Assembly (NCBI RefSeq): GCF_002754935.1
Contig: NZ_CP018092.1
Location: forward strand, 1,798,001 to 1,862,000
Reading direction: 5' to 3'
Length of the DNA: 64,000 nt
DNA from: Thermostichus lividus PCC 6715
GTDB lineage: Bacteria > Cyanobacteriota > Cyanobacteriia > Thermosynechococcales > Thermosynechococcaceae
Positions within the stretch are counted from its first letter, which is position 1. Each line of letters opens with the position of its first letter. Of the stretch, positions 1 to 64,000 are shown in pieces. The notes under the pieces were generated by a model that searched no databases, was not told where the DNA came from, and was given only the letters and a program-made list of their open reading frames with translations. The position numbers and the translations under genes are program-made.

Positions 1-294
1 CTAGAGGTGTTGGATGCGGTGAAGCGACAGCCCTATGATGTCATTTTAATGGATATGCAAATGCCGGAAATGGATGGGTTGACCGCCACGCGGGAGGTGA
101 TCCGGCTCTACGAAACCCTAGCTCAGCCGCGACCACGGATTATTGCCATGACCGCCAATGCTATGGAGAGCGATCGCCAACTCTGTTTAGAGGCTGGGAT
201 GGACGATTATGTCAGTAAACCCATCAGTCTGGAAGAACTCGTCCGCGCCCTGCGGCAGTGTACTCCCCTCGTCAACGCTACCACCGCTGGTTAG
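1..294 (+). CDS. Response-regulator receiver domain, C-terminal end of a hybrid histidine kinase (5' end outside window)
   Basis: Only the last 97 codons are present; the frame is open at base 1. The visible part is a CheY-like receiver: strand and phosphoacceptor ILMDMQMPEMDG with the likely phosphorylated Asp at visible residue 18, then the conserved Thr in IIAMTAN and the conserved Lys in SKP. The protein stops about 20 residues after the last helix, with no DNA-binding domain, which fits a receiver at the end of a hybrid sensor kinase. A stand-alone receiver cannot be excluded because the upstream part is missing. The stop lies 10 bases before the recJ start. Confidence 0.85.
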   Translation, partial: LEVLDAVKRQPYDVILMDMQMPEMDGLTATREVIRLYETLAQPRPRIIAMTANAMESDRQLCLEAGMDDYVSKPISLEELVRALRQCTPLVNATTAG

Positions 295-304
295 GGTGAT
301 TCCG

Positions 305-2530
305 ATGTGGCAGCAACTCACCACGGAAGTGGCTCCGGCGGACTTTGTGGCTCAGGTTCGAGCGCTCTACCCCCAAGCCGGCGCATCTACCGCCCAACTG
401 TTGTGGCAGCGGGGCATCCGACGGGAGGAGGTCGCTGCCTTTTTAGATTGGCAAGCGTATTGCCCGACCTCCCCTTTTGAGTTTCCAGAGATGTCTGTGG
501 CTATGGCGCGGTTACAGCAGGCACGCCAGCAGCAGGAGAAAATTGCCATCTGGGGGGATTTTGATGCCGACGGCGTGACCGCAACGGCGGTTCTTTGGGA
601 GGGTCTCTATCATTTTTTTGGTCAACAACTAGCGGGCTACTACATCCCTAATCGCCTGCAGGAGTCCCATGGTCTTTCGGCAAAAGGATTGCAACAGCTC
701 AAGCAGCAGGGGGTTTCCCTAGTCATTACCTGCGACACTGGTTGCACCAACCACGCAGAAATTGCCTTTGCTCGCACCCTAGGGATTGAGGTTATTGTCA
801 CCGATCACCATACCCTTGCGCTGAAACCTCTGGGTGCGGTTGCCTTAATTAACCCGCGGCAGTTGCCCCCAGAGCATCCCCTGCGCCCGTTATCGGGGGT
901 GGCAGTGGCCTACAAGTTTGTTGAGGCGGTCTATGAGACATGGCCGCAACACCCAGCAGTGCCTCTGGAGTCCTTACTGGATTTAGTGGCGATTGGTCTG
1001 ATTACCGATTTGGTGGAGTTGCGTGCCGAGGCGCGGTATTTGGCGCAGCGAGGGCTAGAGGTGCTTGCCAAGACACCACGGCCTGGCCTCAACGCACTAT
1101 TGGCAACGTGTCGGCGGCAGGGAAATCGGGTTACGGATATTAGTTTTGGCATTGGTCCGCGCATTAATGCTGTCAGTCGGGTGGCCGGGAATGTGAAGCC
1201 GCTGATTGAACTCCTGACGACCCTCGATCCGCAGCACGCCCAGAATATTGCCAATGCCGTTGAACAGGCCAATAATAGTCGGCGGCAGCTCCAAGGGGCG
1301 ATCGCCACCGAGGCACATAAGAAGGTGGCTCAACTGGATCTGTCAACAGCGCGGGTGATTGTCTTAACCGATGAAAATTGGTCTGCTGGCATTCTTGGCA
1401 TTGTGGCCAATGAGTTAGTGACCACCTATGGTCGTCCGGCCATTTTGCTGCGTACGGATCCCCAGACTGGCATGGCCACTGGTTCAGCTCGGTCAGGGGG
1501 CACCGTGGATCTCTACGAGGCACTGCGGACTCAGCAACACCTGTTTGTCCATTTTGGCGGCCACCCCTACGCGGTGGGGTTTAGCCTGAAAACGGCTGAT
1601 ATTCCTGCCCTCACAGCGGCGCTGAATGATTACCTCCTCCACCAGCAAGGCACAGCCACGGCGATCGCCCAGCCCCTCACCATTGACCTAGAGGTTCCCC
1701 TGTCGGCATTGGGGATGCCTCTGTTCAAGGAGCTGCAGCTACTAGAGCCGTTTGGCTTAGGCAATCCTCAACCCCGTTTGTTCGTCCGTGGGGTAGCGAT
1801 CCAGAACCCCAAAGAGTATCGGGCTAAACATCAGTCTCTCGTCTATACACGGTTCGATTTAGTCGAGCCACAGACAGCAGTCCGCTTTCCAGCAGTATGG
1901 TGGCGCCATCGGGTCAGCGATTGTCCAGCAACGACCTGTGATGTTGTCCTAGAGCTTGAAGAATGGAACGGCAGGATAACAGCTAACCTTGTGGCGCTCC
2001 GACCCAGTGCAGCCAATACCATTACTCCTGCACCCGTTGAGTTAATCTATGACTTTCGCGATCGCCCTGAGGCAGCACCGCAGACTGGCCTGCGGGTAGA
2101 AACGTGCCCCACCTCTGCGGCGGCATGGAAACACTGGGTTGATTGCGCACAGGCACAGCAACAGCCCTTGATTTTGGCCTACACTGCGCCAGCAGAGCTA
2201 GACCCCCTCTCCCTGTGGCAGACTCTCGTGACACGCTTCAAAGTCGCAAGTCAGCAGCAAGGCCCCCTAGAGCGCAGCCACCTCTTAGCCGAGTTGGAGT
2301 TAGACGAGGCCTGTTTCAGGAGCGCCCTCGCGGTGTTCAACACCTTAGGGGTTGAGGTGCACGAGCAGGGAGAGGTGTTAGTCTGTCGTTGGCCACAGCA
2401 CCCCCACCCTTCCCCAGACACTGCCCCAGCCCTAGAGGCATTTTTGGCGGCGATCGCCGAGCAACAGTTTCGTCGCCGCTATTTTGCCCAAGCACCGCTT
2501 CAGTGTTTGCAGCGCTATGGAAGGGGTTGA
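305..2530 (+). CDS. recJ: Single-stranded-DNA-specific exonuclease RecJ
   Basis: 741 residues from ATG 305. RecJ degrades single-stranded DNA 5' to 3' in recombination and mismatch repair. The DHH phosphoesterase motifs are clear: DFDADG near residue 83, VTDHHT near 166, and the DHHA1 motif GGHPYAVGF near 417, followed by an OB-fold-like region. The open frame reaches back to 209, inside the kinase gene, but ATG 305 gives the normal RecJ N-terminus. The C-terminal 200 residues (Gln-rich, cyanobacterial-type extension) are less conserved. Its last 16 bases overlap the end of the convergent ParA gene. Confidence 0.93.
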   Translation: MWQQLTTEVAPADFVAQVRALYPQAGASTAQLLWQRGIRREEVAAFLDWQAYCPTSPFEFPEMSVAMARLQQARQQQEKIAIWGDFDADGVTATAVLWEGLYHFFGQQLAGYYIPNRLQESHGLSAKGLQQLKQQGVSLVITCDTGCTNHAEIAFARTLGIEVIVTDHHTLALKPLGAVALINPRQLPPEHPLRPLSGVAVAYKFVEAVYETWPQHPAVPLESLLDLVAIGLITDLVELRAEARYLAQRGLEVLAKTPRPGLNALLATCRRQGNRVTDISFGIGPRINAVSRVAGNVKPLIELLTTLDPQHAQNIANAVEQANNSRRQLQGAIATEAHKKVAQLDLSTARVIVLTDENWSAGILGIVANELVTTYGRPAILLRTDPQTGMATGSARSGGTVDLYEALRTQQHLFVHFGGHPYAVGFSLKTADIPALTAALNDYLLHQQGTATAIAQPLTIDLEVPLSALGMPLFKELQLLEPFGLGNPQPRLFVRGVAIQNPKEYRAKHQSLVYTRFDLVEPQTAVRFPAVWWRHRVSDCPATTCDVVLELEEWNGRITANLVALRPSAANTITPAPVELIYDFRDRPEAAPQTGLRVETCPTSAAAWKHWVDCAQAQQQPLILAYTAPAELDPLSLWQTLVTRFKVASQQQGPLERSHLLAELELDEACFRSALAVFNTLGVEVHEQGEVLVCRWPQHPHPSPDTAPALEAFLAAIAEQQFRRRYFAQAPLQCLQRYGRG

Positions 2531-3888
2531 AAATAGGCCTGCACAAGGTTTTGATAAAAGCCCAGCACCCGCTTATCCTTAAAGACCGCTGGCACCCGTG
2601 CAAAGGCCGCTCGGGAAATAATTGCATATTCGGGGATGGCCAAAACAGCCGTGTCATTGAGGTGATAGTTCGGCCAAAAGTACGGCGTGAGATGGGCAAA
2701 TTTTTGTAAAATTTGGGCGATTTCAGCGGTGGCAACCTCCATGGCCTTATCTGTGGTGGGAGCACCATTAAAAAAAATCGGTAGGGGCAAGGGGCCACCG
2801 TCGTAGCGGAATGTTTGAATTTCGCCAAAGATAAAGCTGTGAATAACGTGGGCGGCATTGTTTAGGGAGGATAAATCGGTGTGTCGCGTGGGGATCAACA
2901 CCACATCACTGGCATAGAGGGCACTCTTGCTGAGAAACAACCAAGAACTAGGGCAGTCCAGCAAAATATAGTCGTAGCGATCGCGCAGGGGCTGCAACAC
3001 CTCTCGCAGGCGGGTAATAGGCGGGGTGCCCGCTTGCATCGCCTGAATGAGAACACTCTGGAGTTGGGGAGCCGCCGGAATCACATCAAAAATATGGGCA
3101 GATTTAATACGGCTACCGCTGCGCAGGCGCAGATCAAAGGAACGCACCGCGGCAGTGATGGGTAGGCTGGGGTCTTGAATACAACTGGCCAGTGTGGTCG
3201 CTGTTGGACTGAGTTCCAAGGAGCGGCTGAGATCCCCTTGAGGGTCACAATCCACCAGTAACACGGCTTCATCCGCCACCGCTAGGGTTGCGCCTAAATT
3301 AATGGTGGTCGTTGTTTTGCCCACTCCCCCCTTATGGTTATAGATACACACAGTGGTTGCTCGCTGGGGATGCTGGAGACAGGCACGGAGGTCTGCGACA
3401 ATGCCGTCGATGCGATCGCCCCTCAGTTCAAAATTGGGAGTGGCGGGATACACAAGGTGGCCATGACGTTGAAACAATTGCAAATGCCGGGCATTGGTGA
3501 CCAGCCCCCATGTCGTTTGGCGGCAGTGCTCCCCTGCTAAAAGGTGCCGTAGTTGGCTGAGGGCACGGGTTTGGTGTGCCGACCCCTCCTCTAGGCTCAG
3601 GGTTACCGTTTGGCTCGGGGTATTGCGAGAGCGGCGGGCAGGAGCCTTAATTTCCACAATGAGATCAGGGTGTCGCCGTTCTTGGTCAAAGGCTGGGCGA
3701 TCTTTGCTGGGGAAGCGAGCTGCAATATCGGCAATCCCTGTGCCGGTATCAAAGCAGGTGATGCGATCGCCCGGTCCGAAACCAAGGAGCGTTAGTAATG
3801 GATGAATAAAATTGTGGTCAATAACCGCTTCACAGGTTTCATCGCTGCTAATTTGCTGCCACTGCGATCGCAAACGGGAAATATCCAA
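2515..3888 (-). CDS. ParA/MinD-type ATPase with N-terminal HsdR_N-like (PD-(D/E)xK) domain
   Basis: 457 residues from TTG 3888; a stop in frame just upstream rules out a longer start. Residues about 1-170 resemble the N-terminal nuclease fold of type I restriction R subunits: HPDLIVEIKAP with Asp75, Glu79 and Lys81, then an HQTRALSQLRHL helix and WGLVTNARHLQLF. Residues 180-457 are a ParA/Soj-type ATPase: deviant Walker A NHKGGVGKTTTT at 185-194, LLVDCDPQGDLS, and YDYILLDCPSSW. ParA proteins move plasmids or cargo with DNA bound; what the nuclease-like part does is unknown, and it may be a catalytically weak DNA-binding module. There is no parB next to it. Its stop is convergent with and overlaps recJ. 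Confidence 0.8.
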   Translation of the reverse strand: MDISRLRSQWQQISSDETCEAVIDHNFIHPLLTLLGFGPGDRITCFDTGTGIADIAARFPSKDRPAFDQERRHPDLIVEIKAPARRSRNTPSQTVTLSLEEGSAHQTRALSQLRHLLAGEHCRQTTWGLVTNARHLQLFQRHGHLVYPATPNFELRGDRIDGIVADLRACLQHPQRATTVCIYNHKGGVGKTTTTINLGATLAVADEAVLLVDCDPQGDLSRSLELSPTATTLASCIQDPSLPITAAVRSFDLRLRSGSRIKSAHIFDVIPAAPQLQSVLIQAMQAGTPPITRLREVLQPLRDRYDYILLDCPSSWLFLSKSALYASDVVLIPTRHTDLSSLNNAAHVIHSFIFGEIQTFRYDGGPLPLPIFFNGAPTTDKAMEVATAEIAQILQKFAHLTPYFWPNYHLNDTAVLAIPEYAIISRAAFARVPAVFKDKRVLGFYQNLVQAYFQPLP

Positions 3889-4043
3889 GGGTCATCTAAA
3901 CCTCCGAGATACCCCGGTCAACTACGCGCCGGGACGACATAGAGGCAGTGCCGTCGCACCCGCCTTTTACTAATTGTAATAACTGCTAGTTTGAACCCAA
4001 AATGGGCATGACCGCAAAACTGTTAGTTAAAACTGAATGGTAA

Positions 4044-4352
4044 TTACAATTGTGTCAGTGTAAAGCTGTTGGCGGCACCGCTGCTGAGGCGAATGGTGAC
4101 AGGGGCTTGAACATCGGTACACACAAACAAAAACCGTCCGGTGGCATCATTGGGGGCGGCGTCAAAGGAACTGTAGGCACCAAAGTTAAGGCCGGTAACG
4201 CTACTGATCGTGCAGTTTGCCAACACCCTGCTGGCGATGAGCGTACTACCTATCGCTGCACCAACAATCACCGTCGATAAACTACACTGCGAGAACAGAA
4301 ACATGGCTGATAAGGGGGCATGATTCTTGCTGTTTGCGGTGGGGTCGTTCAT
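4044..4352 (-). pseudogene. Truncated spore coat U (SCPU)-domain protein
   Basis: 102 residues. An N-terminal hydrophobic stretch (residues about 15-43, ending in VLANC) looks like a signal peptide. The mature part, CTISSVTGLNFGAYSSFDA followed by FVCTDVQAPVTIRLSSG, has the two-cysteine start of SCPU/Csu pilin-like secreted proteins. Family members continue roughly another 80-100 residues; here a TAA follows SFTLTQL, and I see no continuation in the other frames down to 3895. I therefore call it a 3'-truncated remnant. No usher or chaperone genes are nearby. Confidence 0.5.
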
Positions 4353-4399
4353 AATGCTTGCGCAGAGGGTCGAGGGAGAATGGTGGGATTTGTTACAAC

Positions 4400-4445
4400 T
4401 GCTGCCCTAAAGCCCACGCGCTTTAGCCGTGGAAGTATGTCAATC
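4400..4445. mobile_element. IS200/IS605-type terminal hairpin remnant
   Basis: A short imperfect hairpin (CCCACGCGCTTTAGCCGTGG) followed by AAGTATGTCAA matches the typical right-end pattern of cyanobacterial IS200/IS605 elements, in which a GC hairpin with a CTTTAG loop is followed by a few bases ending in TCAA. No transposase remains beside it. The same kind of end occurs at 28560-28592, 45465-45497 and 62047-62078. Confidence 0.5.
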
Positions 4446-4529
4446 CCTAGCTCAGCCTCTAGTGAACTAACCCTCTCCAATCATACCCGTCAGGGTTAGA
4501 TAGAGAGGATCAAAAAAGGATAGGAGCTT

Positions 4530-5669
4530 GTGGGAGTAAGCACAACAGCGATGTACGACTGTATTATTGTTGGCGGTGGGCCAGCGGGCGGTGCAGCTGC
4601 CTATCACCTTGCGCAGCGGGGGCGATCGGTCTTGGTGTTGGAAAAATGCCCACTGCCGCGCTCTAAGCCCTGCACTGGTGGGGTCTCACCCGCAGTGGCG
4701 CAGTGGTTTGACTTTGACTTTAGCCCTGCCATCGTGGAGACCACCCGTACAGTTCGCTACACATGGAAGCTAGAGGATGCCGTAGAGCGGGAACTGAATA
4801 TTCCAGACCCCATTTGGATTGTGCAGCGGTCTGTGTTTGATCACTTTCTGTTGCAGCAAGGGCAACGGTTAGGGGTAACGGTCTGCGATAACACCACGGT
4901 GACGGGGATTGACTTTACAGGCGATCACTGGTCGGTGCATACGCCAACTGCGGCCTATCGGGCGGCCTATGTGATCGCTGCCGATGGTGCGAACAGTCAA
5001 ATGGCGCAATGGCTAGGTTTTAAGCCAAAGGTGGTTCGTACCGCAGCGGTGATGACCGTGCCCAATGAGGGGGGCGATCGCGCCGTGCATTTTGAATTTG
5101 GTCTGGTCAAAAATGGTTTTCTTTGGAGCTTTCCCAGCGGCGAGTTGCGCACCGTAGGGGTAGGGGTGTTACGGGGGGGCGATCGCACTGATTGGGAACC
5201 CGTGTTGCAGCAGTACTGCGCCGCCCATAACCTAGCAATGGCAAACAGCCACGTTCAGTACCATCCCCTCTGTGTGTGGGAAGGGGCACAGCCCTTGCAC
5301 ACTCAGCACGCCCTTTTAGTAGGGGAAGCAGCGGGTTTAGTGGATCCCTTTTCCGCAGAGGGCATTCGTCCGGCGCTCTACAGTGGCATGTGTGCAGCAG
5401 AAGCCATTGATGCGGCCTTAGCAGGAGACCCGACCGCGCTGCCCAACTATAGCCAACGCCTCCAGAACGAGTGGGGCACCGATCTAGCGTGGGCACAACG
5501 CCTCGCCGGACTCTTTCATCGGATGCCCGGTGTGGGATACCGTTTAGCCATGAAACGTCCCTCCGCCACTCGGCGACTGGGGCAGGTGCTCTGCGGTGAG
5601 CTGCGCTACCGCGATATTGCGGCTAATGCCATGAAGCGTCTGAGCACTGCCTTTATCCCCGGACGTTAG
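4530..5669 (+). CDS. Geranylgeranyl-reductase-family FAD-dependent oxidoreductase
   Basis: 379 residues from GTG 4530, or 372 from ATG 4551, where homologous proteins usually begin (MYDCIIVGGGPAGG). The N-terminal Rossmann motif GGGPAGGAAAYHLAQRG binds FAD; the middle has CTGGVSP; GEAAGLVDPFSAEGI near residue 270 is the second FAD-contact motif of the geranylgeranyl reductase/flavin-halogenase-like superfamily. It is related to ChlP, which reduces geranylgeranyl to phytyl chains, but is probably a paralog because the sequence diverges from what I recall of ChlP. An AGGAG box at 4522-4526 is too close to GTG 4530, so ATG 4551 remains plausible. Its end overlaps the convergent radical SAM gene by 4 bases. 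Confidence 0.8.
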   Translation: MGVSTTAMYDCIIVGGGPAGGAAAYHLAQRGRSVLVLEKCPLPRSKPCTGGVSPAVAQWFDFDFSPAIVETTRTVRYTWKLEDAVERELNIPDPIWIVQRSVFDHFLLQQGQRLGVTVCDNTTVTGIDFTGDHWSVHTPTAAYRAAYVIAADGANSQMAQWLGFKPKVVRTAAVMTVPNEGGDRAVHFEFGLVKNGFLWSFPSGELRTVGVGVLRGGDRTDWEPVLQQYCAAHNLAMANSHVQYHPLCVWEGAQPLHTQHALLVGEAAGLVDPFSAEGIRPALYSGMCAAEAIDAALAGDPTALPNYSQRLQNEWGTDLAWAQRLAGLFHRMPGVGYRLAMKRPSATRRLGQVLCGELRYRDIAANAMKRLSTAFIPGR

Positions 5670-8258
5670 GGGGAACAGCTCTCAAGGTGCAACTGCCGAC
5701 GGGTCACCCGCTGTAACACTAGCGATCGCCCACTGGCGACTTCCAGTAAGTGCAGGCAGTGTTCAGGCCGCAAGAAGGTGCCATCATTGCGGCACACGCC
5801 TTTATAGATTAAACGTAGGGTTGGCCAATGGGGTTGCTCTGGGGTAAGGGCAATCTCGAGGAGGCGATCGCGCAGGTTAATGATCTTCGATTTGCCGGAT
5901 TTAGTGGTTAATTCGTAGGGCACCTCAGCGGTCGCTCGCAGGGTCTGTAGAACCTCCTCCCACTCCGGCAGGGAACACTCGTCTGGGGCGCAAATCAGCA
6001 GTTCGTAAGTGGCGGCCACAAGGGCTTGGCTGGCAGCAGGCGCGCTCAAAGGCACCACCTCACAGCGATAAAGGGGTAACTCTGGCGGTAGCTGCTGCCG
6101 CAACTGGCTGAGGACAACCTCTGGATCAACCGCTTGGTGAAATTCAAGATCCACAAGTTCACCTTCACTGGCCATCCCCAGGGGCAAGGCACTGGCGGTG
6201 GCAATGCGCGGTGCAGGATGAAACCCACCACTAAAGGCAATCGGTAGCTGAGCACGGCGCACGGCTCGCTCCAGCAGCCGTAGCAGATCAAGATGGCTGA
6301 TGAGGGTCATGCTGCCCACTTTGCCAAAGGTGAGGCGGAGGCGTTGAACCCGCTCCTGAGGAGGACGGCACTGCTCTTGAATCGCAGGAATGGGGGGCGG
6401 TGGCACCACAACATTATGGCCAAAGTCAAGGCCACACACGCCACAGTGGGAGCAGCCAGCAAAGGAACAATCAGGAACCACAACTGCGGCGAGGGCACGC
6501 TGGAGATCCTCTTTGAGCCACGCTTTGCTAATGCCAGTGTCAATGTGATCCCAAGGGAGGGGCGCATCCAAGGCGGCAGCTTCGCCACTAAAGACATTCC
6601 ACTCCCCGGCTTCGAGTTGGCGGTATTTCCAATCTAGCCCTGCCTCGGCGATCGCTTGCGTCCAGGCGGCATAGGCACGATCTAGGCTTTCCCACCATGA
6701 ATCTTCGCGCGCCCCTAACTCCCATGCGCGGCGGATCACTGCCCCAAGTTGGCGATCGCCGCGACCGACAAAGTCCTCCATCGCAGAGATGCGCACATCG
6801 GTAAAGTTGACCTTGAGGCCGCGAATGGTGCGGAACTCCGCCTTCAGGAGCGCCTGCTTACGCTCAAACTCAGCCGTGGAGACCGCATGCCACTGAAAAG
6901 GTGTGTGGGGCTTGGGGGTAAAGTTAGAGATCGTCAGATGAAAATTCAGGGGTTTGCGGCCTTTCATCCAGCATTCTCGTTTGAGCCAGCGGATGGTTTC
7001 AGCAATGCCAAGCACATCGGCATCGGTTTCCCCGGGCAGGCCAATCATAAAATAGAGCTTGACTTTGTCCCACCCCTGCTCGTAAGCGGTTTTGACCCCC
7101 CGCAGCAACTCTTCATTAGTTAGCCCCTTATTGATGATGTCCCGCAGTCGTTGCGTTCCTGCCTCCGGGGCAAAGGTTAAGCTACTCTGGCGGGTGCCGC
7201 CGACAATGTGGGCAATGTTTTCGTCAAAGCGATCCACCCGCTGGCTGGGTAATGACAAGGAGATCTGCTCATGCCGGAGGCGATTTTTAATTTCGACCCC
7301 CACTGCGGGCAGGGCTAAATAATCGGAACAACTTAACGAAAGCAGCGAAAAACTCGTTATAACCGGTTGCTCGCATCCCGGTTTCAATGGCGGCAATCAC
7401 CTCATCTGGAGCCACATCCCGGGCAGGACGGGTGAGCATCCCCGGTTGGCAAAACCGACAGCCCCGGGTACAGCCGCGGCGAATTTCCACCGTCAGGCGA
7501 TCGTGCACCGTCTCGACGTAGGGCACCAAGCCAACGGCATAGGCGGGTAGAGGGGTAGCCACGCGGCGCAAAATCCGTTCTGGAACATCGGCACGATTGG
7601 GGACAACGGCACCATCCGGTTGGCGATCGTAGAACTGGGGGACATAAACCCCCGGCACTTGCGCTAGGTCTAATAGAGTCTCTTGGCGGCTGAGACCGGC
7701 GCGCTTCGCGTCTGCCACCACTAGGCCAATTTCCGGTAGCAGTTCCTCGCCGTCCCCAAGGGCAAAGAAATCAAAAAAATCAGCGTAGGGTTCTGGGTTG
7801 GAGGTGGCGGTTTGCCCGCCGGCAAAGATCAGGGGTATCTCGGTGGTGTGTTGCCGCTCAGCCCACGTCAGGGGTAGCCCAGCTAAATCCAACATTTCTA
7901 GGATATTGGTTGCCCCCAATTCGTAGCTAAGGCTAAAGCCAATCAGGTCAAAGTCCGCCAGCGGGCGGCGGGACTCAACAGCAAACAGCGGTGTTTGGGT
8001 GGTACGCAGTTTTTGCGCCAGATCCGCAGCGGGTAAGTAGGCGCGATCGCAAAGCTGATCGGGCACCGTATTGAGAATGTTGTAAAGAATAATGTGCCCA
8101 AGGTTGGAGGCACCGACTTCATAGATTTCTGGGTAGCTGAGTACCCAGCGAACCGTGGCCGCGTCCCAAGGTTTACGCACTGCCCCCAATTCATTGCCCA
8201 GATAGCGGGCGGGCTTGAGAATATCAGTACTCAGCAGTTCAGCAACGGGAATAGCCAT
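5666..8258 (-). CDS. TIGR03960-type radical SAM protein with DUF2344 domain (one apparent frameshift)
   Basis: Read as one gene of about 863 residues. The first half (8258 to about 7350) has a B12-binding-like region and the radical SAM cluster motif RGCTRGCRFCQPGM. The second half (to 5666) continues the barrel with TFAPEAGTQRLRDIINKG and ends in a DUF2344 domain (RLTFGKVGSMTLISHLDLLR). The frames join in a run of five A (plus strand, 7348-7352): dropping one base restores continuity from ATGYNEF into SLLSLSCSDY. A sequencing insertion is more likely than a real break. The reaction is not known to me. It is last in the leftward cluster mnmA-rpoZ-8283-5666. Confidence 0.8.
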
Positions 8259-8282
8259 AGTTTAAGACCAACTCAGAAGGGG

Positions 8283-8948
8283 CTAGGGCAGTAAAAAACG
8301 AGCATCGCCAGTGGGCTGGGGGCGCGGTGGCTCCGCTGGAGTGAGCAGGGTGGCTCCGCCCGGCTGGGGGATAGGGGGCAACACAGAACCAGAGGGATTC
8401 CTAGGCACCGGCTGTGGTAGCACCTCCGTTTGGGGGAGTTGGGGTGTGGTCGTGGGTAACCCCGCCTGTCGGGCATAGAAGGCCGTTAGGGTGTTAACCA
8501 AGGCTTGGCGCTGCTGGCGGTTCAATTGGCGAATGGCCGCCACATCCTGCTCCATCGGGTTTGTGGTTAAGTAGGTTCGCCCCGGGTAGGTTTCCGGGCG
8601 TAGGACATCATTGACCCCGAGGTAGTCCGCTAGGGAAATCAACCAATCAAAGCGAGATAGGGGCGATCGCCCTTTTACGGTAGTGTGATAGACAATAAAC
8701 CGCTCTAAAAGGGTACTTTCCGGCGCCGGGCGGCGGTTATCTTGGCGGATATAGTGATTTGCTTTCGGAAAATCGGGCAGTTCTGGGTAGAGGGCTTCAG
8801 CCACTTGGCGCGGATTGATCAGAAGTTGTGCACCTGTAGCCGGTGGAGCAGGCTGCGATCGCACCGAGATAGCGCCAAACCACAGACCCACCAAGAGCCA
8901 GCCCAGCCCTAGACCCGCAAAAAAATGACCCCACCGCCGCCTGCTCAT
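8283..8948 (-). CDS. Conserved hypothetical protein with N-terminal membrane/signal segment
   Basis: 221 residues from ATG 8948 (MSRRRWGHFFAGL). The frame extends to 9038 but would then overlap rpoZ. A basic start followed by about 20 hydrophobic residues (FAGLGLGWLLVGLWFGAI) suggests a signal anchor or signal peptide. The middle is charged and unremarkable; the last 60 residues are proline-rich (low complexity). I recognise no catalytic motif. It sits 35 bases after rpoZ and 24 bases before the radical SAM gene, so it is probably co-transcribed with both. Confidence 0.65.
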   Translation of the reverse strand: MSRRRWGHFFAGLGLGWLLVGLWFGAISVRSQPAPPATGAQLLINPRQVAEALYPELPDFPKANHYIRQDNRRPAPESTLLERFIVYHTTVKGRSPLSRFDWLISLADYLGVNDVLRPETYPGRTYLTTNPMEQDVAAIRQLNRQQRQALVNTLTAFYARQAGLPTTTPQLPQTEVLPQPVPRNPSGSVLPPIPQPGGATLLTPAEPPRPQPTGDARFLLP

Positions 8949-8982
8949 GCCATACCTCCAAGATTCCTGCGCAAGGGTGGTC

Positions 8983-9213
8983 TTAATCTGCCAGTAACTC
9001 GGGCTGGGCAATTTCATCCGACATTTCAATGATGGCACGGATCACTGGCTTCAGCGGCAGATCATCAAAGTCCTCGGAGGCGTCTAACCCTCGCCGCTGT
9101 TTGGCACGGTTGGCAATCTGCACCGTAATGCGGTAGCGATTGGACGAGTGCTGGATCAATTGCTCGGCACGGCGCATAATATCCGAGGCAGAATAGTTCA
9201 AGCGTTTTTGCAT
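8983..9213 (-). CDS. rpoZ: DNA-directed RNA polymerase omega subunit
   Basis: 76 residues, typical length for the cyanobacterial omega subunit, which helps assemble RNA polymerase around beta'. The family signature is visible: residues 1-35 include [10 protein letters not shown] and [17 protein letters not shown] good Shine-Dalgarno (AAGGAG) lies 7 bases before ATG 9213. The gene begins 25 bases after mnmA, suggesting one transcript. Confidence 0.93.
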
Positions 9214-9238
9214 GGGGTAACTCCTTAATGGTTTTGGT

Positions 9239-10342
9239 TCACCGGGATCCTAGGCCATTGCTCGTGGTTTCATCCTCGGCAACGGGTTGGATAATCCCAC
9301 CCCCCAAAAGGCGATCGCCCTCATACCAGACCGCCGCTTGGCCGGGGGTCACCCCAAACTGGGGATCTGCAAACACTAATTTTACTTGTTCAGGGTCAGC
9401 GGTGGGCAGAACCGTCACCGGCACCGCTGGGGTGCGATAGCGAATTTGCACCTCTACCTTGAGGGGATATTGCGGGGGGGCAATGGATACCCAGTTCACT
9501 CGCGCCACGGTACATTCCCCGCGCACAGCACTGGCGCGATCGCCAACAATCACCCGGTTATGCACCCGATCCAGCGCCACAACGTACAGGGGTTCCGCCG
9601 CCGCAATCCCCAACCCCTTCCGCTGACCAATGGTGTAATGATGGATACCCTGATGATGCCCGAGGACACGTCCGCTCAGGTCCACAACCTCCCCAGGGGT
9701 GGGTGGCAGATACTGCTCTAAAAATTGGCGCATCGAACCGTGTGCCTCAATCAGACATAGATCTTGGCTGTCCGGTTTGGTGGCGGTGTGCAGGCCGTAC
9801 TGCGCCGCAAGGGCACGGGTTTGATCTTTGGTTTGGCTCCCCAAGGGAAACAGGACATGGGCAAGAATCTCTTGGGGCAGATCGTAGAGAAAGTAGCTCT
9901 GATCCTTGTGGCGATCCACCGCCCGCCAGAGTTCGTAGCGATCGCTATTGGGGTTATAGCGCACCTGGGCGTAGTGACCGGTGGCGATAGTGTCAATCCC
10001 TAATTCAGCACGGCTGTAAGCTAGCATCGGCCCAAACTTGACCATGCGGTTGCACTGGGAGCAGGGCAAAGGGGTAATGCCACTGGCATAGCCGCTAACC
10101 AAATAGTCCACAATGTATTTTTCAAAGATTTCGCGGCTGTCAACAATGTGGTGCGCTACCCCCAACTCCTCGCACAGCCGTGCCGCATCCACCAGCCCCT
10201 CAGAGCAGCACTGTCCTTTACCCTTCATCAGCCATAGGGTTAACCCCACCACCGGATAGCCCTGTTGCTTCAAGGAGGCGATCGCCACAGAGCTATCGAC
10301 CCCTCCCGACAAACCAACCACAACCGCTGCTAATCCTGACAT
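9239..10342 (-). CDS. mnmA: tRNA-specific 2-thiouridylase MnmA
   Basis: 367 residues. MnmA adds sulfur to U34 of tRNA-Lys, -Glu and -Gln. The PP-loop ATP pyrophosphatase motif [10 protein letters not shown] is at residues 10-19. The two cysteines expected for catalysis are in PCSQCN and DSQDLCLI, and [12 protein letters not shown] marks the central domain. Length and order fit the family. It leads the leftward cluster with rpoZ. Confidence 0.95.
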
Positions 10343-10576
10343 TGTTAAGATTCACAAAAAATACCCCTCTTTTAGCCTAGCATTCTCTTTTCAGCGGCGG
10401 CAGAGGCGCACCATCAGCTATAATCAATAGGCAAGGTTGGCGAGTAATCGCCGCTTGAGTATTTAGGTAGAGCGATTCATGAGTTCGGTCTTAGGGAAGG
10501 TTGGTTACGTGACAGTCATCTCTCCGAAGTCAGCGTCAACGTATGGTTCAACTTTTGCTTTGGAGCAGATCAGATT

Positions 10577-10864
10577 ATGTCTATTTATGTCGGCAACCTT
10601 TCCTACACGGCCACTCAGGAAGATTTAGAGGCCGTATTTGCCGAATACGGAGCCGTCAAACAAGTCTATTTACCAGTGGATCGGGAAACCGGTCGCAAGC
10701 GTGGCTTTGGCTTTGTGGAAATGTCCACAGATGCTGAAGAAGATGCAGCGATCGCCGATCTCGATGGTGCTGAGTGGATGGGGCGGCAACTGAAGGTCAA
10801 TAAGGCACGCCCGCGCGAGGCCATGGCAGGCAGTGGGGGCAATCGCTTTTCGCGGAACCGCTAA
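10577..10864 (+). CDS. RRM-type RNA-binding protein (cyanobacterial Rbp)
   Basis: 95 residues: one RNA-recognition motif with RNP2 (IYVGNL, residues 3-8) and RNP1 (KRGFGFVEM, near residue 40), then a short glycine/arginine tail (GSGGNRFSRNR). Cyanobacterial Rbp proteins bind RNA, and several are cold-induced. The gene is preceded by a 230-base spacer with no other gene, which may hold a long 5' leader. It stands alone, 98 bases before ilvC. Confidence 0.9.
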   Translation: MSIYVGNLSYTATQEDLEAVFAEYGAVKQVYLPVDRETGRKRGFGFVEMSTDAEEDAAIADLDGAEWMGRQLKVNKARPREAMAGSGGNRFSRNR

Positions 10865-10905
10865 GCTCGCTAACGTTGCACCTTACCGACTCTACTCAGA
10901 ACTAA

Positions 10906-11958
<1,053 letters not shown>

Positions 11959-11984
11959 GGAGGGTAGCTACCTAGGAGGTCGGG

Positions 11985-13055
11985 ATGGCGATTATTTCTT
12001 CCCAAAATCCCTCGCCGGAGCGATCGCCCTCCCCATCCTTGCTGTCTGCGGCTCTGAATTCTGAGGAACAGCAGTCCACCAGCGAAGACTCGCTGCGCCC
12101 CCAGTCGTTGGCTGAGTACATCGGCCAGCAAGAACTTAAAGATGTTCTAGAAATTGCCATTCAAGCGGCTAAGTCTCGCCAAGAAAGCCTAGATCACCTG
12201 CTGCTCTATGGCCCGCCGGGGCTAGGGAAAACCACGATCGCCTTGATTTTGGCTGCGGAAATGGGAGTGAATTGCAAGATTACCAGTGCCCCTGCGCTGG
12301 AGCGCCCCCGCGACATTGTTGGCCTGTTAATTAACCTCAAGCCCGGCGATATTTTATTTATTGATGAAATCCATCGCCTCTCGCGGATGACTGAAGAGCT
12401 GCTCTATCCGGCGATGGAAGACTTTTACCTTGATCTGACCGTGGGCAAGCACCAAAGTGCGCGCTCGCGGCGGCTTTCCCTTAACCGCTTTACCCTAGTG
12501 GGGGCCACCACCCGTGCCGGTGCCCTGACCTCGCCGTTGCGGGATCGGTTTGGGTTAGTCCAGCGACTCCGCTTTTACCAACCTGCGGAGCTGCAGCAGA
12601 TTGTTGAGCGCACAGCAGTGATCTTGCAAACCCCCATTACCCCTGAGGCAGCGCTGGAAATTGGCCGCCGCAGTCGGGGAACCCCCCGCATTGCCATTCG
12701 GCTTCTGAAGCGGGTGCGCGATTATGCGGCCGTCAAACATAGTGGTGAAATTACCTTGGCCGTGGCGATCGCGGCGTTGGAATTGTTTAACGTTGATCCA
12801 GCAGGGCTGGACTGGACCGATCGCCGCCTGCTGAGTGTGATAATTGAATCTTATCAAGGGGGACCGGTGGGGATTGATGCCTTAGCTGCTGCAACGGGAG
12901 AGGATGTACAAACGATTGAGGAAGTGTACGAACCCTACCTGATGCAGATGGGCTACCTGCAACGCACCCCCCGCGGGCGGATGGCCACCCCTCAAGCATG
13001 GCAGCACTTGGGGTATCGCCCTCGCCAATTCCCATTATTGGAGCCTGAACCGTGA
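11985..13055 (+). CDS. ruvB: Holliday junction branch-migration helicase RuvB
   Basis: 356 residues. RuvB is the hexameric motor that drives Holliday junctions with RuvA. Seen: Walker [10 protein letters not shown] near residue 74, Walker B FIDEIHRL, sensor 1 GATTRAG, arginine finger region SPLRDRFG, and a C-terminal winged helix ending in YLQRTPRGR. The first 35 residues are a Ser/Pro-rich extension, common in cyanobacteria. GGAGGT sits 7 bases before the ATG. Its stop overlaps the GTG start of the next gene (GTGA), so the two are probably translationally coupled. Confidence 0.96.
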
Positions 13056-15553
13056 ACCTCTCAGATCGGTTAGAGTGGCTGCAGCGCCATACCCCCTTTG
13101 GGTCTCTATCGTTGGCCGCTCTAGAGGCGATCGCCGCTGCCTGTCGCCAAGAGCAGATTGCTGCGAATCGGCGGCTGGTGCTCGAAGATCAAGCCGTTAC
13201 CACTCTTTACATCTTGAAATCAGGGCAGCTCGAAGCCTACCACACCACTACGGATAGTCCTGCCCAAGTGATGACGCTGCCACCCGGCACCGTGTTGCAC
13301 TGGCCAGAGTTAGTGCTTGATCAGCCAACACCCCACACGGTGATTACCCTCAGCGACTGTGAAGTGTGGACCCTCTCGCGGGACGTGTTTAACCGCCTTG
13401 CTGATCAATTTCCCGAACTGCGGCAAAGCATTTCCCAGCACCTCAGCGGTGCCCTAGCGGATGTAACGGCTCAACTGGCCTACGAACAGCAGCGTCAAAT
13501 GGCTCTGCGCCCCTATCTGGTACCGCGGGTCAAACAGGGCATCGTCGGCAGCAGTCGCTATGCTATCCGGCTGCGCCACGCGATTAAAGAGGCCGCAGGC
13601 GATCGCCACTCCGTACTCATTTTTGGGGAGCCAGGGCTTGAGAAAGACAACATTGCTGCGCTGATTCACTATGGCTCACGCGATCGCCGCCAACCCCTCA
13701 TTCAATTGAACTGCGGCACCCTCTCAGCCAATGGTGCCGAACTCTTTGGCAAAGCAGGCGGCAAGCAAGGACTATTAGATTGGTTGAACGAAGGGACGCT
13801 CATTCTCAATAACGTTCACGAGTGGCCAAACGCCCTCTACCCCCAACTGCGGCGGTTGCTACAGAGCCGTGAGTACCTGCCCGTTAGCGACACAACCACT
13901 ACAGCGCGACTGTTTCAGGGACGTATTATCCTCATTGCCGAGAAAAAAGACTGCAACTGCCAAGATCTCGTTCACCACATCATCCGAGTACCGCCCCTCC
14001 GGGTCACCAAAGCGGATATTGAAGCCCTCGTCAACTACTACATCACCCTCTGCTGCCGCAGTAAACGCATTCCCAAACCCCGCATCACCCCTGAAGCACT
14101 GCGGCGACTACAAAGCTATGACTTTCCGGGCAACCTACGGGAATTAGCCAGCCTCGTGGAGCGCGCCATTCTCCAAGCCAATGGTGCCAGCCTCCTGACA
14201 GAGGAAGTTTTTTGGCCAGAACAGGTCAAGCAGCGCCGTTTCCGCTGGAATCTCCTCAATGCCTACCCGCAGTTGCGTTACCTCCTCCGCAGTCCGTGGT
14301 GGCCCGATCGCCTCAACTATGGCCTGATGCTGTGGGCGTTTCCCCTCATTGTGGCCATTGGCCTGTGGGGGCCACAAGACCGTGAGCACAATCTTGCCTT
14401 GAACCTATTTTGGGCATGGTGGTGGCCGCTCTCCCTGTTGATCTTTCCCTTTTTAGGTCGTATCTGGTGTGCCGTTTGCCCCTTCATGATCTATGGTGAA
14501 CTGCTGCAAACACTCTCCCTGAAACTTTGGCCGCGCCGCTTAGGGTCTTGGCCGCGCCCTCTGGCGGAAAAATGGGGTGGCTGGATGTTGTTTGCCCTAT
14601 TTACGGCCATTCTGCTGTGGGAGGAACTATGGGATCTTCCCAATACTGCCTATCTGTCTAGTTGGCTTCTGATCCTGATCACTGCTGGGGCAGTCATTTT
14701 CTCGCAGCTTTACGAACGCCGCTTTTGGTGCCGCTACCTTTGCCCCATTGGTGGGATGAATGGTTTGTTTGCCAAGCTCTCTATCATTGAACTGCGTGCC
14801 CAGCGGGGAATCTGCGCCGCCAGTTGCACCACCTACCAGTGCTATAAAGGCGGGCCAGCCCTTGGAGAAGGTCAAGAGACTGGCGGCTGCCCCATCTATT
14901 CTCATCCGGCACAACTGACGGACAACCGCAACTGTGTCCTGTGTATGACCTGCCTGAAGGCGTGCCCCCACCGCTCGGTGGAGCTAAATTTGCGTCCGCC
15001 AGCCATTGAACTTTGGACGAGTCATACCCCTACCGCCTACGAAGTCTGCCTGCTGTTTCTCCTGTTAGGAGCGGTGGTGCTGCACCACCTGCCACAGGTA
15101 TTGGTGTGGTGCCATCAGCCTCAGGCACCATTTCTGGTAAAGGCGGCGATCGCCACCCTGACGTTGGCGGTGCCCGGTGCTATTGCGTGGGTGTTGCACC
15201 AAGGGCAGCGACTCTGGGGCTCCCCTCAACCCTTTATCCGGTTAGCCTACGGTTACTTGCCGCTGGTGCTGGGGGCTAACCTTGCCTACTACTTGCCCCT
15301 TGGTTTGGGCGAAGCCGGTCACCTTTGGCCGGTTACCTTGGCTACCTTTGGCCTGAGTGCAGGGACACCTTTTCAGTGGAGTGCTCACCCAGCAGTAGTT
15401 GCTTTTTTGCAAACTACGGCATTGATCGTGAGCACCCTTGCTAGCCTACTGTTGACCCAAAAAATTAGTCGGCTCCCCCTAAGCGCCCTTTGGCCACAGT
15501 GCCTAGGAATTGTGGGCACTGCCGTCATGATCAGCACCCTTTTGAGCCTCTAA
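13052..15553 (+). CDS. cNMP-binding / degenerate sigma54-type AAA / 4Fe-4S polyferredoxin membrane protein
   Basis: 833 residues with three parts. Residues about 1-125: cyclic-nucleotide-binding fold ([18 protein letters not shown]). Residues about 165-390: a domain like NtrC-family AAA+ regulators, but the Walker A position reads GEPGLEKDN instead of the usual GxxGxGKE, and the GAFTGA loop that contacts sigma54 is absent; the arginine-finger end DFPGNLREL is kept. Residues about 410-833: several membrane segments with NapH/CcoG-like cysteine motifs (WCAVCPF near 469, [10 protein letters not shown] near 557, [13 protein letters not shown] near 630). There is no HTH. Cyanobacteria lack sigma54, so it is more likely a redox/nucleotide-responsive membrane protein than a sigma54 activator. 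The GTG start overlaps the ruvB stop. Confidence 0.8.
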
Positions 15554-15562
15554 GTAGTTGCA

Positions 15563-15583
15563 AGATCAGGCTTGACCTGATCT
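15563..15583. terminator. Hairpin downstream of the polyferredoxin gene
   Basis: A perfect 8-bp stem (AGATCAGG / CCTGATCT) with a 5-base loop begins 10 bases after the stop at 15553. There is no T-run after it, so it may be an inefficient terminator or an RNA-end stabiliser for the rightward transcript, and also lies near the end of the convergent gene 15632-15967. Confidence 0.4.
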
Positions 15584-15631
15584 CGAGGGGGAACTTGCTA
15601 GTTTCTCGGTAAGCCGCATAGCCAGTACCTC

Positions 15632-15967
15632 TTACTGTGTGACCCGCTGTAAGCAGGTTTGCGCTGTATTGGTGAGCATTTGCCGTACTTCAGGGCTGGC
15701 ATTGGCTTGGACGTTCTGGCCAATCGCATTAAATTCGTCTAACGACAGCGAGGTTTGTAACTCGTTAATCACACAGCTGCAATAGGCATTGCCATAGTTT
15801 GCCATTTGTGGCACCTGTTCCTTTAAGGCGGTTGCGCACTCCGTTGTAAACCGTGAAACCACTTCCGGCGGGTAGGGTGCGGCGATCGCCGTACTTGCTA
15901 CACCAAGGGACAAATAACTCAAACTTAGAAAACTAATGGCTTGCATCCGCATAAAAACGTCCCTCAT
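15632..15967 (-). CDS. Small exported protein of unknown function
   Basis: 111 residues (in-frame ATGs also at 15952 and 15946). The N-terminus is a clear signal peptide: hydrophobic core ISFLSLSYLSLGVAST and cleavage site AIA-AP near residue 30. The mature 80 residues carry four cysteines (TECATAL, YCSCV, TCLQ), which could form two disulfides in the periplasm. I do not recognise the family. It stands alone, transcribed away from the DUF3134-like gene. Confidence 0.65.
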   Translation of the reverse strand: MRDVFMRMQAISFLSLSYLSLGVASTAIAAPYPPEVVSRFTTECATALKEQVPQMANYGNAYCSCVINELQTSLSLDEFNAIGQNVQANASPEVRQMLTNTAQTCLQRVTQ

Positions 15968-16159
15968 GTAACAAAATATTGAATTGATTTCTTTAGTGAC
16001 GCTTACACTCTAGATCGGTTCCTTGGAATGTGCCACTGCCAACGTTGCCACCCACAGAACTGCACGTCCTGTGGGCGGTGCTCCAAAATCAGCCCCGAAC
16101 AGGCTAGGATGAACAATGGTGCATAATCCTAAAAACACAGTAGTCTTCGATAGCCTTCT

Positions 16160-16405
16160 ATGACCCTACACAATCCTTCCTTGTACGAAGAGCCTATCTC
16201 GCAAAAGAATCTCACCTCAGCGGGACGTTCTGATCGCTCGATTCTTGAATGGCTTCAGCAAACAGGACGGTTCATTGCCCGCGATGGTAACGAAGCCGAT
16301 CCCATCCTAGAGAGCAGCCTAGACGATATGGGAGAAATTGAAGAGTTTGTCAGCGATAGTGCCGCTGACTATGAAGAAGAGGATGATCTGGGGTTGGATG
16401 AATAA
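16160..16405 (+). CDS. DUF3134-like small acidic protein
   Basis: 81 residues, very acidic C-terminus (YEEEDDLGLDE). The start MTLHNPSLYEEPISQ and the central SILEWLQQTGRFIAR resemble the cyanobacterial DUF3134 family as I remember it. Function unknown; no membrane segment or catalytic motif. It lies 58 bases before mraY on the same strand. Confidence 0.65.
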   Translation: MTLHNPSLYEEPISQKNLTSAGRSDRSILEWLQQTGRFIARDGNEADPILESSLDDMGEIEEFVSDSAADYEEEDDLGLDE

Positions 16406-16463
16406 CGGGTAAACACGCCTAAATTATTCCTAACTATTAGAGTGATGCGCTGGTGAAGCAACA

Positions 16464-17573
16464 ATGCCCCCAACAAAAACGGCTGTGGCACCGCAGTTCT
16501 TGACTGGGCGGTGGCTGTTTGGCCTCCTGAGTGCGGGTTTACTCATGGCTGCCGTTGCCTATGATGTCGGTGGCGATCGCTGGGACGCACCCCTGCAAAC
16601 CTTGACCTTGCCACTGCTGGTGAGCTTTACTTTGACAGTGCTGATCGGTGTTGGGGTTGTGCCGTTACTGCGGCAGCTAAAAACGGGACAGGTGATTCGT
16701 GAAGATGGCCCCCAATCTCACCTGAAAAAGTCGGGTACGCCGACAATGGGGGGGATTTTTTTTGTACCCACAGGGTTACTCTTAGCTGTCCTCTGGGCAT
16801 CTCTGGCTGTGGGGCAACTCTCAGGGTCGGTGGTGGCGATCGCCCTGCTGGCGGTTTGGTACGCTGCCATTGGCTGGTGGGATGACTGGCAAGTGTTACG
16901 ACGCAAATCCAATAGGGGGATGTCTGCGCGGCTGCGGTTGCTTCTGGAAGCGGTGGGGGCTGCGCTTTTTTGTGCATGGCTAGTGGGCACTCAACCGGCG
17001 GCAACAACCATTACTGCACCTTGGGGCTGGGTGTGGCCGCTGGGGGTTGGGTTTATTCCCCTAGCAGTTTTTGTGCCAATGGCGCAGGGGAATGCCCTCA
17101 ACCTTACCGATGGTCTTGATGGTTTAGCGGGCGGCACCGCAGCGATCGCCCTGCTTGCCCTTGGAACAATCATGGGCACTCACCCCGATCTGCAAATTCT
17201 CGCAGCCACCATGAGTGGGGCTTGTCTTGGCTTTGTTTGGCACAACCACCATCCAGCGCGGGTTTTTATGGGGGATACCGGCTCGTTAGCGCTAGGGGCA
17301 GTGCTAGCGGGGTTGGGGTTAGCCAGTCAGCAGTTGTGGCAACTCTTCATTGTCAGTGGCCTATTTTTTGTGGAATCCCTTTCGGTGATCGCTCAAGTCC
17401 TCTACTACAAAGCCACCAAAGGACCTGATGGGGTTGGTAAACGTCTGTTGCGGATGGCACCCTTGCACCACCATTTTGAGTTGGGGGGATGGTCGGAATT
17501 GCAGGTGGTGAGCACTTTCTATGCCGTGGTCGCTGTTTTAGGGTTGCTGGGCTGGTTGGTTCAGCGCACCTGA
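16464..17573 (+). CDS. mraY: Phospho-N-acetylmuramoyl-pentapeptide-transferase MraY
   Basis: 369 residues, integral membrane. MraY makes lipid I, the first membrane step of peptidoglycan synthesis. Seen: KKSGTPTMGGIFF near residue 90, two-aspartate motif GWWDDWQ, NLTDGLDGLAGG near residue 215 and the C-terminal MAPLHHHFEL signature. The roughly ten hydrophobic segments fit the family. It is not in a dcw cluster here, which is usual for cyanobacteria. The next gene (tamB) starts 94 bases later. Confidence 0.95.
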   Translation: MPPTKTAVAPQFLTGRWLFGLLSAGLLMAAVAYDVGGDRWDAPLQTLTLPLLVSFTLTVLIGVGVVPLLRQLKTGQVIREDGPQSHLKKSGTPTMGGIFFVPTGLLLAVLWASLAVGQLSGSVVAIALLAVWYAAIGWWDDWQVLRRKSNRGMSARLRLLLEAVGAALFCAWLVGTQPAATTITAPWGWVWPLGVGFIPLAVFVPMAQGNALNLTDGLDGLAGGTAAIALLALGTIMGTHPDLQILAATMSGACLGFVWHNHHPARVFMGDTGSLALGAVLAGLGLASQQLWQLFIVSGLFFVESLSVIAQVLYYKATKGPDGVGKRLLRMAPLHHHFELGGWSELQVVSTFYAVVAVLGLLGWLVQRT

Positions 17574-17666
17574 TCTGCGCACTCACATCCGAAAGACAAC
17601 CGCCAATCTTCCGTATTAGGATGAAGCCGGTAGGTGGATTGGCATGGTGTGAGGGATTCATCAATC

Positions 17667-20600
17667 ATGACACAGCAATCGCAAGCATCTCGCTGGGGTC
17701 GTCGGCAGCGCCTGTGGGGCACGGCTGTTGTCCTCGTGGGTGCAGCGGCGATCGCTGGCGGCGTGCGAGCGTGGTGGTTTGTGAACTACGAGCTGGCTCC
17801 CCAAATGAGTCAACAACTGCAAAAACGCCTGAATCGCCCGGTACAAATTGGCGAGGTTGAGCAGGTTGGGCTAAATTTTATCCGCTTTGGAGCCTCAGAG
17901 ATTCCCAGCTACACGGCGGCAGGACAAATTGAACCCGACAGCGCCACCCTTGAGGGGATTGAGGTCTCCTTTAACCTGTGGCAAATTCTCACGGGTCAAA
18001 AGTTAACCATTGGCATTACCTTACAACAGCCGCAAATTACCGTCGTTCAAGATCGTAGTGGGCAGTGGTGGCGTACCGAATTGATGCTGCCGCAGGATCA
18101 GGAGACCCCCTTTGACCTTGGTGAGCTATCCCTGCGATTACGCAACGGCTCTGTGGTGGTTCAGCCCTTTGGCAAGCCAGCCTACCGTCTTGAGAACATC
18201 CACGGCGCTGTCACCCTCAACCCTGACACTAAAAACTTGGCTCTACGCGGTCAACTGGAGGGAAATTTGGCCACGGGGGGCAGTGGCGGCTAGAGGGCGA
18301 CTGGGATCAACCAACTGCAACAGGCACCTTACACATCCAAGGTAAAGCCATTGCCGTTGCCCTCATTAATGACTTTGACATTTTGCCGGAAACCCTTGTG
18401 GTCGAGCGGGGACAACTTGACGGCCAGATCAGCGTGGCATTCCCCCTCACGGATACCCCAGACATTACTGGCCAAGTGTGGTTGCGGGGGGCAGATCTGC
18501 GCAGCACAGACGTGCCCCAAAGCCTCAAGAACGTGAATGCCCATCTGCAATTACAGGGCGATCGCGTCCGGCTGCACTACCTCCGGGGAGAAGTAGCCAA
18601 TGTGAAATGGCACGCCAAAGGGACAGTGGGACTACAGACCGGCTGGCAGATTGATGCGGAAGTCGGCACGCTGGATTTAGCACCGACCTTGAGCGCCTTC
18701 AACCTAGAGCCTCCTGTGCCCTTAGGCGGTCGAGTTCACATTCCCCGCTTGGAAATTCGCGGTGCTCTCGATAATCCCAACGTGCAAGGGGAAATCCGCA
18801 GCCAAACCCCCCTAAGAGTAGATCAACTCCGTCTGCAATCGGTCACTCTTCCCTTTGTTGCCTCCCTAGAGGGCCTACAGCTTACGAATGCTGTAGCTGA
18901 GCTGCAAAGCGGTGGCACGCTGAATGCTGACCTGAGGTTGCAGCCGAATGGGGCGTTCCAAGGGCGTGCCCAGGTTCGTCACGTTGCCCTAGATGCGATC
19001 GCCGCTGCCTATGACGTAGCATCCCCGATGCCCTTGGGGCGTGGCTTTGCCCAAATAGATTTTGGCGGTGATGTGGCTGCCCCTGAAACCTGGTTGGCCA
19101 AGGCAGCGTTTGAATTGCCGACGGCTCAGTATCCCCTCAGGGGCGTGGCTCAGATCAACCAAACTCAACTCTTGGTGCCGAATTTTCAGGTGCAATTGCG
19201 CCCCGGCGTTCTGCAAGGTCGCGCCCAAGCGGTAGCCGGGCGATGGCAACTGGAGGCAACGGCGCACAACGTGGCTCTGCGCCAGTTTAGCGACCAAGTC
19301 CATGGGCAATTAAACGGAGAGGCGATCGCCCAAGGGCGCATTGATGAGCTAAACCTTGGTGCCATAACAGCTCAAGCTAACCTGAGGGTCAGCCCAACCC
19401 CCACCGGTGATCCCCTGCTGGCGCGCTTAGGGTGGGATGGCCAACAGCTACGCCTCCAAGAGGCTACCTTGGGGGAGTGCGTGCCCAAGGGACGATTGCG
19501 GTGGATGTGGATGCCCTTGCCCTCGGGCAGGTGAACCTAGGGGTACAGGCAGACAACCTTTCCCTAGGGGCTTTAAGTGGGCTGTTTACGCCGGCTGTGC
19601 CTATCCCCGTCGCGATCGCCGGCACCAGTAGCCTGCAAGGACACCTCAGCGGCACGTTAGGCTCTCTTCAGTTTCAGGGAACGCTGCAAACTCGGCAGTT
19701 GGCCGTAAACGACCTGCGCTTTGCACCACTTCTGCGCGGTACCGTGGCCTTGAGTCAACAGCAGGGGGATCGTTGCGCTTGCAGGGAGGGGGCGATCGCC
19801 TTGAGCTACACCTTGACAGTGCGTGGCAACCCCAGTCCTTCGAGATTCAGCAGCAGCAAGCGCGGCTTGTTGGCCAGCGTCAAGAGGAGGCGTTGGCCAT
19901 TCGCCTGCAGCAGTTTCCCCTTGAGCGTCTGCGCATCGTGCCACCGCAACTGCCGGAAACCGCCATCATTGCTGGTACTGCATCAGGGCAACTGCGCCTA
20001 CAAGGGTGGAGCAGTGGCCAAGGCAGCCTCAGCATTGAGCGCCCGGGGCTAGGGGCATGGCGGGGCGATCGCCTCGATCTTCAGTTTGCCCTTGCCCCCA
20101 ATCGCCTCAGCCTCGGGCAAGGAGAGTTCCAAAAAGGCGAGAGTCAATACCAGTTTAGTGCCGATCTGCAACCCCAACGCTTAGCCGCTCAGCTTAGGAT
20201 TGCTCAGGGGAATTTGGAAGACCTCACAGGCTTGGCCACCGTTTTGGGGCTAGGTAACACCAAGACCTATGGCAGCGCCGCCGACTTGGGAACCCCCTCT
20301 GCTGGGGCAGGGCCAGATGCACTGCTGCTCACCCAAATTCGTCGCTTAGCAGAAATTGAAATGCTGCAAGCCCAAGCTGCCCTTGTGCGTCGCCCGCACC
20401 TCATCCCCCCCCTGTCTAAGCTGCAGGGGGACTTCAGCGGCCAGATCAGCCTCAGCCAAACTCCCCAGTCAGGTCTAGTGGCGAACTTTGATCTCAGCGG
20501 TCAAGACTGGCAGTGGGGGAACTATGCCATTGATCGCATCCTTAGTCGCGGGCGTTTTGCCCAACAGCAGTTAGTCCTCTCCACCATGGAGGTGGTGGCC

Positions 20601-22370
20601 AATGGCGGCCAACTGCAATTGAACGGCACCATCGGTGGCAGCACTCAAAAGGCTCAACTCACTCTGCAACAGTTTCCCATCAGTACCTTTGCCAGCCTCC
20701 TCCCTCCAGGCATTGACCTTGAGGGAACCGTCAATGGCCATGCGGTGATCACAGGCACGTGGCAGCGACCCATTTTTGTGGGGGAAGCCTCCCTTGGCGA
20801 TGCCCGCCTCAATCAGCGTCCCCTTGAAGCGGCCAATGCCACCTTCCGCTATGGCCAGAATCGTTTGGCACTGCAAGCAGTCGCCCGTTTTGATACCCCT
20901 GAACCCCTCACCATTACTGGCTCTGTGCCCCTGCCGTACCCCCTCGACCCCGATCCCCTCCCAGACCAGCGACTTGCCCTTGATGTGGCCATCAAAGATG
21001 AAGGACTCTCATTAATTAACGCCTTTACGGATCAGGTGCAGTGGCAGCAGGGGAAAGGCACCTTGCAAGCTCAGTTGCGGGGCACCTGGCAGCAGCCTCT
21101 GATCAATGGCGTGCTGAGTGTCGATGACGCAGTGCTGAAAACGCCCACCTTTACGGCTCCCTTGACCAACGTCAGTGCGCGGGTACGCTTTGATCGCGAT
21201 CGCCTACGGGTTGATGGTATCCAAGGAGTCTTTAGCCAAGGTCAAATTACGATGGCCGGGGTATTACCGATTCAGCAGCCCCTTGCTGCCGATGATGTCG
21301 ATGCTGAAACCCCCTTAACCATTAGTCTCAACCAACTCCAAGTGAATGCTAGGGAGATTTATCAGGGCACCGTCAACGGCACCTTAGTGATTACCGATAC
21401 CCTGTTGAGTCCGGATATTGGCGGTAGCGTCCAGCTCAGCCGTGGTCGCCTCGACCTAGGAGCGATCGCTGGCTTCGGCAATGGCAATGGTGCTCCTACT
21501 GTTCGCACGCCCCTCTTTGAGCAACCCGTCTTTGAGAACTTACAAATTCAACTGGTCGATACCCTACAGGTCACCCGTGCGCCCTTTCTCAATCTCAACG
21601 CCACGGGGAGCCTGACCCTCAATGGTGCCCTTGACACGCTTCAGCCCGCTGGGGAAATCCGCCTCACCAGCGGTCAGCTTAACCTATTTACTACCCTCTT
21701 TTTATTGCAACGACGCCGGGATAATTATGTTCGCTTTACCCCTGCTAACGGTCTTGACCCTGACCTAAACCTTACCCTTGCCGCAACCGCCACCGAAGTT
21801 TTTACCCCCGGCACCACCCGGCTAGGCGACTTTGGCACCGCAACCGCCACGAGTATTGGCACCCTCAACACCGTGCGCATTACCGCTCGTATCAATGGTC
21901 GTGCCAGCCAATTCCAAACCAACCTACCGGCAGTGCTCGAACTGTCTAGTAGCCCTCCCCGCAGTAATGCGGAGTTGCTGACCTTGATGGGGGGAGGGGC
22001 AAGTAGCGATCAAAATCAAGTCAGTGGCGAAGCTCTTGTGGCCAATATTGCTGGCTCCGCCCTGTTTAATAACCTCCAAGCTGCCATCGACCGCGCCACC
22101 GGCAACCGTACCTCCTTTCGGATTTTTCCGGCGGTGGTGCCACCGGATCGCAAGGCGCAATCCTCTACCCCTGCCTTGGCCGTTGGTGCAGAAGTGGGCT
22201 TTCAGATCAATAACTTTACCTCTGTGTCGCTGCTGCAATTGTTAACAGCCCCATCAGACCCCACACGATTTAACCTAGGCTTTCAGGTGAACGAGCACAT
22301 CCGCTTAGGATCGCAAATTAGCACCAATGGCGAGGGGACAGGTTTTCTTGAGTTTCGCCGCCGCTTTTAG
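17667..22370 (+). CDS. tamB: TamB-type translocation and assembly module protein (three apparent frameshifts)
   Basis: Read as one gene of about 1,568 residues from ATG 17667. The N-terminus has one membrane anchor (residues about 12-32); the long middle is repetitive AsmA/DUF490-like beta structure (Gln- and Gly-rich strands); the last 400 residues are the TamB C-terminal domain, ending in EGTGFLEFRRRF. TamB links inner and outer membranes and is involved in outer-membrane biogenesis and lipid transport. The frame is lost by one base at three G runs: 18275-18280, 19471-19475 and 19764-19768. Adding one G at each restores continuous protein (for example ATGGQWRLEGDWD at the first). Confidence 0.85.
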
Positions 22371-22523
22371 ACGGCAGGCAAACCTTAAGATTTTTTCCCT
22401 AGGTTGGCTCTAGAAACCTTTGTTAGCCTTGCAGTATCGTCATGTTGCTGTTTGCAGGCAAAACGGCAAGAGTGTCAAGAATGTCTTAAATTTCTTCATT
22501 TCAAGACGCAAAGAGAGCCGATA

Positions 22524-24322
22524 ATGGTAACACCTATTTCTTTTTTAGCAGAGTTAGAGCGGCTCCAGCAGGGGCGAGGGCAGGCCAACCCATGGAAGTT
22601 TTGGGGTCCCTATCTGAGTGAGCGGCAGTGGGGAACGGTACGAGAAGATTACTCGTGGGATGGCAATGCTTGGGAGTATTTTTCCCACGATCAGGCGCGA
22701 TCGCGGGCATACCGCTGGGGCGAAGATGGCCTTGGGGGGATTTGTGATGAGCAACAGCGATTGTGCTTTGCCTTAGCGCTCTGGAATGGCCAAGACCCCA
22801 TCCTCAAAGAGCGGCTATTTGGCCTCACGAATAACGAGGGGAACCGGGGTGAAGATGTCAAGGAGTACTACTTCTACCTCGACAGCACCCCTACCCATTC
22901 CTATATGAAGTACCTCTACAAATACCCCCAGCAGGCTTATCCCTACGAAGACCTCGTTATCACTAATCGCCACCGCACCCGCATAGACCTAGAGTATGAG
23001 CTTCTGGATACGGGGATTTTTGAGGGCGATCGCTACTTTGATGTGTTTATTGAATATGCCAAGGCTGCACCTAACGATCTTTTAATTCAAGTGAGTATTC
23101 ACAACCGCGGCGATCACGCGGCTGAGCTCAACGTCTTACCCACCCTCTGGTTCCGTAACACGTGGAGTTGGCACCCCGATTACACCCCCCGCAAACCGGA
23201 ACTAAAACAGATGGATGCCACTAAGGTGCGAGCACGCCATGAGGCGCTTGGCGAGTATGCATTCGTGAGCGATCGCCCCGTCCCCTTCCTATTTACTGAG
23301 AACGAAACCAACGTCGAGCGCCTCTTTAACCAGCCAAACCCCTCCCCCTACGTCAAAGATGGTATTCACCGCTACGTTATCCACGGAGAAAAGAGCGCTG
23401 TGAACCCGGGTAAGGTAGGCACCAAAGTTGCCGCCCACTACACACTCACCATTCCTGCCCAAGGGGTCGAGACCATTCAACTACGGCTATTTCAAGACGG
23501 TAGCTCCACCAGTGGTGCTTTTGGCCAAGCCTTTAACGACCAACTGCAAACTGCCATTGCCGAGGCAGACGCCTTTTACCATCACCTCATTCCTGACGAG
23601 TGCACGGCGGATCAGCGCAACATTATTCGCCAAGCCTGCGCTGGCATGCTGTGGACTAAGCAGTACTACTACTATCCCGTGAAACAGTGGCTAGAGGATA
23701 AGGTGCTGCCCCCCGATGTTGAGGAGCGAGTCATCTCCCGGAATGTCTGAGCGACTATGGCATTCGGGCGCTGTCGCGCTATCATTACGACCATCCCTAC
23801 ACCTTTCAACTCGGACGGGAAGCCTACCGCGTGACCTACGAGCCGGGGGAATCCTCCACTGGCTTATTTGGCGGGAATTCCAACTGGCGCGGCCCCATTT
23901 GGATGCCGGTGAATGCCCTACTGGTGCAGTCATTGCGGAAAATGTACGGCTATTATGGCAATGATTTTACGATTGAGTGCCCAACAGGGTCGGGGCGGTG
24001 GTTGAATTTGTGGGATGTTGCGACAGAAATTTCGCAGCGGCTGGCCAATATTTTCCTGCGGGATGAGTCTGGCCGCCGTCCACTTTACGGGGCAACTGAA
24101 ACCTTCCAACAGAATCCCCACTGGCGGGATTTAATTCTTTTTTATGAGTACTTCCACGGCGATAATGGTGCGGGGTTGGGGGCAAGTCACCAAACCGGTT
24201 GGACGGGGCTGATTGCACGGATCCTGATGGCACCCAATGTTATGGAGGCCAATGCCGTACTGGAGCAAGGATACCTGTCTGTTGCCTCTAAGGGGCTGGC
24301 AGCCTTAACTCGCACCCCATAA
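22524..24322 (+). pseudogene. MGH1-like glucosidase (GH63-related), internally deleted
   Basis: Starts at ATG 22524 (MVTPISFLAELE). The first 408 residues match the N-terminal half of a cyanobacterial glucosidase family of about 880 residues as I remember it (WGTVREDYSWDGNAWEYF, RLFGLTNNEGNRGEDVKEYYFYLD). After VISRN, at 23735-23750, the sequence jumps directly to LSDYGIRALSRYHYDHPY in another frame and runs to the family C-terminus (GLFGGNSNWRGPIW, FYEYFHGDNGAGLGASHQTGW). Roughly 280 residues forming the central catalytic barrel are missing, and the frame changes at the junction. Either a real deletion or a misassembly. Confidence 0.7.
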
Positions 24323-24345
24323 GAAATGCTCAGGCGACTGCACCA

Positions 24346-25119
24346 TTAAGCCCATGTGGAGGTTCCTAAATGGGGTGGTACGTCTTGCCAGCGACCTTGA
24401 CCCACGGCACGGAGAGCCTCTTTGAGGTCAACGGCTCCTGTATAGAGGGCTTTGCCGACGATCGCTCCCGTCAAGCCTTGCGGTTCTAGCGCCAGCAAAC
24501 TCAAAATATCGGTGAGGGAGCTAACGCCACCGGAGGCAATCACCGGGCGATCGCTGGCGGCCAATAACTGGCGCAGGGCATCGATGTTTGGGCCTTGGAG
24601 GGTGCCATCTCGCTGAATATCGGTGTAGATAAAGCCGGCCACCCCCACAGCAGCCATCTGTTGCGCTAAATCTGTTGCCAGAATGGTGGAGGTGTCTAGC
24701 CAGCCGCGAGTGGCTACGTAGCCTTGACGAGCATCTAGGCCTACCCAAATGCGCTCTGGAAATTCAGCGGCAACCTCAGCCACCAGATGGGGGTCTTCAA
24801 GGGCAATGGTGCCCAAAATGACGCGATCCACACCAAGGGAGAGCAAGTCTGTAACAGCTTGCCGCGATCGCACCCCACCCCCCACTTGCACCGGAATCTC
24901 TAGAGCTGCCACGATGGCGGTAATGATTGGGTAGTTGGTGGGTTCACCGGTTTTTGCACCATCGAGATCCACGACGTGCAGGCGAGGGGCACCCAAGGCT
25001 TGCCAGTGCTGTGCCATGCGCACTGGATCGGTCTCAAAGACCTCTACTTGGTTGTAGTCTCCCTGAAAGAGGCGAACGCACTGCCCTCCCAGCAGATCAA
25101 TGGCGGGAATGACATCCAT
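24346..25119 (-). CDS. hisA: Phosphoribosylformimino-AICAR ribotide isomerase HisA
   Basis: 257 residues. HisA isomerises ProFAR in histidine synthesis. The TIM-barrel catalytic Asp residues are visible: Asp8 (DVIPAIDLL) and GLDAR near residue 130; phosphate-binding QVGGGVR near 78 and ASGGVSS near 195. The last 20 residues are a short extension. It is convergent with the broken glucosidase, 23 bases away, and not in a his operon (hisC is far off at 56419). Confidence 0.96.
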
Positions 25120-25147
25120 AGGTCACTATTGCTGAAATCAATGCCTA

Positions 25148-25519
25148 TCAATCGTAGCAGTCGCGGGGGTGATACTCTTGGCAGGTCTCACAAGGCCCCT
25201 TGGGGTTGACTGCACATCGCAGCAGGGGAGACTGGGCATTCCAACGGCAGGAGACATCCCCAATCACCCACTGCCCCGCCACAAGGTGGCGATCGCCTGC
25301 GTCATTGTTACAGAGCTGTACGTAGAGGGCAACTTTGTGCAGGTGGTACCGCCCGCCGCGAAACTGGTAGCGGTGACGGCGTTCGAGAACGGTGTAGGTT
25401 TCGCCGTCGTGATCCACACGACAGCCGGGCTGTGGCACCCAGTCTAGCTGCACCTGCCCCAGCGATCGCTCGGGGTCAATTAAATGCAATTCTGCGGGTA
25501 AATCGGTCGGCGAGGCCAT
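25148..25519 (-). CDS. DUF6464-like conserved cyanobacterial protein
   Basis: 123 residues. The middle (YTVLERRHRYQFRGGRYHLHKVALYVQ) and a C-terminal cysteine cluster (DVSCRW, LLRCAV, PCETCQEYHPRDC) resemble the cyanobacterial DUF6464 family as I recall it. The five C-terminal cysteines could bind a metal such as zinc. Function unknown. It is 28 bases upstream of hisA on the same strand. Confidence 0.6.
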   Translation of the reverse strand: MASPTDLPAELHLIDPERSLGQVQLDWVPQPGCRVDHDGETYTVLERRHRYQFRGGRYHLHKVALYVQLCNNDAGDRHLVAGQWVIGDVSCRWNAQSPLLRCAVNPKGPCETCQEYHPRDCYD

Positions 25520-25642
25520 GACACAACGGCGTGGATCCCCTCGGTGGGGTGTTCTAGACTACACTCCCCCTATGCTAACCTTGCTCTTTTCTTTATATCA
25601 ATGCTGCATCGATCTGTTGTACCAGTGTTGCGCGGCTGTTTC

Positions 25643-26029
25643 CTAGGAGGGCACTAACCACTGGGCAAGGGCAAGCCCCAATTCCACGCAGCCCAACCCC
25701 AGCAGCGGACTGCCCAACCAATAGAGCCATGCCTGTAGTGTTCTGCGCTCTCGCCAGAGGATAGCCGACTCAAGGGTAAAGGTAGAAAACGTTGTCAGGG
25801 CACCGAGAAAACCAACGGTCACCCCTTGGCTAAACCATCGCGCCATGCCAAGGTGTGTCAAACTATAGCTCAAGACTCCCATCAAAAATGCACCGCCGAG
25901 ATTCACGGTGAGGGTGCCAAAAATTGGGGTACTAAAGCGGCGATCGCTCCACAGAGCAATGTAGTAACGGCCTAAGGCACCCGGCACAGCACCGATGCTA
26001 ATGGCAATGACACTCTCAAGGGGTGGCAT
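25643..26029 (-). CDS. crcB: Fluoride-channel family protein CrcB/Fluc, second copy
   Basis: 128 residues, four hydrophobic helices. Fluc channels are dual-topology dimers that leak fluoride out of the cell. Seen: GAVPGALGRYYIALW, the TLTVNLGGAFLMG helix (N-S/T-G-type pore motif) and GFLGALTTFSTFTLE, whose TTFSTF carries the phenylalanine box. It overlaps the end of the upstream crcB by 14 bases, so the two subunits are probably made together as a heterodimer. Confidence 0.9.
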   Translation of the reverse strand: MPPLESVIAISIGAVPGALGRYYIALWSDRRFSTPIFGTLTVNLGGAFLMGVLSYSLTHLGMARWFSQGVTVGFLGALTTFSTFTLESAILWRERRTLQAWLYWLGSPLLGLGCVELGLALAQWLVPS

Positions 26030-26447
26030 TGGGATTCTCCCAGCGATCTAAGCACCACAGGGTTAGCCCAGTGCCCAACTGCAGTGCCCCTAACCCCAAC
26101 CCCGTACTGCCCAGCCAGTAGAGCATCTCACCGCTGAAGTTCCGTGCCGCCACTAGCTGGGTCTGGTCTAGCTCGTAGGAGGAGAAGGTGGTGTAAGACC
26201 CTAAAAAACCGGTGGTCAACAGCAGCCGCAGATCTGGGTGCAGGGTAAAGGTACGGGCAAACCCCAGCGGGGCGATCGCCCCCATGAGAAAACAGCCAGT
26301 CACATTGACGATGAGGGTGGGCACCGGTAACCCAGACGGGAAAAGAGGCTCTAGATACGCTTCCACAAGAAACCGGCTTAACGCCCCTGGAATTGCGCCC
26401 AAGGCCACCGCCAAGGCTGGGCGCAGCACGGGATGAATCGTGATCAC
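26016..26447 (-). CDS. crcB: Fluoride-channel family protein CrcB/Fluc, first copy
   Basis: 143 residues with the same pattern: GAIPGALSRFLVE, LIVNVTGCFLMGA and GFLGSYTTFSSYELD. The ATG overlaps the end of the antiporter gene by 4 bases, and its own end overlaps the second crcB. The pair differs in sequence, typical of heterodimeric Fluc channels. I looked for a fluoride riboswitch at the head of the operon and did not see one. Confidence 0.9.
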   Translation of the reverse strand: MITIHPVLRPALAVALGAIPGALSRFLVEAYLEPLFPSGLPVPTLIVNVTGCFLMGAIAPLGFARTFTLHPDLRLLLTTGFLGSYTTFSSYELDQTQLVAARNFSGEMLYWLGSTGLGLGALQLGTGLTLWCLDRWENPNATP

Positions 26448-28056
26448 GATCTCGCCTCCTCCACAATCAGTACCGGACGGGTGGATGCCTCAAGAATACT
26501 CTGGCACACCGACCCCATCAATACCCGCTTGAACGCGCCTTGGCCATGCTTACCGAGAATAATCTCTGCCACATTGTACAGTTGGGCTGTAGCTAGGATG
26601 GCTTCGGTCACCGGCCCTGCAGTGACAATCAGCCGGTGGCGAATATCCGCAAGGAACTGGTTGGCGTAGGCTTCAATGGTGGCAACCGCCTTGGGGTCAG
26701 GGACATCCTGCACATGGAGGACAATCACTTCCGCATCGGCGCGCCGCGCTAATTCCGCCGTCTTTTGCAGCACTGTCGCTGTAACGCTGGAAGTATCCAC
26801 CGGTGCCAGCAGGACAATACGCGGCTGCAGCAGCACTTTCGTCGGATCCACCTCCCCCTTTTGCAGTAGTTTGGGGGCAAAGGTGGGAATCGCCCACGCC
26901 CCCAAAGGCGCAGTCACAAGGATCGAGAGAACGGCGATCGCCAGCATTGTCTCGCCCCCGGCGATACCGGCACTCAAGGGAAGCGCACCAATCGCCGCTT
27001 GCACCGTTGCCTTGGCGGAATTACCAGGAAGTAAAAATAATCGTTCGGCAGGAGTCCAATTACTGCCCAAGGTGGAGAGATACCAGCCCAGACCCCGGCC
27101 AATCAACGTTCCCACCAGCAAAATCAGTAGCCCTATCCCTAGGGACTGCTCCAAAACCCCCAACTGAACACTAGCGCCCAGGAGCACAAACAGAAAAATT
27201 TCTGCCACCTGCCACAGTACATCAAAGCCCCCCCGCAACTGCCGTGCTAAGGGAGCATCCATGTCGATAAGGAAAAAGCCTGCACTCATCACCGCCAAAT
27301 AGCCCGAAAATAGGGGAAGTCGAGGAGCCAAGCCCACCGCTGCCAAGGCCACCCCTGCGGTCACTAGAGTCGTTTGCACGCGGTTCTGCGCCCAATGTTG
27401 CCGCACCAGCAAGAGCACCAGTGCCCGTGCCAACCCATAGCCCACAATCAACCCGCCGCCAATTTCCAGCAGTGCTTGCACCGTCACCGCGACTGCGGGG
27501 GCAACCCATCGAACGGAAGCCCCCCCTGTTCCGTTCCCATAAGTAAGCTAAACAGCAGCAACACCAGCACATCCGACAGGGCACTGCCAGAGAGGATGGC
27601 ATCACTAATTCCCTTATCTACCCCCCAACCCAAACTCTTGAGCCGCAGCATCCCCGGCACAATGACTGCGGGAGACTCCGGTGCCACGATCGCCCCCAAC
27701 AATAGCCCCTGCCGCAGATCGAAACCCAGTAGCACCATCGCCACAAGAGCCACCACCGCCATTTCACACAATGCCGGTAAAATTCCTAGGCGCAGTGCCA
27801 CCGTTCCCTGCTGTGCCAACTTCTGACGGTCGAGACCTAACCCCGCCTTCATCAAAATCACCATCACCGCAACAGCGCGGAACACCGGTGCTGCTGTCAA
27901 CACATCCGGGTGCAATAGGTTCATCACCGCGGGGCCTAGGAGAATGCCAACCAAAATCATGCCAATCAGAGCCGGTGCGCCTAGCCGCCGTACCAATTGA
28001 CCACTAAAAAAGCCCAACACCAAGATCAGGGCAAGGGTTTCGAGGGGAGTTGACAT
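26444..28056 (-). CDS. CPA-type Na+/H+ antiporter with C-terminal universal-stress domain (one apparent frameshift)
   Basis: Read as one gene of about 537 residues from ATG 28056 (MSTPLETLALILVLG). Residues about 5-390 are a multi-helix cation/proton antiporter core (LGAPALIGMILVGILLGPA, IVAPESPAVIVPG). The last 140 residues are a UspA-like nucleotide-binding domain (VLLAPVDTSSVT, ILGKHGQGAFKRVLMGS). One G is missing in a C7 run on the plus strand (27520-27526); restoring it joins MGTEQGGASVRWVAP to VTVQALLE. As written, the two halves abut as TGA/GTG, so two polypeptides are also conceivable. First gene of an operon with two crcB genes. Confidence 0.8.
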
Positions 28057-28144
28057 GGTAGTAAGCTTAGTCTTAGCAGCAATTCCTACCATACTGGATA
28101 GCAGAACGGTGACGAATCCAAGAGCCGCTAGCATTCACCGTCAA

Positions 28145-28592
28145 TCCCTTATAGACGGTGTGGGCGGGCTAAAACCCCTCCGCTTTAGCGAGGGGATACA
28201 GCCAACTCAGGGGGCTTTAGCCCTCTCTGTGTGTTAAACTAAAGACGTGGAAAGTAGGCGTATCAACTACGCGAAGAGACATCCTAGTACGGAGAAATCC
28301 CGGCAAGTAAGTCACTACCGCTTTAGCGGCAAGCCTAAACCACTGCAAGCAATGGCAGGATGTTGAGCGTATCGAATTGGCTAGTGTTGAAAAGCGCGAA
28401 ACCACGAACCGAAACATAAACGTAGTCCCAATAGCGGAAATGCTTGAGGTGAGTAGGGGGTCTTTGACTGCCCCCACCCGCATTAAGTTGTGGGTGACAG
28501 CTCAAGGGAAAAGCGAAGCAACGCGGCTTCAGCCCGTTGCGTAGCATCCTTTGGGAATCCCCTCTCTTTCAAGGAGGGGAGAAGTCAAAAGT
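28145..28592 (+). mobile_element. Degraded IS200/IS605-family element
   Basis: Left-end-like hairpin CCCCTCCGCTTTAGCGAGGGG at 28176-28196 and a second at 28208-28225. The right end is a hairpin CCCCTCTCTTTCAAGGAGGGG at about 28559-28580 followed by AGAAGTCAA. Between them, an open stretch of 53 codons (28386-28544, VEKRETTNRNINVV...LQPVA) looks like a decayed tail of a TnpB-type protein, though I am not sure of that. No intact transposase. The right end lies about 30 bases before the Anbu start codon. Confidence 0.55.
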
Positions 28593-28620
28593 GCTGGCTC
28601 ATTTGCGGAGCGCCCTTTAG

Positions 28621-29412
28621 ATGACGTACTGCTTGGGAATTCTCACCACATCGGGGTTAGTGATGGCGGCAGACTCTCGCACCAATGCGGGAGTGGATTA
28701 TATTTCCACCTATCAAAAACTCTTTGACTTTTCGGTGCCCGGTGAGCGGGTGATTGTCATTTGTACAGCGGGCAATCTCTCGATTACTCAAGAAGTATTG
28801 ACGCTGATCCGCCGCGATCTGAAGGGGCAGTTAGAGCATAGCCTGAATACCCTACCCAATATGTACGAGGTGGTGCGCTATGTGGGCAGCAAGCTGCGGG
28901 AGGTAAGCGATACCCATCGGCCATGGTTAAGCAAGGACAACATTGACCACCAGTGTACATTTTTGGTAGGGGGGCAAATTCGCGGTGAAGAGCCGTTTTT
29001 ATACCTCATTTACAGCCAAGGCAATTTCCTGCAAGCCACTCCAGAAACCCCATTCCTCCAAATTGGCGAAACCAAGTATGGCAAACCAATTCTAGACCGG
29101 ACACTGCGGTTTGACACACCAGTGGATGCTGCGGCAAAGTATGCCTTGCTGTCCTTAGACTCAACCATGAAATCGAATATTTCCGTGGGGCCGCCCCTCG
29201 ATTTGATTATGTACCGTACCAATAGCTTTGAAATTGGCCACCGCGCGGAATTTGTGTTGGGGGATCCCTTTTTGGTGAAGGTGCGCAAGTTTTGGGAGGC
29301 GTCTTTGCGGCGTGCCTTTGAAGAGATGCCAGACATCGAGTGGAATCGCTCTCATTCGTCTCCCTCGTCGTCGCTGGTGTTACCTGTCCCGGATGCGATC
29401 GCGACGGATTAG
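28621..29412 (+). CDS. Anbu-type (HslV-like) proteasome-related peptidase
   Basis: 263 residues. [33 protein letters not shown] is the hallmark N-terminus of Anbu, the ancestral beta-subunit of the proteasome/HslV family; after Met removal, Thr2 would be the nucleophile, with the Asp in ADSRTNAG and a basic residue downstream completing the site. [10 protein letters not shown] and CTFLVGGQI fit the fold. The last 40 residues are Ser-rich and variable. In other bacteria Anbu sits with transglutaminase and ATP-grasp genes; none is here. Followed 14 bases later by a ferredoxin-like gene. Confidence 0.88.
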
Positions 29413-29426
29413 GAGAGCGCGTACCC

Positions 29427-29831
29427 ATGGATACAGGGTTGGCACAACAAATTGCGGCATTGGGGCTGGGGCATATTCGGCGGCATCTTTTCCTGTGTGC
29501 GGATCAAACAAAGCCGCTTTGCTGCTCTAAGGAGGTGGGGCTAGCGGCGTGGGACTATCTAAAGCAACGCCTAAAAGACTTGGAACTAGATCACCCCCAG
29601 CCGCAGGGGTGTATTTTCCGCACTAAGGCGAATTGTTTACGGGTGTGTCGGCAGGGGCCGATTCTGGTGGTCTATCCCGATGGGGTGTGGTACCACTCCG
29701 CAACCCCTGAGGTGATTGAGCGGGTGATTCAGGAGCATGTGCTGGGGGGGCAAATCGTCCAAGAGTATCTGCTGGCATCACCTGAGCGCGAAACAGGAGG
29801 CGATCGCCCCACCAATAGCCCTGATGGGTGA
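29427..29831 (+). CDS. Thioredoxin-like [2Fe-2S] ferredoxin-domain protein
   Basis: 134 residues from ATG 29427; the open frame begins at 29340 inside Anbu, but the family start is [15 protein letters not shown]. Four cluster cysteines fit the thioredoxin-like ferredoxin fold: [10 protein letters not shown] near residue 26 and CLRVCRQGP near residue 73. [24 protein letters not shown] is the usual C-terminal part. Electron partner unknown. Its last 200 bases overlap the reading frame of the gene on the other strand. Confidence 0.85.
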
Positions 29832-30300
29832 TGCGAACGGGGGTGCCTTCTTGCAGCTGACCTGAATCACTCTGGTGCTGCTGGGGGTCAAAGGGGACAA
29901 TGGCTCCCACCTCGCCAATAGGCGTCACACCCCACTGGTCTAGTAGCTGAAAGATGGGTTTGACAAGGGGCAAGATGCGCTGGGCAGGGGCAGCCGGGTT
30001 TTGGGTGGCCGCATGGGCTGCCGTGGGCCAAAAGCGCAAAAACGGCTCTAGGGTGTGCAGGGCACGGTACTGGAGGTCAGCCTCGATCGCCGGGGCATCG
30101 TAGAGCCACTGCCAAAAGGCTAAAGGAGACAGTGACAAGATTCGGGCAAGGTGCTCAAGGGTCTCAAGGCGCAGCCGTTGCAGATCCCCAACCCAGATGG
30201 CATGGCTTTGGGCACGGGTAAAGCCATAGCGGCGCAGATGACTTTTGCAGGTAATGCCAAGGCTGGCAAGACGGGACTGGAGTTTGCTCGCAGGGTGCAT
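29623..30300 (-). CDS. GrpE-like domain protein with N-terminal helical DNA-binding-like region; C-terminus doubtful
   Basis: 225 residues as open. Residues about 1-75 look like an XRE-style helix-turn-helix region ([15 protein letters not shown]); residues about 110-172 ([33 protein letters not shown], then [14 protein letters not shown]) resemble the beta-wing of GrpE nucleotide-exchange factors, seen in a cyanobacterial family. After RAQV the frame runs 50 more Pro/Ala-rich residues antisense to the ferredoxin gene. A TGA lies in the next frame exactly there (about 29780), so an indel may have removed the true stop. The gene starts 3 bases after the end of the ABC ATPase gene. Confidence 0.6.
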
Positions 30301-30302
30301 AG

Positions 30303-31493
30303 TTACATGAGTCGCTGACCGCTGTGATCATCAAAGAAATGCAGGTGCGCTGGGTCGGGGTGCAGGTACAGGCGATCGCCCCGGCCAATGGCATGGTGGC
30401 CACTGAGCCGCACCCGCCATGGGGTTGCACTGTGCTCGAGGTGAACCGTCAGCCCTGTTTCGTGGCCGAGGGATTCGACGAAAGCAACCTCAACTGCAAT
30501 GGCTGATTCAGTAGCGGTTCCTAAGCGTAAATGTTCAGGGCGGATGCCGAGCCACACTTGCCTTTCGCGGCAGGCACCGAAGAGAGCCTGCTGTTGTTGT
30601 GTGAGGGGATACTGCCATCCGTTGGCTTGGATGCCAGTCGCCGTTACGGTCACCGGTAAAAAGTTCATGGGAGGAGAGCCAATAAACTCAGCAACAAAGC
30701 GGTTGGCGGGGTGTTGATACAGTTCAAGGGGAGCAGCAATTTGCTGAATTTTGCCTTGATTGAGCACGACGATGCGATCGCCCATGGTCATGGCCTCGGT
30801 TTGATCATGGGTGACATAGAGAGTGGTGACCCCTAGCTGCTGCTGGAGTTGAACAATTTGGCCACGGGTTTCGGTGCGCAGCTTCGCATCCAAATTGGAG
30901 AGGGGCTCATCCATTAAAAAAACCTGCGGATTGCGGGCCATGGCTCGCCCCAGCGCCACCCGCTGTTTCTGCCCGCCGGAAAGTTGTTTGGGGTAGCGCC
31001 ACAACAAATGGTCAATTTGCAACATCTGGGCAATGGTGACGACCCGCTGATGGATCGCACGCTCCCGGGCAAAGGAACATTGCAATCCCTTGGGCAGTGG
31101 GCGGGTCCAGCGGGTGAGGGTGGCCTCAAGCGGGGCAGGCAGGAGACTGCCGACATTGATTTGGGGGCTGCGACGCAGGCCAAACGCTAAATTGTCATAG
31201 ACCGTCAGGTGGGGGTAGAGGGCATAACTTTGAAAGACCATGGCAATGTCGCGGGCTTTGGGAGGTAGGCCATTGACGATGCGATCGCCCACCCAAATGG
31301 TTCCCTGCGTCGGCTGATCTAAGCCAGCAATTAAGCGCAGTAACGTACTTTTGCCGCAGCCAGACGGCCCCACCAATACTAAGAACTCCCCCGCGGCGAT
31401 CGTGAGATCAATGCTGTCAAGAACGGTGACCTCACCGCCCCGCTGCGGATCGCGATACATTTTTGTTAGTTGTTCAAGCCGTACACCACTCAC
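30303..31493 (-). CDS. MalK/UgpC-type ABC transporter ATP-binding protein
   Basis: 396 residues. Walker [10 protein letters not shown] at about 42, Q-loop [13 protein letters not shown], signature [14 protein letters not shown], Walker [13 protein letters not shown], and a C-terminal TOBE/regulatory domain (GIRPEHLRL) place it with sugar or osmolyte importers of the MalK class. Between the Q-loop and the signature there is an extra stretch of about 40 residues (from [11 protein letters not shown] to [11 protein letters not shown]) that typical MalK proteins lack. No permease genes lie next to it, so it probably serves permeases encoded elsewhere. Confidence 0.9.
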
Positions 31494-31498
31494 GATCG

Positions 31499-32470
31499 CT
31501 ATCCTTCTTTGACCATGCGGGCAATCGTTTCCGCCCGTAGGTAGGGGTCAGGACCAAAGGGTAGAATCTCATAGACGTCATTTTCTGGCAAGCGCATGAG
31601 TTGCACAGAGTCCTCCTCCCGGTAAATGACATAGACCCCCGGCGACCACGTCTTGGCACTGCGAACCGGCACTGGCACATCGCGGCGCTCCTCCCCCGCG
31701 CAGGCCAGCCGCACCACAGTGGTCTTTGGCCGGTAAACAACCTGCTCCTCACCGGTTTGGCGATCGCGAGTGCGCTTAAACAAGAAGCGATCGAGCGCCC
31801 GCGGCAGAATTTCTGTTTCTGTGCCCCCAAGCTCTAAATTGAGATCAAGGAGCTGATCCTCTAGGGTGTATTCAATGATCTGCGGTTCTGGCCTTAATGG
31901 TTGTGAATGCACTTCCGTTGTTTCAGCAGTGGCGGTGGTGGCCGCTGGTTTCACCTTTTGGACAATCTGGCTGATGTATTCCAAGTCCACCGTTGTTACT
32001 TTTTTGAAGGTGACAAACCACGAGAGCAAACTCAGGGCGATCGCCGGCTCAAGGGCAGTGATAAAGCCGTCCAAATCCAGATCATCCAGCCGAATCGCCC
32101 TCAGGGCAGCCTCGGTCTGACCCAGTACGACTGCTTCATCAAGCACAGTTAATTGCTTCAGGCTACTATAGAGCAAACGCAGATCAATCGTTTCTTGACT
32201 GCCCTGGGTAGAAATGCGGTAGGTAATGTCGTAGAGCCAATCTATCGTGACAATATCATGGCTGAGCATCCATAGGGCAACGTTAAACGCCGTTTGGGGA
32301 AAGGCCGCTTGGGCAATACTCTTGACAATCACTTGGGCGCGATCGCGGCTTAGCAGGGCAAGCAGCGCATCCTGCTTCTCAGCCTTGGTTGTGAGAGCAC
32401 CATAACCAAGGAGGGCATTAAATAGCTCTTGGTCGCTGGGGAGCAACCGTACGGCAGCCGGGGGAGTCAT
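31499..32470 (-). CDS. Conserved hypothetical protein
   Basis: 323 residues from ATG 32470 ([17 protein letters not shown]); the frame stays open to 32599 but that extension is not convincing. The first 180 residues are helical with several leucine-rich segments; around residue 190-205 is a Thr/Ala linker ([13 protein letters not shown]); the C-terminal 120 residues have more strand character ([37 protein letters not shown]). No signal peptide and no catalytic motif recognised. It ends 5 bases before the ABC ATPase start, suggesting co-transcription. Confidence 0.65.
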
Positions 32471-32574
32471 ATGCAATAGGTTACCCAAACGCTCCGAAGA
32501 ATATAGCTGGTTAATTACACTCTTCCTCGCTTCGCCCAGAAGAGGATGCCTCAGGGGTTTACTCCAATATGGAA

Positions 32575-32787
32575 CTAGGTTGTTACGCCTATCACGCAAT
32601 CAATCGCTGATCTTTTTTGCTCAAGTAACTCGCTGTTGTAAAAAGGGAGTAAGTTTATTTTACCGTCAAACCGCCAGCCTAAGACAGCTAAGCGACAAGC
32701 TCCAAATCCCCTAAAAAGCTTGATGAATTCCCTATGGCCGATGCTTCCATTCACACCCAGTTCGGATATTTTTTTAAGCACGGTCAA
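32575..32787 (-). CDS. Small hypothetical ORF
   Basis: 70 codons, start overlapping the end of the coiled-coil ORF by 14 bases. The peptide (GACRLAVLGWRFDGKINLLPF in its middle) resembles nothing I know. It could be an unrecognised small gene or the shifted tail of its neighbour. It lies in a region rich in IS debris; low confidence that it is expressed. Confidence 0.3.
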   Translation of the reverse strand: MTVLKKISELGVNGSIGHREFIKLFRGFGACRLAVLGWRFDGKINLLPFYNSELLEQKRSAIDCVIGVTT

Positions 32788-33058
32788 ACCACAAGACCTT
32801 AATCACGCTACCACCCACTAGCGTCACCAACCCCACAATGAAGGCCCATAACCTTGCATCAGTAGTTTTCTGCTGACTGCGTAGCTCAGTAATATCCTCC
32901 CGCAGTTCCGAGCGTAACGCCTCCACCTTGTCATCTAACACCTTGATGTCGGCCTTCAGTTCAGTCCTGACCCCGTTGATTTCAGCCCTAACCGTCTTGA
33001 ATTGCTCATCGGTTCTGGCAATATGCACATCTAGCTTCTTATAGAAAATGGAGGGCAC
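32774..33058 (-). CDS. Small coiled-coil protein with C-terminal membrane segment
   Basis: 94 residues: a charged heptad-patterned coiled coil (residues about 10-68, TVRAEINGVRTELKADIK, then LDDKVEALRSELREDI) followed by a single transmembrane helix (LWAFIVGLVTLVGGSVIKVLWF). This layout is common in small bacterial tail-anchored or phage-hemolysin-like (XhlA-type) proteins; the specific role is unknown. It borders the IS200/IS605 debris at 33060. Confidence 0.55.
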   Translation of the reverse strand: MPSIFYKKLDVHIARTDEQFKTVRAEINGVRTELKADIKVLDDKVEALRSELREDITELRSQQKTTDARLWAFIVGLVTLVGGSVIKVLWFDRA

Positions 33059-33135
33059 GGGAACCAGATAAACCCCCTTGCTTCAGGTCGGGGATATAGA
33101 ATGGTTCCCGCGCCGCTGCAAAGCGGCAGAGTTGA

Positions 33136-33276
33136 TCAACCCTGGCACTCCTCGATATAGCGCTTAACGGTTTGAGCCGACACATTGCCACAGGTTCCCC
33201 AATAAAACGACCTAGCCCAAAGCGGATCTTTTTGGTAGAGCTGCTTCAGCCAGGGAAACTCCATCCTAAGATGCCG
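33136..33276 (-). pseudogene. tnpA: IS200-type transposase TnpA, C-terminal fragment
   Basis: Translation of the minus strand gives SSRHLRMEFPWLKQLY, then DPLWARSFYWGTCGNVSAQT and VKRYIEECQG before TGA. This is the C-terminal third of a Y1 (HUH) transposase, with the helix that normally carries the end of the active-site region. The N-terminal two thirds, with HUH and the catalytic Tyr context, are gone: an in-frame stop precedes the fragment and tnpB begins at the same place. Confidence 0.7.
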
Positions 33277-33548
33277 TGAACTGTTCTAACAAAGCCTACA
33301 AATTTCGCATCTACCCGAATCAGGAACAGGAGCAATGCTTTGCTCACCACTTTGGCTGTGTGCGGTTTGTCTACAACCGGATGTTGGCGCTGTTCAAGGA
33401 AACGCGCCAGTTCAAGAAGAATCAGTACAAGGTGATGCTGCCCGACTTGAAGCGACAATTTGCGTGGCTGAAATACCCCAATTCACAGTCACTCCAAAGC
33501 GCCGTAGATAATCTGTATCCGAGCGCTGCACGTCTACACCACCTATAA
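33276..33548 (+). pseudogene. tnpB: TnpB-type protein, N-terminal fragment
   Basis: MNCSNKAYKFRIYPNQEQEQ, then FGCVRFVYNRMLALFKETRQ and NSQSLQSAVDNL are the N-terminal helix-turn-helix region of IS605 OrfB/TnpB. After residue 84 the protein is disrupted (YPSAARLHHL) and the RuvC-like nuclease and zinc-ribbon parts are absent, so no RNA-guided nuclease is encoded. Confidence 0.75.
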
Positions 33549-34101
33549 GGGCAAGTGTCTTAAGCTTAGCTTCAGTAGCCTCCCCAGCAATGAACTACCC
33601 CGCCCCAAGCAGCGGGGTATCAGAATTGAAAACTAGAGCCTCTCATCCCGACGTCCTGCGGACAGAGGGCGGGGCTTCTCCGTAGATTAGCTAACCCTCC
33701 TAGGGCTGTTCTGAGTCCCTGAACAGGGTGTAAACTACTCCCAGCTAAAGCAGGGAGCTTTTAGTAGCCCTGCAGTTAGCAAGCCAACCGCGAGCCTCTG
33801 GGGTGGTTTACAACACCCCCAATCGACCGTTACCAGTGCCTTGAACAACCGTTTCTGGTGTCCGCAGTATAATTATAACCTAAAACAACTGAAGTTGCTA
33901 AAGGAGCTTTCCTCCCCGCACTGAAGTACGGGGCTTCCAGCCCTACCCGATGTTACCAGTGACTATGCTTGAAAAGTGTAGTCGTTATGAGTATGATTTA
34001 TATAGAAAGTCTAGAAAGTCATGCTGACTCCGATCCACCAAACCGGAGTTCATTGGTTGAGGGGTCAATCTAGACCGTCAGTAATCCTTTAGGAGATGAC
34101 C

Positions 34102-34353
34102 ATGCTCAACGTTCGACCTGCAGCAACCCGGGGCACGACTCAGTTTGATTGGCTAGAAAGTTACCACAGCTTTTCCTTTGGGCACTACTATGACCCCGAC
34201 CACATGGGCTTTAGTGTGCAGGTCCATGGCCTGACCCTCAATACCGGTGATGGCCTCGCCATTGACCAAGAACCCCAACTCTTGGCTGAAGGGATCAGCA
34301 GCGCGGAGCTTCTCCTGTTTGACGTGCCTGCAAGCCCTGAGGGGTCACTGTAG
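34102..34353 (+). pseudogene. Pirin-family protein, internally deleted
   Basis: Start ATG 34102 (AGGAG 6 bases upstream favours it over ATG 34096). Residues 1-38 ([36 protein letters not shown]) are the pirin N-terminus. The next residues ([19 protein letters not shown] and AELLLFDVP) match the end of YhhW-type pirins. About 140 residues of the double-stranded beta-barrel core, including the metal-binding histidines, are missing, and the join is in frame. A stable functional protein is unlikely. Confidence 0.7.
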
Positions 34354-34417
34354 AATGGGGCAAGATAGAGCAACGCCACCCCTGAGTTCAAGACTACTCA
34401 CACTGCCAACCTGTACT

Positions 34418-34430
34418 CATACTGAGTATG
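34418..34430. promoter_or_regulatory. 13-bp palindrome upstream of dps
   Basis: CATACTGAGTATG is a perfect inverted repeat around a central G, 38 bases before the dps start codon. Its position suggests an operator; dps genes are often under Fur- or PerR-type control, but I cannot assign the regulator from the sequence. Confidence 0.35.
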
Positions 34431-34468
34431 TTTCAAGAATATTACAACCCACCATAATGGAGGCTGAA

Positions 34469-34945
34469 ATGACCACTACAACGACGTTGAAAGAGCAGGT
34501 CTTAATGACCCTCAAACGCCAACAAGCCAATGCCCTCGTCCTGTACTTAAACTACAAAAAGTATCACTGGCTTACCTATGGCCCACTGTTCCGTGAGTTG
34601 CACCTGCTGTTTGAGGAGCAAGGCGCAGCCGTATTTGCCAGCATCGATGAACTGGCAGAGCGCAGCTTGATCCTAGACGGTCAACCCGTGGCCGACCCAG
34701 CAGACTACTTGGGGACGGCAACTGTGACCCCTTCTAGTGGCCAATTAACGGTCAAGGCCATGATTGAAGAGGCGATCGCCAACCATGAGTTGATCATCAC
34801 CGAAATGCACCAAGATGCGGATGTGGCCACAGAAGCCGGGGATATTGGCACTGCGGATCTCTATACCCGCTTGGTGCAAACCCACCAAAAACACCGTTGG
34901 TTTCTCAAGGAGCTACTCGCCAAGGGTGACGGTTTAGTGAGCTAG
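34469..34945 (+). CDS. dpsA: Dps-family ferritin-like DNA-protecting protein
   Basis: 158 residues from ATG 34469, chosen because GGAGG lies 5-6 bases before it. Dps forms a 12-mer that oxidises and stores iron and protects DNA. Seen: HWLTYGPLFRELHLLFEEQ, DELAERSLILDGQPV and HQKHRWFLKELLAKGD. The ferroxidase His/Asp/Glu positions are at the expected spacing, and the additional His-rich sites fit DpsA of Thermosynechococcus elongatus as I recall it. It stands alone after the pirin remnant. Confidence 0.93.
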   Translation: MTTTTTLKEQVLMTLKRQQANALVLYLNYKKYHWLTYGPLFRELHLLFEEQGAAVFASIDELAERSLILDGQPVADPADYLGTATVTPSSGQLTVKAMIEEAIANHELIITEMHQDADVATEAGDIGTADLYTRLVQTHQKHRWFLKELLAKGDGLVS

Positions 34946-35039
34946 GATATGCATCGGCAGGAGCTGCCCTCAGGCCTCCTGCGGGTGCCAGTTAACTCGT
35001 GGCGGCTGGGTCTCAAGAGTTTTGGGGCGCCAAATAATA

Positions 35040-35111
35040 AGCCGATGATGAGATTCGAACTCACGACCGCTCGATTACGAATCGAGTGCTCTACCACTGA
35101 GCTACATCGGC
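35040..35111 (-). tRNA. tRNA-Thr (anticodon CGT)
   Basis: 72 nt cloverleaf on the minus strand. Acceptor stem GCCGATG pairs with CATCGGC; D-arm GCTCAGTGGTAGAGC; anticodon stem CTCGA/TCGAG with loop TTCGTAA, giving anticodon CGT (reads ACG, Thr); T-arm with GTTCGAATC. The 3' CCA is not encoded. Confidence 0.93.
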
Positions 35112-35252
35112 TTGCAAAAGCATAGATCATCCTAACACGATCGCCCCGTGTCAACCAGATCAGTCCAAAAATCTGGCGATCGCTCCCTTGTTTCATCTTG
35201 CCCCAAGGGATACAATGGATGATTGTGTTAATTAACGAGTTAAGAAAATCAC

Positions 35253-36595
<1,343 letters not shown>

Positions 36596-36616
36596 ATAAC
36601 CCTCCGGAGTGTACGT

Positions 36617-36922
36617 ATGCCCCGTTCCTTAGCAATTGAATGCCATCTGCGGCCTGAACATAGCAAGCCTAATGCTCTGCGGCGATCGGGTAAAACCCCG
36701 GCAGTGCTCTACGGCCACAATGGGAGTGAGTCAGTGTCCTTGGTGGTGGATACTCGCGCCGCGGAATTTCTGGTGCGGGATGCCCGAGTTCAAAAAACTG
36801 CGATCGCCCTTTCTATTCCCGATCTGCAATGGCAAGGCACGGTTGTGTTGCAAGAGGTTCAAGCGCATCCAGCTCGCGATACCCTCTACCATCTGTCATT
36901 TTTTGCGAAGGCAGCAAACTAG
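36617..36922 (+). CDS. rplY: 50S ribosomal protein L25
   Basis: 101 residues: the short form with only the 5S-rRNA-binding domain ([52 protein letters not shown]), without the CTC extension. GGAGTG precedes the ATG at 36617. Likely co-transcribed with purA. Confidence 0.9.
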
Positions 36923-36982
36923 CGCTCCAAGAGACTTTGCGGAATTTGCTATAGTGGAGGGTATGTTAAGCAATTGTTAACA

Positions 36983-38449
36983 ATGCCAGCCACCCTTCTT
37001 CGTTCTGCGGAACTTGCCCAACTCAACTATACCCCGGACGGCGATCGCTTCGATGCCTCGTGGGAGCCCCTCCTTTCGACCCTCCTCGGTCTTGGACGGG
37101 CAGCAGGAGCCGATCTTGTCGAATTTTTTCTGGAGCGGAACCATTATTTAGGGGTATTGGTTGAAGATGATCGCCTTACCAGTGTGTCTCCCCGAGTGAG
37201 TTTAGGAGCCGGTATTCGCGTGTTTCGCGGCACCAGTGACTGTTACGTAAGCACCAATGATCTGAGCTTTCAGGGGTTACGGGTCGCCCTCGAAAAAGCC
37301 TTGGGGTTAATGGGGCTGCTGCTCCCCAGTGCCCATGCCTACGTGCCAGAAATTCACCTCGAGTTATTGCGGGACTACGGCCAAGGGGAAAAAGAAGGGT
37401 GGCGCAGTGGCTGTAGTCCGATGGCCGAAGTGGCCGAGGTGCTGCTGGCCGGTAGCGATCGCCTACGGCAGACCACGACCCATCTGCAATCTCGCCGCTT
37501 AAGCTATTTCCGGGATTGGCAGGAAGTGATGGTAGCCGCCAGTGATGGTACCTTTGCCCGTGATATTCGCCTCACGCAGTCAGCCGTTGCCTCGGTGCTC
37601 TGTGCCGATGGGGATCACCGCGCGTCCATTGGCGATCGCAGCGGCGATACAGGTAACCCCAACTTCCTGCGCCAGTGGGACTACAGCACCCTGGCCGAGA
37701 ACGTGGCCGAAGCCGCAGGTAACATGCTCTACGCTAACTATGTCGAATCCGGCACCTATCCCGTCATCATGGCCAATCAGTTTGGGGGGGTCATTTTTCA
37801 TGAAGCCTGTGGTCACCTGCTAGAAACCACTCAAATTGAGCGGGGCACCACCCCATTTGCACAGCAAAAAGGCCAGCGCATTGCCCACGAAAACCTAACA
37901 GCATGGGATGAGGGTATCTCCCTAGGAGCGTTTGGCAGTATCGCCATGGACGATGAAGGGATGCCCGCCCAGCGCACCCTCCTCATTGAAAACGGCATCC
38001 TCAAAAATTTCCTGAGTGATCGCGCTGGTTCCATGCGCACGGGGCACCCCCGCACTGGCAGCGGTCGCCGTCAAAGCTATGCCTACGCAGCGGCCTCACG
38101 GATGCGCAACACCTACATTGCTCCAGGGGAGGCCAGTGTTGCGGATCTAATTGCCTCTGTGGATCGCGGTATTTACTGTAAACGAATGGGGGGCGGCAGC
38201 GTTGGTGCCACCGGCCAGTTCAACTTTGCCGTTGATGAAGCCTACTGGATTGAAAATGGTACCATCAAACAGCCGCTCAAAGGGGCAACCCTCATTGGTG
38301 AGGCCAAAGAGATCCTGCAGCGAATTTCGATGTCCGCTAATGATTTAGCCCTAGCACCGGGATTTTGTGGCTCTGTGAGTGGCAGTATCTATGTCACTGT
38401 TGGGCAACCCCATATCAAAGTGGATGCGATTACCGTGGGGGGGCGTTAA
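36983..38449 (+). CDS. TldD/PmbA-family metalloprotease
   Basis: 488 residues from ATG 36983; TTG 36974 is also in frame but ATG fits the family N-terminus. TldD with TldE/PmbA forms a zinc protease that cuts unfolded or modified peptides. The metal motif HEACGHLLE near residue 272 is intact, as is the C-terminal [17 protein letters not shown] with the third ligand Cys. [20 protein letters not shown] is the typical substrate-side motif. The partner gene is not in this window. Confidence 0.92.
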
Positions 38450-38539
38450 GCTAGATTGATTACTCAGGGTTATTAGTCTGAGTAAAAATACCTAAAGATT
38501 TTATATGTGAATTTTTGTGACTCTGATTACATTATGATG

Positions 38540-38673
38540 AGATCAGAGAGGAAGTGATAGCGGCTCCTCAGTAGGCTCGACAACCCTCACCACGTGCTTA
38601 GCTGTTTTCACTTTCTTTCTGAGACAAAAATCATTGGACTGAATGACCAGTAGCTTACTGGTCTTTTTTTTTT
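38540..38673 (+). ncRNA. Possible small RNA ending in a strong terminator
   Basis: Between tldD and the protease gene is a 320-base gap. A -10-like TATGAT (38533-38538) is followed by about 105 bases without a plausible ORF on this strand and then a strong intrinsic terminator at 38645-38673. The body has a C-rich stretch (CTCGACAACCCTCACCACGTG). No good -35 lies at standard spacing. It could equally be the long 3' trailer of tldD; the RNA family, if any, is not one I recognise. Confidence 0.35.
38645..38673 (+). terminator. Strong intrinsic terminator
   Basis: A perfect 8-bp stem GACCAGTA/TACTGGTC with a three-base GCT loop, followed by ten T residues. It ends rightward transcription coming from tldD or from a small RNA starting near 38540. 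Confidence 0.85.
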
Positions 38674-38771
38674 GCCCTTCGACCAGAATGATGAGGTTCT
38701 TCCGATGCTCGCCTCTCTTTGGACGTGCTCCTCTGCATCGACTATAGTGAGAATGAGAGTGAGACTCAGCC

Positions 38772-39420
38772 ATGATTTGCTGGCAACGACAGATTTATCG
38801 GCTAGGACTATCGGGCAGCGTCCTTGGCTTGCTACTGGCCACCAGCGCTCAGGCTCTACCGTTACCAGAGCATTTTTACCGAGCGATCGCCAACCAAGAC
38901 TGGGCAGCGCGATCGCAATTCTTGATCAAGTGATCCAGGCCAACCCACAGCAGGCCAGTGCCCTGCGGAGCTATCGCCAAGAATTGGTGCGTCTGCAACA
39001 CCTACCGCGATCCGCCGCTGTGGGACACACAGCCGTGATGACTAGCCCCAGTGGCATTGCCCCCATCGTGCGGCGACAGAATGGCATTCCAGTGATTCAA
39101 GTCACGTTTAACCGGCGGTTGCGCTTTGAGATGATGGTGGACTCAGGTGCCAGCATGACAGTGATTACGCGACCCATGGCGCGTGCGTTGGGGATCACCC
39201 CTGCCCAAGTCATCGATAACTTGACATTTCATACGGCCAACGGAACGGTGGTGTTGCCCATTGTCTATGTTCAATCGATTAGTGTGGCTGGGCTGCACCG
39301 CAATCGTGTTCCTGTGGCGATCGCTGGGCTGAGATGTCCCTAGGCTTACTAGGGCAAGATTTTCTGCAGAATTATGATGTCAGTTTACGGCAAGACCATA
39401 TTTACTTTCAGCGACGTTAG
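38772..39420 (+). CDS. Retropepsin-like aspartic protease, exported (two apparent frameshifts)
   Basis: Read as one gene of about 216 residues from ATG 38772. The N-terminus is a signal peptide (LGLSGSVLGLLLATSAQA-LP). The protease core has FEMMVDSGASMTVITRPMA with catalytic Asp in DSGAS, ending with GLLGQDFLQNYDVSL. Bacterial single-domain retropepsins act as dimers. Two breaks: one G short at about 38908-38910 (restoring gives DWAAAIAILDQV) and one at 39326-39328 (restoring gives VAIAGAEMSLGLLG). Stop TAG 39418-39420 is 9 bases before the ITPase start codon. Confidence 0.7.
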
Positions 39421-39429
39421 GAGGTGCCA

Positions 39430-40016
39430 GTGCTGGATACAGTGGTTCTAGCTAGCCACAACAAAGGCAAAATTCATGAATTTCAGGCGGTTCTTAAGGA
39501 ATGGATTGAGACAGTGCTACCTCTGCCTGCCGGTATCGAGATTCCTGAAACCGCCGACTCATTCCATGGCAATGCCTGCCTCAAGGCGACTACCGCCGCT
39601 CAGCGCCTAGGACAATGGGCGATCGCCGACGACTCAGGGTTAGCGGTACACGCCCTTCAGGGTGCCCCCGGCATCTACTCTGCTCGTTACGGGCAACGGA
39701 TCACGAACGGATTGCCCGCCTCCTCAACGAACTGGATGGGGTTAGCGATCGCCGCGCCGAGTTCATCTGCGTCATTGCCCTTGCTCGCCCCGATGGCACG
39801 ATTGCTGTAACCACAGAAGGGCGCTGCCACGGCGAGATCCTTTACACCCCCCAAGGTAGCGGTGGCTTTGGCTACGATCCTATTTTTTGGGTGCCGAGTC
39901 AACAGCGCACCTTTGCCCAACTCTCCACCGCCGAAAAGCACCAAATTAGTCATCGCGGCCAAGCCTTGCAGCAGTTGCGGACTTATTTTGCCCAGCAGCT
40001 CCAGCAAACCCCGTAA
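39430..40016 (+). CDS. rdgB: Non-canonical purine NTP pyrophosphatase (ITPase/XTPase; one apparent frameshift)
   Basis: Read as one gene of about 195 residues. GTG 39430 is preferred because AGGAGG (39419-39424) lies 5 bases before it; GTG 39424 overlaps that site. The enzyme removes ITP and XTP from nucleotide pools. Seen: LASHNKGKIHEF at the N-terminus, ADDSGLAVHALQGAPGIYSARYG, then after a missing G at 39691-39693, ATDHERIARLLNELDG and GFGYDPIFWVPSQQRTFAQL, TAEKHQISHRGQAL. Confidence 0.88.
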
Positions 40017-40352
40017 ATTTACGGTTGTGCCGTCTTCGTTGAAGTCATTACTGTAAAGAAAACCCTGCCTTGATCTGAGTACTTGATCTTAGTGGAGATA
40101 TTCTTAATAGACATATAGCAATAGACATATAGCCTGCCTTAAGGTCTTTGCAGACTGACACAAGCAGGCATTGAGAGGATACAAAAACCTACTTGACATC
40201 AAGTCTATGCAGAACCTTCGCTCTTACGCCAAACTTGAAGCGCTCATTCCATCGGAAGGAAGAAATCGATAGCAAGTATAATTTAGGTACATAGATATTC
40301 CCGCTGTGCCCTCTGCTTTGGCAGTGCCTCCGCCGTTACTCAGTGCAAGATC
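40017..40352. other. Intergenic region with short tandem duplication and -10-like site
   Basis: 336 bases without a gene. It holds a perfect 14-base tandem duplication (AATAGACATATAGC at 40106-40119 and 40120-40133) and a consensus -10 box TATAAT at 40278-40283, 70 bases before the next ATG, with no clear -35 at standard distance. A TTGACA occurs at 40193-40198 but is too far upstream to pair with that -10. Confidence 0.45.
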
Positions 40353-41588
40353 ATGGGCGATCGCGAACTTATTGAACAATTTGTAACAGATCTACTCCAG
40401 AAGAATTCGCGAATGCTCTCGAATCGGCACTTGCGGGTTGAGCTAACCTTTGACGAAGTGCAACTTATCTCCTACAAAGACGGCATGGTGGCACGGGTCA
40501 AAACCGATGCCCCTAATTTAGCCATTGAAGTACGAGATGCATCCCCTTTTCGCCCCCTACTCGAAGAAGTCATGGTAGGGCACAACATCTTTCAGGTGGG
40601 TATTTCGAAGTCTGCGGGCTTTTTGCGTTACGAACCCCGTACCATTCCCGAAGGCTACCTAGTGCAATATACAGAAGGGGGTGTGCTCTGGAAAGATCGC
40701 TGGGCTAGGGGAAAACGGCGCAGTGCCCTCAGTGGTGGGGGGAATTCTTTGGGGATGGATGCCATGATTCTGTATCGCGGCACATGGTATCCCATCCAGA
40801 GTGTGAATGCCGCCAATGGCTTTATATCCGTTCGTACCCTTGGCGGTGAGGCCACCTACAGCGCCTCAGACTTTGTGGTTTGGTTAAAAAAAGAAAAAAG
40901 CGAGAGCGAAGAGACCCCAAGCCAAATCACTGCCTATAAGATTGGTGAGCGACTCCCTGATGTGGACAGCGCCCCCACCCGTATTCTTGAAACAACAGAG
41001 ATCGCTGCTCCAGCTACCCCTACAGTTGAGGAGAATACAGTTTTGCAACCAACACCCGCGGCTGCCGCCGATACGGACGACTACTCCATTATTGCCCCCC
41101 CACCAGTACCAGCAGTAGCTGCAACCACGAGTGCCCCACCGGTGGCACCCCAAGGGTATCCGCAGCAAAGCTATGAACAATCAGTGGGCTATCCCCACCC
41201 CGGCTACGAGTATTCCCAAGGGTATCCGCAGCAGAGCTATGAACAATCAGTGGGTTACCCCCACCCCGGCTACGAGTATTCCCAAGGGTATCCGCAGCAG
41301 AGCTATGAACAATCAGTGGGTTACCCCCATCCCAGCTACGAGTATTCCCAAGGGTATCCGCAGCAGGGCTATGAACAATCAGTGGGCTATCCCCATCCCC
41401 ACTATGCCGCGAACTACCCGCCGCAGGCCTATCAGCACATTGATCCGAATATCCAAATGGCACTCACGTACCTGCAATCGAGCTTAGCTTACCTATTGCA
41501 GGTGGAACCGAAAAGCCCCCATATCCATGCAGCGATTCGGGCAACCAGTATGGCGATTCAAAACTTACTCAGCATTCTCAACCATTAG
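40353..41588 (+). CDS. Conserved hypothetical protein with Gln/Tyr/Pro tandem repeats
   Basis: 411 residues. Residues 1-185 form a folded domain (VTDLLQKNSRMLSNRHLRVE, HNIFQVGISKSAGFLRYE, DAMILYRGTWYPIQSVNAA); 186-265 are acidic/Thr-Ala-Pro linker; 266-355 are nearly four copies of a 22-residue repeat rich in Tyr, Gln, Pro and Gly; the last 50 residues (MALTYLQSSLAYLLQV) are helical. I do not know the family. The repeat suggests a flexible or phase-separating segment. There is no signal peptide. It converges with the cellulose synthase gene, overlapping by 4 bases. Confidence 0.7.
   Translation: MGDRELIEQFVTDLLQKNSRMLSNRHLRVELTFDEVQLISYKDGMVARVKTDAPNLAIEVRDASPFRPLLEEVMVGHNIFQVGISKSAGFLRYEPRTIPEGYLVQYTEGGVLWKDRWARGKRRSALSGGGNSLGMDAMILYRGTWYPIQSVNAANGFISVRTLGGEATYSASDFVVWLKKEKSESEETPSQITAYKIGERLPDVDSAPTRILETTEIAAPATPTVEENTVLQPTPAAAADTDDYSIIAPPPVPAVAATTSAPPVAPQGYPQQSYEQSVGYPHPGYEYSQGYPQQSYEQSVGYPHPGYEYSQGYPQQSYEQSVGYPHPSYEYSQGYPQQGYEQSVGYPHPHYAANYPPQAYQHIDPNIQMALTYLQSSLAYLLQVEPKSPHIHAAIRATSMAIQNLLSILNH
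41151..41402 (+). repeat. 66-bp in-frame tandem repeat, about 3.8 copies
   Basis: Units begin at 41151, 41217, 41283 and 41349, with the fourth incomplete. Each encodes a 22-residue unit of the form QGYPQQSYEQSV followed by GYPHPGYEYS. Copies differ at only a few bases, implying recent duplication or gene conversion. Confidence 0.95.
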
Positions 41589-43777
41589 CGACTTTCGGCA
41601 AGGGGGTGTAAGCGCAGCAGAGCTTGCAGCATCGCCCATGCCGTTTTAATCTCCGGTACCCGGATTTCATCCCATTGGCCAGGCTGGCAGTAAAGGTACG
41701 GTATCAAGCGGCGTTGCTCTGCCAAGGAGAGTTCCACAAAGCAAATGCCCACCGCCACGGCGCGATCGCACCCCTGTCGCAGTGCCATTAATTGTTTGCA
41801 GTCGTACCAGCGCAATTCCGCCGCCAGCCACAAATCCCCTAGCTCACTGGGGGGACAAAACCGAAATTGGCCGCTGTCGGTAGCGACGGCCTTTACCTTA
41901 TGGGAAAGTTTGCACCGTTCCAACATCAGCCGTGCGCCTCCTTCCGATAGATCAACGGTATGACCAAAATAGCGATCGCCCCCGAGGTATAACTCACAGG
42001 GTTCACGGCGCAGGAAGCGGATAAAGCGCCGTTGGGGTACATCAATGGCCACCAGCATACAGATCAGCAGCAGCGACAGGTTATACGCCGACCAAACCAT
42101 ATTCACCGCCAAACTGTCGGGATTCACAATCGTATCCTGTAAGCTGGAACTGCGATAGATGAGCCCCAAAATTGTAAGAACAGCAACAATCAAGAGGGGG
42201 GAAATCAATGGCCAATTGATGTGAATACGATGGGGATCCACAACCCCCTTCGGCGTGACCTTAAAGGTTTTACCACTAGGGCGGATGAGCGTCCGCACCA
42301 CTGTTAAGGCCATGGGGAAGCAGATAATCGTCTCATAGACATCAGACCAAAAGGCAGATCTGCGCCCCTCCGTTAGCCACGAAAAGGCCATGATATTGCC
42401 AAGATAGTAGGGAACATAGAAATAGAGAATTTCATTGATGGTGGCTCGCAGAGGCGCTAAGCCAAAGATTAGAAAGGCGAGGGGTACCAGCAAAAACAAC
42501 ACCCGTGGGATAGAGAGAAGCCAGTAGATAAGGCTCAACGCGTGGGAGAGCCGTTGCAAAATCCCCAGATTGGGAGCTGTAAGAAAGTTCCCGCCCAAGA
42601 ACAGCATTTGCAACGTCCCTTGTCCCCAGCGCAGTCGTTGGTTGATATAGGCACTAATGGTCTCAGGAGACATCCCTGCCGATAGGGCTTCATTGAGGTA
42701 CTTTACCCGGTAGCCGAGAGCTTGCAGCTTGATGCTGGTCATGTAGTCCTCGGTGATGCTGTCGGTGGGAATGCCGCCAATTTCATCGAGCGCCGAGCGA
42801 CGAATGACAAAACAGGTACCACAGCAGACCACCGAGTCAAAATAATCCCGACTGGGTTGAATGAAACGAAAGAAGAGGTTTTGCTCATTACTGAGGATGC
42901 CCTCTAGCCCTAGGTTCACCGCCACTGGGTCTTCATTGAAGAAGTGTTGCGGGGTCTGCACCAAGGCTGTTTTGGCATCTTGGAAAAAGCCCACGGTACG
43001 GGTGAGGAAGTTACGGGTGGGCATAAAATCGGCATCAAACACCGCAATTAACTCACCGCTGAGGCTGGGGAGCGCATGGTTAATGTTACCAGCCTTGGCG
43101 TGGCGGTTATCGGGGCGATCGCGATACCCACAGCCTAATTCCGCTGCAAGGGCGCGCACCGCTGGCCGTCGGGTGTCATCCAGTAAATAAATCCGTTTGT
43201 GGGGATAGTCCATGGCTTGGCAAGCAATGACGGAGCGCCGCAGAATATCCACCCCCTCATTGTAGGTGGGTAAAATCACATCGACCCACGGTACATACTC
43301 CCCCCGCAGCACCGCTTGGCTAAGACGATCCGCTTCGGGGCTGCGATCAATAGAAAAAATGCAGTGAAAGAAAAAAGCCACCGTATTGGTAACTGTGAGC
43401 AGTTCCGCTAGGAACAGCGCCACAGAGATGCTGCCATTGAGCAGATCATCCAGATTTAAGGTGGCAAATAACCGCCACAACTCGTAGCGAATCCCCAGCA
43501 CGCCAAGGCCGACACTGATGATCAGCCGCGACCAGAATGTGGGCTTAGGGGATAGCTCTTTGAGTAAAAAGGTAACCGCAAGCCAAACCAATGCTGGCAT
43601 GAGCAGTGCTTCGGGGGTGGTGCCATCGACGCGAAACGTTGCTTGGCCACTATGCCAGAGACCAACGACGTTCGGCCAGAGGTTACGCCAGTCGAGTTGC
43701 AGGAGCAGCACCCCCAACAGGGATGCCGCACCAAGCCCAAGTAACCCATCCTCTACGGATAAAGATGACCTGCGCAT
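41585..43777 (-). CDS. Cellulose synthase-like GT2 glycosyltransferase with PilZ domain
   Basis: 730 residues. Several membrane helices flank a processive GT2 core: VILPTYNEG near 165, YLLDDTRRP, VFDADFMP (DxD), SITEDYMTS, and QRLRWGQGT (QxxRW). After four further helices, the C-terminus has a PilZ domain (RRFIRFLRREPCELYL, DLSEGGARL), so c-di-GMP should activate it. This layout and the adjacent HlyD gene resemble XcsA (Tll0007) of Thermosynechococcus, which makes extracellular cellulose; the name is from memory. Two bases separate it from the upstream HlyD gene. Confidence 0.88.
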   Translation of the reverse strand: MRRSSLSVEDGLLGLGAASLLGVLLLQLDWRNLWPNVVGLWHSGQATFRVDGTTPEALLMPALVWLAVTFLLKELSPKPTFWSRLIISVGLGVLGIRYELWRLFATLNLDDLLNGSISVALFLAELLTVTNTVAFFFHCIFSIDRSPEADRLSQAVLRGEYVPWVDVILPTYNEGVDILRRSVIACQAMDYPHKRIYLLDDTRRPAVRALAAELGCGYRDRPDNRHAKAGNINHALPSLSGELIAVFDADFMPTRNFLTRTVGFFQDAKTALVQTPQHFFNEDPVAVNLGLEGILSNEQNLFFRFIQPSRDYFDSVVCCGTCFVIRRSALDEIGGIPTDSITEDYMTSIKLQALGYRVKYLNEALSAGMSPETISAYINQRLRWGQGTLQMLFLGGNFLTAPNLGILQRLSHALSLIYWLLSIPRVLFLLVPLAFLIFGLAPLRATINEILYFYVPYYLGNIMAFSWLTEGRRSAFWSDVYETIICFPMALTVVRTLIRPSGKTFKVTPKGVVDPHRIHINWPLISPLLIVAVLTILGLIYRSSSLQDTIVNPDSLAVNMVWSAYNLSLLLICMLVAIDVPQRRFIRFLRREPCELYLGGDRYFGHTVDLSEGGARLMLERCKLSHKVKAVATDSGQFRFCPPSELGDLWLAAELRWYDCKQLMALRQGCDRAVAVGICFVELSLAEQRRLIPYLYCQPGQWDEIRVPEIKTAWAMLQALLRLHPLAESR

Positions 43778-43779
43778 CC

Positions 43780-45033
43780 TTAGGAGCCAAAGACAACTTC
43801 TACACTCTGGCCAACGCCACAGAAGTTCTGGGCGCTTAGCTCTGGGGGCAAGGTGTCCAGTTGAACATCTACCGCTAGCTCGTTGCGCACTAGATCGGGA
43901 GGGGGCACAGCAATATTTTCCCCCACCTCCACTTTGCCAGGGCCACCACGAATGGCACGTACATATCCTTTAATGCGGCGATCGCTACCATCCAGTAGGC
44001 GCACTGTGGCGGCCTGACCGACTCGCAGTCGTGCATTATTCCGCTCTGCGACTAAGGCGGTTGCCCACACGTCCTGACAGTCTAGCAGTTTCACAATGGG
44101 ATCGCCTGCTGCTAGCGGAATCCCTAGGGTGCCGGTTTTATGAATTACCGACCAAACCACACTGGTGGTGGGTACGGTAATGACTGCAGTTCGTTGGAGT
44201 TGCAACTGCCGGTTAATGTTGGCAATTTCGCGCTGCAGTTCGGCAATGGTGGTCTCGCGCTCTAGAATCTCGACCTCCAGATCGACCACCTCTAACTGCA
44301 AATCAATGAGGCGAATTTGCGGAAAACTAAAGGTGCGAGAGGCATCTAGTTGCAGTCCTTGGCGTGCCGCTTGCAGGGCAATTTGTTGGCGCTGGAGTTC
44401 TGCTTGTTTACTCTCAACAATTTTGGCAGCCTGTTGGGCGCGGGAGACAGCATCATCCGCTAGCTGTCGTGCCACAGCCCCCGATTGGGCTAAACTGCTG
44501 TAGCGATCTGCCTCAATGCGGGCAAAGGCAAGGGCTTCTTGGGCTTGCCGTAGTTCGCCGAGACTGCGCCGCACCGCCTCTTGGCCATAGCGGACTTCTA
44601 GTGTCTGCTGGCTTTGTTGGTAGCGATCCATTGCCTGAATCAGAGCTTGACGGCTCTTACGTTTGCGCTCGAGGGCTTGGCGCTGACTGCGGGCAACCTG
44701 TAAACGGGTTTCTAAATTTTGGCGATCGGTTTCTAACTGTGGGTTGCGATCGTTGCGGATGATGCCAATTTTGGTGCCAGCGGTAAGGGAGTCGCCCGGA
44801 CGCAGGAAATTTAAGGTTGCGGTTCCCGGAATGGTAGCGTAAAGGGTGATCACCGTACCGTTAAGATACCCGACACGACTGACCACATGGCGCTGCCGCC
44901 ACCACAGTAAATAAATGGCTAAACCAATGAGGGTCACTCCTAACCCAATACGTAAAATGCGAAAAATACGGCGGCGCTGGTTAAGCTCAGGCGGTTTAAC
45001 TGGCGCGGAGGCAGGGGAGGGCAGCACTTCCAT
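43780..45033 (-). CDS. HlyD-family membrane fusion protein
   Basis: 417 residues. A cytoplasmic Pro-rich start, one membrane helix (residues about 25-46, ILRIGLGVTLIGLAIYLLWW), a biotinyl-lipoyl-like strand region, and a long coiled coil (residues about 90-270, rich in Gln/Arg/Glu/Ala) before the second hybrid part. HlyD proteins bridge inner membrane exporters to the outer membrane. Being in tight operon with a cellulose synthase suggests it helps export the polymer, as reported for an HlyD-like protein in Thermosynechococcus cellulose synthesis. IS ends lie just upstream of it. Confidence 0.85.
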   Translation of the reverse strand: MEVLPSPASAPVKPPELNQRRRIFRILRIGLGVTLIGLAIYLLWWRQRHVVSRVGYLNGTVITLYATIPGTATLNFLRPGDSLTAGTKIGIIRNDRNPQLETDRQNLETRLQVARSQRQALERKRKSRQALIQAMDRYQQSQQTLEVRYGQEAVRRSLGELRQAQEALAFARIEADRYSSLAQSGAVARQLADDAVSRAQQAAKIVESKQAELQRQQIALQAARQGLQLDASRTFSFPQIRLIDLQLEVVDLEVEILERETTIAELQREIANINRQLQLQRTAVITVPTTSVVWSVIHKTGTLGIPLAAGDPIVKLLDCQDVWATALVAERNNARLRVGQAATVRLLDGSDRRIKGYVRAIRGGPGKVEVGENIAVPPPDLVRNELAVDVQLDTLPPELSAQNFCGVGQSVEVVFGS

Positions 45034-45244
45034 ACAATATCAGGGAAACCGTACTTAGAGGGCTGTGTATGAAGAACTCCCGACTGTCATCTTCATTGAG
45101 TCAACACAACTCAGTAGAAAGCGGGCTTTACGCTTCACACACTTGCCCGTACAGAGGCCTTGGCGTGCTGCCACCGTGCGACCCACAGCGGAGACACATC
45201 AGGGAAACTCTCCAGGGATTTAATTTTTCTATAGTCTATTGTAC

Positions 45245-45497
45245 ATAGAGGGATAGCTTGGTAGCCCCGTACTAAAGTACGGGGTGGAAAAGCCCGCAAG
45301 CGACTTTAGTTGCTCTGTGCTAATCTATACCTAATCGCCATCCTTGGTGAAAAACCCAATCGGCGACAGTTGTTACAAGTAAGCAGAACTTTGGGGCTTT
45401 GCCTCAAGGAACTGTGTAGGGGCGGTTTGCTCACGCCTTTACGAGTTCGTTTGTGGACTGCGTAAGAATCCCCCGACTTTAGTCGGTGGGAGTGTCA
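45245..45497 (+). mobile_element. Internally deleted IS200/IS605-type element (both ends, no ORF)
   Basis: The left block at about 45258-45310 contains a perfect hairpin CCCCGTACTAAAGTACGGGG followed by TGGAAAAGCCCGCAAGCGAC. The right block at 45468-45497 is CCCCCGACTTTAGTCGGTGGG followed by AGTGTCAA. Only about 160 bases lie between them, with no transposase. It behaves like a short non-autonomous derivative. The right end finishes 7 bases before the GTG of the response regulator. Confidence 0.6.
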
Positions 45498-45504
45498 AAA
45501 CCCT

Positions 45505-46203
45505 GTGGTGCCCGTGGAGCGCATCCTACTCTTAGAAGACGAAACCGAACTAGCGGAACCGTTAGGGCGAGTGCTACACCAAGAAGGGTATTGGGTTGAC
45601 TTGGCCCATGATGGTACAACTGCCCACACCTATTGGCAAACTCAACGCCCCTACAGCCTGCTGATTTTAGATTGGATGGTGCCCCCGCCAACGGGGCTGG
45701 AACTCTGTACCCTGTTGCGCCAAGCAGGGGATGACACGCCCGTCCTTTTTCTGACGGCTCGTGACACCCTCGATGATCGGGTTTGTGGTCTCGATGCTGG
45801 TGCGGATGACTACTTGGTCAAACCTTTTGAATTGCGGGAGCTGCTGGCACGAGTGCGGGCACTACTACGGCGGCGACAAAGCACTCCGAGTACAGTGTTA
45901 TGTTGGCAGGATTTACGGCTTGATCTCGACAATCGCCTTGCCTACCGTGGCCAACAGTGCGTTAGCCTCTCTGAAAAAGAGATGACCTTGCTGGCACTGT
46001 TCCTACAACACCCAACCGAGCTGCTGACCCATGAGTTTATTGCCAAGCAGTTGTGGCCGGGGCAACGGGTGGTGAATCGCAATCTGTTGGCAGCACAAAT
46101 TCGCCTGCTCCGGCGTAAAATTGAGCACCCCGGTGAGCCTTCCCTGATCCAAACGATTTACGGTCAAGGCTACTGCCTCCGGCCTCTTGCCAGTGCCCAG
46201 TAA
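45505..46203 (+). CDS. OmpR/PhoB-family response regulator
   Basis: 232 residues from GTG 45505 (the next in-frame GTG, 45508, is equally possible). Receiver domain 1-120: acidic pair EDE, phosphoacceptor Asp in LLILDWMVPP (near residue 53), Thr in FLTARD and Lys in LVKPFELRELLARVRALLRR. Winged-helix DNA-binding domain from about 130 (LSEKEMTLLALFLQHP, LLRRKIEHPGEPSLIQTIYGQGYCLRP). No kinase is adjacent. The IS end just upstream probably replaced the original leader and promoter. Confidence 0.88.
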   Translation: MVPVERILLLEDETELAEPLGRVLHQEGYWVDLAHDGTTAHTYWQTQRPYSLLILDWMVPPPTGLELCTLLRQAGDDTPVLFLTARDTLDDRVCGLDAGADDYLVKPFELRELLARVRALLRRRQSTPSTVLCWQDLRLDLDNRLAYRGQQCVSLSEKEMTLLALFLQHPTELLTHEFIAKQLWPGQRVVNRNLLAAQIRLLRRKIEHPGEPSLIQTIYGQGYCLRPLASAQ

Positions 46204-46410
46204 ACCACCCTCAGCCTGTCAAGGCTATCCAGTCGGTCGATGAGCCTCAAGCGTCTTTGGCATAGGGTTCATTTCAACGTCAAACCGCTAGGGAATCGCA
46301 GTTGGGGGCGATCGCCACCACAGTCGAAGCTACAACGTCTTTACCCCAAAGCCGCTAGTGGCACCCTAGAATGGGGTATTGGAGACTGACGACACCATAG
46401 GATAAATGCC

Positions 46411-47696
46411 GTGACGTACCAAGTGGGTTTACTAGGGTTGGGAACAGTGGGGGGGGCGTTGCCCAAATTCTCAGGGATCCCGCTGGACGGCACCCCTTGC
46501 TCCGGGAATTGGCGATCGCCCGAGTGGGGGTGCGAGATCTAGCCAAGCCCCGCGCAGTGGCCTTCGATCCCCAGTACCTGACCACCGACTTAGAGGCCAT
46601 CGTCACCGATCCTGATATTGATATTGTGGTGGAGGTCTTGGGCGGCATTGAACCTGCCCGCTCCTTGATCCTCAAAGCCATTGCCAACGGTAAACATATT
46701 GTCACCGCCAACAAAGCCGTCATTGCTCGCCATGGGGCTGAAATTTTTGATGCCGCCAATGCCCAAGGGGTCTATGTGATGCTTGAAGCAGCCGTGGCTG
46801 GCGGCATTCCGGTCATTCAAGCCCTCAAACAAAGCCTTGGGGCAAACCGCATTCACACCATCACAGGGATTCTCAATGGCACCACTAACTATATCCTGAC
46901 CCGCATGCAACAGGAGCAGGGAGACTTTGCACCCATTTTGGCGGATGCCCAGCGTCTGGGCTATGCAGAAGCCGATCCCAGCGCCGATATTGATGGTTTG
47001 GATGCGGCTGATAAAATTGCGATTTTGGCTAGCCTAGCCTTTGGCGGGCGAATTCCGCGGGATCAGGTCTATTGTGAGGGCATTCGCCAGATTACAGCAG
47101 CGGATATTGCCTACGCTGACAAATTAGGCTTTCGGATTAAACTACTGGCGATCGCCCACCAAGCCAGCGACCAGTCTCTTGAAGTGCGGGTACACCCTAC
47201 CCTTGTTCCCCTAGACCATCCCCTAGCGGGAGTGAATGGCGTTTTTAATGCCATCCTCCTTGAGGCCACCCCCTTAGGCCAAGTGATGTTCTCCGGTCCA
47301 GGTGCCGGTGCCGGAGCAACGGCCAGTGCCGTCGTCGCGGATCTCATCAATATCGCTGCCCTGCTGCCCCAAGGTCGTGCCAGCCATCCTCTCCTCACCT
47401 GTCAGCACGAGCACACGGTGCCGCTCTTACCCATTGCCAAGGTCAACAGCCGCTTCTATGCCCGCGTCCATGCTCAGGATCATCCAGGCGTTCTCGGCAA
47501 ATTGGGTACCTGTTTTGGGGCGCATAACGTTAGTCTTGAATCCCTCGTGCAAATTGGCGTGCACCATGAACTCGCAGAAATTGTCATTGTCACCCACCAT
47601 GTTTGCGAGGGAGAATTCCGGCAGGCCATGGCCGAAATTAGTAGTATGCCCGACATTGAGGCCGTTCCCTCCATTGTGCGGGTTCTCGGCGGCTAG
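46411..47696 (+). CDS. hom: Homoserine dehydrogenase (one apparent frameshift)
   Basis: Read as one gene of about 428 residues from GTG 46411. It reduces aspartate semialdehyde to homoserine for threonine and methionine. The NAD-binding start VGLLGLGTVGGG is cut by a missing G in the G8 run 46449-46456; the rest follows in the other frame (EVLGGIEPARSLILKAIANG, NGTTNYILTRM, GLDAADKIAILA) and ends in an ACT domain (HDHPGVLGKL-like AQDHPGVLGKLG). An essential biosynthetic role makes a true frameshift unlikely. The end overlaps the convergent hypothetical gene by 4 bases. Confidence 0.93.
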
Positions 47697-48433
47697 TTCG
47701 AGCTGGGTTGTCCTACGAGATCGTAGAGCACGTGAGAGGGCATCCCCGCCGCGAGTAGCAGCCGTGGCAAGGTGGGCAACACCCGGCAGGCATGGCGAAT
47801 AAACCCATGAATCCATTGATCGAGAGCCTCCACCTCTGCTTCGCTGAGCGGCATCTCTGTACGGGCAGTCGGCAAACTTTGAAGAAGATTGTTAATATCC
47901 CAGAACATATCCACCCGAAGCTGGCTAAGCCACCCCTGCTGAGGCCGAGTCAACAGCCAATAGTTGTTAACAATCATCTTGCCTAGGTAGCGCGCCGTGA
48001 TGCTAGTCACTAGTTGAAAGTACTGACCATACTGCCGCAACGTTAACGCTTCAGTGGGTGCTGATATTGTAGTGGCTGGGCTCTCGGTCTCCTCGCGATC
48101 GCTGAAAAATGAAGCCAGCTCTGCCACTACATCGGGTGAGACAGATAGGGCAGATAAGTCAACCCCTACTAAATTAAAAATTTTACGTTCAATATTTTTT
48201 AAGTGCTGAGTGTGATGCGGCTCATTAACTTTGATTTTTTGATGTAACTCAACAAGAAACTCTAATTCGTTTAATTGTGGATAGGTTAAAGAGTCCAAAT
48301 TTATGTAACCCTCTAGGCGGTCTTCCGGTGACTCCATTGTGGTTGGGGGCTGCTCCTGCAAACGAGATTGTACCGCTGGATGTGCGGCTAACAAACGGCG
48401 GACATAGTAGCGAACGGTTGGGGACACATTCAT
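47693..48433 (-). CDS. Conserved hypothetical protein
   Basis: 246 residues, all helical in appearance. Residues 30-100 hold EGYINLDSLTYPQLNELEFL and a Lys/His-rich stretch; the C-terminal half has QYFQLVTSITARYLGKMIV and WIHGFIRHACRVLPTLPRLL. No signal, metal site or known motif. It lies alone between hom and a 470-base AT-rich gap before carB. I do not recognise the family. Confidence 0.6.
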   Translation of the reverse strand: MNVSPTVRYYVRRLLAAHPAVQSRLQEQPPTTMESPEDRLEGYINLDSLTYPQLNELEFLVELHQKIKVNEPHHTQHLKNIERKIFNLVGVDLSALSVSPDVVAELASFFSDREETESPATTISAPTEALTLRQYGQYFQLVTSITARYLGKMIVNNYWLLTRPQQGWLSQLRVDMFWDINNLLQSLPTARTEMPLSEAEVEALDQWIHGFIRHACRVLPTLPRLLLAAGMPSHVLYDLVGQPSSN

Positions 48434-48909
48434 AAGCTCTAAGCCTCATAGAACAACCAAAGCAGTTCTTACGCTAATTCTCAGAACATAAAAATGAGCA
48501 TAAAAATTCAATTAAGTATGAATGAATAACCTTTTGGTTATGTAATAAATAAGTAAGAGTGGTTTAGGCGTTACCTTTATGATAAAACTGACACCTATCT
48601 GTCTAGCAGCGCAAAGCAAGTAAACAAATTAGAAGATTAACGGACGATTAAATATATATTATTAGTAGCCTATCTGCCCTGACCAATACTATATACCTGT
48701 TATAGATACTGTCTGTGACAATCGTCAAGTATCGATTGCTACAAACTGCTCCTTTGTGATGATTGCTTAACCGTAAAAATGAATTAAATTCACCAATTGC
48801 ATCAATAACTAAAGAAATACTAAAGATTTGCCACGATTTGCCGGCTGCTGTGGGAGGAAGGGGGAGTGTAGGATGGGAGAGGCGTTACTCTAAACATATT
48901 GGCTACGGT
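48434..48909. other. AT-rich spacer upstream of carB
   Basis: 476 bases lower in GC than the flanks. The carB frame is open back to 48763, but those 49 codons show no family resemblance and I treat them as leader. Several TATA-like hexamers (for example around 48690-48706) could be promoters; none has a convincing -35. No hairpin with T-run seen. Confidence 0.4.
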
Positions 48910-51900
48910 ATGCCCCGTCGTACAGATATTTCTAAAATCCTGATTATTGGGTCTGGCCCCATTGTTATTGGTCAAGCCTGTGAGTTTGATTATTCCGGTA
49001 CCCAAGCCTGCAAAGCACTACGGGAGGAAGGGTATCAGGTGGTTTTAATCAACTCCAATCCGGCGACGATCATGACGGATCCCGAAACCGCCGATCGCAC
49101 CTATATTGAACCGTTAACTCCAGAGATCGTTGAAAAAGTCATTGCGAGGGAGCGACCCGATGCCCTCTTGCCCACTATGGGCGGCCAAACTGCCTTAAAC
49201 TTGGCGGTGACTTTGGCGAAGTCAGGAGTGCTGGATCGCTACGGTGTGGAATTAATTGGTGCCAAGCTGCCAGCAATTGAAATGGCAGAGGATCGCAAGC
49301 TCTTTAAGGAGGCGATGCAGCGCATTGGGGTGGGGGTGTGTCCCTCGGGTTTGGCCAATACCCTTGAAGAAGCTCGGGCGATCGCCCAGCAGATTGGCTG
49401 CTACCCCCTGATTATTCGCCCTGCCTTTACCCTCGGTGGCACGGGTGGTGGCATTGCCTACAACCAAGAAGAATTTGAAGAGATCGCGGTGGCGGGTCTC
49501 GATGCCAGCCCTGTATCCCAAATTTTGATTGAGCAGTCCCTCATTGGTTGGAAGGAGTACGAGCTAGAAGTCATGCGCGACATGGCTGATAACGTTGTGA
49601 TCATCTGCTCCATTGAAAACCTTGATCCCATGGGGGTGCATACGGGCGACTCTATTACCGTTGCGCCCGCCCAAACCCTAACCGACAAGGAGTACCAGCG
49701 CTTACGGGATGCCTCTATCAAAATCATCCGCGAAATTGGCGTTGAAACGGGGGGATCAAATATTCAATTTGCCGTCAACCCAGAAACGGGGGATGTCATT
49801 GTCATTGAAATGAACCCACGGGTATCGCGTTCCTCGGCGCTGGCCTCCAAAGCGACTGGGTTCCCCATTGCCAAAATGGCCGCCAAGTTAGCCGTGGGCT
49901 ACACGCTGCCGGAAATCCCCAATGACATTACCCAAAAAACCCCCGCCAGTTTTGAACCGACCATTGACTATGTGGTCACCAAGATTCCACGGTTTGCCTT
50001 TGAAAAATTCCCAGGAGCGCAACCGGTTCTCACCACCCAAATGAAGTCGGTGGGGGAAGCCATGGCCATCGGTCGCACCTTTCAGGAATCGCTACAAAAA
50101 GCCCTGCGATCGCTGGAAACGGGTCGTGCAGGCTGGGGGTGCGATCGCCCCGAAAAATTGCCGAGCCTTGAGCAACTGCGGGGCAAGCTGCGAACCCCAA
50201 ACCCTGATCGCATCTTTGCCATTCGCCATGCCTTTTTGTTGGGGATGACAGTTGAAGAGGTGTACGAACTCACGGCTATCGATCCGTGGTTTTTGCGTCA
50301 ACTCCAAGGACTCCTAGAGACCGAAAAATTCCTCAAGCGTAGCAAGCTAGAACAGTTGAGCGCTGCGGAACTCTGGCGGATCAAGCAGCAGGGCTTCAGC
50401 GATGCTCAAATTGCCTACGCCACCAAAACCACTGACGATCAGGTGCGTGCCCATCGCCAATCCTTGGGCGTGGTGCCAGTGTATAAAACAGTGGATACCT
50501 GTGCTGCGGAGTTTGAAGCCTATACCCCTTACTATTACTCCACCTACGAGCAACCCACCGAGCGAATTAACCCTGATACAGGGGAACTAGAAGCACAGCC
50601 CCCTGAATCCGAAGTGCTGCCGCCGCGCAAACCACGGGTGATGATTCTGGGATCAGGCCCAAACCGCATTGGCCAAGGGATTGAATTTGACTATTGCTGC
50701 TGCCATGCCTCCTATGCCCTGCAGGCCGATGGCTATGAAACCATCATGGTGAACTCCAACCCAGAAACAGTCTCCACCGACTACGACACCAGCGATCGCC
50801 TCTACTTTGAGCCCCTCACCAAGGAGGATGTACTCAACATTATTGAGGTCGAGCGTCCCGTAGGCGTGATTATCCAGTTTGGTGGCCAAACCCCTCTAAA
50901 ACTGGCACTGCCGCTGCAACAGTACCTCAACCAGCATGGCGAGGCACTGGGCACCAAAATTTGGGGCACCTCACCAGACTCCATTGATATTGCTGAAGAC
51001 CGCGAACGGTTTGAAAAAATTCTGCGGGAACTGAATATTCCCCAGCCTCCCAACGGCACAGCTCGCAGCTACGATGAAGCCTTGGCCATTGCCCAGCGGA
51101 TTAACTATCCAGTGGTTGTGCGCCCCAGCTACGTGCTTGGAGGGCGAGCCATGGAAATTGTCTATTCCGATGCTGAACTGGAGCGCTACATGACCGAGGC
51201 CGTGCAGGTGGAGCCTGAGCGCCCCATCCTCATTGACAAGTACCTCGAAAATGCCATTGAAGTGGATGTGGATGCCCTTGCCGATGCCACAGGCGCCGTG
51301 GTCATTGGCGGCGTGATGGAGCACATTGAGCAGGCGGGGATCCATTCCGGGGACTCCGCCTGTAGCTTACCCTCGCAATCCCTTAGCGCCACTGTCTTAG
51401 AGACAATTCGCACCTGGAGTATTGCCTTGGCCAAATCCCTGCATGTCATTGGCCTGATGAACTTGCAGTTAGCCGTCCAAGGCGAGCAGGTCTATATCCT
51501 TGAGGCGAACCCCCGCGCCTCGCGCACGGTTCCCTTTGTCTCGAAGGCGATCGGGGTGCCCTTGGCAAAGATTGCCGCACGCTTGATGGCCGGCAAAACC
51601 CTAGCGGAGCTAAACATCCTCAGTGAAACGATTCCTGAGCATGTTGCTGTTAAGGAAGCTGTGCTCCCCTTTGAAAAATTTGCCGGCACTGACACCGTTC
51701 TGGGGCCTGAAATGCGCTCTACCGGCGAAGCGATGGGCATTGACGTTGATTTTGGCACAGCCTTTGCCAAGTCTCAGCTCTCGGCGCATCAAAAGTTGCC
51801 CTTAAAGGGTATGGTGTTTGTTTCCATGAGCGATCGCGACAAGGCTGCCATTGTGCCAGTGGTGCAGGAATTACAGTCCCTCGGTTTTCAGATTATTGCC

Positions 51901-52212
51901 ACCGCAGGCACCCGGAATGCCCTGATGGCGGCTGGCCTCGAAAACATTGAACTCATCCTCAAGTTGCACGAGGGTCGCCCCCACGTTTTGGATGCCATTA
52001 AGAATGAGCAAATTTCCCTGATCCTAAACACGCCCTCTGGCGAAGAAGCTCGCGCCGATGGTCGCCTGATTCGTCGTACCGCCTTGGCCTACAAGATTCC
52101 CATTGTGACGACGATTGCTGGCGCCAAAGCCACGGTTGCGGCCATCAAAACCTTACAAACCTCAGAACTGGGGGTACGCGCCCTGCAAGATTATCATCCT
52201 GCCCGATGTTAA
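48910..52212 (+). CDS. carB: Carbamoyl phosphate synthase large subunit
   Basis: 1,100 residues from ATG 48910 ([20 protein letters not shown]). It makes carbamoyl phosphate for arginine and pyrimidines using ammonia from CarA. The two ATP-grasp halves are visible: [20 protein letters not shown] in the first and [20 protein letters not shown] in the second, each preceded by its GSGP start ([15 protein letters not shown] near residue 582). The allosteric MGS-like domain closes the protein. The stop overlaps the RemA-like start by 7 bases. carA is not here. Confidence 0.97.
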
Positions 52213-52454
52213 ATGTTGGCTTTGGTAACTATGTGGCACCGGCTCGCGTCTTGGCGATCGTCAGCCCTGACTCAGCCCCCATCAAACGCTTAATTCTGGA
52301 AGCGCGGCAGCAGCATCACCTCATCGACACCACCCATGGGCGGCGCACCCGTGCAGTGTTGATTTTAGACGGCTCGACAGTCGTCCTATCGGCGCTGCAC
52401 CCGGAAACCCTAGCTGCCCGCTTGAGCCAGCCCCTAAAAGACCCCCACCCCTAG
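52206..52454 (+). CDS. RemA-like (DUF370) regulatory protein
   Basis: 82 residues. [40 protein letters not shown] and [20 protein letters not shown] match the RemA/DUF370 family; in Bacillus RemA binds DNA and activates biofilm-matrix genes. The role in cyanobacteria is unknown to me. The ATG overlaps carB by 7 bases, suggesting translational coupling. Its end overlaps the convergent J-domain gene by 4 bases. Confidence 0.85.
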
Positions 52455-53293
52455 GGATGTACATGGCCATCGGGCATAATGGCGCCACTGAGACGGGCAC
52501 CCGTGAGCTTAACCAGCAACCGATTGCCTTGGCTCATTTTGGCGCCCCGTAAATCTGCCCCGCGCAGATCCGCACCGCTGAGATCCGCCCCAATCAAGTT
52601 GGCCTCCCGCAGATCTGCATAGCTGAGATCCGCTTGCAACAAATTCGCTCGGAAGAGATTGGCATGGCGCAGGTTGGCACGGTGCAAAATCACTCGATGC
52701 AAAAATGCATCACTGAGGTCGGCATGGCTGAGGTTGGCATGGCTGAGGTTACGGCCTTCAAAGTCTTTTTCGCTGAGGTTGGCACCCTGTAAATTCACCC
52801 CCGACATATCCTTGTGGGGAGGCGTGGTGCGGGGTGGCTCCGGCGGCGGTGGCGCAGCGGTACGTTGGCGGCTGTAGGTGCCATAGGTATGGTTATGCGG
52901 CTGTGAGTAGCTACTGCCTGGCTGCTGCTCCCGGGAGGTCTGATAGCTGCGATAGGCGTAGGGGTTGGACTGGTAGTAGGAACCACTGCGATGCTCCCGT
53001 GGAGGTGTGGTAGTTGTACCGGTTGACGTACTGGCTTGGCGATAGCTCTGTCGCTGGTTGGTGCGTCCACTGGTGTGGCTGCCGTATTTGTGGATGTGCT
53101 GCCGCAGTTGATCGCGAGCGTCGTTAATTTGCTTAATCTTTTCTTGGGCTTTTTCCACCAGACGGACGTTATCTTTGGGAATGCGATCGGGATGCCAAAT
53201 AAACACGAGATCCCGATAGGCTCGATTCACGTCCTCTAGGGTTGCCCCCGGTTCTAACTCCAGTACCCGGTAACACGTCTCTAAATCGAGCAT
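52451..53293 (-). CDS. J-domain protein with C-terminal pentapeptide repeats
   Basis: 280 residues from ATG 53293 ([16 protein letters not shown]); earlier in-frame ATGs (53323, 53311) are less typical. J domain at residues 1-65 with the HPD motif in [11 protein letters not shown], which stimulates Hsp70. Residues about 80-170 are a Ser/Tyr/Pro-rich linker. The last 100 residues are about 19 pentapeptide repeats of the A(D/N)LxX type, which fold as a right-handed quadrilateral helix. This fusion is known in cyanobacteria, function undefined. Confidence 0.85.
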
Positions 53294-53422
53294 CCTTTGA
53301 CGGCCTATCATGGATAGTGACAATTCTAACGGTGGGATTGCCCCCCTTGGGTTGAGAAAGAATGCGCTAATATTAACTTATGTAAAAACTCTTCATAATT
53401 TTGCATCGGAGGATGGCGATCG

Positions 53423-55261
53423 GTGAATAAGCAATGGCGCAATGCGGGGTTATACGTTCTTTTAGCAATTGTGGTGCTGGCGTTGGCCACCGCCTTTTTT
53501 GATCGCCAGCCCACCATTAAGCAGACTTGGGCCTACAGTCAACTGATTCAAGAAGTCGAGAACAAGCAAGTTAGTAAAATCAGCATCAGTCCCGATCGCG
53601 CTCAGGCACAAGCGATTACCCAAGACGGGACGCGGGTGTTAGTCAACCTCCCCAACGATCCTGAATTACTGGATATCTTGGCCAGGAATAATGTGGATAT
53701 TTCCGTCTTACCCCAGAGCAATGATGGCTTCTGGTTCCGGGCGCTGAGTAGCCTGCTGGTGCCCATTGGCCTGTTGGTTCTATTGTTCTTCCTGTTGCGG
53801 CGCGCCCAGGCCGGTCCTGGGAACCAAGCGATGAACTTTGGTAAATCGCGGGCACGGGTACAAATGGAGCCGCAAACCCAAGTCACCTTTAATGACGTGG
53901 CAGGCATTGACCAAGCCAAGCTGGAATTGGGGGAAGTGGTGGAGTTCCTCAAGTACGCTGATCGCTTCACGGAAGTGGGTGCCAAAATCCCCAAAGGGGT
54001 GCTGTTGGTGGGTCCCCCCGGAACCGGTAAAACGCTGCTGGCACGAGCTGTAGCCGGTGAAGCAGGGGTTCCCTTCTTTTCCATCTCTGGCTCTGAGTTT
54101 GTGGAAATGTTTGTCGGGGTGGGTGCCTCGCGGGTGCGGGATCTCTTTGAGCAGGCAAAGGCCAACGCTCCCTGCATTGTCTTTATTGATGAAATTGATG
54201 CCGTGGGTCGCCAGCGGGGCGCCGGTCTTGGCGGCGGCAACGATGAGCGCGAGCAAACCCTCAACCAACTGCTGACGGAAATGGATGGCTTTGAGGGGAA
54301 CACTGGCATTATCATTATTGCGGCCACAAACCGCCCCGATGTCCTCGATGCTGCCCTGTTGCGCCCCGGTCGCTTCGATCGCCAAGTGGTTGTGGATCGC
54401 CCTGACTATAAAGGCCGTCTTGATATTCTCAAAGTCCATGCCCGTGGCAAAACCTTGGCCAAGGATGTGGATCTCGATAAAATTGCCCGCCGTACCCCTG
54501 GCTTTACGGGGGCTGATCTGTCCAATTTGCTGAACGAAGCCGCCATCCTTGCCGCTCGTCGTAATCTGACTGAAATTTCCATGGATGAGATCAACGATGC
54601 CATTGATCGGGTCCTGGCCGGGCCTGAGAAGAAAGATCGCGTCATGAGCGAGCGGCGCAAAACCCTTGTGGCTTACCACGAAGCGGGTCATGCCTTGGTG
54701 GGTGCCCTGATGCCAGATTACGACCCAGTGCAGAAAGTCAGCATCATCCCCCGTGGGCGTGCCGGTGGCTTAACCTGGTTCACCCCCAACGAAGATCAGA
54801 TGGATTCTGGCCTCTATAGCCGCGCTTACCTGCAAAATCAGATGGCGGTTGCTTTGGGGGGGCGGATTGCTGAAGAGATTGTCTTTGGTGAGGACGAAGT
54901 GACCACTGGCGCGTCTAACGATCTCCAGCAAGTGGCACGGGTAGCTCGGCAAATGGTGACGCGCTTTGGCATGAGCGATCGCCTCGGTCCGGTGGCCTTG
55001 GGGCGGCAATCAGGCAATGTGTTCCTTGGCCGAGACATCATGGCGGAGCGGGATTTCTCAGAAGAAACCGCTGCAACCATTGACGATGAGGTGCGCAATT
55101 TGGTGGATCAAGCCTACCGGCGTGCTAAAGAGGTGCTGGTCAACAACCGTCATGTACTGGATCAGATTGCCCAAGTCCTGATCGAAAAAGAAACCATCGA
55201 TGCCGAGGAACTTCAGACGATCCTTGATCGCAATGACGTGAAAATGGCAGCCATCCCCTAG
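53423..55261 (+). CDS. ftsH: ATP-dependent zinc metalloprotease FtsH
   Basis: 612 residues from GTG 53423, with GGAGGA 10 bases upstream. Membrane helices near residues 7-24 and 108-126, AAA domain with GPPGTGKT near 198, Walker [16 protein letters not shown] region, and protease HEAGH near 417 ([19 protein letters not shown]). FtsH degrades damaged thylakoid and membrane proteins, notably D1 of photosystem II. Which of the four cyanobacterial FtsH paralogs this is cannot be settled here. Confidence 0.95.
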
Positions 55262-55315
55262 GGTGAGGGTCGTCTGAAGTTTGTCAGTTAACCATGGTTT
55301 AAAGACTGCGTAATG

Positions 55316-55342
55316 GGGGGTTGACGTCAACCCCCTATTTTT
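55316..55342. terminator. Bidirectional intrinsic terminator between ftsH and dnaJ
   Basis: A perfect 20-base palindrome GGGGGTTGACGTCAACCCCC followed by TATTTTTT. It lies 55 bases after the ftsH stop and 25 before the convergent dnaJ-like gene's stop, so it can end transcription in the rightward direction and, with weaker T-runs, leftward. Confidence 0.85.
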
Positions 55343-55366
55343 TGGCACTCATTTTTGGGCACTCAA

Positions 55367-56305
55367 TTAAGCGTTTGGCCAGTGAGCGCGGGGGTTAAAC
55401 GTCCGCAGCGATCGCAATTTTTCGTAGAGGTCTTTTTCAGCCGCACTCAGAGACTTCGACGGGACAATTTGCACCTTGGCCAGTAAGTCGCCATGGGTGC
55501 CATCACTTTTGCGCCAGCCTTTGCCCCGCAAGCGCAGCGATTGCCCCGATCGTGTGCCCGCGGGAATATTTAACACCACATTCCCGCTAGGGGTGGGAAC
55601 AGTTACCTGTGCGCCCAAGGCTGCCTCATCGGGGGCTAGGGGCAGATCCATCACCAGTTGATTCTCTTCAAAGCGAAAAAGCGGATGGGGGGCGACCTGT
55701 ACAGTTAAGTAGAGATCGCCGCGCTGCTGCGTGTAGGGATTTGACCGACCTTTGCCCCGCAACCGTAGTTTAGTACCTGGCTTGATCCCAGCGGGAATGG
55801 TCACGGTGACTTTTTCACTGCCAATCTGAAAGGTTTTTTCACAGCCTTGAGCGGCCTCCTGAAAACTGATTTGGGCCTCTGCTTCCACATCGGCACTGGT
55901 GCTGCTAAAGCCAGAGGGATCAAAGCCACCCGACCAACCACTGGCGGTACCCGCAGTCGAAAATCGCCCGAGAAGTTCGTTGATAAACTCTTCAAAGTTG
56001 GCAAATTGACTGAAGTCGGCATCAAACCCACCCACATTGACATTGAAGCCACCGGCTCCTCCCCCGCCTGCCTGTTGCCAGTACTGGCCAAACTGGTCGT
56101 ACTTACGGCGTTTTTCGGGATCCGAGAGGACTTCGTGCGCCTCGTTAATTTCTTTGAAGCGAGCTTCGGCGTCCTTATCACCGGGGTTGAGGTCGGGGTG
56201 ATACTTGCGGGCAAGGCGACGAAATGCTTGCCGAATGTCAGCATCCGTGGCAGTTTTGCTGACCCCTAGAACTTGGTAGTAGTCTTTGAAGTCGGTACGA
56301 GCCAT
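55367..56305 (-). CDS. CbpA-type DnaJ co-chaperone (no zinc-finger region)
   Basis: 312 residues from ATG 56305 (MARTDFKDYYQVLGVS). J domain 1-70 with HPD in KYHPDLNPGD, then Gly/Phe-rich linker (residues about 80-145, GGGGAGGFNVNVGGFDADF), then the two beta-barrel substrate domains (KVTVTIPAGIKPGTKLRLRG, GNVVLNIPAGTRSGQSLRLR). No CxxCxGxG cysteines, so CbpA/DnaJ type II rather than DnaJ type I. It diverges from hisC. Confidence 0.92.
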   Translation of the reverse strand: MARTDFKDYYQVLGVSKTATDADIRQAFRRLARKYHPDLNPGDKDAEARFKEINEAHEVLSDPEKRRKYDQFGQYWQQAGGGGAGGFNVNVGGFDADFSQFANFEEFINELLGRFSTAGTASGWSGGFDPSGFSSTSADVEAEAQISFQEAAQGCEKTFQIGSEKVTVTIPAGIKPGTKLRLRGKGRSNPYTQQRGDLYLTVQVAPHPLFRFEENQLVMDLPLAPDEAALGAQVTVPTPSGNVVLNIPAGTRSGQSLRLRGKGWRKSDGTHGDLLAKVQIVPSKSLSAAEKDLYEKLRSLRTFNPRAHWPNA

Positions 56306-56418
56306 AGGATGATGCGCCTCTACAGTACAAGATGATCGTGTTGCTGAGTGCCCGCTCCCCAAGGGGACAAAAAACTGAGTGCTATTATAGGTGAATCAGT
56401 TCACCGCGTCTCAACGGC

Positions 56419-57537
56419 ATGGCAACGTTTTTACGGCCAGAATTAGAGGCCATTAAAGCCTACTCTACCCCTCCCGAAGCCAGTAGTGGTACTCTGCCAG
56501 CGCAGGTGGACTACCTCGACACCAATGAATTTCCCCTCGATCTGCCCGCGCACCTCAAGGCAGCGCTTGCCCGGCAGTACGTTGAGGCAATGGCTAGCAA
56601 TCGCTATCCCGATAGTAGCCACTGGCACCTCAAACAGGCGATCGCCACCTATGCGAGTGAGCACAGTAGCGTGCCGATTGTGCCCAATCAGATTGCGGTG
56701 GGGAATGGCTCTGATGAACTGATTCGCGCGTTACTGCTGGCAACGGCTTTAGGGAGCCATGGATCTATCGTAGTGGCAGAGCCGACGTTTTCAATATATG
56801 GGATTCTGGCTCAAAGCTTAGGGATTCCCGTCCACCGTGCCCAGCGGCATCCTGACACCTTTGCGGTAGAGATTGAAACGGCTGAGGCGCTCATTGCAAC
56901 AGCCACTCCGCCGGTGCGAGTGCTCTTTATGCTGCAGCCAAACTCACCCACGGGGAATGCCTTAACCTCCACTGAGGTGGCATGGTTGCGGCAGGTGCCG
57001 ACGGATATTTTAGTGGTGATTGATGAAGCCTATTTTGAATTTTCGGGGAAAACCCTACTGCCGGAACTGGCGGATCATCCCAATTGGCTGATTTTGCGCA
57101 CGTTTTCTAAGGCGCTGCGCTTGGCGGCACATCGCGTGGGTTACGCGATCGCCGAGCCAACGGTGATTGCGGCACTGGAAAAACTGCGGCTGCCCTACAA
57201 CCTGCCCAGTATGTCTCAACTGGCCGCCTGCTTTGCCCTCGAACATCGCCACGAGCTACTGGCGGACATTCCGGCGGTGATTGCCGAGCGTGAGCGGCTT
57301 TACCGTCAACTGCAAACCTGCCCGCACCTGCGGGTCTGGCCTAGTGTCGCCAATTTTCTCTTTTTCCGCCTTAATGATCCGTCCCATACCCAACCCCTAT
57401 GCCAAGCCTTAGAGCAGCAAGGAACCTTAGTGCGGGCGATCGCCAACGGCATTCGCGTTTCCATTGGAACTAAAGAGGAAAACGAGCGATTTTGGCAGCG
57501 GCTGCAACACTATCTGTCGGCTCATTCCAAGGTATGA
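56419..57537 (+). CDS. hisC: Histidinol-phosphate aminotransferase
   Basis: 372 residues. It transfers an amino group from glutamate to imidazole-acetol phosphate using PLP. Seen: GNGSDELIRALL near residue 94, NSPTGN near 176, VVIDEAYFEF near 202, and TFSKALRLAAHRVGYA with the Schiff-base Lys near 233. hisC is separate from hisA (24346). It starts 114 bases from dnaJ on the opposite strand. Confidence 0.94.
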   Translation: MATFLRPELEAIKAYSTPPEASSGTLPAQVDYLDTNEFPLDLPAHLKAALARQYVEAMASNRYPDSSHWHLKQAIATYASEHSSVPIVPNQIAVGNGSDELIRALLLATALGSHGSIVVAEPTFSIYGILAQSLGIPVHRAQRHPDTFAVEIETAEALIATATPPVRVLFMLQPNSPTGNALTSTEVAWLRQVPTDILVVIDEAYFEFSGKTLLPELADHPNWLILRTFSKALRLAAHRVGYAIAEPTVIAALEKLRLPYNLPSMSQLAACFALEHRHELLADIPAVIAERERLYRQLQTCPHLRVWPSVANFLFFRLNDPSHTQPLCQALEQQGTLVRAIANGIRVSIGTKEENERFWQRLQHYLSAHSKV

Positions 57538-57615
57538 CAATTGCCAACGGTGCTCCCTAAAATCTCCCTAAAATAGATTAGATTCAAGCTAGTTTGCTGT
57601 GGCTGCTGTTGTACC

Positions 57616-58869
57616 GTGATCATCCTGCACCTTCTTGATCCGTGGAAGCGAACGCCAATTAAAACGTGGCGATTTCCCATCAAGACCACCATTCGGATTG
57701 GCCGTGCCGCAGACAACGATGTCATTCTCAACGATATTCTCGTCAGCCGTTATCACGCGGAACTGGGGTGCTACCGTGACCCTGAAAATTTAGGTCGTTG
57801 GTACCTGAAAAGCGTGGGGGCGATCGGCACCTTTGTGGATGGTCGCTTAGTGGATGAAAGCAAACTGTCCCACGGCAGCCTGATTCAGTTAGGTCCCACT
57901 GGTCCCATCCTCCAATTTAACGAGCAAACCTTTCGCCGCAGTACTGCCACTCTGAGTGAGTGCACCCATGCCGGCAATATGCCCGGAAACTTATTTTGTA
58001 TTCACTGTGGAGAGCCGCTCAATATTCAGCGTACCGTTCGCAATTACCATATCTTGCGGCTGCTGGGGCAGGGGGGGATTGGCACCACCTACCTTGCCTG
58101 CGAGGCACGAGCTACCGGTGGATTTGGAACTAAAGTGCCTGAAGTGCGCGTGCTCAAGGAACTCAGGGCAGACATGGCAGATCATGAAAAAGCCCAAGAA
58201 CTGTTTGAGCGGGAAGGACGCATTCTGCAAATGTTAGACCATGCCGGTATTCCCCGCTTTTATGATTTTTTTATTGAAAATGGCAAAAGCTATTTAGTCA
58301 TGGAGCTGATCCATGGCCTAGACCTAGAGCGCTGGGTACTCCGCAATGGCACCGTTCCAGTCCCCCAAGCCATTCAGTGGATGATACAAACCTGTGGCGT
58401 GCTCGACTACCTCCACAATCAGGAGCCACCTGTGATCCACCGCGATCTCAAACCCAGTAACCTGCTGGTTCGCTCTCGCGATAACCAGATTGTTCTCATT
58501 GATTTTGGGGCGGTGAAGGAACTTGGGCATTCTCCCGGTGGTACCCGCATTGCCGTGGAAGGGTATAGTGCGCCAGAACAAATGATGGGTCAACCGGTCG
58601 TGCAGTCCGATTTATTTGCCGTAGGAGCCACCCTCGCCTTCCTGCTGTTGGGGGATAGCCCCATTCGCTTTTACCGTCATTGCGAGGGGTTACACCGCTT
58701 GGATGTCAGCAATCGCCCAGAGATTCCCGAAGCCCTGAAACGGGTCATTCACCGGGCGACTGCGCCCCTGCTGCCAGACCGCTACCCCTCGGCGATCGCC
58801 CTCGCCCAAGCCCTCAAAGCCTGCTTAACCACACCAGAGACAAACATGCTGCCCATCGCTGAAAATTGA
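57616..58869 (+). CDS. FHA - zinc ribbon - serine/threonine protein kinase
   Basis: 417 residues from GTG 57616. FHA domain (residues about 1-100) with IRIGRAADNDVILND and SRYHAEL for phosphothreonine binding; a CTHAGNMPGNLFCIHCG stretch near 116-132 that could hold one zinc; kinase domain from about 142 with LLGQGGIGTTYLA, Lys in VRVLKELRADM, HRDLKPSNLL near 276 and DFGAVKEL near 296. An intact HRD/DFG argues for an active Hanks-type kinase. No transmembrane segment. Confidence 0.92.
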   Translation: MIILHLLDPWKRTPIKTWRFPIKTTIRIGRAADNDVILNDILVSRYHAELGCYRDPENLGRWYLKSVGAIGTFVDGRLVDESKLSHGSLIQLGPTGPILQFNEQTFRRSTATLSECTHAGNMPGNLFCIHCGEPLNIQRTVRNYHILRLLGQGGIGTTYLACEARATGGFGTKVPEVRVLKELRADMADHEKAQELFEREGRILQMLDHAGIPRFYDFFIENGKSYLVMELIHGLDLERWVLRNGTVPVPQAIQWMIQTCGVLDYLHNQEPPVIHRDLKPSNLLVRSRDNQIVLIDFGAVKELGHSPGGTRIAVEGYSAPEQMMGQPVVQSDLFAVGATLAFLLLGDSPIRFYRHCEGLHRLDVSNRPEIPEALKRVIHRATAPLLPDRYPSAIALAQALKACLTTPETNMLPIAEN

Positions 58870-58897
58870 CTCTCTCTTGCCTCCATCGTTGTATAGT
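58866..58897 (+). promoter_or_regulatory. Candidate promoter for the 58939 gene
   Basis: TTGACT (58866-58871) and TATAGT (58892-58897) are 20 bases apart, longer than the ideal 17, with the start codon 41 bases after the -10. The TTGACT begins in the last codon of the kinase gene, so this would be a promoter separate from the kinase transcript. Confidence 0.35.
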
Positions 58898-58938
58898 GTT
58901 GTTCTACACAGAATCACCTTCAAGCTAGGGGAATCCAC

Positions 58939-59169
58939 ATGCAGTTATTGGCCACGGGTTTTACCGTCGGGGCTGGAAATTTTGTTCCGTTTTATGGAGT
59001 GCTCATTCTGGGATTGATTGCAGCGGTCAGTATTGGCTTGGTGGCATGGTACAACTCCAAGCGCCCGCCGGGCTGGGAAAATGCCGATCGCCCCAGGTTT
59101 ATTCCCAAGCTAGATTTGGATAGCGATACCCCGCCTGCCGCAGCCCCTGAGGATGAAACCGATTCGTGA
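58939..59169 (+). CDS. Small single-helix membrane protein, possibly Psb35-related
   Basis: 76 residues: a membrane helix at about 18-41 (FYGVLILGLIAAVSIGLVAW) followed by NSKRPPGWENADRPRFIPKL and an acidic tail. The AWYNSKRPPGWE motif recalls small cyanobacterial proteins annotated as photosystem II Psb35-related, but I recall this only loosely. It could be a thylakoid or plasma membrane peptide. A GTG-TGA overlap joins it to the exporter gene, so it may be a partner of that exporter instead. Confidence 0.6.
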   Translation: MQLLATGFTVGAGNFVPFYGVLILGLIAAVSIGLVAWYNSKRPPGWENADRPRFIPKLDLDSDTPPAAAPEDETDS

Positions 59170-60800
59170 AGCTGTTCCGTATTCTGCTTCAGGCCGCATG
59201 GCCAACCGTCGCGGGAGCAGCTTTTGCTGGACTCCTCAACGGGGGGAGTACCGCCGGCCTCATTGCCCTGATTAATGCCACCCTCCAGGGAACCCCATCG
59301 TTACAACCGCTATTGCCGTGGGGGTTTATTGTTTTGGGGGGGCTGCTACTGCTGACTCACTTCGCCTCTCAGGTCTTGCTAGTGCGCGCAGCCCAACAAG
59401 CCGTCTATGAAATGCGCTTACTCCTTGGACGGCAAATTTTAGCCTCTCCCCTGCGGCAACTCGAAGCCATTGGCCAGCCGCAACTGCTAGCAACCCTCAC
59501 AGAAGACGTAGATGCGGTCGCCCGATCGTTTTCAGTGTTGCCCAATCTCTTTAATGCCGTGGCGATTGTGTGTGGCTGTTTAATCTATATGGGTTGGTTG
59601 TCACCGCCCCTATTTTTTGCTCTAGTTGCTTTAATTGGCATTGGTGCAGGTAGCTACATGGTTCTGGCGGGAAAAGCCCGGCAGTTTCTCGAGCAAGCGC
59701 GCAGCGAACAGGATCGGCTGTTTCAGCATTTTCGTAGCCTCACCGAGGGGGTAAAAGAACTAAAGCTAAATCGGCGGCGACGGCTGGCATTTCTGCATCA
59801 AGAACTAGAACCCACCGCCCAGCAAACGCGACAGCAAAACCAATTAGGGTATATGGTCTTTGCCATTGCCGCCAGTTGGGGGCAGTTATTGCTCTTCGTC
59901 ACCATTGGCTTCTTCCTGTTTACGTTGCCGCACCTGCTGGGAGCAACGCCGACGGTGCTCTCCGGCTATGTCCTAACTATTATTTACCTGATGCTGCCGA
60001 TGCAGCAGGTGATTGATGCCATTCCTATTTTTAGTCGTGCCAGCGTTGCCCTCAAAAAAGTGGAATCCTTGCAACTGAGCTTGGAGGAACCACAGCAAGA
60101 CCCTGATGCCAGTGCTGACTTCATGCCCTTGAGCTGGCAGAGGCTGCGCTTGGAAAACATTCGCCATCAGTACCGCGGCACCCATGAGGATGAGCCAGTG
60201 ACCTTTACCCTTGGCCCGCTCAGTCTAAAAGCAGAGGCTGGCGAGCTAATTTTTATTGTGGGGGGCAATGGCAGTGGCAAATCTACCCTAGCCAAGATTA
60301 TTACTGGCCTTTACGTGCCGGATCAGGGCGAGATTTGGGTGGATGATCATTGCCTGACTCCCAACGACTATGAATGGTATCGGCAGCACTTTAGCGCGGT
60401 CTTCAGTGACTTTTATTTATTTGATCGGCTCTTGGGTCTGGATTCTCCAGACCGCTTAGCAGTGGTGCCCTACTACCTCGATAAGTTACGCCTGAGTCAT
60501 AAAGTCCGGCTTGAGGGCAATCGCTTTTCTACCACGTCCCTCTCTCAAGGCGAGCGCAAACGCCTCGGGCTACTGATGGCCTATCTCGACGATCGCCCCG
60601 CCTATCTCTTTGATGAATGGGCGGCGGATCAAGATCCCGTCTTTCGCGATATTTTTTACCGCCAACTGCTACCGGAGCTAAAGGCACAGGGCAAAACCGT
60701 ATTTGTCATTAGCCATGACGATCGCTACTTTGATGTGGCTGACCAACTCCTGAAGCTAGACTACGGCCAACTGGTGCAGCACACTTGCCGCAATCAATAG
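59166..60800 (+). CDS. PvdE/SyrD-type ABC exporter (membrane + ATPase fused)
   Basis: 544 residues. Six membrane helices (residues about 10-290) then an ABC domain with Walker A GGNGSGKST near 365, signature LSQGERKRLG (not canonical LSGGQ) and Walker B AYLFDEWAADQDP, the motif typical of cyclic-peptide/siderophore exporters of the PvdE/SyrD family. In Pseudomonas PvdE exports a peptide siderophore precursor; the substrate here is unknown. No NRPS genes are nearby. The GTG start overlaps the stop of the upstream small gene by 4 bases. Confidence 0.88.
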   Translation: MKLFRILLQAAWPTVAGAAFAGLLNGGSTAGLIALINATLQGTPSLQPLLPWGFIVLGGLLLLTHFASQVLLVRAAQQAVYEMRLLLGRQILASPLRQLEAIGQPQLLATLTEDVDAVARSFSVLPNLFNAVAIVCGCLIYMGWLSPPLFFALVALIGIGAGSYMVLAGKARQFLEQARSEQDRLFQHFRSLTEGVKELKLNRRRRLAFLHQELEPTAQQTRQQNQLGYMVFAIAASWGQLLLFVTIGFFLFTLPHLLGATPTVLSGYVLTIIYLMLPMQQVIDAIPIFSRASVALKKVESLQLSLEEPQQDPDASADFMPLSWQRLRLENIRHQYRGTHEDEPVTFTLGPLSLKAEAGELIFIVGGNGSGKSTLAKIITGLYVPDQGEIWVDDHCLTPNDYEWYRQHFSAVFSDFYLFDRLLGLDSPDRLAVVPYYLDKLRLSHKVRLEGNRFSTTSLSQGERKRLGLLMAYLDDRPAYLFDEWAADQDPVFRDIFYRQLLPELKAQGKTVFVISHDDRYFDVADQLLKLDYGQLVQHTCRNQ

Positions 60801-61975
60801 GGAAGCTGCCAATAGCGGCAGATGGCATGGGCTAAGGTCATCACCCCCACGGGAATCGCTTGCTCATCCACATCAAACTCTGGGTGGTGCAAGGGATAGT
60901 TGGGGCGATCGCGAAAACCAACCCCAAGCCGAAACATTGCCCCCGGAGCGTGTTCAAGGTACAGTGCAAAATCCTCCGCCCCAAGGGACGGCTCCGGCAA
61001 AATGTGGACGTGGGCAGACCCTACCACATCAGTGGCGGCCTCCGCCAGTAGCTGCGACAGGTAAGGCGTATTTTCGACCCCCGGCACCCCTCGGCGATAG
61101 TGCAGCTTGTAGCGGGCACCGTAGGCATTACACACATTCGCCACAATCTGTTCAATCCACGTTGGCAGGTTGTTGCGAGTTTCAGGATGGAGCGATCGCA
61201 CCGTTCCCTGCAACGTCACCTGATCGGCAATCACATTGGGGGCACGGCCGCCGTAAATTTTGCCAAAGGTGAGTACCACCGGCCGCAATGGGTTTTGAGT
61301 GCGGCTAATCGCCTGTTGCAGCGCACTGATCACCTGTGCCGCGATCCAAATTGCATCCACCGCTTCGTGGGGACGTGCTCCATGCCCCGACTCCCCTAAA
61401 ATCGTCAACTCGAGATCATCAGCAGCAGCCGTGAGAGCCCCATAGCGAACCGCCACCTCCCCAGCCGCAATACTAGGAAACACATGTAGGGAAAGAATGG
61501 CACTCACGTCCTTCATGACGCCATCGGCAATCATCCAACTTGCCCCTTGGGCAATTTCTTCCGCTGGCTGGAAAATAAAACGTACCGACCCGGGCAATTC
61601 ATCTTTGAGAGCCGCCAAAACCATTGCTGTTCCTAAGCCAACGGTAGTGTGAACATCGTGACCACAGGCGTGCATCACCCCCGGATGCTTCGAGCTAAAG
61701 TCTAGGTTAGTGCGCTCCTGAATGGGCAGTGCATCCATATCCGTGCGCAGGGCAATGATACGGTCTTCACCGGTTGCGCCAGCCAGTTCCGCCACAACCC
61801 CCACACGCCCCACATTCTGCTGTATGGTCAAGCCCGCAGAAGACAGCACCCCTGCCACATAAGCTGCGGTTTGATGCTCTTCGCCACTGAGTTCTGGGTA
61901 GCGGTGCAGGTGTCGGCGAATGTCAATCAAGCGAGGCGTAAGACTAGCAGCCAATTGGCGAATGCGAGCAAGCAT
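60794..61975 (-). CDS. M20-family amidohydrolase
   Basis: 393 residues from ATG 61975 (MLARIRQLAASLTPRLID); the frame is open to 62035 (VVPAM precedes). M20 metallopeptidases such as hippuricase and IAA-amino acid hydrolase remove the acyl or amino acid group using two metals. Seen: RRHLHRYPELSGEEHQTA, LRTDMDALPIQE, MHACGHDVHTT, FQPAEE and AEDFALYLEHAPG, carrying the metal ligands. Its end overlaps the convergent exporter gene by 7 bases. Confidence 0.92.
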   Translation of the reverse strand: MLARIRQLAASLTPRLIDIRRHLHRYPELSGEEHQTAAYVAGVLSSAGLTIQQNVGRVGVVAELAGATGEDRIIALRTDMDALPIQERTNLDFSSKHPGVMHACGHDVHTTVGLGTAMVLAALKDELPGSVRFIFQPAEEIAQGASWMIADGVMKDVSAILSLHVFPSIAAGEVAVRYGALTAAADDLELTILGESGHGARPHEAVDAIWIAAQVISALQQAISRTQNPLRPVVLTFGKIYGGRAPNVIADQVTLQGTVRSLHPETRNNLPTWIEQIVANVCNAYGARYKLHYRRGVPGVENTPYLSQLLAEAATDVVGSAHVHILPEPSLGAEDFALYLEHAPGAMFRLGVGFRDRPNYPLHHPEFDVDEQAIPVGVMTLAHAICRYWQLPY

Positions 61976-62046
61976 AGCGGGCACGACGGCAAGATATTCC
62001 TTTTCCTTAACATTATAGAAACTTAACATTATCAAAAAACACCGTA

Positions 62047-62078
62047 AAGCCCTGCACTTTAGGGCAGGGATGTAAGGC
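62047..62078. mobile_element. IS200/IS605-type terminal hairpin remnant
   Basis: GCCCTGCACTTTAGGGCAGGG is a near-perfect hairpin with a CTTTAG-like loop, followed by ATGTAAGG, as in other IS200/IS605 ends of this window. Only the end remains, between the amidohydrolase and the glycosyltransferase genes. Confidence 0.45.
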
Positions 62079-62096
62079 GCAAATTATTGTCTAAGG

Positions 62097-64000
62097 TCAG
62101 GCACCGACGTGATGGCCTAGCGGAACCACTAAATCGCCACTACGATAGCGGTTAACCATTGCTGTGAGAGCTTGCTCCATCTCACGGGCATGCTGCTGCG
62201 GATTCCACAGGGGAGCGCTACGCTTAGCTTGGCGGAGTTGCCAGCAGACATGGCGGCGTAGCTCCGGCTCAGTGCCCATACGGATTCCCCAGTTGACGTA
62301 TTCCTCATCGCTGAGGGCAATTCCGTCCGTGACCCCAACATTTTTGAGAAAGGTGTAGGTATGGCGAGCCACAAACTGTTGCCCCACTTTCGTGACAATG
62401 GGCACTTCTAGCCATAGGGCTTCGAGGCTCATCGCACCACCCGTATAGGGATAAGTATCCAGCACCACATCCACATCGTAGAGATTCGCGCGGTGTACTT
62501 CGGGGACATCAGAGGTTAAAAAATGCAGCTTACTAAGGTCAAAGCCCTCGGCGGAGGCAACATCCCGACACCACTGCTCAAAGAGGGTACTGCTCTGATG
62601 GTATTTAATGACCAAGACAGCATTTTTGACCGCAGCAACAATCGCTAGCTGAAGTTTTAGCATCTCTGGTTGAATTTTGCTGGCACGCTGGGCACACAGA
62701 AACACAACAGTGTCATCGCCAAGGCCAAGGTGCTTACGGATACTAGTTTTATTAGCAACATCATAGCCATCCAACGATAAGTAGCAATGGGGGAGTCGCC
62801 ACAGAGTTTCGGTGTACCACGCTTGGGCACCATCAGGGAGGATATAGGGATCAGCAATGAAGTAGTCCACTGTGGGGAGGCCAATGGCATCAAACCCCAC
62901 CCATGTTGCTTGGACTGGCGCTGGTTTGAGGCTCAAGAGCTGAAAGGTAATATCGCTAGTGCAGCTATCGAGATCAATGAGTAGATCGATGCGATCCTCG
63001 TAAATTTGTTGGGCAATCTCACCAGCATTGATGTCACATTTGCGAAATTGAGTAAAGGTGGCCTCAAACCACTCAGCGAGGCGATCGGCCTTTGCGGTGC
63101 GAGACCAAGGGTTATAGGCAAACAGTTCAAACCGCCCTCGATCACACAAACGAATAAAGGCACGGATTTGATGGCTAGCGGGATGCTCAAAGAAACAACT
63201 ACCAATAAAGCCAACCCTTATTTTGGAGGAGTTGCTAGGTAGAGTCTGTTGTGGCTGCGAGGGTTTATAGTACGGTTCAACAGGCAATAGGTAACGGCCA
63301 TAATCGTGAAAAATACGATTGCGATCGTTGTAGATGGGTTTGATCTGGGCGGGTTGATCCACCTGATGACACAGATGAAAATAAGAAGCAATGGCATAGA
63401 AAATACTGCCAAAATCTATGGCCTGCTGTTGGGTCTGCTCCGCTAGGTAATGGTTGCTGTCTTGAGACCCCTCCAGCCATTCCTGATAGAGAGCCTTCAC
63501 CGTTTGGGCATAGCTGAGATCGTACTTAAAGGTTTGCAACACATGGAGTTTCGCTGTCACACTCATGTCTTGGCGTAGGGGGGTGGCTGGAAAGTCAAAG
63601 AGCCGATTGGCGCAGTGCAAGGCTAACTCAGGTACTTTGCCTTTGGCACACACTCGCGAGAGAAACTCGTACAGCCCCCATTGTTTTGTAGCAAGCTCCA
63701 GATAAGGTTCAGCAAGACGAGAGGCAAATTTAGCGGGGTCATTATTGAGGTGCTCAAAGAGTAATGTTTCCAGCAGGGGGCGGAGTTCGGCATGGCCACT
63801 CAGCGCCTTGACAAACAAGGGAACTTCCGCAAGATCACTGTAGTTTTTGAGCAACGCCTTGATGCTAGCTATCAGGGTATCTGTGTCTGAGGGAGTTATC
63901 TCTAAAGGCTGAGAGAGTACGCCCAGGAGTTGACTGAGAAGATCTTGGATGTCAGGCTCTGGTAACCCAAGTTGTAAAGAACGATACAACAATTGCAGGC
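62097..64000 (-). CDS. SPINDLY/OGT-type O-linked glycosyltransferase, 5' end beyond window
   Basis: The frame is open at the window edge (TTG 63992 is in frame, with two more in-frame codons before it). The first 230 visible residues are TPR-like helices. The C-terminal 400 are the SPY/OGT GT41 domain: RVGFIGSCFFEHPASHQIRA, DLLIDLDSCTSDITFQLLSL, KPAPVQATWVGFDAIGLPTV, and TYPYTGGAMSLEALWLEVPI. It probably glycosylates proteins. About 635 residues are visible. Confidence 0.88.
   Translation of the reverse strand, partial: LQLLYRSLQLGLPEPDIQDLLSQLLGVLSQPLEITPSDTDTLIASIKALLKNYSDLAEVPLFVKALSGHAELRPLLETLLFEHLNNDPAKFASRLAEPYLELATKQWGLYEFLSRVCAKGKVPELALHCANRLFDFPATPLRQDMSVTAKLHVLQTFKYDLSYAQTVKALYQEWLEGSQDSNHYLAEQTQQQAIDFGSIFYAIASYFHLCHQVDQPAQIKPIYNDRNRIFHDYGRYLLPVEPYYKPSQPQQTLPSNSSKIRVGFIGSCFFEHPASHQIRAFIRLCDRGRFELFAYNPWSRTAKADRLAEWFEATFTQFRKCDINAGEIAQQIYEDRIDLLIDLDSCTSDITFQLLSLKPAPVQATWVGFDAIGLPTVDYFIADPYILPDGAQAWYTETLWRLPHCYLSLDGYDVANKTSIRKHLGLGDDTVVFLCAQRASKIQPEMLKLQLAIVAAVKNAVLVIKYHQSSTLFEQWCRDVASAEGFDLSKLHFLTSDVPEVHRANLYDVDVVLDTYPYTGGAMSLEALWLEVPIVTKVGQQFVARHTYTFLKNVGVTDGIALSDEEYVNWGIRMGTEPELRRHVCWQLRQAKRSAPLWNPQQHAREMEQALTAMVNRYRSGDLVVPLGHHVGA

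Follow-up and report, generated by a model that had tools for sequence, protein, structure and literature searches.

In the window, by which is meant the whole 64,000-nucleotide stretch of Thermostichus lividus PCC 6715 DNA analysed here, psb35, which codes for an established assembly factor of photosystem II, and the gene of an ABC exporter constitute a probable lineage-specific bicistron; the pairing itself is well supported. The reading we favour, at a probability of about two in three, is that the bicistron is translationally coupled, that Psb35 keeps its role in photosystem II and that the exporter is co-expressed with it, carrying something other than an NRPS- or NIS-type siderophore. 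The features concerned are:

58892-58905, + strand: promoter-like box upstream of psb35, TATAGT (58892-58897) and TGTTCT (58900-58905), by consensus match
58939-59169, + strand: psb35 (76 aa, ATG start), gene of the photosystem II assembly factor Psb35, equivalog NF047378
58990-59046, + strand: the one transmembrane helix of Psb35 (residues 18-36, by hydropathy), with small-residue spacing G25-A29-G33
59166-59169, + strand: GTGA overlap of the exporter GTG start and the psb35 TGA stop
59166-60800, + strand: TIGR01194-type ABC exporter, 544 aa, membrane and ATPase domains fused, GTG start
60261-60284, + strand: Walker A of the exporter, GGNGSGKS, by motif reading
60540-60554, + strand: ABC signature of the exporter, LSQGE, by motif reading
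60600-60620, + strand: Walker B of the exporter with the catalytic Glu, AYLFDEW, by motif reading
60705-60716, + strand: H-loop of the exporter, VISH, by motif reading

The two proteins and their junction

The sequence-only reading had described a 76-residue single-helix protein, possibly photosystem-associated, that overlaps the start of an exporter by GTGA. Both open reading frames and the four shared bases are there, and the association with photosystems can be made exact. The small protein scores 84.5 bits against the Psb35 profile NF047378 (cut-off 40), it is the sole copy in the 2.66-Mb genome, and its one hydrophobic helix is followed by the NSKRPxGWE motif of the family. No Pfam family reaches its cut-off on the 76 residues, and a search for relatives of solved structure returned none at E<=1. 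With its single helix and a score twice the cut-off it resembles the family member ssl2148 of Synechocystis PCC 6803, and G25, G33, N39, S40, P43, G45, W46, and P52 are invariant in all rows read. It differs from the Synechocystis protein in that its stop codon overlaps the exporter gene. It further carries leucine at positions 26 and 34 instead of phenylalanine and serine, as do a few unpaired copies, and the tail is longer in Thermosynechococcus than in the paired genomes G396 and G400. Passages of three papers (PMC9145668, PMC9458560, PMC11449106) describe Psb35 of Synechocystis as a protein that attaches to the CP47 module and stabilises both the module and its bound Hlips.

The residues were compared in an alignment for which 158 loci were read. 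Of these, 145 gave a row, and the pattern excluded 13 (L096, L202, L205, L213-L215, L217-L220, L237, L248, L253). The 18 paired rows represent 14 distinct genes, since L080 repeats the window and L097-L099 repeat L079, L088, and L089, and the unpaired rows may likewise contain repeats. G25 and G33 are found in 127/127 unpaired rows and A29 in 126/127, while all three are present in 18/18 paired rows. Residues 26 and 34 at first seemed specific to the pair, with phenylalanine and serine in 79/79 unpaired rows, a set biased to top scorers. When the test was widened by 60 lower-scoring or second copies, F26L/S34L, present in 16/18 paired rows, was also met in 8/127 unpaired rows (at least one change), and it is absent in two paired genera; a specialisation of Psb35 for the exporter was therefore rejected. 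The core residues are unchanged between paired and unpaired rows, and none of the 11 genus genomes has a second copy of the gene, so the paired Psb35 very probably still serves photosystem II.

The TIGR01194 subfamily of cyclic peptide export ABC transporters has PvdE, SyrD, and E. coli YojI among its members. The window exporter matches this model at 453.7 bits (cut-off 286.2) over positions 11-551 of 554, and it is the only protein of the genome over the cut-off. It contains the domains PF00664 and PF00005, and Walker A, signature, Walker B, and H-loop are all intact. Against the YojI-type equivalog PRK10522 it reaches 443.4 bits, below the cut-off of 604. A search for relatives of solved structure at E<=1e-20 gave ABCB1, ABCB4, the bile salt export pump, and MsbA, and no others.

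The reading frame of the exporter is open no earlier than 59157, with the GTG at 59166 as its first start codon, so the overlap does not depend on the choice of start. The same four bases are shared in 11/11 genomes of the genus, as expected of a translationally coupled pair. No clear Shine-Dalgarno sequence was seen at the usual spacing upstream of the exporter start. GTG is the start in 14/14 paired exporter genes, while a valine codon stands at the aligned start in 4/40 unpaired ones. TATAGT followed by TGTTCT precedes psb35 in 11/11 genus genomes though the upstream gene changes, and is absent in the three other paired genera.

These observations are consistent with the two genes being transcribed as one unit, an arrangement confined to Thermosynechococcus and three neighbouring genera. 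The transcript would most likely start at a promoter in front of psb35, as the intergenic room before the exporter is nil, and ribosomes that end psb35 at GUGA would restart on the overlapping GUG and go on to make the exporter. Judged from its family, Psb35 would act as in Synechocystis and stabilise the CP47 module with its bound high-light-inducible proteins during photosystem II assembly. The exporter would be a separate and complete type IV ABC exporter, presumably a homodimer like others of its family, with a cargo that is probably not an NRPS- or NIS-type siderophore. The tie between the genes would then be co-expression, the pump being made while a new photosystem is built.

Distribution, origin and retention of the pair

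The phylum was sampled evenly with 386 genomes. Psb35 was detected in 116 of them, in some with two to four matches, and in none of the other 270. TIGR01194 exporters are found in 48 at E<=1e-60, of which 47 score over the cut-off. Both genes occur together in 45 genomes, and in five, all from the family of the window, they are adjacent; in the remaining 40/40, outside the family and many of them draft contigs, the genes lie apart. Named loci retrieved with a Psb35 query had the exporter in the fetched flanks in 3/39 cases, all Thermosynechococcus. Within the family, 29 genomes were searched, and each gene was detected in 22. The genes are adjacent in all 11 genus genomes, in G280 and in G396, and separated by one open reading frame in G400. 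The junction is the GTGA overlap throughout the genus, TAG abutting GTG in G280, a 27-bp gap in G396, and about 650 bp with a PemK-like reading frame in G400. The latter (PemK/MazF-like, L163:8409-8816, PF02452 79.1 bits) is the only interruption of the pair that was seen. The pair is thus conserved in Thermosynechococcus and three neighbouring genera, and is not a cyanobacterial rule; the first part of the refuting condition set by the sequence-only reading, a pair that is not conserved, has a split outcome, with retention throughout the genus and in three more genera and no pairing in the rest of the phylum sample.

The paired exporters form one clade with a support of 100/100 in trees of 54 and 57 exporters, rooted with three and one other ABC proteins of the window genome, respectively. 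L057 (internal stop), L156, and L159 (partial or split) were left out, as were exporter matches lacking a locus except those from L175, L177, and L315-L317. The trees are without the hpn-adjacent G155 and have long branches at L054/L315, L144/L002, and L145/L158. As the paired exporters are a single clade, the simplest account would be that the pairing arose once and was then tightened. The 11/11 overlaps are for the same reason not eleven independent tests, the pairing being one evolutionary event.

Retention was judged against the surrounding gene order by searching two 20-kb stretches of the window in six relatives and scoring 22 neighbouring gene pairs. The order is heavily scrambled, and even the congener G402 keeps only 6/22 pairs. 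Widely kept are pentapeptide-DnaJ/ftsH (6/6), mnmA/ilvC (5/6), and psb35/exporter (5/5 where both were detected); dnaJ/hisC is kept in 4/6 relatives, and none of the remaining pairs in as many. These stretches hold one further same-strand four-base overlap, where ruvB meets the gene after it, and this survives in 1/5 testable relatives (G407). An overlap alone consequently proves nothing, and it is the retention of psb35/exporter that constitutes the signal. The flanks of the pair vary, the 14 genomes showing seven different contexts upstream and six downstream, and the pair has outlived this heavy scrambling. Both genes are under purifying selection, with dN/dS of 0.05-0.07 for the exporter and 0.08-0.28 for Psb35 in five genome pairs, which together with the retained overlap speaks against a chance arrangement.

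A link of the pair to the ftsH or dnaJ of the window was considered and rejected, since that neighbourhood is not kept in relatives. The divergent DnaJ/pentapeptide-repeat gene and ftsH (window 52451-55261) are themselves neighbours in 6/6 relatives despite the scrambling. Elsewhere in the window, three genes (17634-22370, 22404-24322, 26444-28134) are broken into two to four reading frames and are single ones in G407 (1569, 935, and 538 aa), by sequencing errors or real decay, and a radical-SAM-like gene at 5666-8258 on the minus strand also seems to be divided between two frames (576 and 323 aa).

The sequence-only reading had offered three roles for the small protein: a regulator, an exporter subunit, or one unrelated but coupled. 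The last, understood as coupling in expression, fits best. A purely neutral operon is a less likely alternative; the exporter would have landed behind psb35 once in an ancestor of the family and lost its own promoter, after which separation would silence it with no physiology shared between the two. The single origin of the pairing, its absence outside the family, and the GTG start throughout the paired clade agree with this, as does the occurrence of the exporter elsewhere in cyanobacteria with no psb35 beside it. The survival of the pair through relocation to seven upstream contexts, together with the tightening from a 27-bp gap to an overlap, speaks against it, although loss of the exporter's own promoter would give the same result. 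It is very unlikely that Psb35 of the paired clade serves the exporter as a small accessory subunit. Small single-helix partners of pumps do exist and the overlap links expression of the two proteins, but the paired Psb35 shows no clade-specific change, its substitutions at 26 and 34 being neither confined to nor constant in paired genera, and as the only Psb35 of the genus it probably also serves photosystem II. Co-expression of a photosystem II protein and an independent pump is hence the relation we prefer.

Cargo of the exporter

The exporter had been placed by the sequence-only reading in a PvdE-type family that usually moves peptide siderophores, with no NRPS nearby. The placement is right at the level of the subfamily, and the missing NRPS, as judged by the condensation domain, extends to the whole genome. 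The hint of a siderophore is not borne out: whole-genome searches found neither an NRPS condensation domain (PF00668) nor an IucA/IucC domain (PF04183), and thus no siderophore synthesis gene of these two kinds, and related exporters sit with genes for hopanoids or polyketide glycolipids. The lack of an NRPS condensation domain in the genome also sets the window exporter apart from the TIGR01194 peptide exporters, which it otherwise resembles in its full-length match and its complete set of ATPase motifs. Secretion of a non-ribosomal peptide siderophore is therefore highly improbable, in spite of the subfamily model shared with PvdE, the role of which as the most likely ferribactin exporter is given in a passage of PMC6206403.

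A further peptide cargo is suggested by analogy. Mdl1 clears the products of AAA proteases in mitochondria, and an ftsH lies 3.7 kb upstream of the pair in the window, so the exporter might in a similar manner clear peptides released by membrane proteolysis in photosystem II turnover. In G407, G402, G179, G280, G400, and G396 ftsH is not near the pair, and we regard this function as scarcely credible.

In the cyanobacteria looked at, TIGR01194 exporters recur next to genes for amphiphilic lipids and not next to genes for peptide siderophores. The bacteriohopanetetrol glycosyltransferase HpnI is found in 51/386 genomes of the phylum sample at E<=1e-60, 37 of them over the cut-off. It co-occurs with the exporter in 31 genomes, and in 18 of these, spread across 10 genera and three families, no more than 5 kb separates the two. 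In G060 (L315:6568-14178), HpnH, an unnamed reading frame, HpnJ, HpnK, HpnI, and the exporter follow in a row on one strand, and in G175 (L176:7506-12873) the exporter faces HpnI-HpnK-HpnJ. At the level of genera both are present in 18/142, with the exporter in 29 and HpnI in 28 (Fisher p 6.5e-9, kinship not corrected). The hopanoid-gene neighbours suggest that cyanobacterial TIGR01194 exporters may include a hopanoid transporter. The exporter of G005 (L175:15-13151), nearer to the paired clade, belongs to a cluster of PfaB/PfaD type with a carrier-protein reductase, TubC-docking, a sulfotransferase, and a glycosyltransferase. This cluster resembles glycolipid-type PKS loci.

An amphiphile such as a hopanoid or a glycolipid would on these grounds be the best single guess for the window exporter, with a chance of roughly one in three. 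More specifically, its substrate might be a hopanoid (bacteriohopanepolyol) or an amphiphile like it, flipped or exported by a pump that is produced in step with photosystem II assembly to match membrane lipid composition to protein insertion, a proposal that we consider tentative. The genome contains a squalene-hopene cyclase (TIGR01507, 952 bits) and a single gene resembling HpnI (325 bits against a cut-off of 310), and the window exporter shares subfamily, architecture, and about 50% identity with the hpn-adjacent exporters of G060, G175, and G078. The cyclase is weak evidence, as it is over the cut-off in 29/29 genomes of the family. The HpnI-like gene lies about 100 kb from the pair, shares 36% identity with a linked HpnI and is flanked by neither HpnJ nor HpnK, and most HpnI-like genes of the genus score just under the cut-off. 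Of the 48 exporter genomes, 17 have no HpnI at E<=1e-60. The window exporter is not beside hpn genes as relatives are, and the paired clade, the one beside psb35, is set off from every one of the tree's 17 hpn-adjacent exporters by a branch supported at 98/100. A hopanoid-like cargo is for these reasons a lead and not a result, extrapolated across a well-supported split. The known hopanoid transporter HpnN would have only the proposed type of cargo in common with the exporter, as it is of another protein family (RND; from a passage of PMC12583986).

A bolder combination is unlikely, namely that the cyanobacterial TIGR01194 exporters are hopanoid (bacteriohopanepolyol) floppases or exporters, hard-wired by the bicistron to photosystem II assembly in Thermosynechococcus so that the lipid ordering of the membrane and the insertion of the CP47 module are controlled jointly.

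Implications of the pairing

Among the matches listed in the literature searched there was no report of the psb35-exporter pair or of a link between TIGR01194 and hopanoids, and none connecting the exporter to photosynthesis. Thermosynechococcus is one of the main sources of photosystem II structures. A psb35 knock-out in this genus may be polar on the exporter even with a neutral coupling. If the cargo is a hopanoid, the finding would name a cyanobacterial hopanoid transporter whose family differs from that of HpnN, and the label "cyclic peptide" on cyanobacterial TIGR01194 genes would have to be corrected. The hopanoid link of these exporters may in the end be worth more than their pairing with psb35.
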